NCBI GenBank assembly: GCA_905381055.1
Contig: CAJPUR010000013.1
Span: 62,001 to 126,000 of the forward strand
Direction of reading: 5' to 3'
Length of the DNA stretch: 64,000 bases
DNA from: an uncultured Flavobacteriaceae bacterium
Lineage (GTDB): Bacteria > Bacteroidota > Bacteroidia > Flavobacteriales > Flavobacteriaceae
Below are positions 1-64,000 of the stretch, one piece after another (position 1 is the first letter of the stretch; each line of letters opens with the position of its first letter). Under the pieces are notes generated by a model that was not told the origin of the DNA, did no database searches, and was given only the letters and a program-made list of their open reading frames with translations. A program made the position numbers and the translations under genes.

Positions 1-45
1 GATGCTATGGTCTCAATGATTGTAGATAAATTAATAAAAAAATGA
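1..45 (+). CDS. C-terminal tail of an unidentified protein (5' end outside window)
   Basis: The first 45 bases read in frame 1 as DAMVSMIVDKLIKK followed by TGA, and the stop lies 5 bp before the end of convergent mutS2. The position, just before a convergent gene with almost no spacer, fits the last codons of a real plus-strand gene. Fourteen residues are too few to name the product, and a chance open stretch of this length is possible. Confidence 0.4.
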   Translation, partial: DAMVSMIVDKLIKK

Positions 46-50
46 AAAAC

Positions 51-2201
51 TTAGTTTTTTTCTACTAGCTCAAGCCCATCAATTTTTATTTTAGTTATAA
101 ATGTACCATAATTTACAGTAGCGATTTTTTTTTCAATTAAATCTATTGTCCCTACCGACTTACTATCAATCAATCTTACTTCGTCTCCAACTTTAAAAAC
201 TATATTCTTTGCTTTTGATTCTTTGGACTTAAAAGTTTCTTTTTTAAGATTTGAAATTTTTTTAGAAATAGATTTATTTAGATTTTTTCTTTTTGTTTTT
301 AAATCCATAGATAAGGTATTTGATTTTTTTTTGGTCATTTTTGAATTTTCACTATTAATTATTTTAATAAACTCAGATATTAAAACCCTTTTTTTACCAT
401 TTGTAAAGTATTTTTCGGAAATTATATTTATTTTATTTCCTAAGTCAATCATTTTTTGTTTGTGTTCAAATAAACTTTGAAAATCAACTAATTTAGATTT
501 AGTTTTTTCATTTAAAAGTTCAAGTTTGTCAATTTCCCTTTGCTTTTTACTTTCTTTTAGTTTTAATTCATTCAGCATATTAGTCATTTTATTTCTTTCT
601 TTTTGAAGCTTTAAAATTGATTCATCAAATCTTATTTTTTCAGAATTAATTTTATTTTTAGCATTTTCAATTAATTTGTTTGGAATATTATTTTTTTTAG
701 CTACTTCGAAAGTAAATGAGCTTCCAGCCTCTCCCTCAATTAACTTAAAAATTGGTTCTAATGAGATGCTGTCAAATTGCATATTTGCATTAGTCATATT
801 AGTTAACTCGTTTGCAAGTAATTTTAAATTTGAATAGTGAGTTGTGATAATGCCTAATGCATTACGATTGTAAAACTCCTCTAGAATTGATTCAGCCAGA
901 GCACCACCTAATTCAGGATCAGATCCAGTTCCAAATTCATCAATAAGAAATAATGTGTTTTTATCACAATTATCAATAAAATATTTCATATTTTTTAATC
1001 TATATGAGTATGTACTTAACTGATTTTCTATTGATTGATTATCACCTATATCTGTCAAAATTTTATCAAAAATACATAAGCTACTTTTTTGATTAACAGG
1101 AATTAAGATTCCACTTTGCATCATTAATTGAATTAGTCCAACAGTTTTTAATGTTATGCTTTTACCACCTGCATTTGGTCCAGAAATAACCATAATTTTA
1201 CTTTTCTTTCCAAGATGCAATGTTTGAGGATACGTTTTAGCTTTAAGTGCCTTATTATTTATATATAAAAGAGGATGGTAGGCATCTAATAGTGACAAGT
1301 ATGATTCACTGTTTATTTTTGGTAATGAGGCTTTAATAGAAATTGAGTACTTTGCTATACTATAAAGTACGTCTATTGATACTAAATAATCTTGATATTC
1401 ACATATAAGTTTAATATAAGACCTGATATTGTTAGTTAAATTCTTTAATATAAGTTCAATTTCTTCAGACTCATCAATTAATAAAGTAATTAATTCTCTG
1501 GAATATTTTAAAGTATTTTCAGGTTCAATGTATATTATACTTCCTGTTTTTGATCGACCCATTATTTGACCCTTTATTTTTTTTCTAAACATAGATTTTA
1601 CTGCAAGTACTCTCCGGTTTTCTATTGTAGTCTCCCTAATTTCGTCAAGTAAATCTCTAGATAAATAAAGATTTAGTGAAGAATTAAAGGTTTGTGAAAT
1701 TTTTGACTTGATAATTTTAATTTTAATTCTAATATTATCAAGCCGTTTTGATGCCGAGTTTTTAATTTCATCATTTTTATCAATTATATTTTCTATTAAA
1801 TTAATTATCTCTTTGGTTAATTTAATATTTTCACTTTCTTTATTTAAAAGGGGATAATATTCCTTAAACTTTCTTAAAAAAAATAAAATTTTATTAATGG
1901 TGATAGAAGCAAAATGAATGCTCTTAAAACCCAAAATATCAAGAGTGCTATTTTCAATATTTAAAATTTTAATTATTGGATTAAGATCATTAAAATTGTG
2001 ATTAGGGATTTGATTTTTGTTTTCAAAAGATGAAGTGAACTCAAAAACTGAATTCAATTGATTAAGTATATTTTTTTTGTTATTTGATGGTCTAATTTCC
2101 TTACATTTTTCTTTGCCTATTTTTGTAAGGCTATAATATGAAATTTGATCAAGAACTCTATTAAATTCGAGTTCCTCTAATGTTTTATTCGAAAAAGCCA
2201 A
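51..2201 (-). CDS. mutS2: MutS2-family ATPase lacking the Smr nuclease domain
   Basis: MutS2 proteins are MutS-like dimeric ATPases tied to control of recombination and to rescue of collided ribosomes. This 716-aa protein has the MutS2 core/clamp helices (about 1-320), a Walker A GPNAGGKS near residues 341-348, a Walker B LFLIDEFGTGSD near 417-428, the TTHY switch near 453, then a long Lys-rich coiled coil (about 510-660). The C-terminus is a KOW-like module (FKVGDEVRL...GTIDLI) and the protein stops there: the Smr domain that usually follows in MutS2 of about 780 aa is absent. The start is TTG, chosen because the N-terminus MAFSNKTLEELEFNRVL aligns with the expected MutS2 start and no ATG is available upstream. 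Divergent from ung. Confidence 0.93.
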   Translation of the reverse strand: MAFSNKTLEELEFNRVLDQISYYSLTKIGKEKCKEIRPSNNKKNILNQLNSVFEFTSSFENKNQIPNHNFNDLNPIIKILNIENSTLDILGFKSIHFASITINKILFFLRKFKEYYPLLNKESENIKLTKEIINLIENIIDKNDEIKNSASKRLDNIRIKIKIIKSKISQTFNSSLNLYLSRDLLDEIRETTIENRRVLAVKSMFRKKIKGQIMGRSKTGSIIYIEPENTLKYSRELITLLIDESEEIELILKNLTNNIRSYIKLICEYQDYLVSIDVLYSIAKYSISIKASLPKINSESYLSLLDAYHPLLYINNKALKAKTYPQTLHLGKKSKIMVISGPNAGGKSITLKTVGLIQLMMQSGILIPVNQKSSLCIFDKILTDIGDNQSIENQLSTYSYRLKNMKYFIDNCDKNTLFLIDEFGTGSDPELGGALAESILEEFYNRNALGIITTHYSNLKLLANELTNMTNANMQFDSISLEPIFKLIEGEAGSSFTFEVAKKNNIPNKLIENAKNKINSEKIRFDESILKLQKERNKMTNMLNELKLKESKKQREIDKLELLNEKTKSKLVDFQSLFEHKQKMIDLGNKINIISEKYFTNGKKRVLISEFIKIINSENSKMTKKKSNTLSMDLKTKRKNLNKSISKKISNLKKETFKSKESKAKNIVFKVGDEVRLIDSKSVGTIDLIEKKIATVNYGTFITKIKIDGLELVEKN

Positions 2202-2230
2202 TAGTATTCTTTTTTATTTTAAGTTTATAA

Positions 2231-2238
2231 CAAAATTA
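2231..2238 (-). promoter_or_regulatory. Candidate -7 box (TAATTTTG) for mutS2
   Basis: An exact match to the Bacteroidota -7 consensus TAnnTTTG reads toward mutS2, ending 29 nt before its start. I see no convincing TTTG/TTG -33 element at the usual 17-23 bp spacing, so this is only a half promoter. Confidence 0.4.
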
Positions 2239-2250
2239 TAAAATTATTTA

Positions 2251-2916
2251 GTGAAACTAGTTATTTCAAAAATATGGCAAAAATTTATTCATGACGAAAT
2301 TAAAAAAGAATACTTTTTAAAATTATCTAATTATATTTTGAATGAATATAAAAGTAAAATTTGCTATCCCAATATTGATAATATTTTTGCAGCTCTAAAT
2401 AATTGTGAACCCGAAAATATCAAAGTGGTTATAATTGGTCAGGATCCATATCATAGTCCTAATCAAGCAAATGGTTTATCTTTTTCCGTTAATAGAGGTG
2501 AATCCCATCCTCCATCCCTTAAGAATATATTTAAAGAAATTGAATTAGATATTGGCAAGAAATATCCTGAAAGCGGTGATTTAACAAAATGGTCAAAACA
2601 AGGGGTTTTGTTGTTAAATACAATATTAACGGTTAGAGAAAATAAACCTAATAGTCATAGGAATTTTGGATGGGAGATATTTACAATGAATATAATTAAA
2701 AAAATATCTGATGAATTTGGCAGTCTTGTATTTATGTTGTGGGGAAATAATGCAAAAAAATATAAATCAATTATAGATAATTCAAAACATTTAATACTTG
2801 AGGCGTCGCATCCATCACCATTAAGTGCAAATAGGGGAGGATGGTTTGGAAATAGACATTTTAGTAAATGTAATAGCTATTTATTAAAAAAAGGAATTAA
2901 AAAAATCAATTGGTGA
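2251..2916 (+). CDS. ung: Uracil-DNA glycosylase (family 1)
   Basis: Removes uracil from DNA to start base-excision repair. The 221-aa protein has the water-activating motif GQDPYHSPNQANGLSFSV (catalytic Asp at about 65) and the Leu-intercalation motif HPSPLSANRGG (catalytic His at about 187). Length matches the Ung family (about 220-230 aa). The start codon is GTG; the N-terminus (M)KLVISKIWQKFI resembles other Bacteroidota Ung starts and there is no nearby in-frame ATG. It converges on the SUI1-type gene with only 9 bp between stops. Confidence 0.97.
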   Translation: MKLVISKIWQKFIHDEIKKEYFLKLSNYILNEYKSKICYPNIDNIFAALNNCEPENIKVVIIGQDPYHSPNQANGLSFSVNRGESHPPSLKNIFKEIELDIGKKYPESGDLTKWSKQGVLLLNTILTVRENKPNSHRNFGWEIFTMNIIKKISDEFGSLVFMLWGNNAKKYKSIIDNSKHLILEASHPSPLSANRGGWFGNRHFSKCNSYLLKKGIKKINW

Positions 2917-2925
2917 TAGAACTAA

Positions 2926-3264
2926 CTAACCTCCAATCCTTTTGACTTTATGACCAATTGACTCTAAATAAATTATTATTTTATCTCTAATATTACCTTG
3001 TATTAGAATTTCTCCATTTTTTACTGATCCACCTACACCTAAATAATTTTTTAATTTTTTTGAAAAATCTTTTAATTCTTCTATGGAACCGACAAATCCT
3101 TTTAAAATGGTAACTGTTTTCCCACCTCTTGATTTATTACTGAAATGCGCCTCAAGATTTTGAGTATTATTTACAGTTAAATCTTTAAATGAATGATTAT
3201 CATCTAAATCGTTAAATTTAATTTTTTTTAGATCCTCAAAGCTGCTTATCTTTTTGATGGACAT
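2926..3264 (-). CDS. SUI1/eIF1-like translation factor (YciH family)
   Basis: A 112-aa protein whose second half is a SUI1 domain: [13 protein letters not shown], then [10 protein letters not shown] and the closing [13 protein letters not shown]1-family proteins bind the small ribosomal subunit near the P site and affect start-codon discrimination; the bacterial YciH branch is not essential in the species studied. Residues 1-45 are a polar N-terminal extension typical of the Bacteroidota version. A single gene with its own candidate -7 box just upstream. Confidence 0.88.
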
Positions 3265-3280
3265 TTTATTTAAGTATAAA

Positions 3281-3288
3281 CAAAAATA
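3281..3288 (-). promoter_or_regulatory. Candidate -7 box (TATTTTTG) for the SUI1-type gene
   Basis: An exact TAnnTTTG match on the minus strand, 16 nt before the ATG of the SUI1-type gene. No clear -33 TTG partner is seen in this AT-rich spacer. Confidence 0.45.
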
Positions 3289-3332
3289 GTATTTTTAGTT
3301 AATTTTTTATTTAAAAAAATAAATGGATATCA

Positions 3333-3857
3333 ATGATTACTAATAGAACTCATCAAATTAGGCACAATAGAACCATAAGGTTTGTAAAAAATAATCTTGA
3401 AAAAGGTAGTTCAATTCTTGATCTAGGCACAAAAAACATTTTATCTAATAAATTATCTAAACAAGGCTTTAAGGTTGAAAATACGAAAGGGGAGGACCTA
3501 GACATAGAATTTCTAAAATATTCTGATAATAAATTAGATTGTGTTACAGCATTTGAAATTTTCGAACATATGTTAGCTCCATTTAATATTTTAAATAATT
3601 TAAAAAATAAAAAATTGATAGCTTCAGTTCCATTAAATCTTTGGTTTGCCAATTCGTATTGGAATAATGACGACAATTGGGATAAACATTATCATGAATT
3701 TGAACCTAGACAATTTAATTTATTATTAAATAGAACAGGATGGGTTATTAAAAAAAATGAGTTTTGGAAATCCCCAGATAACTCAAAAATAGGAATAAGG
3801 CCACTACTAAGAAATTTTTACTATAGATATTATATTGTTTATTGCGAAAGAGATTAA
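3333..3857 (+). CDS. Class I SAM-dependent methyltransferase (type 11-like)
   Basis: A 174-aa small methyltransferase. It shows a degenerate SAM-binding motif I (SSILDLGTKNILS, about residues 27-39), an acidic motif II region (GEDLDIEFL), and CVTAFEIFEHMLAP, the typical post-II strand and helix of Methyltransf_11 proteins, followed by LIASVPLN. The distal half has a HYHEFEPRQFNLLLN segment like those of methyltransferases acting on small molecules or lipids. The substrate cannot be inferred. It starts 68 bp from the divergent SUI1-type gene, and its last codon overlaps the end of a small minus-strand gene. Confidence 0.75.
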   Translation: MITNRTHQIRHNRTIRFVKNNLEKGSSILDLGTKNILSNKLSKQGFKVENTKGEDLDIEFLKYSDNKLDCVTAFEIFEHMLAPFNILNNLKNKKLIASVPLNLWFANSYWNNDDNWDKHYHEFEPRQFNLLLNRTGWVIKKNEFWKSPDNSKIGIRPLLRNFYYRYYIVYCERD

Positions 3858-3958
3858 TTGTCTCTTTTTTCAAAGTCCTCTTTCTTTTTCTCCTTTACTC
3901 TAATAATAATTAAAATTATTAAAACAAATAAACCCAAAACATATAATATAAAATTCAC
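3854..3958 (-). CDS. Small single-pass membrane protein (34 aa)
   Basis: Minus-strand reading from a GTG at 3958 gives a 34-aa protein: a hydrophobic stretch (FILYVLGLFVLIILIIIR, about residues 3-20) followed by a strongly charged tail (VKEKKKEDFEKRDN). The start lies 6 bp after the stop of ybjQ, so it would be the last gene of the sulfatase-DUF2911-amidohydrolase-ybjQ run, and its stop overlaps the end of the methyltransferase gene. One TM helix plus charged tail with tight spacing is what a real micro-membrane protein looks like. No known family is recognised. The GTG start and short length leave real doubt. Confidence 0.5.
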   Translation of the reverse strand: MNFILYVLGLFVLIILIIIRVKEKKKEDFEKRDN

Positions 3959-3964
3959 GTAATT

Positions 3965-4279
3965 CTATTTTACAGTTACAGCTGTTCCGTATGCCAACAT
4001 TTCAGATGTACCCTGAGTAATAACAGAGGTATTGAACCTGATATTTATTATCGCATTTGCACCAAGTTTTTTCCCGTCATCAATTAATCTTTTTAAAGCT
4101 TCCTCCCTTGACTCGGCTTGAAGTTTTGTATACTCAGAAACCTCTCCACCAATTAAATTTTTTAAACCAGCAAATATATCTCTACCAACATTTCTTGCTC
4201 TTACTGTACTTCCTCTAGCTAAGCCATGGACTTTAACTATTTTCATATTTGGAACATCAGGTGTGTTTACTAATATCAT
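3965..4279 (-). CDS. YbjQ/UPF0145 family protein
   Basis: A 104-aa protein of the YbjQ (DUF74, heavy-metal-binding-like) family. Diagnostic features are the early VHGLARGSTVRARNVGRDIFAGLKNLIGGE block, the middle SREEALKRLIDDGKKLGANAIINIRF and the terminal MLAYGTAVTV. The family forms small beta-alpha oligomers; its biochemical role is not settled. It begins 6 bp after the amidohydrolase stop, indicating co-transcription. Confidence 0.9.
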   Translation of the reverse strand: MILVNTPDVPNMKIVKVHGLARGSTVRARNVGRDIFAGLKNLIGGEVSEYTKLQAESREEALKRLIDDGKKLGANAIINIRFNTSVITQGTSEMLAYGTAVTVK

Positions 4280-4285
4280 AATAAT

Positions 4286-5449
4286 TTAATTTTTAATAAA
4301 TAATTCTCTTTTGATTGATGGAAAAAGTCTTAATGCATTTTTATAGTATACTTTCTTTAAAATTGAATCATTTAAAGCTAGTCCATACATCTTCCAGTGC
4401 GCATGACGTTTTCTATAGTAATTGAAATATTCATCATCAGATTCTAATACCCTAAAATAAGTATAATATTCAGAAACATTATAGGCATCTTTACCAAATA
4501 ATATTCTATCCTGATATTTAACAAAGAATTCTTTAGCTCTTTTTGGTTGTCTTCCCAATTCTGCTAGAACAGCTCCAATTTCAGTTACAACATTAGGGAG
4601 TTCATCAAGATGTCTCTCTAGTCTGTCTAAATCATTTCCCATCCAACCTAGATGGGCATTTATAAATTTAGTGTTAGGATTATTCCTGAACATTTCATGT
4701 TGTTCAGAAAGAATACTATCATATGATATATATTCTTTTGGATCTAAATATCTATTTGGCTTTTGTTTTAATTCTAGCCATCGTTCATTAAATTTATCTT
4801 TTGGATTCCAAAACGATGAAGGTTCACCAGAATGAATTAATACAGGAAAACCTATTTTACCACATTCTGACCAAATAGAATCAAGACGTGAATCATTTAC
4901 AGCTATACGATGGTTTTTATTATCCATATCAGTAAGTCCTAAGGATTTATATACTTTTAATCCAATAGCACCTATAGCTTTAGCATCATTTAATAATTTA
5001 ATATTTTTTTTAATAAAATCTTTAGAATCAATTTCTTCAAAATCAATATTAACAAATACTCCAAAACGATTAGGAGCAGTTTTATTTATATTCTCAATAG
5101 ATTTTCTAAGGTAATATCCACGAAATCCACTTAAATTAATCATAAAAGCCATATTTAAGGAATCCATATCGCTAATCAAATTGTTTAGGTCCTTAATAGG
5201 CATATCAAATTGATGACTATGAACATCTATAAATGGGTATTTCGCTTTTCTGATCTTAGTTTGTTTAACTTTTAATGTTGAAATAGGTGAGTAATCTTCA
5301 AATCCCATTATATTATTTTTATATTGGATTTTATCAATTACAAAATAGGAAGTACTTCCTAAAATTATAATAAATAAAAAAGATTTGATAAAAGTCTTAA
5401 AAGTCAAAAGTTCTAGTTTAACGAAATTGTAACAGATGTTATATCCCAT
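4286..5449 (-). CDS. Membrane-anchored metal-dependent amidohydrolase (amidohydrolase_2 family)
   Basis: A 387-aa protein with an N-terminal hydrophobic anchor (FIKSFLFIIILGSTSYFVI, about 20-38) and a TIM-barrel metal hydrolase domain: HxH metal motif in FIDVHSHQFDMP, VLIHSGEPSSFW, FINAHLGWMGNDLDRL and the terminal Asp in LFGKDAYN. Relatives hydrolyse or decarboxylate small molecules; the substrate is unknown. The anchor suggests action in the periplasm. The ATG at 5449 would overlap the DUF2911 gene by 37 bp; a TTG at 5407 would instead start 6 bp after that gene and still leave a complete signal anchor, so the start is uncertain. It belongs to the sulfatase-DUF2911-amidohydrolase-ybjQ run. 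Confidence 0.8.
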   Translation of the reverse strand: MGYNICYNFVKLELLTFKTFIKSFLFIIILGSTSYFVIDKIQYKNNIMGFEDYSPISTLKVKQTKIRKAKYPFIDVHSHQFDMPIKDLNNLISDMDSLNMAFMINLSGFRGYYLRKSIENINKTAPNRFGVFVNIDFEEIDSKDFIKKNIKLLNDAKAIGAIGLKVYKSLGLTDMDNKNHRIAVNDSRLDSIWSECGKIGFPVLIHSGEPSSFWNPKDKFNERWLELKQKPNRYLDPKEYISYDSILSEQHEMFRNNPNTKFINAHLGWMGNDLDRLERHLDELPNVVTEIGAVLAELGRQPKRAKEFFVKYQDRILFGKDAYNVSEYYTYFRVLESDDEYFNYYRKRHAHWKMYGLALNDSILKKVYYKNALRLFPSIKRELFIKN

Positions 5450-5946
5450 TTGAAAATCATAAATAAACCATTCTCATTATCCTCAAAACTAATAGTGAAT
5501 TGTTCTAAAGAATTAAGTAATGGTTGAGATGGGACATCGATACTAATAACGTCTTTATCATAATTAGGTTCAAAATAACCGAATTTATCTGGTTCAGAAT
5601 TTAAAGTTATTTTCCAAGAATTCTCATTTGGAACAGCATACATCCTGTATTTACCAGAATTTATTTTAGTACCTCCAAAATTTATATCCAGGTTAGATTC
5701 AAATGTAGTTGCTGCATCAGCACCTAATCTCCAATATTTACCATATGGAACTAAAGCCTCAGGTTCTGACCCAAATATTAATCTATTTTTTTTGTAAGGT
5801 CTGCTATAATTGACTTCTAATCTTAATGAATCTTTAACAAATTCTTCAATTTTAAATGGACTAGCAGGTGTTCTGTTCATAAAATATATAAATCCACCTA
5901 TTAAAACCACTAAGACAATTATCAACGCATATTTAACTATTTTCAT
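5413..5946 (-). CDS. DUF2911 domain protein with N-terminal signal anchor
   Basis: A 177-aa protein with a leading transmembrane/signal segment (YALIIVLVVLIGGFIYFM, about 6-23) and a DUF2911 domain, recognised by LEVNYSRPYKKNR, LVPYGKYWRLGADAATTF, INSGKYRMYAVPNENSWKI and the closing FKWDITSVTI. DUF2911 is common in Bacteroidota, often as exported proteins; its function is unknown. It sits 30 bp downstream of the sulfatase and upstream of the amidohydrolase on the same strand. Confidence 0.85.
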   Translation of the reverse strand: MKIVKYALIIVLVVLIGGFIYFMNRTPASPFKIEEFVKDSLRLEVNYSRPYKKNRLIFGSEPEALVPYGKYWRLGADAATTFESNLDINFGGTKINSGKYRMYAVPNENSWKITLNSEPDKFGYFEPNYDKDVISIDVPSQPLLNSLEQFTISFEDNENGLFMIFKWDITSVTISLN

Positions 5947-5976
5947 ATTTTTTTAATTTTTCTATTTAACATAATA

Positions 5977-7386
5977 TTAATTATCATTTTCAATAAAGTA
6001 TTTATCTGGTATCAATTCTTTCTCTGGAATATCCCCTAAATCCCTTGTATCCTCTCTCCATTTATATAATGATTCTCTCAATTGATTAATAATGTTTAAA
6101 TACTCTGGATCATTAATTAAATTATTAATTTCAAAAGGATCATCAATTACATTATAAAACTCCTCATTTGGTTTGGGTAATAAAAACCAACTATTTTGAA
6201 TATTATTTAATTTATTTTTTTCTTTAAGTCTAATTAATTCCTTCATCATTGGCATTTGCATCCTATATTCTACTGATAATGCATGAGGTATGTTTTGATT
6301 ATAATTTTTTATAAATTTATATTTTCCGTCATACACAGCTCTTATCTTATCAATTTGCCCATCAAATCTATCTGTCGCGGTAAATAATAATTTACGTTCA
6401 GAGTTATTTTTTTGATTACCTAAAAATGCTTTTCCTTGAATGTGTGAAGGAATTTCAATTCCAGTTAAAGACAAAATTGTAGGTGCAAAATCAATAAAAC
6501 TCAACAATTCATTTTTATTATTGTCTATCAATACACCTTTTGGTGGTTTAATTATTAAAGGAACTTTTGTGCCACTTTGGTATATTGCTCTTTTATGTCT
6601 GGGGAAAGGCCCTCCATGGTCAGAATAAAAGAAAATATATGTATTGTCATATTCTCCTCTATCTTTTAATTCTTGAATTAACTTTGACATTTTTCTGTCT
6701 GCTCTAATTAAATTACTGAAGTTAACAGCCATATCATGTCTTATTATCTCATTGTCAGGGAAATATGGTGGAACTATAATTTTATTTTTATCAACTAAAA
6801 TAGAATCCTTACTTCTATTCCATATTCCCGATTCATGACAAACATTAAAGTTAAAAACAGAAAAAAATGGTTGATTACCATTATTGTTTAACCAATGGGC
6901 CTCATTACTTGATTCATCCCAAGCCTCATCTGAAATTTTAAAATTATAGTCTTCCTTTGAGTTATTAGTGCAATAATATCCTGCTTTGCGAAGGTATTCA
7001 GTAAATGGTCTAATATATTCAGGAAACTCAGGAGAATAACTCGGAATACCTAAACTAGGCTCATTTGGTATGCCTGCTTCACTTTTATAAGCATTATAAG
7101 TTCTCATATTATGTGTACCAAGTGTCGTTGGATACATTCCTGTTATAATCGCACTCCTGGAGGGAGCACAAACAGCTGAGGGAGAATGCATGTTTTTAAA
7201 AACAACACCCTCTTCTGCAAGAGACTCAATAGCAGGAAGTTTCATTGGTGTTTTTCCATATTGAGGAAAAAATTCAGGAGATTGATCTTCAAAAACAAAC
7301 CATACAATATTAGGTTTGTCATCTACTTTTTTTTCATTACAATTGAATAGAAAAAATGTAAAAAAAGCTAATAATAATTTTTTCAA
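5977..7386 (-). CDS. Type I (formylglycine-dependent) sulfatase, lipoprotein
   Basis: A 469-aa sulfatase. The lipoprotein signal MKKLLLAFFTFFLFNC places a lipobox-like Cys at 16. The catalytic signature SAVCAPSRSAIITG has the C-x-P-S-R motif with Cys73, which an FGE or anSME enzyme converts to formylglycine (no such gene in this window). The N-terminal metal-binding strand is PNIVWFVFEDQSPEF and a distal metal site is IFFYSDHGGPF. The sequence style is that of the S1_8-like carbohydrate sulfatases of marine Bacteroidota, which suggests a sulfated-glycan substrate, but no SusC/SusD or glycoside hydrolase genes are nearby. The start is TTG; an in-frame TAA lies shortly upstream and no ATG intervenes. 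Confidence 0.9.
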   Translation of the reverse strand: MKKLLLAFFTFFLFNCNEKKVDDKPNIVWFVFEDQSPEFFPQYGKTPMKLPAIESLAEEGVVFKNMHSPSAVCAPSRSAIITGMYPTTLGTHNMRTYNAYKSEAGIPNEPSLGIPSYSPEFPEYIRPFTEYLRKAGYYCTNNSKEDYNFKISDEAWDESSNEAHWLNNNGNQPFFSVFNFNVCHESGIWNRSKDSILVDKNKIIVPPYFPDNEIIRHDMAVNFSNLIRADRKMSKLIQELKDRGEYDNTYIFFYSDHGGPFPRHKRAIYQSGTKVPLIIKPPKGVLIDNNKNELLSFIDFAPTILSLTGIEIPSHIQGKAFLGNQKNNSERKLLFTATDRFDGQIDKIRAVYDGKYKFIKNYNQNIPHALSVEYRMQMPMMKELIRLKEKNKLNNIQNSWFLLPKPNEEFYNVIDDPFEINNLINDPEYLNIINQLRESLYKWREDTRDLGDIPEKELIPDKYFIENDN

Positions 7387-7487
7387 ATTGAATTTAATTT
7401 TAATTTATAATCATGTAAGTATCTAATGTCTTTAAGATGAATAGATATTTTTTAAATTTAGTAAATATTATTTGAATCACTTTTATA

Positions 7488-7883
7488 ATGAATGACAGAA
7501 AAAAAATTTTATTAAAAATCCGACCTGAAATAAAAAAAAATGAATCAAGTATTCATATTTCTGAAGAGGAAATATTTCAAAATAATACTTTAAGACCAAT
7601 TCTAAAATTTCAAAACACCATACTGATTGAATTATTTATTGATTATGTAAAAAAACATAAAAAATTATTTTTTGAACTCAACAACAAGTTAAAATTTGAA
7701 TTCATTGAAAATATAATTAATAAAGATCAAAAGTTTAAAGCTCTTACTAAAGGATTAGTTATTGGCTACTTTACAATGGATGAATTTAAATTTTACCTAT
7801 TAAGAACAAACAATATAAATAAAAGGTTATATAGCCTACTATCAAGTAGATTAAAAGATCAAATTAAACAACTAGACTTTTAG
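7488..7883 (+). CDS. Conserved Bacteroidota protein of unknown function
   Basis: A 131-aa soluble, Lys-rich protein with no signal peptide or TM segment. The pattern KIRPEIKK...EEEIFQNNTLRPILKFQNTILIELF...KGLVIGYFTMDEF resembles a small family widespread in Flavobacteriia that automatic pipelines sometimes call glyoxalase; I see no glyoxalase metal motif and do not support that name. It is probably all helical. It stands alone on the plus strand and overlaps the convergent kinase gene by 20 bp. Confidence 0.7.
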   Translation: MNDRKKILLKIRPEIKKNESSIHISEEEIFQNNTLRPILKFQNTILIELFIDYVKKHKKLFFELNNKLKFEFIENIINKDQKFKALTKGLVIGYFTMDEFKFYLLRTNNINKRLYSLLSSRLKDQIKQLDF

Positions 7884-8820
7884 CAATCTTTATCAGATGT
7901 ATTTTTTCATTTATACTCCGATTAATTGGGAGTTTTGCAACGCCAATAATTCTTCTAATAATTTCAATTCCAGCAAACTGCCTCATCAAATTGATTTGAA
8001 TATTTGATGGATAATATCTTTTAATTTGATTTATAATATTCAAATCCCCAGTTTTAATGATTAAATGGGCACTCATTACCCCTAAATCAAATTCACGTAA
8101 TCCTATATAACTGAACTCAGGATCAATTATGAAAATTTCGTTTTTGTCATTTTTTAACCAACTTCCAGGATAATAATCACCGTGTAATAAGCTATCACCA
8201 TTTTCTAAATATAAGTTAGACAATAACTTGACGGCTTCAATATATTTTTTATCATTCACTAAATTATTAAATACTTCATTTAGGCCTTCCTCTAGAATAT
8301 TATCTTTTGAATACGGAATTATAAAAATATGTTCGTGATTTAGTTTTCTAAGTTCATAATTTAATGGATAATCATTTTTTATTTTTGTAGAATGTATTCC
8401 CTCTAAAATTTCAACTATTTTAATTATTCCATTTTCATCAAATTCCATAGAATTGTATATACTTAACATGTCTTTAGAGTTAACCAAATCCTCTAATATT
8501 AAAATTTTATTTTTTTCATTGTAAAGTAAAACTTCAGGAAAATATTTATTTATATCTTCATTTTTGATTGCTTCAAAAAATATTTTCTCAACTTGAATTC
8601 TATTTAGGGGGGCATTTATTGATGGATATTTTTGAACAAATGGTCTTGATTGTTTTATTATAAAAGTTCGGAGAGTTGAATATACTCTAATAACTAAATT
8701 CATATTCCCTTCCCCTGGAATATCAATTTTAAGTACTTTCTCTTTTTTTTTGAGAAAACTCAAATCTTTTAATAAATTTTCAATTTTTATTAACGGAGTA
8801 GATAATTCAATGTATTTCAC
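7864..8820 (-). CDS. APH-fold small-molecule kinase (methylthioribose-kinase-like)
   Basis: A 318-aa phosphotransferase of the aminoglycoside/choline/methylthioribose kinase fold. The N-lobe has GEGNMNLVIRV (nucleotide loop) and FIIKQSRPFVQKYP, close to the MTR-kinase pattern of VGDGNLN and KQA-PYVR. The C-lobe has the catalytic Brenner motif SLLHGDYYPGSWL (MTR-kinase-like HGDxxxGS) and the metal-binding IIDPEFSYIGLREFD. It lacks a signal peptide, so it is cytoplasmic. The GTG start overlaps the 3' end of the nucleoside hydrolase gene by 14 bp, implying translational coupling. Substrate could be ribose, methylthioribose or another nucleoside-derived sugar; this is inference. Confidence 0.75.
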   Translation of the reverse strand: MKYIELSTPLIKIENLLKDLSFLKKKEKVLKIDIPGEGNMNLVIRVYSTLRTFIIKQSRPFVQKYPSINAPLNRIQVEKIFFEAIKNEDINKYFPEVLLYNEKNKILILEDLVNSKDMLSIYNSMEFDENGIIKIVEILEGIHSTKIKNDYPLNYELRKLNHEHIFIIPYSKDNILEEGLNEVFNNLVNDKKYIEAVKLLSNLYLENGDSLLHGDYYPGSWLKNDKNEIFIIDPEFSYIGLREFDLGVMSAHLIIKTGDLNIINQIKRYYPSNIQINLMRQFAGIEIIRRIIGVAKLPINRSINEKIHLIKIAKSLVV

Positions 8821-9736
8821 TTTTAAAGAATCTTTCTATTTTTTGCCAAAAATTAGCTTTCATTTTTTCAACATCAATATATGTGAAAATATTAATTAAC
8901 CTATTAAGATTTTCAGTAGGAGTAGTAAATTTTTTTTTTACTGCTAAGTCAGGATTAATTACTGCTTCAACAAGGGCTAAATCCCACATTATCCATTCAT
9001 TTTTTTCAGGATCCTTTTCACTCCACCACCTATCATAATTTTCCCATCTATCGATCAAATAACTACCAAGGCCGTTATTCAATTTTAATCTATTAAAAAC
9101 ATTTATTTTATTAAATACTAAATACTGACTAGTTGTTGCAGACATGACATTAAAGTTAAGTGCTTTTGCATTTAACAAAAAGTCTAAAGCAAGTCTATCA
9201 TTTCTTGTGTTAAATTCATTTTTATCATAATTATTCTTGATTTTATCATGCCAAAATCCAACATAATAAACTTCAATTTTGGAAACTATAGAAGGATCAT
9301 GAATTATTGCAGATGCAACATTAGTGCAGGGTCCTAAAATGAGAATAGTTAACTTTTGATTTTCCGAAAATCTGCTCGCGTATTTAATTATTAAATCAGA
9401 AGCTTCAGATCTAATTGGATTTAGCGAGTCTTTTATTGGACGGTTAGAGCCGATTGCTAATTTTGTATTATTAGCATTTAATAATTTTATTAACTTTTGA
9501 TTTATTATATGGCTTTCAATATTAGATTTATTAGAGGCATATGGGGAAGTATGGAATTGAGAGGAAGTAATTCCTAAAACATTAATAGAAGGATCAATTA
9601 AGGCCCTTGTTATAGCAAACAAATCATCAATTTCATTGGCGGTGTCAGCGTCAATTATAATGTTTTTTTTATCTTGACAATTAGATATACCACTTGATAA
9701 AAAAAACATTATAATTAGAACTAATAATTTTGGCAT
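8807..9736 (-). CDS. Exported inosine-uridine-preferring nucleoside hydrolase
   Basis: A 309-aa member of the IUNH family, which cleaves the N-glycosidic bond of ribonucleosides to base plus ribose. The Ca-binding Asp cluster is IIIDADTANEIDD (D29, D31, D37, D38), a variant with a three-residue insertion against the classic DxDPGxDD seen in many Bacteroidota homologues. Further family blocks are LGPCTNVASAI and the distal NEWIMWDLALVEAVI. Residues 1-20 form a signal peptide ending in SNC, possibly a lipoprotein. Its gene overlaps the downstream kinase. Confidence 0.85.
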   Translation of the reverse strand: MPKLLVLIIMFFLSSGISNCQDKKNIIIDADTANEIDDLFAITRALIDPSINVLGITSSQFHTSPYASNKSNIESHIINQKLIKLLNANNTKLAIGSNRPIKDSLNPIRSEASDLIIKYASRFSENQKLTILILGPCTNVASAIIHDPSIVSKIEVYYVGFWHDKIKNNYDKNEFNTRNDRLALDFLLNAKALNFNVMSATTSQYLVFNKINVFNRLKLNNGLGSYLIDRWENYDRWWSEKDPEKNEWIMWDLALVEAVINPDLAVKKKFTTPTENLNRLINIFTYIDVEKMKANFWQKIERFFKSEIH

Positions 9737-9758
9737 ATATCTTTTAAGGTTTTAGTAA

Positions 9759-10433
9759 CTATTTTAGAATAGATTCGCCATTTAAATCGGTTGTTAAAAC
9801 ATTACTCATATAATCAAAAAATGGGTAAATCTCTCTGAATGATGATACTATTTTGTTAGCAAAAGTACTATCCAATACTTCTTTATTGGAGTAATTTATT
9901 GAAAATAAATACATTTTTTTTCTAATTAAATCAATATTTGGGTCATCTTTAGAAAATCCCATTGGTGATGTAACTAGCTCCTCCCCTTTTAAACTACCCC
10001 AAACTTTCTTAAATTTTTCAGCATTAATTATTTTTCTGAATTCTAAAGAATCTATTTGAAATTCCTTTCTAATTCTGAAAAGATCATCTTTATTTGGATT
10101 CCAAAATCCACAAGCAATAAAGGTTTTATTTTCTTCAATATGAATATAATATCCACCTCTTAAATCAGGCTTTTTTCTGTGAAATGATATACCAAAATTT
10201 CTTTTGTAAGGGGTTTTATCCTTAGAGAACCTGACATCTCTATAAATTCTAAAAATCTTAACTTTATCAACATCATCAAACTCAGCTATTTTATTTTTGA
10301 TTGAATAAGAAAAATCTTTTATTGATTCTCGTAATAGCTCGAATCTGGATTTACTAGAATTGAACCATTCTCGATTGTTATTATTTTTTAATTCATTTAA
10401 GAAACTAAAAATGTCTGGATTAATTGTATTCAT
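9759..10433 (-). CDS. DUF2461 family protein
   Basis: A 224-aa protein of the DUF2461 (TIGR02453) family: the start NPDIFSFLNELKNNNNREWFNSSKSRFE, the middle KIFRIYRDVRFSKDKTPYKRNFGISFHR, and GGYYIHIEENKTFIACGFWNP are all diagnostic. Length matches the family. The function is unknown; no signal peptide. It lies between the DUF885 gene and the nucleoside hydrolase on the same strand, with short spacers. Confidence 0.9.
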   Translation of the reverse strand: MNTINPDIFSFLNELKNNNNREWFNSSKSRFELLRESIKDFSYSIKNKIAEFDDVDKVKIFRIYRDVRFSKDKTPYKRNFGISFHRKKPDLRGGYYIHIEENKTFIACGFWNPNKDDLFRIRKEFQIDSLEFRKIINAEKFKKVWGSLKGEELVTSPMGFSKDDPNIDLIRKKMYLFSINYSNKEVLDSTFANKIVSSFREIYPFFDYMSNVLTTDLNGESILK

Positions 10434-10479
10434 TTAATTAAAATATCAAATAAAATTATAAAAAGCTATTAAATGAAAT

Positions 10480-12243
10480 TTAACCTTTATCAGAATTAAC
10501 CCAATTGTTTATTTTCTGCTCAAGTAATTGCAAAGGTATACATCCCGATTCTAAAATTTTTCTATGAAAAACTTTAATATCAAATTTCTTCCCTAACACT
10601 TTTTTAGCATTATCTCTTAATTCCTGAATTTTTAGTTGTCCTATTTTGTATGATAACGCCTGTCCTGGATTTGCCATGTACCTTTCAATTTCAGAAATAA
10701 TAGATTCTTTTGATTCTGCTTCATTGTTCAAAGAATATTCAATTGCCTTCTCCCTACTCCAACCTTTTGAGTGTATACCTGTGTCAACAACAAGTCTAAT
10801 TGCTCTGTGAATCTCGGCGCTTAACATTCCAAAATATTGATATGGATCTTTATATAGTCCTAGTTCGGATCCTAAAGATTCTGCGTATAAAGCCCATCCT
10901 TCTCCATAAGATGAGTACCACAAATCTTTTCTAAAAGAAGGTAATAACTCATTTTCTTGTTGCAATGAAATCTGATAGTGATGACCTGGTATTGCTTCGT
11001 GCAAAAATAGGTCTTCATCTGAATAAGTGTTATATTGTTTAACATTAGGGATAGGAACATAAAAAATTCCAGGTCTAGTGCCATCAAGAGATCCAGGATT
11101 GTACTGAGCAGCTGCTGAGGCCTCCCTGAATGACTCAGTCCTTCTAACCTCAAATTTAGTCTTTGGTTGAAGCTCAAAAAGATTATTTACATATGGTAAC
11201 ATCCTGTTATGAATTGAATTAAAATTTTCAATTACTTGTTCAGGATTATTAAAAGGCATTAATTCTTTTAAATTTCTTACGTGAATAAAAAAATCATCTA
11301 AACTTCCTTTAAATCCAACACTTTCTTTAACATTGATCATTTCAGATCTAATTCTTTTTACTTCATTTAAACCTAATTCATGAATTTCATTTGGACTTAA
11401 GTTTGTTGTAGTATAATATTTTATTGCATAATCATAATATTCCTTTCCTCCATTTAGTGAATTATATCCACTTGTTTCTCTACCAGAGTTAAAATATTCA
11501 TTACTCATAAAATTGAACAAATCATCATAAGCAGGAATTATTTTATTTTTTACCATATCATAATAATCATTTACAAGTGTTTCTTTTTCGTCATCTTCAA
11601 TTAACTCTGGAAGATTTAATACTGGTTTATAAAACAAATGATTTTCAACATCTTTATTTGTCATCACTTTAAGTTGAGGTAAAACCTTTTTAATTAATGA
11701 CTTTGGAAGAACCCATCCAGTTTTAATACCCTCTTGCATTTTAATTCTTGCAGTTTTTAACCACTCTAAATATCCATCAATTCTAACTAGCCAATTTTTA
11801 TAATCTTTAAAATTGTTGAAAGGTTGAGCACCCATTCCACTTGCTAATTGTCCCATAGTTAGCTGAAAACCCCACATTTGATCAACCGGCATTAAATCTT
11901 TAGGAAACTTCATCCTGTCTAAATTCATTTTACACTCCCACTTTAAAACATTTTTACTTAAAAGGTCTTCTTCATTTAGCAAAGAATTGTCAAAAGAATT
12001 TATTTTTTTTAAAAATTTATTGTAAAACAACTCTTCCTTTTTTACAAATTCATCTGATAAAAAGTTTGGCAGAGAATCATTATATCTTGGATCTCCTTGA
12101 AATGTCCCATTTATCTTGTATAAATAAAGGCTTTCCTGAAAATAATCTTCTAATACTTGATTAAATTCAATATTTTTATTCCTATCCATAATTGTACATG
12201 ATACTATTAGTAAGAAAACTAAAGTGATTTTTATATGCTTCAT
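10480..12243 (-). CDS. DUF885 family metallopeptidase-like lipoprotein
   Basis: A 587-aa protein with a lipoprotein-type leader (MKHIKITLVFLLIVSC, Cys16) and a DUF885 domain, related to zinc carboxypeptidases of the M32/M3 gluzincin type. The putative zinc motif is HEAIPGHH (415-422) with a downstream YGEGWALYAESLG helix supplying the third ligand. It is predicted to be anchored in the cell envelope. It begins only 3 bp after the hisIE stop, so it may be read as the last part of the his transcript, although its function has no evident link to histidine. Confidence 0.85.
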   Translation of the reverse strand: MKHIKITLVFLLIVSCTIMDRNKNIEFNQVLEDYFQESLYLYKINGTFQGDPRYNDSLPNFLSDEFVKKEELFYNKFLKKINSFDNSLLNEEDLLSKNVLKWECKMNLDRMKFPKDLMPVDQMWGFQLTMGQLASGMGAQPFNNFKDYKNWLVRIDGYLEWLKTARIKMQEGIKTGWVLPKSLIKKVLPQLKVMTNKDVENHLFYKPVLNLPELIEDDEKETLVNDYYDMVKNKIIPAYDDLFNFMSNEYFNSGRETSGYNSLNGGKEYYDYAIKYYTTTNLSPNEIHELGLNEVKRIRSEMINVKESVGFKGSLDDFFIHVRNLKELMPFNNPEQVIENFNSIHNRMLPYVNNLFELQPKTKFEVRRTESFREASAAAQYNPGSLDGTRPGIFYVPIPNVKQYNTYSDEDLFLHEAIPGHHYQISLQQENELLPSFRKDLWYSSYGEGWALYAESLGSELGLYKDPYQYFGMLSAEIHRAIRLVVDTGIHSKGWSREKAIEYSLNNEAESKESIISEIERYMANPGQALSYKIGQLKIQELRDNAKKVLGKKFDIKVFHRKILESGCIPLQLLEQKINNWVNSDKG

Positions 12244-12246
12244 TTT

Positions 12247-12837
12247 TTATTTTTTGCGACCCTCTAATTTATCAATAACATCTGTAAATGAAAAACCTTT
12301 TGATTTGATTAGAATAAGGAAATGAAATAAAACATCTGCTGATTCATTTAAAAACAATTCGTCTTTATCATCTTTCGATTCTATTACAAGCTCAACAGCC
12401 TCCTCTCCAAACTTTTGTGCAATCTTATTAATTCCTTTATTAAAAAGGGAGGAAACGTAACTTTTTTCATCCCTATTACTGAATCTGTCTGATATTATCT
12501 CCTCCAATTCAGTTACAAAAGAAATTTGTTCAAAGTTTTTTTCACCCCAACAGGTGTCATCTCCCTTGTGACAGACATTTCCAGCTGGAATTGCTCTGAC
12601 AAGTAATGTATCATTATCACAATCACTTTTCATTGAGATAAATTCCAAAAAATTTCCACTCTCCTCACCTTTCATCCAAATTCTTTTTTTTGATCTGCTA
12701 TAAAAAGTAACTTTTTTATTTTTCTTTGTTAGATAAATTGCTTCAGTATTCATATAACCAAGCATAAGTACAACTTTTGTTTTTTCGTCCTGAACAATAG
12801 CAGGAACTAATCCGTTTTTATCAAAATTAACTTTCAT
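12247..12837 (-). CDS. hisIE: Bifunctional phosphoribosyl-AMP cyclohydrolase / phosphoribosyl-ATP pyrophosphatase
   Basis: Catalyses steps 2 and 3 of histidine synthesis. The N-terminal HisI domain (about 1-105) carries the Zn/Mg motifs [29 protein letters not shown]. The C-terminal HisE domain (about 110-196) carries [16 protein letters not shown] and [13 protein letters not shown], a MazG-like acidic cluster. Length of 196 aa fits the fused enzyme. The start overlaps the hisF stop by 4 bp. It is the last his gene of the operon. Confidence 0.97.
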
Positions 12838-13589
12838 AATCTTACTGGTATATTTTTCTTCTGTAAATGTTCTTTTAATTCTTTTATCCTTATTTCATCG
12901 TAGTGAAAAACAGAGGCAGCAAGTGCTGCATCAGCCTTTCCTATTTCGAAGGCCTCATAGAAATGTTTTAAGTTTCCTGCCCCTCCTGACGCAATAACAG
13001 GAATGTTTACAATTTTTGAAAGTTTATGTAATGCTGAATTTGCAAAACCATTTTTTGTTCCATCATTATCCATTGAAGTAAACAAAATTTCTCCGGCCCC
13101 TCTTAATTCAACTTCACTAGCCCAATCAAATAGACTAATATTAGTTTTTTCTTTACCCCCAACTAAATGTACAATCCATTTATTATTAATTTTTTTTGCA
13201 TCTATAGCAACTACAACGCATTGATTTCCAAATGCATTAGACATTTCATTAATAAGATTGGGGTTTTTAACTGCAGCAGAGTTAATTGAAACTTTATCTG
13301 CACCATTTTTAAGTAATATTTTTGCATCTTTTAGAGATGAAACCCCTCCTCCTACTGTAAAAGGAATATCTAAAGCTTCAGCAACTCTCAAAACAAGATC
13401 TGAAAGAGTTTTTCTTTTTTGTTCAGTAGCAGAAATATCTAAAAAAACTAGTTCATCAGCACCTTCAATAGTATATCTTTTTGCCAACTCAACTGGATCT
13501 CCAGCATCTATTAAATTAATAAAATTTATGCCTTTAACAGTTCTTCCGTCTTTAATATCTAAACAAGGTATTATTCTCTTTGCAATCAT
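12834..13589 (-). CDS. hisF: Imidazole glycerol phosphate synthase, cyclase subunit
   Basis: HisF receives ammonia from HisH and forms imidazole glycerol phosphate plus AICAR. It is a beta/alpha barrel with the canonical start [20 protein letters not shown], catalytic Asp in CLDIKDG and in the half-barrel repeat (VVVAIDAKK / [14 protein letters not shown]), and phosphate loops VGGGVSS and ASGGAGN. I chose the ATG at 13589 rather than the one at 13601: the first would add MISF, which homologues lack, and would run into hisA. Confidence 0.97.
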
Positions 13590-13593
13590 AAAA

Positions 13594-14313
13594 CTAATCA
13601 TTAAAATTAGACAAATCTCTCAAACTAATCTCATTTTCATAGATAGCTTTTCCAATAATAACTCCTTCACATCCTAACATTGATAAAATTGACAAATCAC
13701 TTATTTTCGTGACACCTCCTGAAGCAATTAATTTTATAATTTTATTTTTTTTAATTATTTTTTCATAAAGCTTAAATGAAGGTCCATCTAACATTCCATC
13801 TTTATCAATGTCAGTGCAGATAACATATTTAATACCATATTTAAGGTAGCTCTTTATAAAAGGTTCAACTTTAGTTTCAGATATCCTATTCCAGGCATTA
13901 ATAGCGACATTGCCATTTTTGACATCTGCCCCTAATATAATTTTATCTTCACCATAATTTTCAATCCAAGTTTTAAATAATTCAGGATTATTGATGGCAA
14001 TGCTCCCACCAGTAATTTGATCAGCTCCAGATTCAAAAGCAATTTTTACATCATCATTGGACTTCAAACCACCACCAAAATCAATTTTTAGATTAGTTTT
14101 TGATGAAAGGTTTTCCAAAACCTTGTGATTAATTATTTTTTTAGCCTTAGCTCCATCAAGATCTACAAGGTGTAAATATTCAAATCCAAAATCCTCAAAG
14201 GTTTTTGCCATATCTAATGGAATTTCATTGTAAATTTTTTTTGTGGAATACTTACCCTTTGATAATCTTACGCACTTACCATCAATAATATCTATAGCCG
14301 GTATAATTCTCAT
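13594..14313 (-). CDS. hisA: Phosphoribosylformimino-AICAR-P isomerase
   Basis: HisA opens the ribose ring of ProFAR, the step before HisHF. This 239-aa beta/alpha barrel begins [20 protein letters not shown] (catalytic Asp in AIDI), has DFGGGLKS and [11 protein letters not shown] phosphate loops, and the second catalytic Asp in [16 protein letters not shown]. It sits 1 bp after hisH and 4 bp before hisF. Confidence 0.97.
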
Positions 14314-14314
14314 T

Positions 14315-14896
14315 TTATATTTTTAAAAAATTTTCAAGTAAAAGTAAACCATCATTACTACTTTTTTCTGGATGAAATTGAACCCCATAAAAATTATTTT
14401 TTTCGATTGCAACACTATAGTTTAATGAATAAAATGAATGTGCAGAGGTCTCATCAATTAATGGAACGTAAAAACTATGAACTAAATACATATATGCGTC
14501 TTGTTTAATTCCTTTAAATAAATTTCTAGATAAATGATTAACAGTATTCCATCCCATTTGAGGGACTTTGACAGTGTCTGGGAATTTTTCAACATTAATT
14601 TTTATAATCCCTAAACCTTGAGTGTTGCCCTCTTTAGTTTTTAGACATAACAACTGCATTCCGAGACATATTCCTAATAGAGGTTGTTTTAAATTAGGTA
14701 TAACTTTGTCAAGACCTTTTTTTTTTAATTTTATCATAGCACTAGAGGCTTGACCCTGTCCTGGAAAAATTACTTTATCTGCAGAAGAAATTTTTTCTGG
14801 ATCATTAGATAAAATAGAATTAACCCCCAACTTATTTAAAGCAAATTGAAGACTTCTAACATTACCAGCATCGTAATCAATTATAATAACATTCAT
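14315..14896 (-). CDS. hisH: Imidazole glycerol phosphate synthase, glutaminase subunit
   Basis: A class I glutamine amidotransferase of 193 aa that supplies ammonia to HisF. The triad is visible: nucleophile Cys in [11 protein letters not shown], and His/Glu in [10 protein letters not shown]. The oxyanion strand is [13 protein letters not shown] and the start [20 protein letters not shown] is typical. It lies between hisB (5 bp away) and hisA. Confidence 0.97.
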
Positions 14897-14901
14897 AAAA
14901 A

Positions 14902-16029
14902 TTATAGTTTACCTTTAGTGGTTGGTAAAATCATTTTACTATTATCCCTTTTAACTGCAAACTTTAGAGCCTTTGCAAAGGCTTTAAAAATAGCCTCAAT
15001 TTTATGATGTTCATTTTTGCCTTCGGCTTTAATATTAATATTAGCTTTGGATGAATCAGCAAAAGACTTAAAAAAATGACTAAACATTTCAGTTGGCATT
15101 TTACCAATCATTTCTCTATTGAAATCTGCTTCCCATACTAACCAACTTCTCCCTCCAAAATCTAATGAGACTTGGGCTAAAGAATCATCCATTGGCAATG
15201 AGAAACCATACCTTTCGATACCAATTTTATTTCCTAATGCATTTTTTAAGGCCTTCCCTAGTGCTATTGCAGTATCTTCAATTGTATGATGTTCATCAAT
15301 ATTTAAATCCCCTTCAACTCTAATTTTTAAATCAATCCCTCCATGCTTTGATAATTGATCTAACATATGATCAAAAAAAGAGATTCCTGTATTAATATCA
15401 CTTTCACCTGATCCATCTATATTTATCTCTATACTTATATTGGTCTCATTAGTTTTTCTTTCATATACTGATGAACGGGATTTAGTAAGTAAATACTTAT
15501 AGATTTGATTCCATTTTTTGGTTTTAAGAACAATAGTCTCATTTAAATCATCGTCTCTAACTTCCTCACTTCCAAGAGTTTCATTATTACAAATAAAAAT
15601 ACCTTTACAGTTTAAATTTTTAGCAAATTTCATATCAGTTAACCTGTCTCCTATCACAAAAGAATTTTTTAAATCATACCTTCCATTAATATATTTTTCT
15701 ACTAAAGCAGTGCCAGGTTTTCTTGTAAGAGAATTATCATTAGGAAAAGTTTTATCGATTAGTACTTCGTTGAATTTTATACCTTCACCCTCTAAAACAT
15801 TAATAATAAAATTTTGAAATGGCCAAAAATCCTCTTCTGGAAAAGATTTTGTTCCCAAACCATCCTGATTTGTTATTAATACTAATTCAAAATCTAAATC
15901 ACGATAAATACTTGAAAGTGAATTAATGACTTCAGGATAAAAAATTAATTTTTTAAATTCATCTAATTGATAATCATCTGGCTCTTTAACTATCGTCCCA
16001 TCGCGGTCTATAAAAAGTATTTTTTTCAT
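14902..16029 (-). CDS. hisB: Bifunctional histidinol-phosphatase / imidazoleglycerol-phosphate dehydratase
   Basis: A 375-aa fusion. Residues about 1-165 are a HAD phosphatase (FIDRDGTIVKEP, LITNQDGLG, and VIGDRLTDMKFA). Residues about 185-375 are the IGP dehydratase with the metal-binding repeats FFDHMLDQLSKHGG...DEHHTIEDTAIALG and HFFKSFADSSK...NEHHKIEAIFKAFAKAL. The fused form is shared by enterobacteria and Bacteroidota. The start overlaps the hisC stop (ATGA). Confidence 0.97.
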   Translation of the reverse strand: MKKILFIDRDGTIVKEPDDYQLDEFKKLIFYPEVINSLSSIYRDLDFELVLITNQDGLGTKSFPEEDFWPFQNFIINVLEGEGIKFNEVLIDKTFPNDNSLTRKPGTALVEKYINGRYDLKNSFVIGDRLTDMKFAKNLNCKGIFICNNETLGSEEVRDDDLNETIVLKTKKWNQIYKYLLTKSRSSVYERKTNETNISIEINIDGSGESDINTGISFFDHMLDQLSKHGGIDLKIRVEGDLNIDEHHTIEDTAIALGKALKNALGNKIGIERYGFSLPMDDSLAQVSLDFGGRSWLVWEADFNREMIGKMPTEMFSHFFKSFADSSKANINIKAEGKNEHHKIEAIFKAFAKALKFAVKRDNSKMILPTTKGKL

Positions 16030-17081
16030 ACATCAATTTCTTTACAGATATTTATAAATTTACTATTTTCCTCAGGTGTTCCAACTGTAACTCTTAAAGT
16101 ATTCTCACATCCTGTAAGGTGAGATCTATTTCTAAGGACTACTCCTTTAGACAAAAACTGGTTATATCTTTTTTCAGCCTGATCGACCATTATAAGCAGA
16201 AAGTTTGCATCACTTGAAAAAATTTTTACAATGAATTTAAATTTAATTAATTGTTTTTCTAGGTTTTTTCTTTCATCCAATATTTTATTGATTACATTAT
16301 TTATTTTTTCAGGTGACTCTAAAAGCTTAAGAGCTCTATCTTGGGTTAAAGAATTTACATTATAGGGGGGCTTAATTTTGTTAAAATAATTTATAAAAAT
16401 TGAATTTGCAAAACACATACCCAAACGTATACCTGCCATTCCATATGCTTTAGAAAAAGTTTGACATACAATCAGATTAGGATAAGTTTTAATCAAACCA
16501 ATAAGACTTTCACATTCAGAAAAATCTACATAAGCCTCATCTAAAACAACAATCCCGGAAAATTTATTTAAAATAGCAATTATTTGTTCAGTTGGTATAG
16601 AATTACCTGTTGGATTATTTGGGCTACAAATAAATATAATCTTAGTTTTTTTAGAGATTTTATTAAAAATCAAATTTAAATTCAATTCAAATTTCTCATT
16701 TAATCTAACCTTCTTTATTATTAATTGATTAATATTTGAAAGAACCTCATACATACCATAAGTTGGAGGTAATAATATAACTTCATCTTGACTTGGCTCA
16801 CAAAATGTTCTGATAATTATATCTAATATTTCATCGCTACCATTTCCTAATAAAATCTGGTTTGGATTTACAAGTTTTAAACTAGCAATTGACTTTTTCA
16901 GTTTCACCTGAAATGGATCAGGGTATCTGTTAACACTATTTTTATATGGATTTTCATTTGCATCCATAAATATTTTGTCTTCATCCAAATTATAAAATTC
17001 ATTTCTGGCAGAACTGTATGATTTTATTAATTTTATAATTGGCCTAACTAGTTTTTCTAAATTAATTTCACTCATAATCAT
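16026..17081 (-). CDS. hisC: Histidinol-phosphate aminotransferase
   Basis: A PLP fold-type I aminotransferase of 351 aa, converting imidazole acetol phosphate to histidinol phosphate with glutamate as donor. Visible are MDANENPY, LLGNGSDEILDIIIRTF, SPNNPTGNSIP, VVLDEAYVDFS and the PLP lysine in CQTFSKAYGMAGIRLG, ending with RVTVGTPEENSKF. The ATG at 17081 overlaps the hisD stop (ATGA), which favours it, but an ATG two codons downstream is equally good by homology. Confidence 0.96.
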   Translation of the reverse strand: MIMSEINLEKLVRPIIKLIKSYSSARNEFYNLDEDKIFMDANENPYKNSVNRYPDPFQVKLKKSIASLKLVNPNQILLGNGSDEILDIIIRTFCEPSQDEVILLPPTYGMYEVLSNINQLIIKKVRLNEKFELNLNLIFNKISKKTKIIFICSPNNPTGNSIPTEQIIAILNKFSGIVVLDEAYVDFSECESLIGLIKTYPNLIVCQTFSKAYGMAGIRLGMCFANSIFINYFNKIKPPYNVNSLTQDRALKLLESPEKINNVINKILDERKNLEKQLIKFKFIVKIFSSDANFLLIMVDQAEKRYNQFLSKGVVLRNRSHLTGCENTLRVTVGTPEENSKFINICKEIDV

Positions 17082-18358
17082 AATGATTTTAACCTAATTG
17101 AAACAGCATTTTTGTGAGCTTCAAGTCCCTCAGCTAAAGCCATTTTTTCAATCGTCGGGCCAAGCTTCGACAATCCCTCTGCTGAAATTTTTTGAAAAGT
17201 GACAGCTTTCAAATAACTGTCTAAATTAACTCCACTATATTGTCTTGCATATCCGTTAGTTGGAAGAGTATGATTAGTTCCAGACGCATAATCACCTGCA
17301 CTTTCAGGTGTATAGTTACCAATAAAAACTGAACCAGCATTAATAATTTTATCAATAAATTCATTATTTTTTTCTAAGCACACTATTAAGTGCTCTGGAC
17401 CATAAAAGTTTGTAAAATCTATAAGATCGTTATAATTATCAAAATATATAACTTTAGAGTTATTAAGTGCTGCACTAGCTATGTCTTTTCTTTCTAATGC
17501 ATTTAATTGGTTAATTAATTTTTTGATTGTTTTATCAGCAATTTGAGTATTATTTGTTACTAAAAATACTTGACTGTCGACACCGTGTTCAGCTTGAGAT
17601 AATAAGTCGGAAGCAATGAAATCTGGATTAGCAGATTCATCAGCAACAATCATTAATTCACTTGGTCCTGCTGGTAAGTCAATTGCTACTTTATACTGAG
17701 ACGCTATTTGTTTACCAACAGTAACATATTGATTTCCAGGACCAAATATCTTGTCTACCTTTGGTATTGATTTTGTACCAAACGTCATTGCAGCAATTGC
17801 CTGAATTCCTCCAACTTTATATATTTTATCAACACCACATAAATCTGCAGTATAAAGCATAACATCGGCAAGATCACCATTAGCATCTGGTGGAGAACAC
17901 AATATAACTTGACTACAGTTAGCTACTTTAGCAGGTACAGCTAACATTAGAATAGAAGAAAATAATGGAGCCGACCCTCCAGGGATATAAAGACCAACTC
18001 TTTCAATTGGAAGTTTTTTTTGCCAACATAGTACACCTGGTTGAGTTTCGACTTCAACAGTTTTTGTAATCTGTGCTTTATGAAATAGCTTTATATTTCT
18101 CTTAGCATTTTGAATTGCTAGTTTAAGATCATGTGGGACATTTTCAATTGCTTTTAGAATTTCATCTTTACTTACCTTTAAAGAGTCAAGTTCAACATTA
18201 TCAAATTTTTTTGAATATTTATTTACAGCATTGTCACCATTTTCTTCAACATCAGTGAAAATTGCCTTAGCTAGGGGTTCAATTTTTTCGTATGAAAGCG
18301 AAGCTCTTTTAACTAATGTTGACCAAATGTTTTTACTTGGATTAATTATTTTATTCAT
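17078..18358 (-). CDS. hisD: Histidinol dehydrogenase
   Basis: A zinc enzyme of 426 aa that oxidises histidinol to histidine in two NAD-dependent steps. Key blocks: GLYIPGGSAPLFSSILMLAVPA, VDKIFGPGNQYVTVGK, PAGPSELMIVADE, the catalytic LLSQAEHGVDSQVFLV and the C-terminal PTNGYARQYSGVN. Length fits the family. The ATG overlaps the hisG stop (TAATG). Confidence 0.98.
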   Translation of the reverse strand: MNKIINPSKNIWSTLVKRASLSYEKIEPLAKAIFTDVEENGDNAVNKYSKKFDNVELDSLKVSKDEILKAIENVPHDLKLAIQNAKRNIKLFHKAQITKTVEVETQPGVLCWQKKLPIERVGLYIPGGSAPLFSSILMLAVPAKVANCSQVILCSPPDANGDLADVMLYTADLCGVDKIYKVGGIQAIAAMTFGTKSIPKVDKIFGPGNQYVTVGKQIASQYKVAIDLPAGPSELMIVADESANPDFIASDLLSQAEHGVDSQVFLVTNNTQIADKTIKKLINQLNALERKDIASAALNNSKVIYFDNYNDLIDFTNFYGPEHLIVCLEKNNEFIDKIINAGSVFIGNYTPESAGDYASGTNHTLPTNGYARQYSGVNLDSYLKAVTFQKISAEGLSKLGPTIEKMALAEGLEAHKNAVSIRLKSL

Positions 18359-19209
18359 TATATTACCATTTTTTCAATCGGACAAACTAAAATATCTTCT
18401 GCACCAGCTAATTTAAGTTCATCTATTACCTCCCAAAAAGATTCGTCATCTATCACTGAGTGAAGTGAAGACCATCCCTTTTGATTTAAGGGTAATACAG
18501 TTGGACTCTTCAAAACTGGTAAAATCTTACTAATGCTTGATATCTTGTCATTAGGGGCATTTAATAAAATATACTTTGATTTTCTGGCTTTTAATACACT
18601 TTTAATTCTAAAAATTAATTTATTAATTAAAATCCGCTTATCATTTGATAAGTTAGATGTCTGAACAAGAACTGCCTCCGAATTAATTATAGTAATAACC
18701 TCCTTAAGATTATTTTTAAAAAGCGTACTTCCGCTAGAAACAATATCACATATTGCATCTGATAAACCAATATTTGGAGCGATTTCAACAGATCCATTTA
18801 TAACATGTAATTCAGCAGAAATCATATTTTTCTTTAGAAATTTATTAATGGTGTTTGGATATGATGTGGCAATTTTTTTACCATTTAGGTCTTTAATGTT
18901 ATTATATTTAAAACCTTTAGGTACTGCGATTGAAACTCTACATTTAGAAAAACCTAATTTCTCAATTACATTAAAATCGCTACCCTTTTCGTAGATTAAG
19001 TTTTCACCAATTATAGCCAAATCAATCACTCCATCTCTCAAGTATTGAGGAATATCACCATTTCTAAGAAAAAAAATATCCAATGGAAAATTAGAAGCCG
19101 ATACTTTCAATTGGTCATTAAAATTATCAATACTAATTCCACACTTTTTTAGCAAATTAATAGACTCTTTATTAAGTCTTCCAGATTTTTGAATTCCTAT
19201 TTTTATCAT
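18358..19209 (-). CDS. hisG: ATP phosphoribosyltransferase, long form
   Basis: The first committed step: ATP plus PRPP to phosphoribosyl-ATP. At 283 aa it is the long (HisG_L) type with a C-terminal ACT-like regulatory domain (about 210-283, KSPTVLPLNQKGWSSLHSVIDDESFW...AEDILVCPIEKM), so it should be directly feedback-inhibited by histidine and not need HisZ. The catalytic part has KSGRLNKES, DLAIIGENLIYEKG, KIATSYPN, and the PRPP loop in DAICDIVSSGSTL. It is the first structural gene of the operon, right behind the candidate attenuator. Confidence 0.97.
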   Translation of the reverse strand: MIKIGIQKSGRLNKESINLLKKCGISIDNFNDQLKVSASNFPLDIFFLRNGDIPQYLRDGVIDLAIIGENLIYEKGSDFNVIEKLGFSKCRVSIAVPKGFKYNNIKDLNGKKIATSYPNTINKFLKKNMISAELHVINGSVEIAPNIGLSDAICDIVSSGSTLFKNNLKEVITIINSEAVLVQTSNLSNDKRILINKLIFRIKSVLKARKSKYILLNAPNDKISSISKILPVLKSPTVLPLNQKGWSSLHSVIDDESFWEVIDELKLAGAEDILVCPIEKMVI

Positions 19210-19224
19210 AATATTTAAAATAAA

Positions 19225-19252
19225 AAAACCCGTTTGTAAACAAACGGGTTTT
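19225..19252 (-). terminator. Rho-independent terminator in the his leader (attenuator)
   Basis: Read on the minus strand: AAAACCCGTTTG, loop TTTA, CAAACGGGTTTT, a perfect 12-bp stem, with the U-run reaching 7 T (19228-19222). It lies 16 bp before the hisG ATG and after the leader peptide, so it would stop transcription before the operon unless disrupted. It cannot serve the upstream SPFH gene alone, because the his promoter and leader peptide lie between. Confidence 0.85.
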
Positions 19253-19291
19253 GGTATGAGTTTATATAATATCCAACTATGCCTCGTTTGT
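19240..19291 (-). promoter_or_regulatory. Candidate antiterminator of the his attenuator
   Basis: The last codons of the leader peptide contain ACAAACG (19291-19285), an exact complement of CGTTTGT (19246-19240), the 5' arm plus first loop base of the terminator. With one bulged A, two further G-C pairs can form. Pairing would free the terminator 3' arm. A ribosome finishing the leader peptide would cover 19291-19285 and let the terminator form; one stalled at the His codons would not. No competing regulatory RNA family is recognised. Confidence 0.7.
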
Positions 19292-19333
19292 ACAAGAGAT
19301 AAAATAATGGATATGTAATTTTTTTAAAAACAT
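19277..19333 (-). CDS. hisL: Histidine operon leader peptide (18 aa)
   Basis: The minus-strand ORF MFLKKLHIHYFISCTNEA with TAG stop lies between the his promoter and the leader terminator. It contains two His codons (19315-19313 and 19309-19307) in the run His-Ile-His-Tyr. Its final codons overlap the antiterminator arm, the geometry of classical translation-coupled attenuation. Two His codons are few compared with the enterobacterial leader with seven, so the call rests on the layout as much as on composition. Confidence 0.7.
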   Translation of the reverse strand: MFLKKLHIHYFISCTNEA

Positions 19334-19338
19334 TTTCA

Positions 19339-19371
19339 CAAAGATATTTATTAATTTTTGAATAATCCAAA
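19339..19371 (-). promoter_or_regulatory. his operon promoter (TTTG-N21-TATCTTTG)
   Basis: The minus strand has TTTG (19371-19368), 21 bp, then TATCTTTG (19346-19339), which fits the Bacteroidota consensus -33 TTTG / -7 TAnnTTTG with allowed spacing. Only five bases separate the -7 box from the leader-peptide ATG, so the transcript would begin at or within a few bases of that codon. Confidence 0.65.
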
Positions 19372-19389
19372 AATTTGTAACAAATAATT

Positions 19390-20208
19390 TTACTGATTAC
19401 CTAAAATTAAAGGCATGCCTGATTCACCTCCACCAATAATAATAACCTTTGAGTTAGGTGATTCAGAGATTTGTCTTGTTGCATCAATACCCTTTTCTTG
19501 AAGAATCTTGGCTGTTAACGAGGCACTTAAAATTCTATTTGCTTTTGCTTTACCTTCAGCATCTATCCTTTGTCTTTCAGCTTCTTGTCTGGCTCTTTCT
19601 AGCCTAAATTCATATTCTAAAGCCTCTTGTTCTTGAGTCAATTTTCTTCCAATTGCCTCTCTGATTGTTACAGGCAAAGTAACATCTCTGACTAAAACTG
19701 CATTTAATTGAACATATTGTTCTTCAACTACCTTCTTAGTTTCAATAAAAATCTCATTTTGTATAGCATCTCTCTTGGTTGAATATAATTGCTCAGGAGT
19801 ATATCTTCCAACTACACTTCTAGCTACAGCCCTAATTTGTGGGATGATAATAACGTTTAAGTAATTCTCACCCTTAGTTTTATGAAGTTTACCAAGGTCT
19901 TCAATTTTTGGCTGATAAAGCACAGAAATATCTAGACTGATTTCAAGTCCGTTTGAAGAAAGGACCTGCATTTTACTCTCAAATACTTCTTGCTGCTTTA
20001 CATTATAAATATACACCTGATTCCAAGGGGCAATAATATGAAACCCTTCTCCTAATGGAGGCTCATCAGTAACTACTCCTCCACCAAATGTTTTAAATAA
20101 TACTCCTGCTTCACCATATCCTATATTAATTGAAGCTTTTGAGATAAAAACAATAAGCACAAAAGCAAGTGCTATAACCGGTAATCCTATCTTAGGTAAA
20201 TTTTGCAT
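19390..20208 (-). CDS. Prohibitin-like SPFH/band 7 membrane protein
   Basis: A 272-aa protein with an N-terminal TM anchor (IGLPVIALAFVLIVFISKA, about 7-25), an SPFH domain (about 30-190: GEAGVLFKTFGGGV, EGFHIIAPWNQVYIYNVKQQ, VARSVVGRYTPEQLYSTKRD) and an alanine/glutamate-rich coiled coil (YEFRLERARQEAERQRIDAEGKAKANRIL), ending near ILGNQ. These features match prohibitins, ring-forming scaffolds that often associate with membrane proteases. Downstream of fabG on the same strand; 19 bp separate them. Confidence 0.9.
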   Translation of the reverse strand: MQNLPKIGLPVIALAFVLIVFISKASINIGYGEAGVLFKTFGGGVVTDEPPLGEGFHIIAPWNQVYIYNVKQQEVFESKMQVLSSNGLEISLDISVLYQPKIEDLGKLHKTKGENYLNVIIIPQIRAVARSVVGRYTPEQLYSTKRDAIQNEIFIETKKVVEEQYVQLNAVLVRDVTLPVTIREAIGRKLTQEQEALEYEFRLERARQEAERQRIDAEGKAKANRILSASLTAKILQEKGIDATRQISESPNSKVIIIGGGESGMPLILGNQ

Positions 20209-20228
20209 TATATTTTTTTTTAAATTAA

Positions 20229-20975
20229 TTAAGTTAACATTCCACCATCTACTTGGAGAACCTGACCCGTTATATAATCAGACAAATCTGAAGCTAAAAA
20301 AACACAAGCATTAGCTACATCGGATACAGTACCTCCTCTTTTCAAAGGTATTGAATTTCTCCATTCCTTTAAAACATTTTCATCAAGATTTGATGTCATT
20401 TCCGTTTCAATGAATCCTGGAGCAACAACATTACTTCTAATATTTCTTGATCCAAGCTCTAGTGCCAGAGACTTAGAAAAACCAATAACACCTGCTTTAG
20501 AAGCAGCATAATTAGTCTGTCCTGCATTACCTTTTAGTCCAACTATAGAACTAATATGAATAATTGATCCATTCCTTTTTTTTAAAAAATGACGTTGTAC
20601 TCCTTTAGACATATTAAAAACTGATTTTAAATTAACTTTAATTACATTATCAAAATCTTTTTCGTCCATTCGCATAAGAAGATTATCTTTTGTAATACCT
20701 GCATTATTAATAAGAACATCAAAATCTCCAAAATCATTAATTATTTCAGAAATTAATTTTTCAGATTGTTTAAAATCTGAAGCGTCACTTTTATATTTTT
20801 TGACCTTTACATTATAATTATTTAACTCTAACTCCAATGAAATAGCTTCATTTTCAGATGACTTATAAGTGAAAGCAATATTAGATCCATTTTTTGCAAG
20901 AATTAAGGCAATCCCTCTTCCAATTCCTCTTGAAGCCCCAGTTATTATTGTTGTTTTGTTTTTTAAAAGGTCCAT
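20229..20975 (-). CDS. fabG: 3-oxoacyl-ACP reductase (SDR family)
   Basis: A classical short-chain dehydrogenase of 248 aa: TGASRGIG (12-19) for NADP binding, NNAG (90-93), and the Ser143/Tyr156/Lys160 triad in ISSIVG and YAASK. The C-terminal ITGQVLQVDGGML is typical of FabG. It reduces 3-oxoacyl-ACP in fatty acid elongation. It follows sucD by 7 bp within the efp-sucD-fabG-SPFH run. A related SDR acting on another keto-lipid cannot be excluded by sequence alone. Confidence 0.9.
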   Translation of the reverse strand: MDLLKNKTTIITGASRGIGRGIALILAKNGSNIAFTYKSSENEAISLELELNNYNVKVKKYKSDASDFKQSEKLISEIINDFGDFDVLINNAGITKDNLLMRMDEKDFDNVIKVNLKSVFNMSKGVQRHFLKKRNGSIIHISSIVGLKGNAGQTNYAASKAGVIGFSKSLALELGSRNIRSNVVAPGFIETEMTSNLDENVLKEWRNSIPLKRGGTVSDVANACVFLASDLSDYITGQVLQVDGGMLT

Positions 20976-20982
20976 AAGTATA

Positions 20983-21855
20983 TTATTTAAGAATTTCTGC
21001 TACTTTTTTGCCAATATCAGCAGGAGAGTCAACAACATAAATTCCACATTCCCTCATAATACTCTTTTTTGCTTGAGCTGTATCTTCAGATCCACCAACA
21101 ATAGCACCAGCATGACCCATAGTTCTTCCCTTGGGAGCAGTTTCACCAGCAATAAATCCAATTACAGGTTTTTTGTTACCATTTTTTTTAATCCATTTTG
21201 CAGCATCAGCTTCAAGTTGACCTCCAATTTCACCAATCATAACAATACACTTAGTATCTTTGTCATTCATAAATAACTCAACTGCATCTTTCGTAGTTGT
21301 ACCAATTATGGGGTCTCCACCAATACCGATAGCTGTTGAAATTCCATATCCTTCCTTAACAACCTGATCTGCAGCCTCATAAGTCAATGTTCCTGATTTA
21401 GAAATAACACCAACATTACCTTTAGAAAAAACAAATCCAGGCATGATTCCAACTTTTGCTTCACCTGGAGTAATTACTCCTGGACAATTTGGTCCAATAA
21501 GAGTACATTGAAAGCTTTTAATGTAATCAAAAACCTTTACCATATCATTTACAGGAATACCCTCGGTAATCGCAATTATTACCCTAATTCCTGATGCTGC
21601 TGCCTCCATTATAGCATCAGCTGCAAAAACAGGAGGGACAAAAATAATTGATGTATCTGCTCCAGCTTTAATAACGGCTTCATTGACAGAATTAAATACT
21701 GGCTTACCTATATGAGTTTGACCTCCTTTTCCAGGAGTAACTCCTCCAACAATATTAGTACCATACTCAATCATTTGCGTGGCATGAAAAGTTCCTTCAC
21801 TTCCAGTAAATCCCTGAACTATAATCTTTGAATCTTTATTTACTAGTACACTCAT
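20983..21855 (-). CDS. sucD: Succinyl-CoA synthetase alpha subunit
   Basis: A TCA-cycle enzyme of 290 aa; the partner SucC is not in this window. CoA-binding Rossmann loop [13 protein letters not shown] (13-25), [19 protein letters not shown], and the phosphohistidine motif [13 protein letters not shown] (His248). The separation from sucC is usual in Flavobacteriia. It follows efp by 26 bp. Confidence 0.97.
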
Positions 21856-21881
21856 TTAATAACTTTTATATAAAATTAAAA

Positions 21882-22448
21882 CTATTCTTTAACTCTTTCT
21901 AAATAGATACATTTTTCAGTATCAATTTTAATTAAATCACCTTCATTGATAAATAAGGGTACTTTAACTTCAGCTCCTGTTTCTATTTTAGCAGGTTTAG
22001 TAGCATTAGTTGCAGTGTTACCTTTAACACCAGGTTCTGTATGAGTGACTCTCAAAAAAACACTTGAAGGCATTTCCAATGATAAAGGTAAACCATCCTC
22101 TGTATTAATTAATATGTTTACTATTTCACCTTCTTTTAATAGTTCAGGATAATCAATTAATTTATTATCAAAAGATATTTGGTTAAAATCTTTAGAATTC
22201 ATAAAATGAAAATTTGAATTTTCTCTGTAAAGAAACTGAAATTTATTTGTTTCAACTCTTACCTCATCAATTTTATGACCTGCAGAAAATGTATTATCTA
22301 TAACTTTTCCAGAAGAAATACTTTTTAATTTAGTTCTAACAAAGGCAGGTCCCTTTCCTGGTTTAACATGAAGAAATTCTATTATCTTATAAATATCATT
22401 ATTATATTTTATACATAACCCTTTCCGAATATCAGATGTTGAAGCCAT
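21882..22448 (-). CDS. efp: Translation elongation factor P
   Basis: EF-P relieves ribosome stalling at polyproline. The 188-aa, three-domain protein has the tip loop HVKPGKGPAF with Lys32 in the position that other bacteria modify, and the C-terminal GNTATNATKPAKIETGAEVKVPLFINEGDLIKIDT signature. I see no epmA/epmB-type modification gene nearby. It starts 3 bp after lpxA. Confidence 0.97.
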   Translation of the reverse strand: MASTSDIRKGLCIKYNNDIYKIIEFLHVKPGKGPAFVRTKLKSISSGKVIDNTFSAGHKIDEVRVETNKFQFLYRENSNFHFMNSKDFNQISFDNKLIDYPELLKEGEIVNILINTEDGLPLSLEMPSSVFLRVTHTEPGVKGNTATNATKPAKIETGAEVKVPLFINEGDLIKIDTEKCIYLERVKE

Positions 22449-22451
22449 AAA

Positions 22452-23237
22452 TTATAATTTATTAAAATAACCTTTCATAATACCTCTCTGTGAATCTTTA
22501 ATAAATTGCAGTATTTCATCTCTTTCAGGTGTAGCTACCATTTCAGCTTCTAAAATTTCTATTGCCTGAGTATTATTATAATTTTTTTGATATAACAACC
22601 TATATATATCTTGAATTTCTTTTATTTTTTTTGATGAAAAACCTCTTCTTCTTAGACCTACAGAATTAATGCCCACATATGATAATGGTTCTCTAGCAGC
22701 TTTTACATATGGAGGGACATCTTTTCTAACTAGAGATCCACCTGAAATAAATGCATGATCACCGATAGTACAAAATTGATGAACAGCAACCATTCCTGCC
22801 AAAATAACATAATCACCAACAGTTACATGACCTGCTAGTGTAGAATTATTTGAAAAAATAGAAAAATTACCTACTTCACAATCATGAGCTATATGGCAGT
22901 AAGCCATAATTAAACAATTAGAGCCAATCTTTGTATAAATTCTCTCCTTAGTACCTCTATTTATAGTAACACATTCTCTTATAGTAGTATTATCTCCAAT
23001 TTCAACAAATGATTCTTCACCTTCAAATTTTAAATCTTGAGGAATAGCTGAAATTACTGAACCAGGAAAGATACTACAGTTTTTTCCAATCCTAGCTCCC
23101 TCCATTATAGTTACATTTGAACCTATCCAGGATCCTTCACCTATAAAAACATTATTACTAATTGTCGTGTATGGTTCAACAACAACATTTTTTGCAATTT
23201 TTGCACCGGGATGGACATAAGCTAGGGGTTGATTCAT
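22452..23237 (-). CDS. lpxA: UDP-N-acetylglucosamine acyltransferase
   Basis: The first step of lipid A synthesis, acylating UDP-GlcNAc at O-3. The 261-aa protein is a left-handed beta helix of hexapeptide repeats (NVFIGEGSWIGSNVTIMEGARIGKNCSIFPGSVIS...), with the catalytic-His region MAYCHIAHDCEVG and ILAGMVAVHQFCTIGDHAFISGG. The helical C-terminus begins RRRGFSSKKIKEIQ. It overlaps the lpxC-fabZ stop by 4 bp. Confidence 0.97.
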   Translation of the reverse strand: MNQPLAYVHPGAKIAKNVVVEPYTTISNNVFIGEGSWIGSNVTIMEGARIGKNCSIFPGSVISAIPQDLKFEGEESFVEIGDNTTIRECVTINRGTKERIYTKIGSNCLIMAYCHIAHDCEVGNFSIFSNNSTLAGHVTVGDYVILAGMVAVHQFCTIGDHAFISGGSLVRKDVPPYVKAAREPLSYVGINSVGLRRRGFSSKKIKEIQDIYRLLYQKNYNNTQAIEILEAEMVATPERDEILQFIKDSQRGIMKGYFNKL

Positions 23238-24646
23238 TTTTTATTTCTTTTTACAATCTGGGCCATAAACTCACCAATTGTTGTTAACTTTTCATTTACA
23301 AAAGCAGAACCTTTCATCTCACAAATCCCTCTTCTTATGGGACTTAATAATTCTAATTTAAAAACAAGAGTATCACCAGGATTAACAGGGCTTTTAAATT
23401 TAACATTATCAATCTTCATAAACAAAGTAAGATAATTTTCAGGATCAGGAACGGTATTTAATAGTAGAACACCGCCTGCTTGAGCCATGGCTTCAACTTG
23501 AAGAACACCAGGCATAACTGGATTTCCAGGAAAATGCCCAACAAAAAATGGTTCATTCATAGTTACATTTTTTGAAGCTAGAACATGAGTTTTAGATAAT
23601 TCATATATTTTATCAACTAAAAGCATTGGTGGTCTATGGGGAAGAATATTCATTATCTCATTAACCCCCATGAAAGGTTTTAATTTTAAATCAATTTTAG
23701 GAATATCTAATCTTTTTTCATCTTTTATAATTCTAGAGAGTTTTTTTGCAAACTCTGAATTAATTCTGTGTCCAGGCTTGTGAGCAATAATTTTACCTCT
23801 TATTCTATGACGCACTAGGGCTAAATCTCCGATTACATCTAAAAGTTTATGCCTTGCAGCTTCATTAGGATGATGAAGCGTTAAATTATCTAAAATCCCA
23901 TCTGGAGTTACTGAAATTTTATCTTTTTTAAATGCTTTTTTAAGACGCTTCATTGTTGTTTCAGACAATGGCTTGTCAACATATACAATTGCATTGTTTA
24001 AGTCACCACCTTTAATCAAACCATTTTCAAGTAAATTTTCTAGTTCATGTAAAAAACTAAATGTTCTAGAAGAGGATATCTCATCAACATATTTAGAAAT
24101 TGAATTTAAATTTGCATTTTGAGTTCCAAGAATTTTAGTCTCAAAATCAACCATAGTTGTAATTTGATATTCATCAGCAGGAATTAAAGTTATTTCACTT
24201 CCGGTATTTTTATCTTTATAATTAATTATATCTTTAACAATATACTCTTCCACAATTGCATTTTGCTCTTTTATACCAGCTTTGAGAAGGGCTTTAACAA
24301 AAAAATGTGAGGATCCATCCATTATTGGTGGTTCAGAAGCATTAAGTTCAATTATACAATTATCTATCTGTAATCCAACTAATGCAGACAAAACATGTTC
24401 GGAAGTTTGAATTTTTACTCCATTTTTTTCTAGATTAGTTCCTCTTTGAGTATCTGAAATCCACTTAATATCTGCCTCAACCATTGGCGAACCAATAATA
24501 TCTACTCTTTTGAAAACAAATCCTGTGTAAGTTTTAGCAGGAAGAAATTTAACCGAAACCTCAGCGCCAGTATGGAGGCCAACACCTTTTAAAGATACTG
24601 GTTTTGATATTGTTCTTTGAAAAATAGATTTTTCTTTAACCATCAC
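23234..24646 (-). CDS. lpxC/fabZ: LpxC-FabZ fusion: UDP-3-O-acyl-GlcNAc deacetylase / 3-hydroxyacyl-ACP dehydratase
   Basis: A 470-aa bifunctional protein characteristic of Bacteroidota. Residues about 8-310 are the zinc deacetylase LpxC: SEHVLSALVG (zinc His84), HPNEAARHKLLDVIGD (zinc His266 and Asp270) and KPGHRINSEFA (catalytic His293). Residues about 322-470 are the hotdog dehydratase FabZ: ILPHRPPMLLVDKI and GHFPGNPVMPGVLQVEAMAQ (His371, Glu385). The fusion joins the committed lipid A step to the enzyme that competes for the same 3-hydroxyacyl-ACP pool. The start overlaps the lpxD stop (ATGA). Confidence 0.97.
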   Translation of the reverse strand: MMVKEKSIFQRTISKPVSLKGVGLHTGAEVSVKFLPAKTYTGFVFKRVDIIGSPMVEADIKWISDTQRGTNLEKNGVKIQTSEHVLSALVGLQIDNCIIELNASEPPIMDGSSHFFVKALLKAGIKEQNAIVEEYIVKDIINYKDKNTGSEITLIPADEYQITTMVDFETKILGTQNANLNSISKYVDEISSSRTFSFLHELENLLENGLIKGGDLNNAIVYVDKPLSETTMKRLKKAFKKDKISVTPDGILDNLTLHHPNEAARHKLLDVIGDLALVRHRIRGKIIAHKPGHRINSEFAKKLSRIIKDEKRLDIPKIDLKLKPFMGVNEIMNILPHRPPMLLVDKIYELSKTHVLASKNVTMNEPFFVGHFPGNPVMPGVLQVEAMAQAGGVLLLNTVPDPENYLTLFMKIDNVKFKSPVNPGDTLVFKLELLSPIRRGICEMKGSAFVNEKLTTIGEFMAQIVKRNKK

Positions 24647-25656
24647 TGTTTTTCTAAATTTTCTAACCTTTTTACAATATCAGGAAATTTTCTAAAATAA
24701 ATATATGATTTACTGTAGTCTTTATATTTCATTGCAGGTGTTCCTTGTATTGAAATATTATTTTTAATGTTACTTGTGACACCAGTTTGTCCCTGGATTC
24801 TTACATTATCACCAATACTAATGTGGCCAGCTACCCCAACCTGTCCACCAATCATGCAATTTTTTCCAATTTTCGCAGATCCAGCAATACCAGTTTGAGC
24901 AGCTATAGCAGTGTTATTACCAACAATTACGTTGTGTGCAATTTGAACTAAATTATCAATCTTTACTCCATTTTCAATAATAGTTGATCCCAAAGTTGCT
25001 TTATCGATTGTAGTGTTTGATCCAACATCTACAAAATCTTTAAGAACTACATTTCCAGTTTGTGGTACTTTTTTAAATGAGCCATCTTTCTGAGGAATAA
25101 ATCCAAACCCATCAGATCCTATAACTGCTCCTGGATGTAATACACAAAATTTACCAATTACTGAGTTATGCAAAATCTTTACTCCCTCTTTAATAATTGT
25201 ATTTGATCCTATGTTAACATTATCAGATATAAAAGATTGAGGATGAATTTGAACATTGTCTCCAATAACGCAGTTCTTTCCTACTATCGAAAAAGAACCA
25301 ACATAACATTTTTTTCCTAGCTTGGATGTTTGATGTATTTCAGATAAAGAACTTATTCCAACAGGAATTTCAATCCTTTCTTCATAATAATCTAGTAATT
25401 GTGAAAATGAATTATATGCATCTTTAACTCTAATTAAAGTTGTAGTTATGTTTTGCTCAGGAACAAATGTTTCATTTACAATTGTTATGGACGCATTTGT
25501 CGAATAAATAAAAGGAATATATTTTGGATTAGCAAGAAAAGTCAAACTACCTTTTTTACCATTTTCAATTTTTGAAAGTTTACTGACTTTAACTGAAGGA
25601 TCACCATCTACTTCCCCTCCAATAATGTCTGCAATTTGTAAAGCTGTAAAAATCAT
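24643..25656 (-). CDS. lpxD: UDP-3-O-acylglucosamine N-acyltransferase
   Basis: The third lipid A step. The N-terminal uridine-binding domain starts MIFTALQIADIIGGEVDGD; it is followed by hexapeptide repeats (SIVGKNCVIGDNVQIHPQSFI...), with catalytic-His region DNLVQIAHNVIVGNNTAIAAQTG, and a C-terminal helix. I chose the ATG at 25656; an upstream ATG at 25683 would add nine residues that homologues lack and would run across the candidate -7 box. First gene of the lpxD-lpxC/fabZ-lpxA-efp-sucD-fabG-SPFH run. Confidence 0.96.
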   Translation of the reverse strand: MIFTALQIADIIGGEVDGDPSVKVSKLSKIENGKKGSLTFLANPKYIPFIYSTNASITIVNETFVPEQNITTTLIRVKDAYNSFSQLLDYYEERIEIPVGISSLSEIHQTSKLGKKCYVGSFSIVGKNCVIGDNVQIHPQSFISDNVNIGSNTIIKEGVKILHNSVIGKFCVLHPGAVIGSDGFGFIPQKDGSFKKVPQTGNVVLKDFVDVGSNTTIDKATLGSTIIENGVKIDNLVQIAHNVIVGNNTAIAAQTGIAGSAKIGKNCMIGGQVGVAGHISIGDNVRIQGQTGVTSNIKNNISIQGTPAMKYKDYSKSYIYFRKFPDIVKRLENLEKQ

Positions 25657-25661
25657 TTCTG

Positions 25662-25669
25662 CAAAAATA
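25662..25669 (-). promoter_or_regulatory. Candidate -7 box (TATTTTTG) for lpxD
   Basis: An exact TAnnTTTG match that ends five bases before the chosen lpxD ATG. No TTG at 17-23 bp upstream is evident, so support is weaker than for the his promoter. If used, the transcript would be nearly leaderless. Confidence 0.4.
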
Positions 25670-25787
25670 GAAAAATTATACAAGTTGACATAAGTAAACT
25701 TAGTTATTAGAATATAATTTAGATTATCATTTAAAAAAATATTATTAATGATTAAATTAGAATTTCATTTATTTTGATTTATGTAAG

Positions 25788-27335
25788 ATGCTGAAAAATA
25801 AAATTTTATGGATTGACGATGAAGTTGACCTTTTAAAACCTCATATAATCTTTTTAGAGAAAAAAGGCTATATCACTCAACCTTGTACAAACGGTAATGA
25901 TGCTATTGACTTAATAGTTAAAAATAAATATGACTTAATACTTTTAGATGAAAATATGCCTGGGCTTTCTGGTATAGAAACTCTTAAAAAGATTAAAAAA
26001 ATTCAAAATAATCTTCCAGTAGTAATGGTTACAAAAAATGAGGAGGAATATCTAATGGAAGAGGCAATTGGTTCAAAAATTGCTGATTATATTATAAAAC
26101 CTGTCAAACCAATGCAAATAGTAATGACATTAAAAAAAATATTACAGCATAGTGATATTATTCAAAATATGACTTTAAATAATTATCAAAATGAATTTTT
26201 AAAAATATCAAATGAATTATCAAATTTAAAGTCATTTTCAGATTGGAAATCTTTTTACAAAAAATTAGTTTATTGGGAACTTGAACTTGAAAATTCTTCA
26301 GATATTAACATGATTGATATTTTTGATAATCAGCTAAAGGAGGCTAATTCAATGTTTTCAAAATTTATTTCAAAAAACTATAAAAAATGGTTTCAAAATA
26401 TTGAGGAAGCACCAATTTTATCTAATTCACTTTTTAAAGAGAAAATATTTCCCCATATCGGAAAAAATACTCCTGTTTTACTATTGATTATTGATAATCT
26501 TAGACTAGATCAATGGAAAAGTATACAAAATTATATTACTCCCATTTATAATGATTATGAAGAATCTGAATATTTTAGTATTCTCCCAACCACAACACAA
26601 TATGCAAGAAATTCTATTTTTTCAGGAATGACTCCCCTTGAAATAAGTCAATTTCTCCCTGAATATTGGATAAACGATAATGAGATAGGTGGTAAAAATA
26701 ATTTTGAAGAAGAATTATTAAAAATTCAATTAAAAAAACTAGACTTTAGTGAAAAATTTAGTTACCATAAAATCACAAATATTAAAAGTGGTAAGAATTT
26801 AATTAGTTCATTTAATAATTATAAAGATGAAGCTTTGATATGTGTTGTATATAATTTTGTTGATATGATATCTCATGCAAAATCTGAAATGGAAATAATA
26901 AAAGAATTAGCATCTAATAACAAAGCCTATAGGTCTTTAACAAAAAGCTGGTTTTCAAACTCTCCATTATTTGAATTAATCAAAAAAAGTCGTTCATATA
27001 ATCAAAAATTAATAATAACCTCTGATCATGGGACAATAAATGTTAATAATTCAATTGAAATTATTGGAGATAGAGAGTCTAGTATTAATCTCAGATACAA
27101 GACAGGTAAAAGTCTAAAATTTCCATCAAAAAAAGTTTTTGAGGTTAACTCCCCTGAAGAAATTGGTTTACCAAAATTGGGGATAAATCATAATTATATT
27201 TTCGCTAGAGATTTAAATTATTTTATTTATCCAAAAAATTATAATTATTATTCAAACTTATTTAAAAATTCATTTCAACATGGTGGAATATCAATGGAAG
27301 AGATGATTGTTCCATTTATTATTTTAAACCCCTAA
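25788..27335 (+). CDS. porX: PorX: response regulator with PglZ-type phosphodiesterase domain
   Basis: PorX works with the histidine kinase PorY in controlling the type IX secretion system of Bacteroidota. The 515-aa protein has a receiver domain (1-120): acidic pocket D10-D11-E12, phosphoacceptor D54 in ILLDENMPG, T82 and K104 in YIIKPVKP. A helical linker is followed by a PglZ/alkaline-phosphatase-like domain: LLIIDNLRLDQW, LPTTTQYARNSIFSGM, ISHAKSEME, IITSDHGTI and FQHGGISMEEMIVPF, all metal-ligand blocks. It is the first gene of the plus-strand run porX-tsaE-DUF4258-like-aroB, divergent from lpxD. Confidence 0.95.
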   Translation: MLKNKILWIDDEVDLLKPHIIFLEKKGYITQPCTNGNDAIDLIVKNKYDLILLDENMPGLSGIETLKKIKKIQNNLPVVMVTKNEEEYLMEEAIGSKIADYIIKPVKPMQIVMTLKKILQHSDIIQNMTLNNYQNEFLKISNELSNLKSFSDWKSFYKKLVYWELELENSSDINMIDIFDNQLKEANSMFSKFISKNYKKWFQNIEEAPILSNSLFKEKIFPHIGKNTPVLLLIIDNLRLDQWKSIQNYITPIYNDYEESEYFSILPTTTQYARNSIFSGMTPLEISQFLPEYWINDNEIGGKNNFEEELLKIQLKKLDFSEKFSYHKITNIKSGKNLISSFNNYKDEALICVVYNFVDMISHAKSEMEIIKELASNNKAYRSLTKSWFSNSPLFELIKKSRSYNQKLIITSDHGTINVNNSIEIIGDRESSINLRYKTGKSLKFPSKKVFEVNSPEEIGLPKLGINHNYIFARDLNYFIYPKNYNYYSNLFKNSFQHGGISMEEMIVPFIILNP

Positions 27336-27343
27336 CTAATTTT

Positions 27344-27751
27344 ATGAAGCTCCAATATTCATTAAAAAACATCTCAAAAATTTCAGAAAAAATTTTAAAT
27401 ATAATTAAATATAAAGTTATTATTTTCGATGGTGAAATGGGCTCTGGAAAAACCACTTTAATAAAATCAATTTGTAAAAAAATAAACATCAATGACAATG
27501 TCTCAAGCCCAACATTTTCACTAATAAATGAATATAAGTCAATTAATTCAATTGTTTATCATTTTGATTGTTACAGAATTAAAGACATAAATGAAGCTTA
27601 CGATTTTGGTGCTAACGAATATATTGACTCTGGTAATTTATGTTTAATTGAATGGGGATTAAAAATCAAAGAAATTCTACCTGGAAATTATCACATAATT
27701 AAAATTAAAATAATATCAAATAACTTAAGAGAGTTAATGTTTTTAAAATGA
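27344..27751 (+). CDS. tsaE: tRNA threonylcarbamoyladenosine biosynthesis protein TsaE
   Basis: An ATPase needed for the t6A37 tRNA modification together with TsaB and TsaD. The 135-aa protein has the P-loop GEMGSGKTTLIKSI, the SSPTFSLINEY switch, HFDCYRIKD and LCLIEWGLKI blocks, all typical of TsaE. It lies 8 bp after porX, a neighbourhood widely conserved in Flavobacteriia. Confidence 0.96.
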   Translation: MKLQYSLKNISKISEKILNIIKYKVIIFDGEMGSGKTTLIKSICKKININDNVSSPTFSLINEYKSINSIVYHFDCYRIKDINEAYDFGANEYIDSGNLCLIEWGLKIKEILPGNYHIIKIKIISNNLRELMFLK

Positions 27752-28119
27752 ATTTTATAAAAAGACTTGGATATTATTTATTTGGATTTACCTTAGGGTT
27801 AATTTTTCTATTTTATTTTTTTAATGTAAAGAAGGCAGAATTCAATTATTCCCCTCAATCCAGAGTAATAAACGATTTAAATAAAAAACAATGGTTTTAT
27901 CAATTTCCAAACGATTCAACTCAAATTATTGACTCAATAACAAAAAAGAATTGGATTATAAATGGTGAAATAAATTTTAAAAAAAGCAATACTAGTTTAG
28001 ATACTTGTAAAATTTATTGTTTAGAGACATTTTATAATGAAAAAAAGACTGATATTTATATTAAAAATTGTAAGGATATTGCCTTAGTATACAATCTTAA
28101 TGACTCGAGATTTAAATAA
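27748..28119 (+). CDS. DUF4258-like membrane-anchored protein
   Basis: A 123-aa protein with an N-terminal hydrophobic helix (LGYYLFGFTLGLIFLFYFF, about 7-25) and an exported basic-polar domain. The arrangement SRVINDL...NWIINGEINFKKSNTSLDTCKIYCLETF resembles the DUF4258-type proteins found after tsaE in Flavobacteriia; the two Cys in DTCKIYC and one in KNCKD are notable. Function unknown. Its ATG overlaps the tsaE stop (ATGA), so it is translationally coupled to it. Confidence 0.7.
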   Translation: MNFIKRLGYYLFGFTLGLIFLFYFFNVKKAEFNYSPQSRVINDLNKKQWFYQFPNDSTQIIDSITKKNWIINGEINFKKSNTSLDTCKIYCLETFYNEKKTDIYIKNCKDIALVYNLNDSRFK

Positions 28120-28125
28120 AAAAAT

Positions 28126-29208
28126 ATGAATAAAATATTATTAGAAGACAAAGTAAATGAATCTATTTATCTATTCGGAAAAAAAGATTACAAAACCCTA
28201 AGTGATTTCTTAAAAAATAAAAATTATTCCAAAATTTTTGTTTTAGTTGATAATAATACTGATAAATTTTGTTTTTCATATTTTCAAAATCAAATTTTGA
28301 ATAACATTAAGCTAAATAAATTGTTAATTAATTCAGGTGAAATAAACAAAAACATCAATAGTTGCTTAAAAATATGGAATAAGCTTTCCGATTTGTCATG
28401 TGATAGAAATAGCGTTTTAATTAATTTAGGAGGTGGAGTTATCACTGATATTGGGGGGTTCATTGCCTCAACTTTCAAAAGAGGTATTGATTTTATAAAT
28501 GTACCGACTTCCCTTCTATCAATGGTAGACGCAGCAATTGGAGGCAAGAATGGTGTTGATCTAGGTGTTTTGAAAAACCAGATTGGTGTTTTTAAAAACC
28601 CAAAATTAATTTTAATTGATTCAGTGTATCTTAACTCTCTCCCTGAAAATGAGTTTAGAAGTGGATTTGCTGAAATGCTAAAACATGCTATTATAAGTGA
28701 TGTGAATTATTGGAAAAAGTTAATTGATTTTGATTTTTCTAAACGAAATGGAATATCAAAATTAATAAAGAGATCAATAGAAATTAAAAAAGATATTGTC
28801 TTAAAAGATCCATTTGAAATAAGATTAAGAAAAATACTAAATTTTGGTCATACCATTGGTCATGCAATTGAATCATATTTCATGAAATCATCTAAAGAGA
28901 AAATTCTATTACATGGCGAAGCAATTGCTATAGGAATGATTTTAGAATCATATATTTCTCACATTTACTGTGGTTTTGATATTACTAAAGTAGATGAGAT
29001 TTATGACGTATTTACCAAAATATTTAAAAAAGTTAATTTTAATAGTTCAGTTATACAATCTATTTATGAATTATTGATTTACGACAAAAAAAACAGCTAT
29101 GGTAAAATTAATTTTGTTTTATTAGAAAAAATAGGAAAACCTGTAGTTGATTTTCAAGTGGAAAAAAAAATAATAGTGGAAGCTTTTAATTACTATACGG
29201 AGAAATAA
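28126..29208 (+). CDS. aroB: 3-dehydroquinate synthase
   Basis: The second shikimate-pathway step (DAHP to 3-dehydroquinate), NAD- and metal-dependent. The 360-aa protein has the NAD-binding block LINLGGGVITDIGGFIASTFKRG, VPTSLLSMVDAAIGGKNGVDL, GFAEMLKHAII and the metal-site LNFGHTIGHAIESY and HGEAIAIGMILE. Last gene of the porX run; it converges on ppc with only 2 bp between stops. Confidence 0.95.
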   Translation: MNKILLEDKVNESIYLFGKKDYKTLSDFLKNKNYSKIFVLVDNNTDKFCFSYFQNQILNNIKLNKLLINSGEINKNINSCLKIWNKLSDLSCDRNSVLINLGGGVITDIGGFIASTFKRGIDFINVPTSLLSMVDAAIGGKNGVDLGVLKNQIGVFKNPKLILIDSVYLNSLPENEFRSGFAEMLKHAIISDVNYWKKLIDFDFSKRNGISKLIKRSIEIKKDIVLKDPFEIRLRKILNFGHTIGHAIESYFMKSSKEKILLHGEAIAIGMILESYISHIYCGFDITKVDEIYDVFTKIFKKVNFNSSVIQSIYELLIYDKKNSYGKINFVLLEKIGKPVVDFQVEKKIIVEAFNYYTEK

Positions 29209-29210
29209 AA

Positions 29211-31799
29211 TTAAGCAGAGTTTCTACTTGCATTGATATTTCCAAAAAGGGACCTTGTAACAAGCTTTTCATAAACTTCTATTTTTTTTAAATCTAACTT
29301 AGAAGATTTTTTTTCTTTATCAATCATCATTAATGAATATTGTTGAATTGTTAACAATGGTTGAACTATAGATTCCCTTATTTTAATTGATTTTCTTCCA
29401 GCAGGCTGATCCTCCATTAATTTATCAAAGCCAGTTAAATCTAAAATGAGTTTTTTAGTCAAAATATATTCATCATGAATAATGTTCCAAAATTCACCAA
29501 ACCTTGAATTATTTTTCATATAATACGTGAGTTTGAAAAAAGATTTAGTCAAACTCATCATACTGTTTGCAATAAGAGTTCTAAAAAAAGGTGAATTTTT
29601 ATAAAGACTCAAAACCTTATCAAAATCTCCATTAATTTTAAAGATATTTAAAGCTGACCCTACACCATAAAAACCAGGAACATTTTGTTTAGATTGGCTC
29701 CAGCTTCCAACAAAAGGAATTGCTCGTAAATCAGAAAAAACAAGTTTATTAGAGTTACCTCTTTTTGATGGTCTACTTCCAATATTTGTTTTAGCATAAT
29801 ATCTTAAAGTACTCATTTCTTCTAAATAAGGAACAAATAGTGGATGTGATTTAAAATCTTGATAAGAAGTGTAACTAATATCTGCTAATGACTGCATAGT
29901 TTTTCTATCAATTTCATTTAAGTTTTTACTTTTATCATAAAAAACTTGATTAGAAATACCCGAACTAAGCAATTGTTCTAAATTATATTGACTTGAGTCA
30001 ATTGTACCAAAATTCGAACTAATTGTTTGACCTTGTATTGTAAGCTGAATGTCATCAGATTGAATAGATTCTCCAAGGGAAGCATAGAACTGATGAGTAT
30101 TACCTCCGCCTCTAGCTGGTGGACCTCCCCTACCATCGAAAAAAGCAATTTTTATACCGTATTTAAAAGATACTTCACTTAGTGACTCCTTTGCTTTATA
30201 TATACTCCAATTTGCCATAAAATAACCTCCATCTTTAGTACCATCAGAGAAACCAAGCATTACAGTTTGCTTCATATTTCTTCTTTTTAAATGATTCATG
30301 TATTCAGTATTAGAATATAATTTATTCATAACCTCATATGAAGCCTCAAGATCAGAAACAGTTTCAAATAATGGAATTATGTCAACAGTTGGCTTATCCC
30401 AATCACATATTTTGTTTAAAGCAAAAAGTTGTAAAAGATTTTCTAAGGAACCACAGTTACTTATAATGTATCTGTTACAACCTTTCTCACCATTTTTGGA
30501 TTGGATTTCTTTCATTGCATAAATAGAGCCAAGGGTGTTTTTAGTTATTTCATCATCAAAAATATCAACAGGAACCTTACCAGATAATTTAGGTAAGACC
30601 TTAATCCTATCCTCCAGTGAAAGTTGATTATAATTTTCAGGTAAATTTTTAATGTATTTCCTTATATCAGTGTTATTAATAATTGAATTAAAGACACTGT
30701 TATGAACGCGAGAGTCCTGCCTAATATCAAGAGAAGCAAAATGAAAACCAAATAATTTAATTTTGTGAATTAAATCATCAATTGAATCTACATAGATTGA
30801 TTGGTGTTTATCAACTAATGTATTTTTAATTTCAATCAGTGTATTTAAAAATTCCTCAAGAGTTATGGGAGTATTTTTTTTAGGGTATAAAAGACTATTA
30901 TAAACTGACTGTTCTAAATCTGATATTTTCTCATCAACAATATCAAAAGTAATCTTTCTTTTTAATTTTCTCAAATCCCTGTAATAATTTCTTAAAATAG
31001 AAAATCTAAGTCTTTCTGCAGTTTTTAGTGAAGTCTTTGGAGTAACAAAGGGATTCCCATCTCTATCCCCTCCAGGCCAAAAGCCAAAGTCAAAAATACT
31101 ATTTTTAATTAATTCATCTCCGAAAATGTGAAGTTGTAAATAATTATAAATATAACTAGCAGAATGATAAAAAACATTTTCTAAATACCATATAAGACTT
31201 ACAGCCTCCTCAAAAGGTGAAGGTTTTTCTTTGTTAAAAAATCTTGTCTTACCCAGTTGTATCAATAAAGATTTTACATTTTCTAAATCATCATTGGCTA
31301 TGGACTTTGATAAGTCAGTAATTATTCCCAAAACCGAACCGGGGTAAAATTGAGTAGGATGGGCAGTTAAAACAATTCTAACTTTAAAACGATTCAGATA
31401 ATTTTTTAAATTTGAAAGTTTATTTGACTCAACAGCCTCTTCTTTAACATTTCTGATTGTTCCGCGTCCATGCATGTTGTTTATGTATGAAAAACCAGCA
31501 TCTTCAATTGCATCAAACAAAACAACCTGTCTTTCGATATACTGAACAAAGCCAAACAATAAGTTAATTTTCTTTTTCCAATCAAAATTAGGTTTTAAAT
31601 TTCTAAAAAAAGAATCAATAATTTGTGAGGGAGAAAGGTTGTCCTCATAACCCTTTTTACAAAAATCAGAAAAAAGTGGAAGATAAAGTGAAGTATTTTG
31701 AATATTAGCAAAAGGTAAGGTCAGAAATAGGCTATTATAAATTTGAAATTTTGATAAAACATAGTCGTTAAATCTTTCTAATTTAGTTTTTCTTGCCAT
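29211..31799 (-). CDS. ppc: Phosphoenolpyruvate carboxylase
   Basis: Makes oxaloacetate from PEP and bicarbonate to refill the TCA cycle. The 862-aa protein shows the catalytic His147 motif VLTAHPTQ, GFWPGGDRDGNPFV, LDIRQDSRVH, MLGFSDGTKDGGYF, and the Gly-rich FFDGRGGPPARGGGNTHQF loop. It ends SRNSA, where most PEPCs end in a (Q/R)NTG tetrapeptide. It is shorter than the roughly 880-900 aa of enterobacterial PEPC. Its ATG overlaps the stop of the Lrp-type regulator gene by one base. Confidence 0.95.
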   Translation of the reverse strand: MARKTKLERFNDYVLSKFQIYNSLFLTLPFANIQNTSLYLPLFSDFCKKGYEDNLSPSQIIDSFFRNLKPNFDWKKKINLLFGFVQYIERQVVLFDAIEDAGFSYINNMHGRGTIRNVKEEAVESNKLSNLKNYLNRFKVRIVLTAHPTQFYPGSVLGIITDLSKSIANDDLENVKSLLIQLGKTRFFNKEKPSPFEEAVSLIWYLENVFYHSASYIYNYLQLHIFGDELIKNSIFDFGFWPGGDRDGNPFVTPKTSLKTAERLRFSILRNYYRDLRKLKRKITFDIVDEKISDLEQSVYNSLLYPKKNTPITLEEFLNTLIEIKNTLVDKHQSIYVDSIDDLIHKIKLFGFHFASLDIRQDSRVHNSVFNSIINNTDIRKYIKNLPENYNQLSLEDRIKVLPKLSGKVPVDIFDDEITKNTLGSIYAMKEIQSKNGEKGCNRYIISNCGSLENLLQLFALNKICDWDKPTVDIIPLFETVSDLEASYEVMNKLYSNTEYMNHLKRRNMKQTVMLGFSDGTKDGGYFMANWSIYKAKESLSEVSFKYGIKIAFFDGRGGPPARGGGNTHQFYASLGESIQSDDIQLTIQGQTISSNFGTIDSSQYNLEQLLSSGISNQVFYDKSKNLNEIDRKTMQSLADISYTSYQDFKSHPLFVPYLEEMSTLRYYAKTNIGSRPSKRGNSNKLVFSDLRAIPFVGSWSQSKQNVPGFYGVGSALNIFKINGDFDKVLSLYKNSPFFRTLIANSMMSLTKSFFKLTYYMKNNSRFGEFWNIIHDEYILTKKLILDLTGFDKLMEDQPAGRKSIKIRESIVQPLLTIQQYSLMMIDKEKKSSKLDLKKIEVYEKLVTRSLFGNINASRNSA

Positions 31800-32281
31800 T
31801 AATCTAATTCATTAAAAATTTGATGCATCAGGCGTTTTTTGTCATTAATACTCTCTTCTAAAGATATCATTGTTTCGGTTCTCTGAACACCAGGAATATC
31901 ATCAATTAAAAAAATTATATCTTTTGCACTTTTAGTGTCTTTAGCTCTTACTTTGCAAAAAATATTGAATCTTCCTGTAGTGATATGAGCAACTGTAACA
32001 TATGGAATCGCTTTTAAATCACTTAAAACTTTTTCAGTCATCCTGTTTTTTTCAAGAAAAATACCTACATATGCAATAAATGAGTAATCTAATTTGACAT
32101 AATCAAGATTTAAAGTTGAACCTTTAATTAGCCCAGCTTCCTCCATTTTTTTTACTCTTACATGAACAGTACCAGCTGATATTAATAATTTTTTTGCAAT
32201 ATCGGTAAAAGGGATTCGAGTATTATCAATCAATATATCTAAAATCTGGTGATCTACTTCGTCTAATTTACTTATACTCAT
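31799..32281 (-). CDS. Lrp/AsnC-family transcription regulator
   Basis: A 160-aa regulator with an N-terminal winged HTH (LDEVDHQILDILIDNTRIPFTDIAKKLLISAGTVHVRVKKMEEAGLIKGS) and a C-terminal RAM/ACT-like effector domain (about 65-150: YVTVAHITTGRFNIFCKVRAKDTKSAKDIIFLIDDIPGVQRTETMISL). Such proteins form octamers that respond to amino acids or related metabolites. It is immediately upstream of and overlaps ppc, so it may be an anaplerosis regulator, by inference only. Confidence 0.92.
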   Translation of the reverse strand: MSISKLDEVDHQILDILIDNTRIPFTDIAKKLLISAGTVHVRVKKMEEAGLIKGSTLNLDYVKLDYSFIAYVGIFLEKNRMTEKVLSDLKAIPYVTVAHITTGRFNIFCKVRAKDTKSAKDIIFLIDDIPGVQRTETMISLEESINDKKRLMHQIFNELD

Positions 32282-32298
32282 GAGAAATTTATTTTATT

Positions 32299-32306
32299 CA
32301 AAAATA
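32299..32306 (-). promoter_or_regulatory. Candidate -7 box (TATTTTTG) for the Lrp-ppc pair
   Basis: An exact TAnnTTTG match, 17 nt before the ATG of the Lrp-family gene. No clear -33 element at normal spacing. Confidence 0.45.
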
Positions 32307-32346
32307 GTAAAATAATTAAATATAATAAAGTAAAACAATTAAAACG

Positions 32347-33456
32347 TTAAATATTATTTAATAAATTAAGTTTATTTATGAATTTTTCTGCATTTTCTCC
32401 AATTTTAGATTTAAGTATATTTTTTTGAGATTGATTATCATTTAATTCGAAAATTAACGAGCTTTCATAATGTAATTTTTTAGCTATAGAATCAATTAAA
32501 GGAATAAATAAAACTTTATTTTTAACTAGTTTTTCAGAATATTGAATTGCAATCTCTTGTGCAAAAAACAACTTATTATTTTTTAGAATCGTCACATTTT
32601 TTATAATAATATCTCTTAAATTGTCATTATTAGATTTAATCTTATAATATTTTTTATAATCTATTTGTTTATAAGATTCATTTTTTATTAATAAAGAAAT
32701 TTTAATTAAAGACTGAAGCACTAGTTCTCTAGAGAATTTCCTATACTTGTCATTATAAAAATGACCAGCTTCAAAAAGTATTGTTGGAATTCTTTTTTTA
32801 GTAAAAAAATCTCCAAAACAGTTTAAATTAAAACTGTCATCAAATCTTCCATAAACAAGGGAGTATTTCGATTTAATATAATCACATACGCCAACAATTA
32901 ACCTCATTGAAATTAATCTAGATTTGGTAAGTATTTTGTTTTTTGAAGTAGAAGGTGATAAAAATGATATAGATGCTGGAATAGTACTTTTACCAATAGA
33001 GTATATTGATCTTTGCCCATGTAAATTGAAACAAAAATTAGGCTTGAAAACTTCAAACTCTTTCATTAAAGTTTTGCTTTCAGGTTGACTTAAATTTAAT
33101 GCATCTCTATTCAAATCATAGTTATTATGATTATTCCTAGAAAATCTATTAGATCCATCTGGATTTAATTGAAATATTATGCTAAACAAAAGATGAGCTG
33201 ACAAATCTTTACCAACCTTATCATTAATCAAGAAATCATAAAAATCAATCAATGACTTTGTCGTTGTAGTTTCATTTCCATGCATTTGAGACCAAATTAA
33301 AATTCTTTTGATTCCCTTTCCAATTCTCAATCTATATATAGGATTGTTAAGAACTGAATATCCAATTATGTCCAAATTGGAAAACATTTTTTTTTGATTA
33401 AATATTTTTTCCAAAAGACCTGATGGAAAATATTTTATTTCATTTAAGTTTTTCAC
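32347..33456 (-). CDS. M14-family zinc carboxypeptidase-like protein
   Basis: A 369-aa protein of the zinc carboxypeptidase (M14) family. The zinc motif is SQMHGNETTTTKSL (HxxE), the substrate-arginine region is LNPDGSNRFSRNNHNNYDLNRDA, the third zinc ligand lies in FNLHGQRSIYSIG, and the catalytic Glu is in TILFEAGHFYND. No signal peptide is seen, so the substrate would be cytoplasmic. The only usable 5' start is GTG at 33456, with an in-frame stop four codons upstream; the GTG overlaps a TAGATTTG -7-like box, so the start is uncertain (next ATG at 33387). Confidence 0.82.
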   Translation of the reverse strand: MKNLNEIKYFPSGLLEKIFNQKKMFSNLDIIGYSVLNNPIYRLRIGKGIKRILIWSQMHGNETTTTKSLIDFYDFLINDKVGKDLSAHLLFSIIFQLNPDGSNRFSRNNHNNYDLNRDALNLSQPESKTLMKEFEVFKPNFCFNLHGQRSIYSIGKSTIPASISFLSPSTSKNKILTKSRLISMRLIVGVCDYIKSKYSLVYGRFDDSFNLNCFGDFFTKKRIPTILFEAGHFYNDKYRKFSRELVLQSLIKISLLIKNESYKQIDYKKYYKIKSNNDNLRDIIIKNVTILKNNKLFFAQEIAIQYSEKLVKNKVLFIPLIDSIAKKLHYESSLIFELNDNQSQKNILKSKIGENAEKFINKLNLLNNI

Positions 33457-33474
33457 AAATCTAAATTATGAATG

Positions 33475-33551
33475 CTTTTGTTTACATTTATAACTTATAT
33501 GCTTTAAATATTTTAATTTTATGTCATTAATGTTACATTTGTAAACAAAAG
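33475..33551. promoter_or_regulatory. Operator-like inverted repeat pair between M14 gene and XRE regulator
   Basis: CTTTTGTTTACA at 33475-33486 recurs exactly as its reverse complement TGTAAACAAAAG at 33540-33551. Each arm lies within a near-palindromic box: TGTTTACATTTATAAC (33479-33494) and TGTTACATTTGTAAACA (33531-33547). The shared ACATTT cores are 51 bp apart, close to five helical turns. The arrangement fits two binding sites for one dimeric regulator in the divergent promoter region. The regulator is not known; the adjacent XRE protein is a candidate. Confidence 0.5.
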
Positions 33552-33694
33552 GGAAATTTAAAATTATAAAAACCACAAAATCAATAGTTTGAGTTAATAT
33601 ATTTAAATCTATTTATTAAATAATTAAAAAGAAATTTTTAAACAATTATTTTTTTTTTATTATATTTAAATACAAAAATAATTATCAGATTACA

Positions 33695-34063
33695 ATGTTA
33701 AACTATGACGATATCATAAGTAGAATTCAACAAATAATGAAAAGTAATGAATTATCATCCGCTCAATTCGCAGAGAAACTTGGCGTTCAAAGATCAGGTA
33801 TATCACATATCCTTTCAGGAAGGAACAAACCTAGTCTAGATTTAATTTCAAAAATTCATTTTAAATTTGATTCCGTTTCTATTCAATGGCTCTTATTTGG
33901 TGATGAAAACAATAGAAGTGAATCTATTGCCTATGAACCCGCCAAAAAAGTCAAAAAAAATAAAATTGATTCTCAATCTTACCCAAAAAATACTGAAAAA
34001 ATCATTATTTTGTATGACGACAAAAGTTTTATCGAGTTTTATCCGAAAAAAAAAGATGATTAA
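33695..34063 (+). CDS. XRE-family helix-turn-helix regulator
   Basis: A 122-aa protein with an HTH_3 domain at about 5-62 (ISRIQQIMKSNELSSAQFAEKLGVQRSGISHILSGRNKPSLDLISKI) and a C-terminal Lys-rich tail ending in IIILYDDKSFIEFYPKKKDD. The SIQWLLFGDE continuation is common to small Flavobacteriia XRE proteins found next to topoisomerase IV genes. It probably binds DNA as a dimer; targets unknown. Its stop overlaps the start of the next gene by 8 bp. Confidence 0.85.
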   Translation: MLNYDDIISRIQQIMKSNELSSAQFAEKLGVQRSGISHILSGRNKPSLDLISKIHFKFDSVSIQWLLFGDENNRSESIAYEPAKKVKKNKIDSQSYPKNTEKIIILYDDKSFIEFYPKKKDD

Positions 34064-34442
34064 ATTTCTTTATAATATCACCTTTGCTTTTATTGCGTTT
34101 ATAGCTATTTCATGTTTTAACCCTGAACGTGATTGTGAAGCTTATCATCTTGGAAAGTTTGAATTTTCATACGAATTAGATGGCAAGGAAATAAAATCTC
34201 AATTTGAAAGAACAAAAAAATATGAAATTGAAAACTTTAATGGTAAAATTGACTCCGCATCAATTAAATGGATAAATGAATGTGAATGGATTGTAACTAA
34301 ATTAAATCCAAAAACAAATCAAGATAAAAAACCTATAAGTATTAAAATAATTTCTACCTCCAAAGATTCTTATAATTTTGAATATCATTTGGTAGGAAAT
34401 AAAAAAAATATCAAACGTGGAGTTGTAAAAAAAGTAAATTAG
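34056..34442 (+). CDS. Small lipoprotein of unknown function
   Basis: The coding part of a longer open frame begins at the ATG at 34056, overlapping the XRE stop by 8 bp; upstream codons of this frame are just a shadow of the XRE gene. The 128-aa product has a lipoprotein signal ending AFIAISC (Cys20), then FNPERDCEAYHLGKFEF, TKKYEIENFNGKIDSASIKWINECEWIVTKLNPK. Homologues near parC in Flavobacteriia have been labelled DNA topoisomerase IV through neighbourhood error; the sequence has nothing of a topoisomerase. It may be an envelope protein co-expressed with the XRE regulator. Confidence 0.8.
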   Translation: MIKFLYNITFAFIAFIAISCFNPERDCEAYHLGKFEFSYELDGKEIKSQFERTKKYEIENFNGKIDSASIKWINECEWIVTKLNPKTNQDKKPISIKIISTSKDSYNFEYHLVGNKKNIKRGVVKKVN

Positions 34443-34457
34443 ATTTTAAAAATCTAA
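34439..34457. terminator. AT-rich palindrome spanning both stop codons of convergent genes
   Basis: TTAGATTTT-A-AAAATCTAA is a perfect 9-bp inverted repeat around base 34448. It contains the TAG stop of the lipoprotein gene and the TAA stop of parC on the other strand. With A/T runs at each side it could act as a weak bidirectional terminator; the low G+C stem makes this uncertain. Confidence 0.4.
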
Positions 34458-37034
34458 TTCAATTTGATTTTGATTATCATTAACTTCCTCCATGTCATCT
34501 ATTTCCATTTCATCTAAACTCAATTCCTCTTCCTCAATGTAATCCAACTCTTTAGACACACTGATGCTTTTTATTTTTTTTGAAGTTAATTGATTTCCCA
34601 TTGCTTTAAAACCCTTTATAGATATGAACTCTTCTACATTTATTGTTAAATCTGCTTGCGTATTTGACCCTAAATTATAAAATTTAATTTCTAAAATCGG
34701 TCTTGGAATTGAGGTAATAAATTTTAAAGTAGAATTTTCTGGTATACTTTTATTGACTTTATTTTCATTCTCAATTATAAACCTCTTAATATAATACATC
34801 TTTTTGGAGGAGTCATGGTAAATAGCAGTTATGGGTTTTTTAAAACTCCATTTTTCAATAACAATTGGATTAGAGTCAAAATGTAAGGTTAATTCAGGAA
34901 AAACTGTTTTACAATAACCGTTTTTATCTATAACCAATAACTTGTCACTCCCTTTATATTCACCAACCAACTGCCCTCTTCCTTCAGCATTCAATCTTAA
35001 AACTGCTGAATCGAACCAAATTTTTCGTGGCTTCAAGGTTGAGACTCCTTTTTCTTTTAACTCAACTTTAAGTAAATTATTTTTAGTTACAATATTCCCT
35101 TTTGAAGCTCGACCTTTAATATCTAAATCTGCAAAATCAATATCCCATTTTATTTTTTTTATATTTCCAGTATTTCTTAAGAACACAGTAATAATTTCTG
35201 CTTCACCATTTGGGTTAGAGGTAAAATAATAAATCTCTGATCCAGAAGATCCAGAGGTCAAATCATAAAATTTATCTCTAGTTATCCCAGTCACTGAGAA
35301 TCTTTTCATAAATGAAATCTTTGACTTACCATCCTTGTATAATAAATTATAAATAGTCCTGTAATCCTTTTTCTTAAAAACAGCTACATGAATTATATTT
35401 TTTTCAATAAAAATTTTACTATCAACTTTAACTATCTGCATTTTTCCGGATTTTGTAAATACAATTATGTCATCTATATCAGAACAATCGCAAACATATT
35501 TATCTTTTTTTAATGAGGTCCCAATAAATCCTTCGCTAAAATTAACATATAGTTTTAAATTCCTTACAACAACTTTTTTTGCATCTACATCATCAAAAAC
35601 TCTGATTTCTGATAGTCTATTAAATTTATCACCATAGTCGTTTTTTAATTCCTTAAAATAATTAATAGAAAAATCAATTAAATTATCTAAACTATTTAAT
35701 ATACCTCTAATTTCTATCTCTAAATCATCAATTTTTTTAAGCGCTTTGTCAATATCAAATTTTGAAATTCTTTTGATTTTAATCTCAGTCAACTTTACTA
35801 TATCATCTTTAGTTAACTCACGTCTTAATTCAGATAAAAAAGGCTCTAAACCAGTTTCAATAGAACTTAAAACACCTTCCCATGTTTCCTCGTTTTCAAT
35901 CATTCTGTAGATCCTGCTTTCAATAAAAATTCTCTCTAATGATGCAAAATGCCATTGTTCTCGTAACTCTTCTAGTCTTAATTCTAGTTCTTTTTTTAAT
36001 ACATTTACAGTTGAATCTGTAGAGATTCTAAGCATATCAGATACGCCAATGAAATTTGGCTTATTATTTATAATTACACATGCTAATGGCGAAATTGACA
36101 CTTCACAGTCAGTAAACGCATACAAAGCATCAATAGTTTTATCTAAAGATATACCTGATGGTAAGTGGACTAAAATTTCAACTTTTGAAGAAGTGTTGTC
36201 TTCAATTTTTTTAATTTTTATTTTACCCTTATCATTTGTTTTTACAATTGAATCAATTAGAGATGAAGTATTTGAACTATATGGGATTTCAGAAATCAAC
36301 AAAGTATTTTTGTCATGCTTTGACACTTTTGCTCTTATTCTAATTTTCCCTCCCCTTAATCCATCATTGTAATTTTGTACATCAATAATCCCACCAGTCT
36401 GAAAATCAGGAAAAATTTTAAATTTTTTACCTTTTAGATATTTTATACTTGAATCAATTAACTCGTTAAAATTATGAGGTAAAATTTTAGTTGACAATCC
36501 AACTGCAATGCCTTCAGCTCCTTGAGCTAATAATAATGGAAATTTAATTGGTAAATTAACTGGTTCTTTCTTTCTTCCATCATAAGATGACTGCCAATTG
36601 GTAACCTTAGGGCTAAAAACGACTTTTAATGCAAATTTTGATAGTCTAGCTTCAATATATCTCGAAGCTGCAGCTTTGTCACCTGTTAGAATATTACCCC
36701 AATTACCCTGCATGTCAATTAATAAGTCTTTTTGTCCTATTTGAATCATTGCATCTGCAATACTTGCATCTCCATGCGGGTGATATTGCATTGTATGGCC
36801 TACAATATTTGCTACCTTATTGTACCTTCCATCATCAAGATCCCTCATAGAATGAAGAATTCTTCTTTGAACAGGCTTTAAGCCGTCAGAGATAGCAGGT
36901 ATTGCTCTTTCAAGTATTACATAAGAAGCATAGTCAAGAAACCATTCTTTATACATCCCTGTAATCTTTACAAGAGATTCAACACCTTCTTCTTTGTCTA
37001 TTTGATTTTTATCAACTGGTAATTCCTCTCCCAT
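34446..37034 (-). CDS. parC: DNA topoisomerase IV subunit A
   Basis: The decatenating type IIA topoisomerase, breakage-reunion subunit, 862 aa. N-terminal core: YASYVILERAIPAISDGLKPVQRRILHSM, the quinolone-region HPHGDASIADAM (85-96), and catalytic Tyr126 in AASRYIEARLSKFA. A coiled coil follows (about 340-460), then a divergent beta-pinwheel-like C-terminal half and an acidic tail (EEEELSLDEMEIDDMEEVND). I call it ParC rather than GyrA from its pairing with parE and its lack of a GyrA-box I can recognise. It starts 2 bp after parE. Confidence 0.93.
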   Translation of the reverse strand: MGEELPVDKNQIDKEEGVESLVKITGMYKEWFLDYASYVILERAIPAISDGLKPVQRRILHSMRDLDDGRYNKVANIVGHTMQYHPHGDASIADAMIQIGQKDLLIDMQGNWGNILTGDKAAASRYIEARLSKFALKVVFSPKVTNWQSSYDGRKKEPVNLPIKFPLLLAQGAEGIAVGLSTKILPHNFNELIDSSIKYLKGKKFKIFPDFQTGGIIDVQNYNDGLRGGKIRIRAKVSKHDKNTLLISEIPYSSNTSSLIDSIVKTNDKGKIKIKKIEDNTSSKVEILVHLPSGISLDKTIDALYAFTDCEVSISPLACVIINNKPNFIGVSDMLRISTDSTVNVLKKELELRLEELREQWHFASLERIFIESRIYRMIENEETWEGVLSSIETGLEPFLSELRRELTKDDIVKLTEIKIKRISKFDIDKALKKIDDLEIEIRGILNSLDNLIDFSINYFKELKNDYGDKFNRLSEIRVFDDVDAKKVVVRNLKLYVNFSEGFIGTSLKKDKYVCDCSDIDDIIVFTKSGKMQIVKVDSKIFIEKNIIHVAVFKKKDYRTIYNLLYKDGKSKISFMKRFSVTGITRDKFYDLTSGSSGSEIYYFTSNPNGEAEIITVFLRNTGNIKKIKWDIDFADLDIKGRASKGNIVTKNNLLKVELKEKGVSTLKPRKIWFDSAVLRLNAEGRGQLVGEYKGSDKLLVIDKNGYCKTVFPELTLHFDSNPIVIEKWSFKKPITAIYHDSSKKMYYIKRFIIENENKVNKSIPENSTLKFITSIPRPILEIKFYNLGSNTQADLTINVEEFISIKGFKAMGNQLTSKKIKSISVSKELDYIEEEELSLDEMEIDDMEEVNDNQNQIELDF

Positions 37035-37036
37035 TT

Positions 37037-38893
37037 CTAATTTTCAATCTTGGCTAAATCTAGTTCAACTTTCAAATTATCTATAATAAAATCTTGCCTA
37101 TTTTGGGTGTTCTTGCCCATATAAAACTGAAGTAAATCATCGATTGTGGTTGTTTTATCTATCATTACTGGATCAAGTCTTATGTTGTCACCAATAAAAA
37201 ATTTAAATTCATCAGGAGAAATCTCACCAAGACCTTTAAATCTTGTTATTTCGGTGTTCCCTTTTAAATCATTTATCGCATCTACTTTTTCCTGATCACT
37301 GTAGCAATATCTTGTTTCTTTTTTATTTCTTACCCTAAATAAGGGGGTCTGCAGTATATATACATGACCTTGTTTTACAAGTTCAGGAAAAAATTGAAGA
37401 AAAAAAGTTATTAAAAGAAGTCTTATATGCATTCCATCAACATCTGCATCAGTTGCGATAACAACATTATTATATCTTAAATTTTCTATTGAATCTTCAA
37501 TATTTAATGCAGCTTGTAATAAATTGAATTCTTCATTTTCATAAACGATTTTTTTACTCATCCCAAATGTATTTAAAGGCTTCCCTCTTAAACTGAAAAC
37601 AGCTTGAGTGTTAACATTTCTAGACTTTGTTATTGATCCACTTGCTGAATCCCCTTCCGTAATAAAAATAGTTGAATCCAACCTGTTTTCTTTATTTAAA
37701 TCACCCAAATGAACTCTACAATCTCTTAGTTTTTTATTGTGAAGATTTGCTTTTTTTGATCTTTCCTTTGCTAACTTTCTAATCCCTGACAATTCCTTTC
37801 TTTCTCTCTCTGCTTGAAGTATTTTTTTTTGAATTTCGTCTGCAACAAATGAATTCTTGTGTAAATAATTATCTAGCTGGTTGGAAATAAAATCGATGAT
37901 ATACGACCTTACTGAGGGTAGTTCAGGGCCCATTTCAGTTGAACCAAGCTTAGTTTTAGTTTGTGATTCAAAAACAGGCTCCATAACTTTTATGCTTACG
38001 GCTGAAATAATTGATTTCCTTATATCTGAAGAATCAAAAGACTTTCCAAAAAAATCTCTTATAGTTTTAACGAAAGCCTCTCTGAATGCAATCAAATGAG
38101 TCCCCCCTTGAGTTGTGTTTTGACCATTAACAAAAGAATGGTATTCTTCACTATATTGAGTTTTGCTGTGAGTTATAGCAACTTCAATATCATTTCCTTT
38201 TAGATGAATTATTGGATATAAAATATCATTTAAACTAATTCTATCTTCGAGTAGATCTTTAAGTCCATTTTTTGAAATAAATTTTTCTCCATTAAAATCT
38301 ATTACTAGTCCAGGATTTAAATAAACATAATTTTTAATCATTTTAATAACATATTCATTTCTGAAAACATAATTTTTAAAAATTTTTTCATCAGGTATGA
38401 AAGTTACTTTTGTACCTCTTCTTCCAGAATGATAAGATAAATCATCTTCGATATTTAAATTTCCATAATTAAATGTTGCTGACTTAATTTGTCCATCTCT
38501 AATTGATTGAACTTTGAAAGTTGAGGAAAGAGCGTTAACAGCTTTTGTTCCTACTCCATTTAAACCCACTGATTTTTTGAAAGCTCTGGAATCATATTTT
38601 CCACCAGTGTTCATTTTTGAAACAACATCGACAACTTTACCTAAAGGTATTCCTCTTCCATAATCTCTCACAACAACTTGTTTGTCTTTAATTTGTATTT
38701 CAATAGTTTTTCCAGCACCCATAACAAATTCATCAACACAATTGTCGAGAATTTCTTTTAAAAGTATATATATACCATCGTCAAAAGAAGAGCCATCGCC
38801 TAGTTTGCCAATATACATACCTGGTCTCATTTGAATATGTTCCTTCCAATCAAGAGACTTTATATTATCTTCAGTGTAATTACTTTTGGACAT
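37037..38893 (-). CDS. parE: DNA topoisomerase IV subunit B
   Basis: The ATPase subunit, 618 aa. GHKL ATPase blocks: EILDNCVDE (about 47-55), [37 protein letters not shown]. The TOPRIM domain has [17 protein letters not shown] (in place of the more usual EGDSAGGS) and [16 protein letters not shown], followed by [16 protein letters not shown]. Short like other ParE, lacking the gyrase-specific insert. It is first of the parE-parC pair. Confidence 0.95.
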
Positions 38894-39000
38894 AATAAGT
38901 ATAATTAGCTAATATATATTTTACTTTATAAAAGTTAAAACCAAATGAATCAAAGAAATTAACAAATGGGGTTGAAAACTATTATTGAAAAAATTTAATC

Positions 39001-39945
39001 CTAAAATCCTAATGAAAATAAAATATTCTTTCTTATCCTATCTTCAATATTTTGGTTACTTTCTTTTTTAAATTTTTTACCTATAATTTGCTCATAAAGT
39101 TCTATATATCTTTGTGAAATATTATTTACATGTTCATTAGTCATAACAGGTAGCTTTTGATCAATTAGCCCTTGGAAGTTATTTTCAATTAACCATTGAC
39201 GAACAAACTCTTTAGACAATTGCCTTTGCGGTAAACCCTTAGACTGCCTATACTCATATCCCTCTCTATAAAAATATCTAGATGAGTCAGGAGTATGAAT
39301 TTCGTCAATTAACACTATTTCACCTTCAACTGTTTTACCAAATTCATATTTAGTATCAACTAAAATCAAATTTTTATTTTTTGCAATTTCAGTGCCTTTT
39401 TTAAATAATTGTAATGAGTAGCTTTCAATTTTTTTATAATCCAATTCAGAAACAATTCCTTTTTTAATTATCTCATCTCTTGAAATATCTTCATCATGGC
39501 CAGAATCAGCTTTAGTTGCAGGAGTTAAAATAGGAAAACTAAATTTATCATTTTCATTCAAACCCTCCTCCATTTTTACTCCACAGATCACCCTCTTACC
39601 TTTTTTATATTCTCTCGCCGCATGACCAGCTAAATACCCTCTTACCACCATTTCAATTTTAAAAGGCTTACAGGATAAACCTATCGAAACATTTGGGTCA
39701 GGAGAATATTTCAACCAATTTGGAACTATTTGACTAGTATTTAATAACATGTGATTTGAAATTTGATTTAGGATCTGGCCTTTATAGGGAATTGGCTTGG
39801 GCATAACTACATCAAAAGCTGAAATTCTATCAGTAGCAATTATTATTATTAGGTCATTATCAAGATAATAAACCTCTCTAACTTTGCCCGTATATTTATC
39901 TATTTGTCCTGGAAAATTAAAATTTGTTGAAAATAACGCGTTCAT
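39001..39945 (-). CDS. purC: Phosphoribosylaminoimidazole-succinocarboxamide synthase
   Basis: A step of purine synthesis that joins CAIR and aspartate using ATP. The 314-aa protein, long-form like yeast and Bacteroidota SAICAR synthetases, has [79 protein letters not shown] and [15 protein letters not shown] chose the ATG at 39945, which follows the phoH TGA by 2 bp, over a TTG two codons upstream. Confidence 0.96.
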
Positions 39946-39947
39946 TG

Positions 39948-40898
39948 TCAATTTTGAATATCAATTTTTTTATAAGCATTAATTAATTTTTTAACTAACT
40001 TATGCCTCATTGCATCTTTTTCATTTAGGTAAAGAATACCTATTTCGCTTATTTCCTTTAGTATTAATATTGCCTCTTTTAATCCTGAAACAACCCTTCG
40101 TGGTAAATCAATTTGACCAGGATCACCAGTGATTATAAACTTAGCATTTTCACCCATTCTAGTTAAAAACATTTTCATTTGCGAATGAGTTGTATTTTGG
40201 GCTTCATCAAGAATAACGAAAGCATCATCTAAATTTCTCCCTCTCATATAAGCTAAAGGGGCAATTTGTATAGTTCCTGATTCGATATATTTTTTTAGCT
40301 TTTCGCTAGGAATCATCTCACGTAATGCGTCATATAAAGGTTGCATGTATGGATCAAGTTTTTCTTTCATATCGCCGGGTAAGAAACCTAGATTCTCTCC
40401 AGCTTCAACAGCAGGTCTTGTAAGTATTATCCTTTTAACCTTTTTTTCTTTTAAGGATTTAACTGCTAGAGCAACGCTTGTATATGTTTTTCCAGTACCT
40501 GCAGGACCAATAACAAAAACTAAGTCCTTTTTTGAAATTAATTCTACAATTTTCATTTGATTAATTGTAACAGCATGTATCAATCTGCCTTTTGTACCGT
40601 GAAGGATTAAGGAGTTATTAGATATTTTATTATTTAATCTTTCATTGTTTCCATTAAATAAATCTTCAATAAAATACTCATTGATAGAATTATGTTTTGC
40701 AAAGTATTTTAAAATTTTATTTATGGCGTCTTTAAATTCTTTTAAAATTTCTTCTTGCCCAAAAGCTTTGATTTTATTACCTCTTGCTACAATTTTAAGC
40801 TTTGGGAAATAAAGCTTTATTTTATTGATATTTTTATTATTATTACCGAAGAAGTCTCTTGGATCAATGTCAATCAAATCAATTTCAATATCTTTCAA
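39948..40898 (-). CDS. PhoH-family ATPase
   Basis: A 316-aa PhoH-like protein. An N-terminal KH-like segment (about 1-75) precedes the ATPase: Walker [68 protein letters not shown] with Walker B, and [13 protein letters not shown]. The family is linked to RNA metabolism; its role is not well defined. The start is TTG, as the only in-frame candidate between the upstream stop and the conserved [13 protein letters not shown]. Followed directly by purC. Confidence 0.93.
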
Positions 40899-40939
40899 AT
40901 GCTAAAAAATTTATTATATAAAATTATTATAATGATTTG

Positions 40940-40947
40940 TAAGTTTG
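40940..40947 (+). promoter_or_regulatory. Candidate -7 box (TAAGTTTG) facing the SAM hydrolase gene
   Basis: An exact TAnnTTTG match on the plus strand, 50 nt before the ATG at 40998. It lies 3 bp from an opposing -7 box for phoH. No clear -33 element. Confidence 0.35.
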
Positions 40948-40950
40948 TAT

Positions 40951-40958
40951 CAAAAATA
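40951..40958 (-). promoter_or_regulatory. Candidate -7 box (TATTTTTG) for phoH-purC
   Basis: An exact TAnnTTTG match on the minus strand, 52 nt before the phoH start, back to back with the plus-strand box at 40940-40947. Confidence 0.4.
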
Positions 40959-40997
40959 CATTATACTTTTTTAAAAAAATTAATTTTTAAATAATTT

Positions 40998-41828
40998 ATG
41001 TCAATTGTTACACTAACATCTGATTTTGGAAATAAAGACTATTTTGTTGCTGCTACTAAAGCCGCATTGATTAGTGAAATCAAATCACCTGAAATTATTG
41101 ACATCTCACATCAAATTAGCCCGTTCAATCTTACTGAGGCTGCATATATAATAAAAAATGTATTTAAATCTTTTCCAAAAGGAACTATTCATATAATTGG
41201 AGTTGAAGCAGAATTAACTCCTGAAAATTCACATCTAGCAATGAATTTTGAAGGCCATTTCTTTATTGGAGCAAACAACGGAATTTTTTCAATGATATGT
41301 GATAATATAAAACCTAAAATAATCGTTCAAATAAGTATTCATGATTCAACCACCTCATCTTTTCCAGTCTTAGATATTTTTGTTAAGGTAGCTGCTCACA
41401 TAAGTAGAAGAGGATCACTAGATGTTATTGGAAAAAAAATTGATAAAATAAAAGAGATAAAAGATATAAATCCCGTAATTAATTCTAATGAAAATCAAAT
41501 ATTAGGAAGTGTAATTTATATTGATAATTATGGAAATGTAATTACTAATATTACTAAAAAAATCTTCCTAAATGTTCAAAAAAACAGAAGTTTTACGATT
41601 TTAGCAAGAAACATCAAAATAACAAACATATATAAATCATATAGTGATGGGATTGATTTCAGCTTAGATAAGGCATCAAGACAAGAAGATGGAAAAAAAC
41701 TTGCTATATTTAATGCAGCAGGGCATCTTGAATTGTCAATTTACAAAAGTAATCCGCTAACAGTAGGGAGTGCCAGTACTCTATTTGGGCTAAACTATAG
41801 AGATGCCGTGACAGTTGTTTTTGATTAG
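40998..41828 (+). CDS. SAM hydrolase / SAM hydroxide adenosyltransferase (DUF62)
   Basis: A 276-aa protein of the fluorinase-like SAM_adeno_trans family, whose plain members split S-adenosylmethionine with water to adenosine and methionine. Diagnostic: TLTSDFGNKDYFVAATKAALI, IIDISHQISPFNLTEAAYIIKN, FPKGTIHIIGVEAE, FFIGANNGIFSMI and the C-terminal IYIDNYGNVITNI. I see nothing that points to halide use. Stands alone, 112 bp before dnaN. Confidence 0.9.
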   Translation: MSIVTLTSDFGNKDYFVAATKAALISEIKSPEIIDISHQISPFNLTEAAYIIKNVFKSFPKGTIHIIGVEAELTPENSHLAMNFEGHFFIGANNGIFSMICDNIKPKIIVQISIHDSTTSSFPVLDIFVKVAAHISRRGSLDVIGKKIDKIKEIKDINPVINSNENQILGSVIYIDNYGNVITNITKKIFLNVQKNRSFTILARNIKITNIYKSYSDGIDFSLDKASRQEDGKKLAIFNAAGHLELSIYKSNPLTVGSASTLFGLNYRDAVTVVFD

Positions 41829-41940
41829 TATAAAATCATTGCGTTTTAGTCATTTATGATAATAACAATTTAATAACTGTTAATAAGTTTCTTTCAAAAA
41901 TTAAAGGTTTTAAAATATCTTTAATCAAACTTTATAATTG

Positions 41941-43056
41941 ATGAAATTTATTGTATCAAGTAATCAGCTTCTTAAAAAACTTCAAGTTCTTGGAGGTGTT
42001 ATTAATAGTTCAAATACTTTGCCTATTCTAGACAACTTTCTTTTTGAACTAGATAATGATAGATTAACTATTTCCGCTTCAGATCTTGAAACAACAATGT
42101 CTTCAAGTATTGAAATTGAGTCTGAGAATGTGGGGTCAATATGTTTGCAATCAAGACTTCTATTAGATACTCTCAAAACTTTCCCAGATCAACCATTAAC
42201 TTTTAATGTTTTAGAAAACAATACAGTTGAGATTAACGCAAATAATGGAAAATACGCCCTAGCATATGTTTCGGGTGATGATTTTCCAAAAATATCTCAC
42301 ATTAAAGATCCTGAAGAATCAACTATTTCAGGTAACCTTTTATTTAAAGCAATTAATTCAACTTTATTTGCATCTGGAAACGATGACTTAAGGCCTATTA
42401 TGAATGGAGTTTTCTTTCAATTAAGTTCTGAAAATCTAACTTTTGTTGCTACAGATGCTCATAAATTAGTGAAATACACAAGGAATGATTTAAAAACATT
42501 GAAAACGAACGAATATATTATGCCTAAAAAACCTCTTCAAATATTAAAAAACATTCTTCAAGGGATGGAGGAGGAAATTACGATAAAGTATAACGAAAAC
42601 AATGCAGAATTTTCTTTTAAAAACACGACACTATATTGCAGATTAGTAGATGGGAAATATCCAAATTATGAAGCTGTAATACCAAAGGAAAATCCAAATG
42701 TTTTGACTGTTGATAGAAATTTATTTTTAAATTCTTTAAAAAGAGTGAGTATTTTTTCTAATAAAACTACTCATCAAATTAGACTAAAAATAGCAGGTTC
42801 TGAATTGAATATTTCTGCAGAAGATGTTGATTTTAACAATAAAGCTGAAGAGAGACTGAATTGTTCTTATTCAGGAGATGATATTCAAATTGGTTTTAAT
42901 TCTAGATTTTTGATTGAAATGTTAAATAATTTGCATTGTGATGAAATATCATTATCAATGTCAACTCCAAATAAGGCTGGTATTGTAACTCCATTAGATA
43001 ATATTGAAAAGGAGGAAGAGATTACTATGCTTGTAATGCCTGTAATGTTAAATTAA
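41941..43056 (+). CDS. dnaN: DNA polymerase III beta subunit (sliding clamp)
   Basis: A 371-aa clamp beginning MKFIVSSNQLLKKLQVLGGVINSSNTLPILDNFLFEL and ending with the typical MLVMPVML. Three-fold clamp architecture: first domain to about 120, second with MNGVFFQLSSENLTFVATDAHKLVKY, third from about 245 with FLNSLKRVSIFSNKTT. The ATG at 41941 was chosen over a TTG one codon earlier. dnaN is not beside dnaA or gyrB here, so this need not be the origin region. It converges on the acyltransferase gene. Confidence 0.97.
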   Translation: MKFIVSSNQLLKKLQVLGGVINSSNTLPILDNFLFELDNDRLTISASDLETTMSSSIEIESENVGSICLQSRLLLDTLKTFPDQPLTFNVLENNTVEINANNGKYALAYVSGDDFPKISHIKDPEESTISGNLLFKAINSTLFASGNDDLRPIMNGVFFQLSSENLTFVATDAHKLVKYTRNDLKTLKTNEYIMPKKPLQILKNILQGMEEEITIKYNENNAEFSFKNTTLYCRLVDGKYPNYEAVIPKENPNVLTVDRNLFLNSLKRVSIFSNKTTHQIRLKIAGSELNISAEDVDFNNKAEERLNCSYSGDDIQIGFNSRFLIEMLNNLHCDEISLSMSTPNKAGIVTPLDNIEKEEEITMLVMPVMLN

Positions 43057-43063
43057 CTTAGAA

Positions 43064-44317
43064 TTATTTAGCTTCAATTGCTTCAGAAAGCTTATTGTAA
43101 GTTCCATTTTCCAAATTAATTCTTATTTTTGAAAAAGCCTTAAGTGTAATTTTAACATCCTCAATAGTATGTGATGCTGTAGGAATTAATCTAAGTAAAA
43201 TCAAACCTTTTGGAATTACAGGATAAACAACAATAGAACAAAAAACACCATGATTTTCCCTCAGATCTTTTACTAAAACCATTGCCTCAGGAATACTACC
43301 TTTCAAATAGACAGGAGTAACACAACTTTGAGTCGAACCTATATCAAAACCATTATTTTTTAAACCATTTTGAAGTGCAATAACATTATCCCATAACCTA
43401 TTTTTAAATTCAGGTCTATTTTTCATTATTTCAAGTCTTTTGATTGCTCCTCGAACCAAAACGGATTGTAAAGATTTTGCAAACATCTGAGATCTCATAT
43501 TGTACTTCATAAAATCTATGATTTCTTTTTCAGCTGCGATAAAAGCTCCAGTTGAAGCCATCGATTTTGCAAAAGTCGCAAAATAAACATCAATTTCATC
43601 TTGAATTCCCTGTTCAAAACCAGTTCCAGCACCTCGATCTCCTAGTGTTCCAAAACCATGAGCATCATCAACCAAGAATCTAAAATTATATTTCTTTTTC
43701 AAAGTAACGATTTCCTTTAATTTACCTTGCTCTCCTCGCATCCCAAAAACACCCTCAGAAATAACTAAAATTCCTCCACCAGTATTACTAACGAAATTTG
43801 TTGCTCTTATTAAATTTTTTTCTAAACTTTCTATGTCATTATGCTTGTAAGTAAATCTTTTCCCTAAGTGAAGACGGACACCGTCTACTATACATGCGTG
43901 AGCATCAACATCATAAACAATTACGTCATTTTTGGAAACTAGTGTGTCAATAGTTGATAAAATACCTTGATAACCAAAATTGAGTACATAAGCAGATTCT
44001 TTATTTACAAATTCTGCCAACTCGTTTTCTAAATATTCATGAAGACCTGTATGACCAGACATCATCCTAGCTCCCATTGGATAGGCAGAACCAAATTCTT
44101 TAGCAGCTTCCATATCAATCTTCCTGATTTCAGGAAGATTGGCAAGACCCAAATAATCATTAATTGACCAAGTTATCACATCTTTACCTTTAAATTTCAT
44201 TCGGTTTGAAATTGGTCCCTCTAATTTTGGGAAGACAAAATATCCTTCAGCCTGAGATGCCCACTTTCCCAATGGCCCTTTATTTTCATATATTCTTTTA
44301 AATAAATCTCTTGTCAT
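43064..44317 (-). CDS. Alpha-oxoamine synthase family acyltransferase (SPT/KBL-like; possible cysteate C-acyltransferase)
   Basis: A PLP fold-type I enzyme of about 417 aa that condenses an amino acid with an acyl thioester. Motifs: ITWSINDYLGLANLPEIRK, PMGARMMSGHTGLHEYLE, VYDVDAHACIVDG, FLVDDAHGFGTLGDRGAG and the PLP lysine in YFATFAKSMASTGAF. The enzyme family includes serine palmitoyltransferase, KBL and the cysteate acyltransferase that makes the sulfonolipid base capnine. I use the ATG at 44317 (MTRDLFKRIYENKGPLGKW), since a TTG 12 codons upstream would overlap the preceding gene. It follows a cysteine-synthase-like gene by 28 bp. Substrate is not settled by sequence. Confidence 0.85.
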   Translation of the reverse strand: MTRDLFKRIYENKGPLGKWASQAEGYFVFPKLEGPISNRMKFKGKDVITWSINDYLGLANLPEIRKIDMEAAKEFGSAYPMGARMMSGHTGLHEYLENELAEFVNKESAYVLNFGYQGILSTIDTLVSKNDVIVYDVDAHACIVDGVRLHLGKRFTYKHNDIESLEKNLIRATNFVSNTGGGILVISEGVFGMRGEQGKLKEIVTLKKKYNFRFLVDDAHGFGTLGDRGAGTGFEQGIQDEIDVYFATFAKSMASTGAFIAAEKEIIDFMKYNMRSQMFAKSLQSVLVRGAIKRLEIMKNRPEFKNRLWDNVIALQNGLKNNGFDIGSTQSCVTPVYLKGSIPEAMVLVKDLRENHGVFCSIVVYPVIPKGLILLRLIPTASHTIEDVKITLKAFSKIRINLENGTYNKLSEAIEAK

Positions 44318-44345
44318 ATAATTATGATTGTTAAAACTAAATGAA

Positions 44346-45386
44346 TTATTCAATAAATTCTACTTTTTTTAATTTGTTGATATTTTTTGAATCCATAAAC
44401 CCCTGATCAATCATCCACTGGTCATTATATATTTTACTGGTATAACGTGATCCATGATCAGGAAAAATAACCACTACAACACTTTCATTATTAAATTCAC
44501 CATCTTCATTTAATTGTTTTAAAGCTTGAAATGCCGCACCTGAAGTATATCCAATAAACATTCCTTCTTTTTTAATTAATTCTCTTGCAGAATAAGCACT
44601 ATCATCATCTTTAACTTTTACAAATTTATCAATAATAGTAAAATCTGTAGATGAAGGAATTAAATTTTTTCCTAGACCTTCAATTCTATATGGAAAAATT
44701 TCATTTTTATCAATTTTTTTAGTTTCATGATATTTTTTTAAAATAGAACCGTATGCGTCTACTCCAATAATTTTTATTTTTTCATTTTTTTCTTTTAAAA
44801 ATCTACCACAGCCAGATATTGTGCCTCCAGTTCCACTGCAAGCAACAAGATGTGTAATTTTTCCATTTGTTTGTGACCAGATTTCTGGACCAGTAGTATT
44901 GTAATGTGCAGATATATTTAGACTATTAAAATATTGATTAATGTATATAGAGCCTTTAGTTTTTTTATGAATCCTTTTAGCAACTTCATAATATGATTTT
45001 GGATCATTAGGTTCAACATTAGAAGGACATACGTAAACTTTTGCCCCCAGAGTTTTAAGCATATCAATTTTATCCTTAGAAGACTTTGAACTAACGGCTA
45101 AGATGCAATTATATCCCTTAATTAAACTTATCATTGCTAAACTAAAACCAGTGTTACCTGAAGTAGTTTCAATAATTGTACTCCCTTTTTTAAGTAGGCC
45201 AGATCTTTCAGCTTCATTAATGATATACAAAGCAATCCTATCTTTATTTGAATGACCGGGATTAAACGCTTCATACTTTGCAAAAAATTGGCCATTAAAA
45301 GAACTCGTAGATCTACTTAGTTTAATTAACGGACTGTCACCTATAAGCTCCAATAAACTGTTGTAAGCTTTTATTCCCTTTTTCAT
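44346..45386 (-). CDS. Cysteine-synthase-family PLP enzyme (CBS/OASS-like; possible cysteate synthase)
   Basis: A 346-aa fold-type II PLP enzyme: [16 protein letters not shown] Lys48 in [23 protein letters not shown] (75-80 phosphate/substrate loop), [16 protein letters not shown] and [11 protein letters not shown]. It differs from housekeeping CysK in the NPGHSNKDR active-site context, in an internal segment ([15 protein letters not shown]) and in a C-terminal tail ([14 protein letters not shown]). It precedes the acyltransferase gene closely. Options are cystathionine synthase, cysteine synthase, or cysteate synthase feeding capnine formation; the gene pairing favours the last. Confidence 0.8.
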
Positions 45387-45409
45387 TAATTTTTTTATTA
45401 TAAAAAATT

Positions 45410-45417
45410 CAAAATTA
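45410..45417 (-). promoter_or_regulatory. Candidate -7 box (TAATTTTG) for the cysteine-synthase-like/acyltransferase pair
   Basis: An exact TAnnTTTG match, 23 nt before the ATG at 45386, suggesting that the pair is transcribed apart from the upstream S9 peptidase gene. No clear -33 element. Confidence 0.4.
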
Positions 45418-45428
45418 CTTAAAATTTA

Positions 45429-47483
45429 TCACTTATTATTATTTTCTAGACTTAATAAAAATGAGTATTCTTTTACTTTTTCTTTTAAAAACTCAAATCT
45501 ACCTGAAGAACCACTGTGACCAGCGCTCAAATTAATGTTATACAATAAAAGACTATCATTTTTTTCCATTTCTCTTAATTTTGCAACCCACTTAGTTGGC
45601 TCCCAATATTGAACTTGAGAATCATAATAACCGCTTGTTACAAAAATGTTTGGGTATTTTTGATTTTTAATATTATCATAAGGTGAATATGATTTAATGT
45701 ATTCATAAAACCTTTTATCATTAGGATTTCCCCATTCATCATACTCAGAAGTTGTTAAAGGGATAGTATTATCTAACATTGTTGTAACAACATCAACAAA
45801 GGGAACAGCAAGAATTACCCCATTAAATAAATCGGGTCTTAAATTAACTACTACTCCCATAAGTAAGCCTCCTGCAGATCCGCCAGAGGCATATAAATGA
45901 GCTCTTGAAGTAAAGTTTTTTTTGATAAGATATTCAGAGCAACTAATAAAATCATAAAAAGTGTTTTTTTTATTTAAAAGTTTTCCTTTTTCATACCATT
46001 TTCTACCTAAATATTCACCTCCTCTTACATGGGCAATAGCAAAAGCAAAACCTCTGTCTAAAAGACTTAACCTTAAACTAGAAAAGTTTGGGTCGATTGT
46101 ATGACCATATGATCCATATCCATATAATAAAAGGGGTGTAGATGGTGAAGGTTTGTGATTTTTATTAAAAACAATTGATATTGGAATTTTAACATTGTCA
46201 TGCCCAACAGCCCAAATTCTTTTTGACTTATAATTATGTTTATTAAAGTTTCCACCATAAACTTTTTGCTCCTTGAGGATTTTATTTTTTTTTGTTTTCA
46301 TATTAAATTCTCTTACTGAAAAGGGCTCTGTTAATGAGCTGTAATTATATCTTAATTTGTGTGTGTTAAAATCTAAATTTAAGCTAGTTGAAAGTGTATA
46401 AGTCTTATTTTTAATAGGTAAAGAATATCCCTCATTTTTATTCCAGGAAAAAATATTTAAATTATTAAGCCCCATTTTTCTTTGAGTCAAGACAAAATAA
46501 TTTTCAAATACATCAAAATCTTCAATTAAAATTTTTTTTCTGTGTTCAAAAAAAGTAATCCAATTCTTTTTTTCGGTTTTATCTATTAAAGTTTTAACTA
46601 TTTTAAAGTTAAAGGAGTTGTCAGAATTAGTTAATAAATAAAAATATTTTTTAAAATGAAAAACATAATATTCAAGATTTTTAATTCTCTTTTGAAGAAT
46701 CTTAAATTTACTCAATGGATGGTCTGATTTTAAAAACCTTGTTTCAGTTGTTAAAGTACTATACGAGTTAATAAAAATATATTCTTTAGACTTTGATTTA
46801 CTAACATTAACAGAAAATGTCAAATCATTTTCTTTATATATTTTTTTTTCAGATAATTTATCTAAATCAAATCTATTTACTGATTCTGATCTTAAAGTTT
46901 TAGAATTTTTTTTTGAGTAAAAAATGTATTTGCTATCATTTGACCAAACACAAGAACCCGATGTACCCTTTAATTTAAAATCTAATATTTTTTTCTCATC
47001 AAGTTCTTTGACCATTATTGTGTAAAATCTTCTAGAAACAGTATCAATAGAAAAAGCAGCCATTTTGTTATTTGGGCTGATACTTATACTGCCCAAATCA
47101 AAATATTTATATTCCTTAGACATTAAGTTGCAATCAAATAAAAGTTCTTCTTCTGAATTTAACGTAAGTTTTTTTCTAATATAAATTGGATATTCGCAGC
47201 CTTTTTTAAATTTAGTTAAATACCAATATCCATTATAAAAATATGGAACAGAAACCTCATCTCTATTGATTCTTAATTTCATTTCATCAAAGAGTTTATC
47301 TTCAAAACCTTCTTGGTTTTTTGTCATTTTTTTATAATAATTATTTTCTTGATTTAAATATTTAATTACTTCAGGATTATCTCTTTCTTTCAACCAAAAA
47401 TAATTGTCGATTCTGTCATCATCATGAAGTCTATGCTTGTATTTATTTTTTGAAGCTCTAGGAGTATTCTCAACTTTTTTCAT
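45429..47483 (-). CDS. S9A-family oligopeptidase (oligopeptidase B-like)
   Basis: A 684-aa serine peptidase of the prolyl-oligopeptidase family. The N-terminal RLHDDDRIDNYFWLKERDNPEVIKYLNQEN and the closing beta-propeller (about 70-400) are followed by an alpha/beta hydrolase: LLLYGYGSYG, FAFAIAHVRGGEYLGRKWYEKGK, the nucleophile in ASGGSAGGLL, the Asp in TSGYYDSQVQYWEP and the His in LSAGHSGSSGRF. GEYLGRKWYEKGK and DSQVQYWEP are typical of PtrB, which cuts after basic residues. No signal peptide, so cytoplasmic. Confidence 0.93.
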   Translation of the reverse strand: MKKVENTPRASKNKYKHRLHDDDRIDNYFWLKERDNPEVIKYLNQENNYYKKMTKNQEGFEDKLFDEMKLRINRDEVSVPYFYNGYWYLTKFKKGCEYPIYIRKKLTLNSEEELLFDCNLMSKEYKYFDLGSISISPNNKMAAFSIDTVSRRFYTIMVKELDEKKILDFKLKGTSGSCVWSNDSKYIFYSKKNSKTLRSESVNRFDLDKLSEKKIYKENDLTFSVNVSKSKSKEYIFINSYSTLTTETRFLKSDHPLSKFKILQKRIKNLEYYVFHFKKYFYLLTNSDNSFNFKIVKTLIDKTEKKNWITFFEHRKKILIEDFDVFENYFVLTQRKMGLNNLNIFSWNKNEGYSLPIKNKTYTLSTSLNLDFNTHKLRYNYSSLTEPFSVREFNMKTKKNKILKEQKVYGGNFNKHNYKSKRIWAVGHDNVKIPISIVFNKNHKPSPSTPLLLYGYGSYGHTIDPNFSSLRLSLLDRGFAFAIAHVRGGEYLGRKWYEKGKLLNKKNTFYDFISCSEYLIKKNFTSRAHLYASGGSAGGLLMGVVVNLRPDLFNGVILAVPFVDVVTTMLDNTIPLTTSEYDEWGNPNDKRFYEYIKSYSPYDNIKNQKYPNIFVTSGYYDSQVQYWEPTKWVAKLREMEKNDSLLLYNINLSAGHSGSSGRFEFLKEKVKEYSFLLSLENNNK

Positions 47484-47596
47484 ATCAATTTTTTATTAGA
47501 AGTAAATTAATTTTCAACAATATTAATTTAATTTTAATTTTACATGTAATAATTAAAAAAATTATTAATTAATTTTAGAGACAATATTTTTTTAGT

Positions 47597-48698
47597 ATGA
47601 TAAATTCAGAACAAATCAAAGACTTAGTTGATCGCCTTGGAGTGATAAGGGGGTATCTTTGACGTCGAAAATAAACTTATACAAATTCAAAACAAAGAAG
47701 AATTAGCTCTAGATCCAAATTTGTGGGAAAATCCCTCAAATGCAGAGAATCTGATGATTGAAATAAGATCTCTTAAGAAATGGATAAATGACTATGAATT
47801 AATTAAATCAAATATTGATGATCTTGAAGTTCTTTTTGAATACTATAAATCAGATGAAATTTCAGAGGAGGAATTAACTGAGCATTGGAGAAAAACAGTT
47901 AGGTCATTAGAAGAGCTTGAATTCAAAAATATGTTGTCTGAGGAAGGAGATTCCTTAAATGCTGTAATTCAAATTACGGCTGGTGCAGGGGGTACTGAAA
48001 GTTGTGATTGGGCAGAAATGTTGATGAGAATGTACTTAATGTGGTCAGAAAAAAGGAGTTTTAAAACAAAAGAACTAACAAGTCAACAAGGCGATGTTGC
48101 AGGTATAAAAACTGTTACCATTGAAATAACTGGTGATTTTGCTTTTGGTTGGCTTAAAGGTGAAAATGGTGTCCACAGGCTAGTAAGAATATCTCCCTTT
48201 GATAGTAATGCTAAACGTCATACTTCATTTGCATCAGTTTATGTTTATCCACTTGTAGACGAAAGAATTGAAATTAAAATTAATCCATCTGAAATAACAT
48301 GGGAGACTATGAGGTCTAGTGGGGCTGGAGGACAAAGTGTAAATAAAATTGAAACAGCTGTTAGACTAAAACATCAACCTAGTGGGATTGTTATTGAAAA
48401 TTCAGAAACAAGATCTCAGCTTGAAAATAAAAATAAAGCAATGATTTTATTGAAATCCCAACTTTACGAAATTGAATTACAAAAAAAATTGTCAGCTCGT
48501 AAAAAAATTGAGGACTCGAAAATGAAAATTGAATGGGGTTCGCAAATTAGAAACTATGTTTTACATCCATATAAATTAATTAAAGATGTAAGGACTAAAC
48601 ATGAAAGCGCAGATGTTGATAGTATTCTCAGTGGGTCAATAGATCCTTTCTTAAAATCTTATTTAATGTATACTGGAAAAATGAATAAAAATGAATAA
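47597..48698 (+). CDS. prfB: Peptide chain release factor 2 with programmed +1 frameshift
   Basis: RF2 ends translation at UGA and UAA. The first frame starts at ATG 47597 (MINSEQIKDLVDRLGVIRGYL) and meets an in-frame UGA at 47660-47662; skipping one base at CUU-U continues in the frame from 47661 as DVENKLIQIQNKEEL, giving about 366 aa, the normal RF2 length. The RF2-specific tripeptide is in RISPFDSNAK and the catalytic GGQ in GAGGQSVNK. A start at the internal ATG 47721 would lose about 40 conserved residues. The stop overlaps the HAD gene by 8 bp. Confidence 0.95.
47648..47662 (+). promoter_or_regulatory. prfB programmed +1 frameshift site
   Basis: The site is AGGGGG-TAT-CTT-TGA, with C following the stop: Shine-Dalgarno-like AGGGGG (47648-47653), three bases, the slippery CTT-T (47657-47660) and UGA (47660-47662). 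This equals the classical arrangement in which low RF2 lets the ribosome slip +1, so that RF2 limits its own synthesis. Confidence 0.95.
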
Positions 48699-49305
48699 AA
48701 TCAAAAATATAATATTTGACCTTGGAGGAGTCTTAGTTGACTGGAGTCCTGACTATGTTTATTTAAAAGAATTTGGCGGAGATGTTGAAAAAATGAATTG
48801 GTTTTATGAAAATATTTGTACAATGGACTGGAATGAAAATCAAGATGCAGGTTATTCAATGAAAAAGGCAACAGAAGAAAGAATAAAAATGTTTCCCAAG
48901 TATAAAAAATTGATTAAAATGTATTACGGAAGATGGGATGAAATGTTAAAAGATTCAATTAAGGGAAGTGTTGATTTATTACAAAGGCTCGTAGAGTCTA
49001 AAAAATATAAAATAATAGCATTAACTAATTGGAGTGCAGAAACTTTCCCTAAGGCTTTAAATAAGTTTGAATTTTTAAATTTATTTGAGGGTATTGTTGT
49101 CTCTGGTGAGGAAAAAACCAGAAAACCATTTAAAAAAATATATAAAATAGCACTTAAACGTTATAATTTAGAAGCTGAAAAAACTTTATTTATTGATGAT
49201 AATTTAAGAAATATTATAGCCGCGAATAAATTATCAATCCAAACGATACATTTTAAAACTCCTGAAAAACTTGAAAATGAACTAAAAAAATTAAAGTTAA
49301 TATGA
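48691..49305 (+). CDS. HAD-superfamily hydrolase (IA type, YihX-like)
   Basis: A 204-aa HAD protein with nucleophile Asp10 in IIFDLGGVLVDW (DxG form, as in YihX-type sugar phosphatases), the Thr/Asn motif IIALTNWSAE, the Lys motif GEEKTRKPFKKIYKIAL and the acidic motif TLFIDDNLRNI. A helical cap occupies about residues 15-85. It is likely a phosphatase of small phosphometabolites. The ATG overlaps the prfB stop and the arsC-like gene overlaps its stop, so the three are co-translated. Confidence 0.9.
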   Translation: MNKIKNIIFDLGGVLVDWSPDYVYLKEFGGDVEKMNWFYENICTMDWNENQDAGYSMKKATEERIKMFPKYKKLIKMYYGRWDEMLKDSIKGSVDLLQRLVESKKYKIIALTNWSAETFPKALNKFEFLNLFEGIVVSGEEKTRKPFKKIYKIALKRYNLEAEKTLFIDDNLRNIIAANKLSIQTIHFKTPEKLENELKKLKLI

Positions 49306-49649
49306 AATTAAAAATTTATCATAACCCAAGATGTCGCAAATCCAGAGAAGCACTTGAATTATTAAATAAAAAAAAAATAGATGTTGAAATCATAAAATAT
49401 TTGGAAAACCACTTAACTTTTGAGGAATTAAAAGAAATAATTTTTCTTTTAAAAATATCTGTTAATGAAATTGTAAGGACTAATGAAACTCTTTGGAAAA
49501 ATAATTTTAAAAAATCAAATCTTAATGAAAATGATTTAATTAAAGTGTTAATTGAAAATCCAAAATTAATTGAAAGACCAATAATTGTTGGAACGAATAA
49601 AGCTGTTATAGGAAGGCCAATAGATAAACTAATTTCTTTTTTAAAATAA
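49302..49649 (+). CDS. ArsC/Spx-family reductase
   Basis: A 115-aa protein of the glutaredoxin-type arsenate reductase family: KIYHNPRCRKSREALELL with the catalytic Cys11, a middle VEIIKYLENHLTFEELKEIIFLL and the arginine motif LIERPIIVGTNKAVIGRP. The YfgD-type members often lack an ars operon, as here; a redox role is possible. It starts inside the HAD stop codon (4 bp overlap). Confidence 0.9.
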   Translation: MKLKIYHNPRCRKSREALELLNKKKIDVEIIKYLENHLTFEELKEIIFLLKISVNEIVRTNETLWKNNFKKSNLNENDLIKVLIENPKLIERPIIVGTNKAVIGRPIDKLISFLK

Positions 49650-49674
49650 AAACGACCGTAAACTATTATATGCT

Positions 49675-49682
49675 TACTTTTG
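49675..49682 (+). promoter_or_regulatory. Candidate -7 box (TACTTTTG) for the outer-membrane barrel gene
   Basis: An exact TAnnTTTG match, 17 nt before the ATG at 49700, suggesting that the barrel gene has its own promoter apart from the prfB run. No convincing -33 TTG at 17-23 bp. Confidence 0.45.
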
Positions 49683-49699
49683 CAATTTAATAATTTAGG

Positions 49700-52177
49700 A
49701 TGCTAATGAAGAACTTTTTTTTTATAATTCTAATTATATTGAGTTTTAAGTCTTTTTCACAAAGACCCCCTCAAGATTTTAAAAAAATAAACTTTAAAGG
49801 AAAGGTTATTGACCTTGACACATCTCAACCTCTAGAATATGCCACTATTTCTCTTAAAAGCTTAAGGAATCCAAATAATATACAAGGTGGAATTACAGTT
49901 AGTGATGGAAGTTTTGACTTTGAAGTAATCCCTGGAAGATATTTTTTAACAATTGAGTATATTTCGTTTGAGAAATTTATTAAAGAAAATATTCTTATAG
50001 ATAAAGACACTGACATAGGCACAATTGAGCTTAAAATAAATGTTGAAGCACTGGAAAATATCAATTTAACTGCCGAAAGAACAGAAGTCGAAATTAGACT
50101 TGATAAAACAGTTTATAATGTTGGTAGAGATATTACTGTTAGAGGTGGAAGTGTTGCAGATGTATTAGATAATGTCCCATCAGTATCAGTTGATATTGAT
50201 GGTAATGTAGCACTAAGAGGCAATGATAATGTTAGAATTTTAATTAATGGAAAACCATCGGGTCTAGTTGGACTAAGTGGTCCTCAAGGGCTTCAACAAA
50301 TCCCTGCAGAATCTATTGATAAAGTCGAAGTTATTACATCACCATCTGCAAGATATGAATCAGAAGGAACAGGTGGTATTTTAAATATTATTTTGAAGAA
50401 AGACTCGATGGAAGGGATAAATGGAAACATTGTTGTCAATGGAGGGTTACCAAAGAATTTAGGTGGATCATATACATTCAATTATAAATCAAAAAAAATA
50501 AATATTTTTAATACAACTTCAATAAAAACAAATATAAATAAAGGAAGAGGTGGTGCAGAAAATGAATATTTTAATGGAACAAATCCAAATACATTTTTGA
50601 GTGAAAATGGAAGAGCTGAGCGAAAGGGGAATAATTTTTTTACAAATCTCGGATTTGAATATTCTATTAATAATAGTAGTTCATTAATAATTAGTGGATT
50701 TTACAGCAAAAGAGATAATCAAAACTTAAATGAAACCGTTTTTAAAAACTTTAATTCATTTAAAATTTTAGAAAATCAATCAAAAAGAAATCAAGATGAG
50801 GATGAAGTCGATGAATCAAATCAAATAACTTTTAATTACACAAAAAAATTCAATGAGAAAGGTCATGAATTAGTTGCTGAAATACAATACGAAAAAAGCA
50901 CTGAAATTGAAGATGGCTTTTTTACCAATATGACGATATTTCCTGATCAAGGAGAACCTAGATATGATAGGCTTTTAACAGACGAAAATCAAAAAAGATC
51001 TTTATATCAAATAGATTATGTATGGCCAATAGATGATAATACCCAATTTGAACTTGGATATAGGGGCTCATTCAATGACTTATCAACTGACTATCAGGTA
51101 AGTGATCTAATAGCTAATTCATATGTTATAGATGGTAATCAATCAAATTTTTTAGATTATAAAGAATATATTAATGCTGCATACAGTCAATTTGGAAAAA
51201 AAATCAATAGTTTCTCTTACCTGCTTGGACTTAGAATGGAGAATTCAATAATTAGGATTGACCAAAAAACAACTAATCAGAAAAATAACAAAAATTATAC
51301 CGATTGGTTTCCTACTATTAATGTTTCATATGAATTTAATCAGGCTACTAGTGTGACTCTTGGTTACAGTAGGAGATTAAGAAGGCCTAGATCAAGATTC
51401 ATAAATCCATTTCCTTCAAGAAGAAGTTTAACAAATTTATTCCAAGGGAATTCAGATATAAATCCAAGTTATTCAAATACACTTGATTTAGGGTATTTAA
51501 AAAGACTAAAAAAATTCACTTTGAATGGCTCAATCTATTACACTAAGTCAACAAGTGTATTTACTTTTATTAATGAAGCAACTGGAGAAAATGCAATAAT
51601 TAGTTTAAATCCCCTTGTTGAAGTTCCAGTATTAAGAACAATGCCTATAAACTTATCTGAAAATATCAGAACAGGAACAGATTTTAGTATAACCTACACC
51701 CCTAATAGAAAGTTAAGAGTCAATGGTAATTTTAATATATTTAATTCTAAACTATTAGGTACATACAATAATATTGACTACGGATCAGAAAATTTAAGCT
51801 GGTTTGCTAGAATGAATGCAAGTATAAAGTTACCGAAAGAGTTTGACTTTCAACTTAGAATGTTCTATAGAGGACCTGGAAGAAATTCTCAATCTGAGGT
51901 AAAAGGTGGTATTAATTTTTCTGGTGCAATAAATAAAAATATTTTAAACAAAAAGGGCACAATTAGTTTTAGAGTTTCTGATATTTTTAATACGTCTAAA
52001 TTTAGAGTTATTACTACAACCGAGAATTACATCAGTGCCAGAGAGTTTAGAAGACGAGAACCTACTTATATTTTTACTTTTACCTATAAAATAAATGAGA
52101 AAAAATCAGATAGTAAAAGAAACAGAGGTGGTAATAATTTTCAAGGTGGTGGCGATGAGGGCGGATATGGTTACTAA
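49700..52177 (+). CDS. TonB-receptor-like outer-membrane beta-barrel protein
   Basis: An 825-aa protein of the Bacteroidota outer-membrane beta-barrel family. Signal peptide about 1-21 (FFFIILIILSFKSFSQ), a CarboxypepD_reg-like domain (about 30-115: FKGKVIDLDTSQPLEYATISLKSL), a plug-like domain with VADVLDNVPSVSVDIDGNVALRGNDNVRILINGKP and SIDKVEVITSPSARYESEGTGGILNIILKK, then a long C-terminal barrel (about 225-800). The last residues are Gly-rich (RGGNNFQGGGDEGGYGY). No SusD partner is nearby. It may import a ligand with TonB or act as a structural barrel. The ATG at 49700 or 49706 may be used. Confidence 0.9.
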   Translation: MLMKNFFFIILIILSFKSFSQRPPQDFKKINFKGKVIDLDTSQPLEYATISLKSLRNPNNIQGGITVSDGSFDFEVIPGRYFLTIEYISFEKFIKENILIDKDTDIGTIELKINVEALENINLTAERTEVEIRLDKTVYNVGRDITVRGGSVADVLDNVPSVSVDIDGNVALRGNDNVRILINGKPSGLVGLSGPQGLQQIPAESIDKVEVITSPSARYESEGTGGILNIILKKDSMEGINGNIVVNGGLPKNLGGSYTFNYKSKKINIFNTTSIKTNINKGRGGAENEYFNGTNPNTFLSENGRAERKGNNFFTNLGFEYSINNSSSLIISGFYSKRDNQNLNETVFKNFNSFKILENQSKRNQDEDEVDESNQITFNYTKKFNEKGHELVAEIQYEKSTEIEDGFFTNMTIFPDQGEPRYDRLLTDENQKRSLYQIDYVWPIDDNTQFELGYRGSFNDLSTDYQVSDLIANSYVIDGNQSNFLDYKEYINAAYSQFGKKINSFSYLLGLRMENSIIRIDQKTTNQKNNKNYTDWFPTINVSYEFNQATSVTLGYSRRLRRPRSRFINPFPSRRSLTNLFQGNSDINPSYSNTLDLGYLKRLKKFTLNGSIYYTKSTSVFTFINEATGENAIISLNPLVEVPVLRTMPINLSENIRTGTDFSITYTPNRKLRVNGNFNIFNSKLLGTYNNIDYGSENLSWFARMNASIKLPKEFDFQLRMFYRGPGRNSQSEVKGGINFSGAINKNILNKKGTISFRVSDIFNTSKFRVITTTENYISAREFRRREPTYIFTFTYKINEKKSDSKRNRGGNNFQGGGDEGGYGY

Positions 52178-52183
52178 AATAAA

Positions 52184-52351
52184 TTAAATAGAAGTTTTCT
52201 TTGACTCTTTTCTTTCTTTAAGCCACTCTAATAAAGCTCCAGTTAACCAATAAGGGACAACGAAGGTTATCAAAAAAATCATTAACCAAAAGCCAATTGT
52301 TAAAATGGAAAGGAAAGCTAAAAAACCTAAATATTGGTCGAAATCAAACAT
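52184..52351 (-). CDS. Small membrane protein (55 aa)
   Basis: The minus-strand ORF begins MFDFDQYLGFLAFLSILTIG and ends WLKERKESKKTSI. It has hydrophobic residues about 8-40, enough for one long or two short TM helices, an amphipathic ALLEWLKERK stretch and a positively charged tail. It has an ATG, ends 7 bp from the convergent barrel gene's stop and fills an otherwise empty spacer. Composition is typical of real inner-membrane micro-proteins. No family recognised. Confidence 0.65.
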   Translation of the reverse strand: MFDFDQYLGFLAFLSILTIGFWLMIFLITFVVPYWLTGALLEWLKERKESKKTSI

Positions 52352-52495
52352 ATTTAATTAATTTTTTATAAAATTAAAATTTTTATTTAAATTATTTAAA
52401 TGAAAAAGTAATTTATTTTCTTTTATCCATAGTATAATTTATATTGTTTTAAAATGTTAATTTTGTGAATGTTATGCTTATTAGAAATTTTATAA
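52352..52495. other. AT-rich intergenic region upstream of fumC
   Basis: These 144 bp separate the divergent 55-aa membrane protein gene and fumC. I find one candidate fumC -7 box and no hairpin or further ORF. Confidence 0.5.
52458..52465 (+). promoter_or_regulatory. Candidate -7 box (TAATTTTG) for fumC
   Basis: An exact TAnnTTTG match on the plus strand, 30 nt before the fumC ATG. No TTG at normal -33 spacing. Confidence 0.4.
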
Positions 52496-53896
52496 ATGAA
52501 ATATAGAATAGAAAAAGATACAATTGGAGAGGTTAAAGTACCCAATAATGCTTATTGGGGAGCTCAAACTGAGAGATCTAGGTTAAACTTTAAAATAGGT
52601 AAAGAATCTTCAATGCCAATTGAAATTATTTACGGATATGCATATTTAAAAAAAGCTGCTGCATACACTAATTATGATTTAGGTGTACTAGATATAAAAA
52701 AAAGAGATTTAATTTCTAGTGTATGTGATGAAATTCTCTCTGGTAAACTTAATGACCATTTTCCTCTAGTTATATGGCAAACTGGCTCTGGTACTCAAAC
52801 AAATATGAATGTCAACGAAGTAATTTCAAATCGTTCACATGAAATTTTAGGAAATAAACTAGGAGTTGGAGATAAAGTATTACTTCCAAACGATGACGTT
52901 AATAAATCTCAATCCTCAAATGATACTTTCCCAACTGCAATGCACATAGCGGCTTACAAGAAAATAGTTGAGATAACAATACCAGGCATCAAAAAACTTA
53001 AAAAATCTTTGAATTTAAAGTCTAATGAGTTTAAAGATGTTGTAAAAATTGGAAGAACTCACTTAATGGATGCTACCCCACTTACTTTGGGTCAAGAATT
53101 TTCAGGTTACGTTTCACAATTAGATTATGGATTGAAATCATTAATTAATTCATTGGACCATTTAAAAGAAATTGCTCTAGGTGGAACTGCAGTTGGAACT
53201 GGTATTAATACCCCAAAAGGTTATTCTGAAATTGTTTCAAAATATATAGCTAAATTTACAAAACATCCTTTTATTACTGCAAAAAATAAATTTGAAGCAA
53301 TAGCTGCCCATGATGCAATTGTTGAAACTCATGCTTCATTAAAACAATTAGCAGTTTCAATAAATAAAATTGCAAATGATATAAGAATGATGTCATCAGG
53401 ACCTAGGTCTGGAATCGGCGAACTTTCTATTCCTCAAAATGAACCAGGAAGTTCAATTATGCCCGGTAAAGTTAACCCAACTCAATGTGAGGCAATTACA
53501 ATGGTTTGTGCGCAAGTGATAGGAAATGATGTTACTACTTCAATTTCTGGAATGCAAGGTCAATATGAATTAAATGTATATAAACCTGTTATGGCTCACA
53601 ATATTATCCAATCAGCGCAACTTCTTGGAGATTCCTGTTTAAGTTTTTCAATAAATTGTGTTAATGGTATAAAAGCAAATAAAAAAAGAATAAACTCATT
53701 AGTAAATAACTCACTAATGCTCGTAACTGCTCTAAACACCAAAATTGGATACTATAAATCTGCGGAAATAGCAAATAAGGCTCATTATGAAGGAATTACT
53801 TTAAAAGAAGCTGCAATTAAATTAAAATATTTGACAGAAAAAGAATTTGATGATTGGGTTAAACCAAATGAAATGACTGGCAAAAGAAATAATTAA
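52496..53896 (+). CDS. fumC: Fumarate hydratase, class II
   Basis: A TCA-cycle enzyme converting fumarate to malate. The 466-aa protein has [73 protein letters not shown] and the superfamily signature [15 protein letters not shown]. It is of the oxygen-stable, iron-free class. Monocistronic, and converging on a 59-aa gene. Confidence 0.97.
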
Positions 53897-53902
53897 GATA
53901 TT

Positions 53903-54082
53903 TTATACCCTACCCTTAAGTGCATTAAATGCCCAAGCTATCACAAAAAAGCCAAACCCAGCTATACCAAAACCAATAGTATATTCTTTGTAGATAAAAA
54001 AGCCAACAATAAACAAACTTATCCCAAGAATTAACATGAATAATGAAGCATAACCAAAAATTTTATTTTTATTTAATTTCAT
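53903..54082 (-). CDS. Small two-TM membrane protein (59 aa)
   Basis: The minus-strand ORF begins MKLNKNKIFGYASLFMLILG and ends AWAFNALKGRV. Two hydrophobic helices (about 10-30 and 35-52) are split by the short YKEYT loop, with basic N- and C-termini. It begins 43 bp after the CPBP protease stop on the same strand and ends 6 bp from fumC. The codon composition and coherent topology support a real gene; no family is recognised. Confidence 0.7.
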   Translation of the reverse strand: MKLNKNKIFGYASLFMLILGISLFIVGFFIYKEYTIGFGIAGFGFFVIAWAFNALKGRV

Positions 54083-54125
54083 CTTTAAAATTAAAATTTT
54101 GAATTGCTGTCGAATAAAATTGTGA

Positions 54126-55037
54126 CTAAATTAATTTTTTTCTCCAATTTGACCAATTAAATTTTTTAGAAAAATAAAATAATGTAAATGGATATACTAT
54201 AATTAAATAGATAAACAATTCTATACCCAAAGACGGCTCTGAAATATCTATATAAAGAGATTCGGTTTGAAATGCTGTCCAATCAGCAGTAACTAATAAT
54301 GCAGTTATTAAATTGTTTGCAATATGCAAACCAATTGCAAGTTCTGTTCCTTCATCCATTAATGTGATTATTCCAAAAAAAAGTCCAGTTCCAACATAAT
54401 AGAACATAATTCCATTTCCCAATTTGTCGACTTCGGGATTAAAAAAATGAAGAAATCCAAAGATTAATGACGTAATAATAAGTGGTAAGTATCTATTTTT
54501 TATCATTCTTGAAAACCCTTGCATTAAATATCCTCTAAAAATCAATTCTTCTAATGCTGACTGAAACGGAATAAGAGTAAGAGCTATCAGAACCATAATA
54601 AAAAATGGTATAAAATTAAAATTATATACATAATCATTTGGAGAAATAATTAATTCAAATAAAAAAATTGACAATGACAAGAAAGTCCAATATTTAAATC
54701 CAAATAAAATTCTATTCAAATCAATATCTTTTCTTGATGTGGTTACACTTGTGAATGATTGTAAATGAATTTTTTTAACAACGAAAAAAAAAGTAATAAA
54801 TGATATTAAAAAAGGAAATAATATTAAAAAAAAGGCAAGGTTTTTATCCAATGAATTTAAAATATTTATTGGATTTGTTTCAGCATTGTTATCTGATAAA
54901 GTATTTGTTAAAATACTAAAAAGAGGTATTTGTCCTAGAAAATTAAAAAAAATTATAATAAGTGAACCAATAATATAAAGAGAAAAATTAGTTCTCTTTG
55001 CAACAAATTTTTCTAAAAAAAGATTAGTGTTTTTCAA
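54126..55037 (-). CDS. CPBP-family intramembrane metalloprotease
   Basis: A 303-aa polytopic membrane protein with about eight hydrophobic helices and a CAAX-protease/bacteriocin-processing (CPBP, Abi) core: SALEELIFRGYLMQGF (EExxxR), LIITSLIFGFLHFFNP (FxxxH) and ELAIGLHIANNLITAL (HxxxN). Functions vary (processing, bacteriocin immunity, envelope stress); none is evident here. The start is taken as TTG (55037) since only ATA or TTG precede it after an in-frame stop. It follows the PAS-UbiA gene by 11 bp. Confidence 0.88.
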   Translation of the reverse strand: MKNTNLFLEKFVAKRTNFSLYIIGSLIIIFFNFLGQIPLFSILTNTLSDNNAETNPINILNSLDKNLAFFLILFPFLISFITFFFVVKKIHLQSFTSVTTSRKDIDLNRILFGFKYWTFLSLSIFLFELIISPNDYVYNFNFIPFFIMVLIALTLIPFQSALEELIFRGYLMQGFSRMIKNRYLPLIITSLIFGFLHFFNPEVDKLGNGIMFYYVGTGLFFGIITLMDEGTELAIGLHIANNLITALLVTADWTAFQTESLYIDISEPSLGIELFIYLIIVYPFTLFYFSKKFNWSNWRKKLI

Positions 55038-55048
55038 TATGTATCAAA

Positions 55049-56410
55049 TTAAAGAAAAAACGAATTTAACAATAAAATAAAAATTATTGAGAAAATAGAT
55101 TGAAAATGTATTGTATATATATTACTATTTATTAATTCCCTTTTATTATAATTCTTATATAATCCATAGAACACGTAAATCCCAAATATAAACAGAAATA
55201 ACAACGAAAAATCGTAAAAAGTAGAACTAAAATTCAACAAATTGTTTGAAAGAAATGGCTTGTATAAATACATAAAAATAAAAGGAGAAATAAGGAATAA
55301 TAGATAAATCCACCTAGAATTTTTTTTACCAATCATAACAACTAAATTATTTTTACTAGAAAGTTTATCTGAGGTATAATCAGGAAATTGATTAATAAAT
55401 AAAATATTAGTAGTTAAAAGCCCTTGTGGTATTCCTAATAATATAAAATTAAAAAAATCAGTAGAATAAAGTTCAATTGTAGTTGAAGAAATTGCGAAAG
55501 CAGTTCCAAGAGTTAAAAGGGGGCCAAAAGTTAAAAAGATTGTTAATTCGCCTAATCCGTTTCTTGCAGATAATCTAAGAGGCTTTGCGGTGTAAAAATA
55601 ACCTAAAAAGGCTCCAATAAAAGCAATAACTAAAGCGTTAATAATGTTAGAGAAAGAATTTGTAATGGAATAACTATTGTAAATTAAAATTGGCAAAGAA
55701 AAAAAAGTAAAAAGCAACATAATATTAGCAAGTTTTTTTGTTCCTTTTAATGAAATTAAACCCAATTCAACTGCTCTACTCCCTCCAGAAATTTGAGCTC
55801 CTTCTAAAATCTTAGAATTCATACCAGCATTAAAGTACTCATTGTTTAAACCATCAGTTCCGTGCTTAACATCAAAATAATCATTGTAAAGATTAGAAAA
55901 CAATTGAAGAGTAACAATACCAAAAACAGTTAATACAAGGTTAAAAATACTAAACAAATCATCTCCAATTCCTGCAAAATAAGATGCAATAACCAAAACA
56001 GGAAATAATGATGCAGAAGCAAATCCAGCTCTTGTTATAGCTACACCCTTAATTATTTTGGTAACTATACTTATTGGAACATCTACATTTTCATCAATAA
56101 CCTCAGTAATCCCACAATATCCTGTTTGAGGATTACTTTTACCATTGGCAAAATTTGGAGTTATTTTACATTTTGCATTAAATAATGTTCCATCCTTTTT
56201 TATAAAATTAGTTTTAGCCACATACTCACCTTTATCATTTGCGATTTTTAACCAGTTTAAAACATTTTGAATTACAATTTCACCAGGAGAAAATATTGAA
56301 ACTCTTTTCTTTCCAATTAACTCTTCAGGATCATATCCAAAGATTTTTTTAGCACCGTCATTCATCTTTAGTATTAAACCTTCCATGTCACAAATTATTA
56401 CACTTTTCAT
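55049..56410 (-). CDS. PAS domain fused to UbiA-family (MenA-like) prenyltransferase
   Basis: A 453-aa fusion. Residues about 1-108 form a PAS domain (VIICDMEGLILKMNDGAKKIFGYDPEELIGKKR ... NFIKKDGTLFNAKCKITPN ... GYCGITEVID). Residues about 120-453 form a UbiA prenyltransferase with about nine TM helices and both Asp-rich motifs: NDYFDVKHGTD (N176-D180) and NQFPDYTSDK (N340, D344, D348), the latter like MenA. MenA adds a polyprenyl tail to dihydroxynaphthoate in menaquinone synthesis. The gene begins 11 bp after a hotdog thioesterase of the DHNA-CoA type, which supports a quinone role. The ATG is firm. A cytosolic PAS may sense redox, oxygen or a ligand; the sensed signal is unknown. Confidence 0.8.
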   Translation of the reverse strand: MKSVIICDMEGLILKMNDGAKKIFGYDPEELIGKKRVSIFSPGEIVIQNVLNWLKIANDKGEYVAKTNFIKKDGTLFNAKCKITPNFANGKSNPQTGYCGITEVIDENVDVPISIVTKIIKGVAITRAGFASASLFPVLVIASYFAGIGDDLFSIFNLVLTVFGIVTLQLFSNLYNDYFDVKHGTDGLNNEYFNAGMNSKILEGAQISGGSRAVELGLISLKGTKKLANIMLLFTFFSLPILIYNSYSITNSFSNIINALVIAFIGAFLGYFYTAKPLRLSARNGLGELTIFLTFGPLLTLGTAFAISSTTIELYSTDFFNFILLGIPQGLLTTNILFINQFPDYTSDKLSSKNNLVVMIGKKNSRWIYLLFLISPFIFMYLYKPFLSNNLLNFSSTFYDFSLLFLFIFGIYVFYGLYKNYNKRELINSNIYTIHFQSIFSIIFILLLNSFFL

Positions 56411-56421
56411 TTTTATAAGTT

Positions 56422-56835
56422 TTATTTTTGTAAAGTTAAGGTAGTTAATTTAGCTATTGAAACAATTTCATTATTTTCATTTGTAATTTTTATATTCCAT
56501 AGTTGCATTGTCCTTCCGAGGTGTATAGCTTTTGCTTTAGCAATTATCTTACCAGAATTAACAGCTTTAAGATGATTTATGGATAACTCAATTCCTCTAA
56601 CTATCTTCTTACCATTTTTTAAAAGAATTGATGAAGCTGCACTTCCTACAGTTTCAGCAAGTACGGCAGATGCCCCACCATGAAGAATTTGATCAGGCTG
56701 AAAAACTTTTGGAGTAACAGGCATGCTTGCAACTAGAAAGTCCTCTCCTATATCAATAAATTTTATATCTAGAGTCTCAATTAAAGTATTTCCAATATTT
56801 TCGTTTAATATATTTAAAGCAATTTCTTTACTCAT
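56422..56835 (-). CDS. Hotdog-fold acyl-CoA thioesterase (possible DHNA-CoA thioesterase)
   Basis: A 137-aa thioesterase: VFQPDQILHGGASAVLAETVGSAASS is the key block, close to the QP-G-LHGGAS-VLAE-GS pattern of the DHNA-CoA thioesterase YdiI/MenI group, with the Glu nucleophile/base in ETVGS; then INHLKAVNSGKIIAKAKAIHLGRTMQLWNIKI. That enzyme frees DHNA from CoA just before MenA, matching the MenA-like gene that follows. The ATG at 56835 was preferred to a TTG one codon earlier. General PaaI-type thioesterase remains possible. Confidence 0.82.
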   Translation of the reverse strand: MSKEIALNILNENIGNTLIETLDIKFIDIGEDFLVASMPVTPKVFQPDQILHGGASAVLAETVGSAASSILLKNGKKIVRGIELSINHLKAVNSGKIIAKAKAIHLGRTMQLWNIKITNENNEIVSIAKLTTLTLQK

Positions 56836-56853
56836 CAAAACAGGTAATTAAAA

Positions 56854-56883
56854 AAAAACCACCAAATTAATTTGGTGGTTTTT
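56854..56883. terminator. Bidirectional-type intrinsic terminator between dnaK and the thioesterase gene
   Basis: AAAAACCACCAAATT / AATTTGGTGGTTTTT is a perfect inverted repeat centred at 56868/56869, with A-runs and T-runs at the ends, 8 bp after the dnaK stop. It should end dnaK transcription and separate it from the thioesterase gene. Confidence 0.85.
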
Positions 56884-56891
56884 AAATTGAA

Positions 56892-58820
56892 TTAATCTTT
56901 TACTTCCTCAAAATCTACATCTTGTACATCATCATCAGGTTTTTTGGAACTGTCGGAACTTTTATTTCCTTTTCCAGAACCTTTAGCAGAATTTTTTGGA
57001 TCTCCACTTGCCTCGGCTTGGGCTTTATACATTTCTTCGGAGGCATTTTTCCAAGCTTCATTGATTTTATCAAGTGCAGGTTCAATTTGAGCTAATTCCT
57101 TGGTAGCATATGCTTTTTTTAATACTTCAAGAGCCTCTTCAATAGATTTTTTCTTGTCTGCTGAAAGTTTTTCTCCAAATTCTTTTAACTGACTCTCAGT
57201 TTGAAAAATCATTTGATCTGCACTATTCAGTTTATCAGCTTGTTCCTTTGCTTTTTTATCAGATTCAGCATTTGCCTCTGCCTCCTCTTTCATTTTTTTG
57301 ATTTCTTCCTCTGTTAATCCTGAAGATGCTTCAATTCTAATGTCTTGAGTTTTCCCGGTAGCTTTATCTGATGCTGCAACTTTTATAATACCATTAGCAT
57401 CAATGTCAAAAGTAACTTCAATTTGAGGAACTTGCCTAGGGGCAGGCGGAATTCCATCTAGATGGAAACGGCCTATTGTTTTATTATCAGCCGCCATTGA
57501 TCTCTCACCCTGTAAAACATGTATTTCAACTGAAGGTTGATTATCTGCAGCAGTAGAAAAAACTTGAGATTTCTTTGTCGGAATTGTAGTATTTGCTTCA
57601 ATTAATTTAGTCATAACATTACCCATAGTTTCAATACCAAGTGATAAAGGAGTTACATCTAATAATAAAACGTCTTTAACATCTCCTGTTAGGACACCTC
57701 CTTGAATAGCAGCACCAATAGCAACAACCTCGTCAGGATTTACTCCTTTAGAAGGCTTTTTTCCAAAAAACTTTTCAACTTCAGATTGGATAATTGGAAT
57801 TCTAGTAGAGCCCCCTACAAGGATAATCTCATCAATATCTGATTTTGATAAACCTGCATCTTCCATAGCTTTTTTAACAGGAGTCATTGACCTTTTAACT
57901 AAATCAGCAGACAATTGCTCAAATTTAGCTCTGGTCAAAGTTTTAACTAAATGTTTAGGACCTGCGTCAGTAAGAGAAACATATGGAAGGTTAATCTCCG
58001 TTTGATTTGAAGATGATAACTCAATTTTAGCTTTTTCAGCTGCCTCTTTTAATCTTTGAAGCGCCATTGGATCCTTCCTTAGATCAATTTCTTCATTCTT
58101 TTTAAAATCATCAGCAAGCCAATCAATTAAAACTTGATCAAAGTCGTCACCTCCAAGGTGAGTATCACCATTTGTAGATAATACCTCGAAAACTCCATCT
58201 CCTAATTCTAAAATTGAAATATCAAAAGTACCACCACCTAAATCATAAACAGCGATTTTTTTATCTGTATTTCCTGCTTTATCCAAACCATAGGCTAAGG
58301 CTGCTGCAGTAGGTTCATTAATTATTCTTTGAACTTTTAAACCAGCTATTTCACCAGCTTCTTTAGTAGCTTGTCTTTGGGAGTCATTAAAATATGCTGG
58401 AACAGTTATAACTGCTTCTGAAACATCAAAACCAAGATAATCTTCAGCCGTTTTTTTCATTTTTTGTAGAGTCATAGCTGACAGTTCTTGTGGTGTGTAC
58501 ATTCTGCCGTCAATATCAACTCTTGGGGTATTGTTATCTCCTTTAGCAACTTTATAAGCAACAGTTGAAGCCTCTTTTGAGGATTCTGAAAATTTGTTAC
58601 CCATAAATCTTTTAATTGACGAAATTGTTTTAGTTGGGTTTGTGACTGCTTGCCTTTTAGCAGGGTCACCAACTTTAATTTCCCCACCTTCAACAAATGC
58701 TATAACTGATGGTGTGGTCCTTTTCCCTTCTGAATTTGGTATAACAACTGGCTCACTACCCTCCATTACAGAGACACAAGAATTTGTAGTACCTAAATCT
58801 ATTCCAATAATTTTACTCAT
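56892..58820 (-). CDS. dnaK: Molecular chaperone DnaK (Hsp70)
   Basis: A 642-aa chaperone: start [21 protein letters not shown], ATPase blocks [50 protein letters not shown]; linker [20 protein letters not shown]; substrate domain ([24 protein letters not shown]); lid and Lys/Ser-rich tail ending VDFEEVKD. Neither grpE nor dnaJ adjoins it. It is monocistronic: its own spacer upstream and a strong terminator downstream. No exact TAnnTTTG box is seen upstream. Confidence 0.98.
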
Positions 58821-58880
58821 TTTTTTTATCTTAAAAGTTCATAAAGGGTATATTCAAGCATTATGCCAATAAATAATAAC

Positions 58881-58893
58881 TGACAGCTTGTCA
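58881..58893. promoter_or_regulatory. Palindromic operator candidate (TGACAGCTTGTCA)
   Basis: TGACA-GCT-TGTCA lies in the divergent spacer of dnaK and the YdeP-type gene, and it overlaps the TTG -33 element (58888-58890) of the latter's promoter. That placement suits a repressor of the oxidoreductase, though dnaK (61 nt away) could also be affected. The cognate regulator is unknown. Confidence 0.5.
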
Positions 58894-58919
58894 TAATTAA
58901 TTTTTTTATAATAAATTTG
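58888..58919 (+). promoter_or_regulatory. Promoter of the YdeP-type oxidoreductase (TTG-N21-TAAATTTG)
   Basis: TTG at 58888-58890, 21 bp, TAAATTTG at 58912-58919: both elements fit the Bacteroidota consensus. The -7 box ends only 4 nt before the ATG (58924), so the mRNA would be leaderless or nearly so. Confidence 0.6.
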
Positions 58920-58923
58920 GAAA

Positions 58924-61230
58924 ATGAAAAAAATCTTCAGAAATATCAATCCTCTCACCTCAAACAGATTAAACAATATTAAAATTAAAAAGCCCTCATA
59001 TAGTTCTGCAGGATTATCATCTATAAAATCCACTCTTTACCATATTTCAAAAGAAGTTGGAACTATCCGTGGGTTAAAAACACTTTCTAAGTTGAATCAG
59101 GTTGATGGAATTGATTGTCCTGGCTGTGCTTGGCCTGATCCTGAAAAAGGAAAAAGATCAAAACTTGGTGAATATTGTGAAAATGGAGCAAAAGCAATTG
59201 CTGAAGAGGCAACAATAAAAAGAGCTACTCCTGATTTTTTTAAAAAGCACAGTGTTGAAGAACTTTCAAAATGGTCAGACTTTGAATTAGGTAAGACTGG
59301 AAGATTAACTCGACCGATGATTTTAGATGAGAAAAAAAAATATTACAAAAAGATAAAATGGAAGAAAGCTTTTAAAATAATTAGCAACGAGTTAAATAAT
59401 TTGAAAACTCCTAATGAATCAATTTTTTACACCTCAGGAAGATCAAGCAATGAGGCTGCATTTTTGTACGGTGTATTTGCAAGAGCTTTTGGAACAAATA
59501 ATCTTCCTGATTGTTCAAATATGTGTCATGAATCAAGTGGAATTGCATTAACTGAAACTTTGGGAATTGGAAAAGGATCTGTTACATTAGATGATTTCCC
59601 TAATGCTGAAGTTGTAATCGTTATAGGACAAAATCCTGGAACTAATCACCCAAGAATGTTGACTTCATTGGAGAAATTAAAAAAAAAAGGGGGGAAAATT
59701 ATTTCGATAAATCCACTTAAAGAAGTAGGTTTAAAAAGATTTAAAAATCCTCAAAAAATAATTGGGCTTATTGGTTCAGGCACAGAATTAAGTGACGTAC
59801 ATCTTCAAGTTAAAATCAATCAAGATGTCCCTTTATTGAAGGCAATAATGAAAACATTAATTAATAAAAACACTAATAATAGTGTAATTAATGAGGAATT
59901 TATCAATGAGAAAACTTTTGGTTTTAAAAAATTCTTTGATGATATACAAGGTTATGATACTGAGGATTTAATAAAAAGATCTGGAGTTAAATTGTCAAAT
60001 TTTAATAAAGCAATAAATATACTTGAATCATCTAAAAAAATAATTATATGTTGGGCAATGGGATTAACTCAACATAAAAATGGTGTTGATAACATTAAGG
60101 AATGTGTTAACCTTTTACTTCTTAAAGGTAGTATTGGTAAAAAAGGTGCTGGAACCTGTCCAGTTAGAGGACATAGTAATGTTCAAGGTGATAGATCAGT
60201 AGGAATAATTCATAAAACCTCAAATGCATTGTCAAAGGCATTAAAAAAAACATTTCATTTTGATAGTCCAAAAGATGAAGGATATGATACGGTTCATTCA
60301 ATAAAGGCAATGTACGAGGGCAAAGCTAAAGTTTTTATTTCTCTTGGAGGCAATTTTTTGTCTGCTGCCTCTGATACTCTATATACTGCAAACGCACTTC
60401 AAAATTGTAATCTAACTGTTTCCATAAGCACCAAGCTTAACAGATCACATCTGGTAACTGGAAAAAAAGCCTTAATCTTACCGACAATTGGAAGAACTGA
60501 AATTGATAAATCTAAGGGGAAAAATAGATTTGTTTCTGTTGAAAATAGTATGGGAAGGGTACATGTTTCTAAAGGGACTCTCAAGCCTGCATCAAAACAT
60601 TTGATGAGTGAGCCAGAAATAATTTCCAAAATAGCTTATTATACATTAAAAAATAAAACTAGAGTAAAATGGCTTAAATTAGGTGCTAATTATAACTTGA
60701 TAAGAGAAAAAATATCCAAAGTATTTAAAGATTTTAAGGATTATAATGAAAATGTAAAGGATTCAGGTTTTTACCTTCCAAACAATTCTAGAAATGGAGA
60801 CTTTTCAAACTTATCCTACAAAAGAGCAAAATTTAGTGTTTGCCCCCTTCCAGTTCATAAAATTAAAAAAAACGAATTTTTATTAATGTCAATTAGATCT
60901 CATGATCAATTTAATACCACTATTTATGGACTTAATGACAGATATAGAGGGGTTTTTAATGAAAGGAGAGTTGTTTTTATGAATAAGAATGATTTAAAAA
61001 AACTTAATCTAAATTCTCTTGATCTTATTGATCTTGAATCTATTTATAATAAGAAAAAGCGTATTGCGAAAAAATTTCATGTTGTTCCATATGATATACC
61101 CTCCCAAAATTTAGCTTGTTATTTTCCAGAAGCAAATGTTTTAGTCCCCATCAATCAATTTGCTCATAAAAGTCATACGCCCATATCTAAATCAATTAAA
61201 GTAAAAATTGTAAAGCATAAGCTTTCATAA
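58924..61230 (+). CDS. FdhF/YdeP-family molybdopterin oxidoreductase
   Basis: A 768-aa protein of the YdeP branch of the DMSO-reductase/formate-dehydrogenase superfamily. Near the N-terminus lies DCPGCAWPD with Cys65 and Cys68 and a third Cys85 (EYCENGAK), fewer than the four Fe-S ligands of most FdhF. Molybdopterin domain blocks: IFYTSGRSSNEAAFLYGVFARAFGTNNLPDCSNMCHESS, VVIVIGQNPGTNHPRML, GAGTCPVRGHSNVQGDRSVGI, FISLGGNFL and the terminal cofactor domain with MSIRSHDQFNTTIYGLNDRYRG. No Tat signal, so cytoplasmic. Substrate unknown; YdeP is known for acid-stress association in E. coli. No FdhD-like accessory gene is in this window. Confidence 0.9.
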   Translation: MKKIFRNINPLTSNRLNNIKIKKPSYSSAGLSSIKSTLYHISKEVGTIRGLKTLSKLNQVDGIDCPGCAWPDPEKGKRSKLGEYCENGAKAIAEEATIKRATPDFFKKHSVEELSKWSDFELGKTGRLTRPMILDEKKKYYKKIKWKKAFKIISNELNNLKTPNESIFYTSGRSSNEAAFLYGVFARAFGTNNLPDCSNMCHESSGIALTETLGIGKGSVTLDDFPNAEVVIVIGQNPGTNHPRMLTSLEKLKKKGGKIISINPLKEVGLKRFKNPQKIIGLIGSGTELSDVHLQVKINQDVPLLKAIMKTLINKNTNNSVINEEFINEKTFGFKKFFDDIQGYDTEDLIKRSGVKLSNFNKAINILESSKKIIICWAMGLTQHKNGVDNIKECVNLLLLKGSIGKKGAGTCPVRGHSNVQGDRSVGIIHKTSNALSKALKKTFHFDSPKDEGYDTVHSIKAMYEGKAKVFISLGGNFLSAASDTLYTANALQNCNLTVSISTKLNRSHLVTGKKALILPTIGRTEIDKSKGKNRFVSVENSMGRVHVSKGTLKPASKHLMSEPEIISKIAYYTLKNKTRVKWLKLGANYNLIREKISKVFKDFKDYNENVKDSGFYLPNNSRNGDFSNLSYKRAKFSVCPLPVHKIKKNEFLLMSIRSHDQFNTTIYGLNDRYRGVFNERRVVFMNKNDLKKLNLNSLDLIDLESIYNKKKRIAKKFHVVPYDIPSQNLACYFPEANVLVPINQFAHKSHTPISKSIKVKIVKHKLS

Positions 61231-61241
61231 AATTAAATCAT

Positions 61242-61273
61242 TTTGATCCTTATTAACTATTTCCATACTTTTG
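61242..61273 (+). promoter_or_regulatory. panB promoter (TTTG-N20-TACTTTTG)
   Basis: TTTG at 61242-61245, 20 bp, and TACTTTTG at 61266-61273 match the Bacteroidota -33/-7 consensus fully. The panB ATG follows 15 nt after the -7 box. A TTG at 61271 in the panB frame lies inside the box and cannot be the start. Confidence 0.65.
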
Positions 61274-61288
61274 TTTAAAATTCAATTA

Positions 61289-62107
61289 ATGCCATCCATT
61301 AAAAAACATTATAAAAGGATCACAACTAATTCTCTTCTTGAAATGAAGAGAAACAAGGAAAAAATTGCGATGTTAACGGCTTATGATTATACATTTGCTC
61401 AACTAGTTGATGCCTCAGGTATTGATATTATTTTAGTTGGTGATTCAGCTTCAAATGTGATTGCGGGACATGAAACAACTTTGCCAATTACCTTGGATCA
61501 AATGATTTATCATGCTAGTTCTGTTATTAGAGGTGTGGAAAGAGCTCTAGTAGTTGTTGATCTTCCTTTCGGGACATACCAGTCAAACTCAAAGATAGCT
61601 CTTCAATCAGCAATTAAAATTATGAAACAATCTGGTGCTCATTCTGTAAAACTTGAAGGTGGAAGAGAAGTTAAAGAATCTATGGAAAGAATTATTCAAG
61701 CTGGAATACCTGTAATGGGGCATCTAGGTTTAACTCCACAGTCAATATATAAATTTGGAACTTATTCCGTTAGGGCTAAAAATGACGAGGAAGCTAATAA
61801 AATAATAGATGACGCAAAAATGCTTGAAAAAATTGGTTGTTTTGGAATTGTACTTGAAAAAATACCAGCTGTATTGTCTGAAAAAATTGCTAAAATAGTT
61901 AAAATACCAGTTATTGGAATTGGTGCAGGAAAAGATGTGGATGGGCAAGTACTAGTTCTTCACGATATGCTTGGAATGACTCAAGATTTTAGTCCAAGAT
62001 TCTTAAGAAGATATCTTAATCTAAAATCAGAAATTATTAATGCAATTAAAAAATATACATCTGATGTTAAGTTATTGAAATTTCCTAACGATTCTGAACA
62101 GTACTAA
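61289..62107 (+). CDS. panB: 3-methyl-2-oxobutanoate hydroxymethyltransferase
   Basis: Makes ketopantoate for pantothenate and CoA. The 272-aa barrel has KIAMLTAYDYTFAQLVDASGIDIILVGDS, NVIAGHETTLPITLDQMIYHASSVIRG, VVVDLPFGTYQ, AHSVKLEGGRE, VMGHLGLTPQS and VIGIGAGKDVDGQVLVLHDMLG, all classic PanB motifs. The ATG at 61289 (MPSIKKHYKRITTNSL) fits homologues and the promoter. It is followed at 19 bp by the RluA-type gene. Confidence 0.97.
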   Translation: MPSIKKHYKRITTNSLLEMKRNKEKIAMLTAYDYTFAQLVDASGIDIILVGDSASNVIAGHETTLPITLDQMIYHASSVIRGVERALVVVDLPFGTYQSNSKIALQSAIKIMKQSGAHSVKLEGGREVKESMERIIQAGIPVMGHLGLTPQSIYKFGTYSVRAKNDEEANKIIDDAKMLEKIGCFGIVLEKIPAVLSEKIAKIVKIPVIGIGAGKDVDGQVLVLHDMLGMTQDFSPRFLRRYLNLKSEIINAIKKYTSDVKLLKFPNDSEQY

Positions 62108-62126
62108 TCAAACTAAATAAAATCAT

Positions 62127-62807
62127 TTGGAAAATCTTTCTATATTGTATGAGGACAACCATTTACTTGTAATTAATAAAAGTCCAGGAATACTGGTTCA
62201 AAGTGATAAAACTAAAGATATTTCTTTGTTAGAGATTTGTAAAAAATATATAAAAAAGAAATATGATAAAAAATCAAATGTTTTTTTAGGTTTAGTTCAT
62301 AGAATTGACAGACCAGCAAGTGGTACAATACTATTTGCAAAATCCTCAAAATCATTATCTAGGCTTAACAATAAATTTAAACTGAGAAAAGTTAAAAAAA
62401 CTTATTGGGCAATTGTTCATGGATTAGTTAATATTAAAGAAAAAAAACTTACACATTGGCTTTTAAAAAAACCCAAACAAAATAAATCATTTGCATATAA
62501 AAAAGAGGTAAATCTTAGTAAAAAATCAATTTTGCATTTCAAAAAAATTCATTCATTTAAAAGTTATACGCTCCTTGAGATTAATCTAGAAACAGGAAGA
62601 CACCATCAAATAAGAACTCAGTTAAGCTCAATTGGATATCCAATCAAAGGAGACTTAAAATATGGAGCATCAAGGAGCAACAAAAATAAAAGTATTCATC
62701 TTCATTGCAGAAGTATTGAATTATTTCATCCAGTTAATAAAAAATTATACAAATGGACTGCCCCTTTACCTAAAGATGCTCTATGGAATGCCTTTCCTTG
62801 CGATTAA
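62127..62807 (+). CDS. RluA-family RNA pseudouridine synthase
   Basis: A 226-aa pseudouridylate synthase: SILYEDNHLLVINKSPGILVQSDKT, the catalytic Asp in VFLGLVHRIDRPASGTILFAKS, KKTYWAIVHG, LLEINLETGRHHQIRTQLSSIGYPIKGDLKYGA. It lacks an S4 domain, as in the shorter RluA-type enzymes. RNA target (23S rRNA or tRNA) cannot be set. The start is TTG at 62127, since an in-frame TAA lies three codons upstream and there is no ATG before conserved residues. It overlaps the end of the convergent gene by 38 bp. Confidence 0.92.
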   Translation: MENLSILYEDNHLLVINKSPGILVQSDKTKDISLLEICKKYIKKKYDKKSNVFLGLVHRIDRPASGTILFAKSSKSLSRLNNKFKLRKVKKTYWAIVHGLVNIKEKKLTHWLLKKPKQNKSFAYKKEVNLSKKSILHFKKIHSFKSYTLLEINLETGRHHQIRTQLSSIGYPIKGDLKYGASRSNKNKSIHLHCRSIELFHPVNKKLYKWTAPLPKDALWNAFPCD

Positions 62808-64000
62808 TTTTTTTAGCTTTTTCTTTAATAACTTCACCTATTGGTTTATTATGAATCTTACTTTCTAACCAGGAAATAATATCTAAGTACAAAAACGATC
62901 TTCGCTCATAAGGATCTTCTTCAAAAACCTTTATCTCATTGTAAAGACCTATAAAACTTTCTTTAAGTTCATGAGGATAAATATCTCCCAATGTCCTTAA
63001 AAACTTAATCATTGACTTTTGGACTGAATGTAAATCATTCATTTTAATCAAAAATTTATATGTATCTCTTAAATTTCTATCCAAATGATAGTCAAAACCA
63101 GCTTCATAATGAGCAATTAAATTTAATATCCTGGTGAAGCAAAGTAAATCTTCTCTCATTTTAAGAGCTTTATTAGAAATGATTTTATTTAGATACATAA
63201 TAGAGTTCTCATAATCCTCGCAACCAAAATACAAACATGCAATTTTATAATAAAAAACCATTATGTGATGTTCATCAATTCTTCCTGAAAATTTAATGAT
63301 ATTGTTTTTTATTTTATCAATTAATAAAATACCTTTTTCAAATTCACCTTCAAGAAAATATAAATTTATTTTATTATTATACTTACAAAGAAAACTCAAA
63401 ACTTCAGTGTTGTCGTTTTTAGGAAAATTAGGGCTCTCAATATTATTGATTAATTTTTTTAGAGTAATTCTAAACTTTCCAGGATATTTAATCAAAAGCA
63501 GAGACTCCATTAAATAATTATTACCTCGAAGATAAAATACAGGATTTGTTTTTATCATTTCTGGATTTTTATCAAACATATCTACCCATTTCATTGAATA
63601 TTTATAACTTGATAAAAAATCTTGAATTAAAAGACTATACCACAAATAAGCTTTGAAATACCAAAGTTTTTCCCTGAAATTTAAATTTTCAATTTTCATT
63701 TTAGGCATTCTTTCAAAAAAGAATTTTGTAATTAATTTAAATTCTTCATCACTTTTCGCGTAACCAGCTTTAATTAATCTCTCATATAACTGAAGAGAAA
63801 GATTTGAAAGTTTACTTGCAATATTATTATCCTTAGTTAATCTATTTGAGTCTGAGATTAAAATTTCAGTTCTATTACTCATACTCCTAGTTATATACTG
63901 GGATTCAATTAATTTTTCTAATTCAACAATTTCAAAAGCAGTATATTTTTCCTCTGATTTTAAAGCTAAAATTTTAGCTTTATCTAATATTTTTAAACTT
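62770..64000 (-). CDS. Conserved helical-repeat protein of unknown function (5' end beyond window)
   Basis: An internal ATG at 63882 gives 370 aa, but the same frame stays open from there to the window edge (…KYTAFEIVELEKLIESQYITRSM), so the gene very probably starts outside. The protein is mostly alpha-helical with TPR-like patterns (NLNFREKLWYFKAYLWYSLLIQDFLSSYKYSMKWVDMFDKNP; DEHHIMVFYYKIACLYFGCEDYENSIMYLNKII), ending in a basic tail (KKINRKERHSIEHL). No signal, TM or catalytic motif. It resembles a hypothetical family common in Flavobacteriia; the function is unknown. Confidence 0.8.
   Translation of the reverse strand, partial: SLKILDKAKILALKSEEKYTAFEIVELEKLIESQYITRSMSNRTEILISDSNRLTKDNNIASKLSNLSLQLYERLIKAGYAKSDEEFKLITKFFFERMPKMKIENLNFREKLWYFKAYLWYSLLIQDFLSSYKYSMKWVDMFDKNPEMIKTNPVFYLRGNNYLMESLLLIKYPGKFRITLKKLINNIESPNFPKNDNTEVLSFLCKYNNKINLYFLEGEFEKGILLIDKIKNNIIKFSGRIDEHHIMVFYYKIACLYFGCEDYENSIMYLNKIISNKALKMREDLLCFTRILNLIAHYEAGFDYHLDRNLRDTYKFLIKMNDLHSVQKSMIKFLRTLGDIYPHELKESFIGLYNEIKVFEEDPYERRSFLYLDIISWLESKIHNKPIGEVIKEKAKKINRKERHSIEHL

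Follow-up and report, generated by a model that had tools for sequence, protein, structure and literature searches.

Among the described systems, the his attenuator of Escherichia coli and Salmonella (hisL) has, like the element considered here, a His leader ORF, alternative RNA pairings and an intrinsic terminator before hisG. The E. coli leader carries a run of seven His, with an antiterminator arm well beyond the ORF, whereas the Bacteroidota element has two to six His and a single two-way switch, its arm being placed at the stop or within the final codons of the leader. The trp attenuator of E. coli (trpL) is a compact two-way switch, where an arm just past the regulatory codons pairs with the 5′ arm of the terminator and two regulatory codons are enough; it differs from the his element in the amino acid concerned and shows no homology to it. 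A comparative study of attenuation across bacteria by Lopatovskaya and others (2010) may list cases from Bacteroidetes. Naville and Gautheret (2010; PMC2965389) described Proteobacteria and Actinobacteria as the only groups with demonstrated leader-peptide systems up to then, and added Firmicutes. The Bacteroid-trp RNA motif (RF01692), listed in PMC2864571, is likewise a predicted cis-regulatory RNA of Bacteroidetes, named after trp, but its operon and sequence are unlike those of the his element.

Guerin et al. (2021; PMC9723704) reported strong clues for leader-peptide attenuation before amino-acid operons of Flavobacterium psychrophilum, as well as a 5′ structure upstream of hisG that other Flavobacteriaceae share and that no Rfam family matches; their main text presents no arms, covariation or spread outside Flavobacteriaceae. 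This structured element precedes the same gene in the same bacterial family, also without an Rfam match, and it is almost certainly the element analysed here. The element type is already known, and the present study adds its demonstration through covariation, its distribution over much of the phylum and the probable near-leaderless start. The first-pass annotation had regarded such a compact attenuator as being of special interest in a phylum that does not rely on Shine-Dalgarno initiation; the case is less unusual than that suggested, as attenuation and the hisG structure had already been noted in Flavobacteriaceae (PMC9723704).

Layout of the site upstream of hisG

The site is the minus-strand region ahead of hisG in the genome of a marine flavobacterium; the term window denotes the whole 64-kb stretch of DNA that was analysed. 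All the parts named in the first-pass annotation are present on the minus strand, in the same arrangement. They include a Bacteroidota-type sigma-A promoter sequence (19339–19371), with TTTG at 19371–19368, a 21-nt spacer and TATCTTTG at 19346–19339, and an 18-codon ORF (19277–19333) encoding the leader peptide MFLKKLHIHYFISCTNEA and ending with the stop codon TAG at 19279–19277. The putative regulatory His codons lie in the sequence CAT ATC CAT (19307–19315; His at 19315–19313 and 19309–19307), and the antiterminator arm ACAAACG (arm 2, 19285–19291) is located within the last leader codons. They are followed by an intrinsic terminator (19222–19252) with a perfect 12-bp stem, AAAACCCGTTTG[TTTA]CAAACGGGTTTT (19252–19225), composed of the 5′ arm at 19252–19241, the loop at 19240–19237 and the 3′ arm at 19236–19225, with a T-run reaching 19222. 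The stem is 15 nt ahead of the hisG ATG at 19209. The complementarity claimed between ACAAACG and the terminator was also found to be exact: the arm is the 7-bp complement of CGTTTGT (19246–19240), which belongs to the 5′ arm and loop of the terminator. The terminator segment folds at −15.3 kcal/mol with a z-score of −4.8, more than a chance structure.

Two further pairings were predicted on the minus strand. A competing hairpin, UCUUGU/ACGAGG (19282–19297), would hide arm 2 in the absence of leader translation, as judged from the predicted fold and pairing probabilities. A weakly supported outer stem, formed by AUAUCCA (19314–19308) and UGGAUAU (19275–19269), was predicted around the His codons and arm 2 (19269–19314). 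The operon presumed to be under control comprises hisG, hisD, hisC, hisB, hisH, hisA, hisF and hisIE (12247–19209, minus strand); the ends of these ORFs overlap or adjoin from hisG to hisIE, and the genes were assigned using Pfam matches and gene order. The window leader contains two His codons versus three to five in most relatives, which counts against the attenuator reading; these codons sit where relatives carry CATCATCATCAT runs.

Conservation and covariation among relatives

The sample consisted of hisG upstream regions from 212 loci; HisG identity was 60% or more in 145 of them and lower in 67. A joint detector was applied, requiring an ORF of 8–45 codons in which seven codons include at least two His, a terminator no more than 70 nt away, and an arm whose pairing with the 5′ side of that terminator is −9 kcal/mol or stronger. 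The detector passed 141 of the 145 closer loci and 35 of the 67 more distant ones, with no passes in reverse complements and 0–0.3 in shuffles; when the 64-kb window was tiled on both strands, only the his site passed. The same steps, performed by hand on E. coli K-12 as a positive control, recovered hisL, its terminator and its antiterminator arm. A short His ORF with two to six His was found upstream of hisG in all 145 closer loci, and a terminator hairpin bearing a T-run in nearly all relatives; judging from sequence, the predicted his attenuator is conserved across much of Bacteroidota. This comparison of relatives, suggested in the first-pass annotation, bore out its expectation: the His-codon ORF and the arm complementarity are kept, with compensatory changes.

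Rfam covers the element with none of its families. RF00514 (His_leader) had no match in the window at the gathering score, nor at E-values up to 1 in the window locus and seven relatives; RF01692 had no match in the window or near trpE or pheA of the same genome, and no relevant Rfam family matched at gathering or permissive thresholds.

The covariation alignment included 137 elements of Flavobacteriales. In these sequences, the terminator pairs are kept in 97.6% of cells and the antiterminator pairs in 91.2%, the latter compared with 18–49% when the partner was slid by 1–3 nt; slid-partner controls over both pairings gave 18–57% paired (1–3 columns). Double changes in the antiterminator within Flavobacteriales amount to 28 cells in 4 pairs, and slid versions gave 5–15 cells; the native pairing exceeds every slid version in cells, but not in pairs, and the percentage paired is the stronger measure within this order. 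The commonest arm triple in the alignment is CTCAAGCG / CCGTTTGAG / TCAAACGGG, and that of the window is TACAAACG / CCGTTTGT / ACAAACGGG, with one stem position altered jointly in all three arms; in this three-way compensatory change of the window lineage, TCAAACG/CGTTTGA became ACAAACG/CGTTTGT, the 3′ arm of the terminator following. A joint change across three arms was also seen in L025 (AGACG/CGTCT/AGGCG), and other joint changes in L030 (AGACG/CGTCT), L071, L082 (CAGGTG/CGTCTG) and L021. Deeper in the phylum the arms are wholly different sequences, e.g., GGTAAGC/GCTTACC and CGCCGG/CCGGCG. In a swap test on 14 loci with dissimilar terminators, native arms paired at a mean of −16.0 kcal/mol versus −10.3 kcal/mol for swapped arms, and a mean as good as the native one did not occur in 100,000 permutations. 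With arms that turned over within a lasting architecture, the family offers well-suited natural material for testing models of attenuation.

Conservation of the peptide was considered as a cause of the conservation of the arm and was rejected, the frame through the arm varying between loci. Of the loci carrying the motif TCARRYG, 90 have it in phase 2 (giving peptide ends like -QAR), 25 in phase 0 (-SNEM) and 2 in phase 1; because the nucleotides of the arm are constant while the reading frame varies, it is the RNA pairing that is under selection and not the peptide. The outer stem was rejected as a firmly conserved element, being 58.9% paired in the alignment versus 35–53% in slid versions, with native pairing surpassing swapped pairing in 28 diverged relatives at p = 0.006; in the model it is possibly a pause or protector hairpin.

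The 32 distant loci that failed the joint test include 10 where no His leader was found and 19 with a His leader but with a terminator that the simple detector did not recognise; they may represent other mechanisms or misses of the detector. Several distant members of the phylum (L189, L190, L194, L195 and L197) have leader peptides with 8–12 His before hisG, and the detector found no terminator there. In three other distant Bacteroidota (L155, L164 and L166), the leader peptides end in HHFHHSS, the last codons and the stop form the hairpin ATTCCTCTTGAGAGGAAT, and an intrinsic terminator was not recognised between this leader and hisG; perhaps this arrangement is another way to use a His leader. 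No hisG match was found in two of the three congeners of the window genome (G001 and G003), one of which is 91% complete, so the his operon may have been lost in part of the genus, or the assemblies may be incomplete.

The proposed switch and alternative explanations

The site contains a short predicted leader ORF that includes codons for histidine, the product of the operon itself, a terminator between this ORF and the first structural gene, and an antiterminator pairing that excludes the terminator and is backed by covariation. It is very probably a ribosome-mediated, leader-peptide transcription attenuator of hisGDCBHAF(IE), sensing charged tRNA-His. The transcript would begin at about 19334, practically at the ATG of the leader. 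Under a shortage of His-tRNA, the ribosome would stall at CAT ATC CAT with its front edge short of ACAAACG, and the free arm would pair with the emerging CGUUUGU, blocking the terminator and letting RNA polymerase read into hisG. When His-tRNA is plentiful, the ribosome would reach the UAG and cover ACAAACG, so that the 12-bp terminator would form, with a termination point predicted 15 nt ahead of hisG. Without translation, arm 2 would be hidden in the local hairpin and termination would be favoured again.

The spacing of the parts is consistent with this scheme. If the front edge of the ribosome is assumed to lie 12 nt downstream of the start of the A-site codon, a ribosome stalled at the last His codon stops short of arm 2, which begins 18 nt beyond the first base of that codon. 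A ribosome terminating at the stop codon, 5 nt past the end of arm 2, would instead occupy it, so the arm is accessible in the first case and covered in the second. For the window RNA still short of its final terminator arm, the calculated antiterminator pairing probability is 0.96 with a stalled ribosome and 0.23 with no ribosome. The medians for the closer relatives are 0.96 stalled and 0.54 untranslated, and since the untranslated values vary widely among relatives, they support an off state as the default for the untranslated leader of the window, but give no general rule for the family.

Equilibrium folding does not fully account for the switch. In the thermodynamic model the completed terminator is the more stable form in every state, and in the window, at equilibrium with a stalled ribosome, the antiterminator reaches 0.07 and the terminator 0.93; since ribosome stalling does not keep the complete terminator from prevailing, the switch has to be a kinetic one. 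Classical attenuation models likewise hold the decision to be kinetic. The classical attenuation logic proposed in the first-pass annotation agrees with the architecture, conservation and covariation, with the qualification that it has to operate by kinetic competition, equilibrium favouring the terminator. If the predicted stalling and response to histidine hold, Bacteroidota gain a clear, conserved and testable case of ribosome–RNA polymerase coupling in gene control, in a phylum that initiates translation without Shine-Dalgarno pairing and uses a different promoter.

Several other explanations of the hairpin and the His ORF can be considered. The gene upstream encodes a Band_7 (SPFH) protein, runs in the same direction and ends at 19390 without a terminator of its own before the his promoter, so the hairpin might be the end-of-gene terminator of this gene and the His ORF accidental. 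This suggestion appears extremely unlikely: 67 of 143 relatives with leader and terminator show no recognisable Band_7 end within 420 nt upstream (in a crude motif test), which indicates that the element belongs to hisG, and the element is absent from shuffles and has an arm in the ORF that covaries with the terminator. The Band_7 reading was rejected on the basis of the relatives keeping the element without that gene end. Control might instead be translational, the leader governing translation of hisG through coupling or reinitiation and the hairpin being secondary; indeed, leader ORFs near structural genes can boost expression via reinitiation at 10–14 nt (PMC4833913). The distance from the leader stop to the hisG start, however, is 67 nt in the window and 63–226 nt (median 107) in relatives, too long and too variable for coupling, which is disfavoured for this reason, and the hairpin has the form of a canonical terminator, T-run included, in nearly all of them; we consider translational control very improbable.

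A terminator with a competing arm would also suit histidine sensing by a T-box, a riboswitch or an RNA-binding protein acting on the same terminator without leader translation. Such a sensor needs no in-frame His codons, but nearly all relatives keep them, positioned after the start codon and ahead of the arm, and no Rfam family, T-box included, matched the site; there is hardly any likelihood of another sensor of this kind.

Transcript start and other leaders of the same genome

In F. psychrophilum, the TAnnTTTG box is situated at −12 to −5 (PMC9723704); applying this spacing here places the predicted +1 at 19334, 1 nt before the leader ATG. A TAnnTTTG box occurs 4–8 nt ahead of the leader start in 50 of 145 relatives compared with 0.7 expected from shuffles, these 50 loci being related and hence not 50 independent events; a second group of relatives has the box 17–20 nt from the leader start. 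A TTG 17–23 nt upstream (strict pattern) accompanies the close box in only 19 of the 50 relatives. The short distance from the box to the leader start (19339–19333 in the window; also L001, L003 and L032–L056) implies a 5′ UTR of 0–4 nt for the his leader. The position of the promoter suggests that the leader peptide is probably leaderless, or nearly so, in the window clade. A 2020 study is said to have described leaderless Cys leaders in mycobacteria. Few mRNAs of the phylum are leaderless (5.5% in F. psychrophilum; PMC9723704).

A leader ORF that is likely near-leaderless offers a direct test of how mRNAs of this type take on ribosomes quickly enough to match the polymerase. The broader reading, in which a Bacteroidota-wide his attenuator family outside Rfam had its arms replaced several times with the His ORF kept, and in which the window-clade leader starts at or near the 5′ end and is loaded with ribosomes in the leaderless manner, seems to us evenly poised between being right and wrong. 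An Rfam-type model of the element would allow a large share of the his operons in Bacteroidota to be annotated.

Predicted leaders also occur before other operons in the genome containing the window. Upstream of pheA, which encodes prephenate dehydratase (L215, ~1353–1500, contig C27 of G000), the leader MKMSLDIYNNTKFYYFYFIEA, containing FYYFYF, precedes the terminator AAAGTCCTGTTTTACGGGACTTTTTTTTTT, whose 5′ arm pairs at −7.9 kcal/mol with a complementary arm, TAACAGACTTTT, located just past the ORF; by its sequence features, this is a predicted Phe (and Tyr) attenuator. Inspection by eye of the ilvD and thrA upstream regions revealed no clear leader. Upstream of trpE (L216, minus strand, same contig), the leader MIFNLKYTIWWSN has tandem Trp codons (WW) and precedes the terminator AAGGCTTGTCATCACGACAAGCCTTTTTT, making it a candidate Trp attenuator. 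The leader codons fit the product of the operon in all three cases (his, pheA and trpE).
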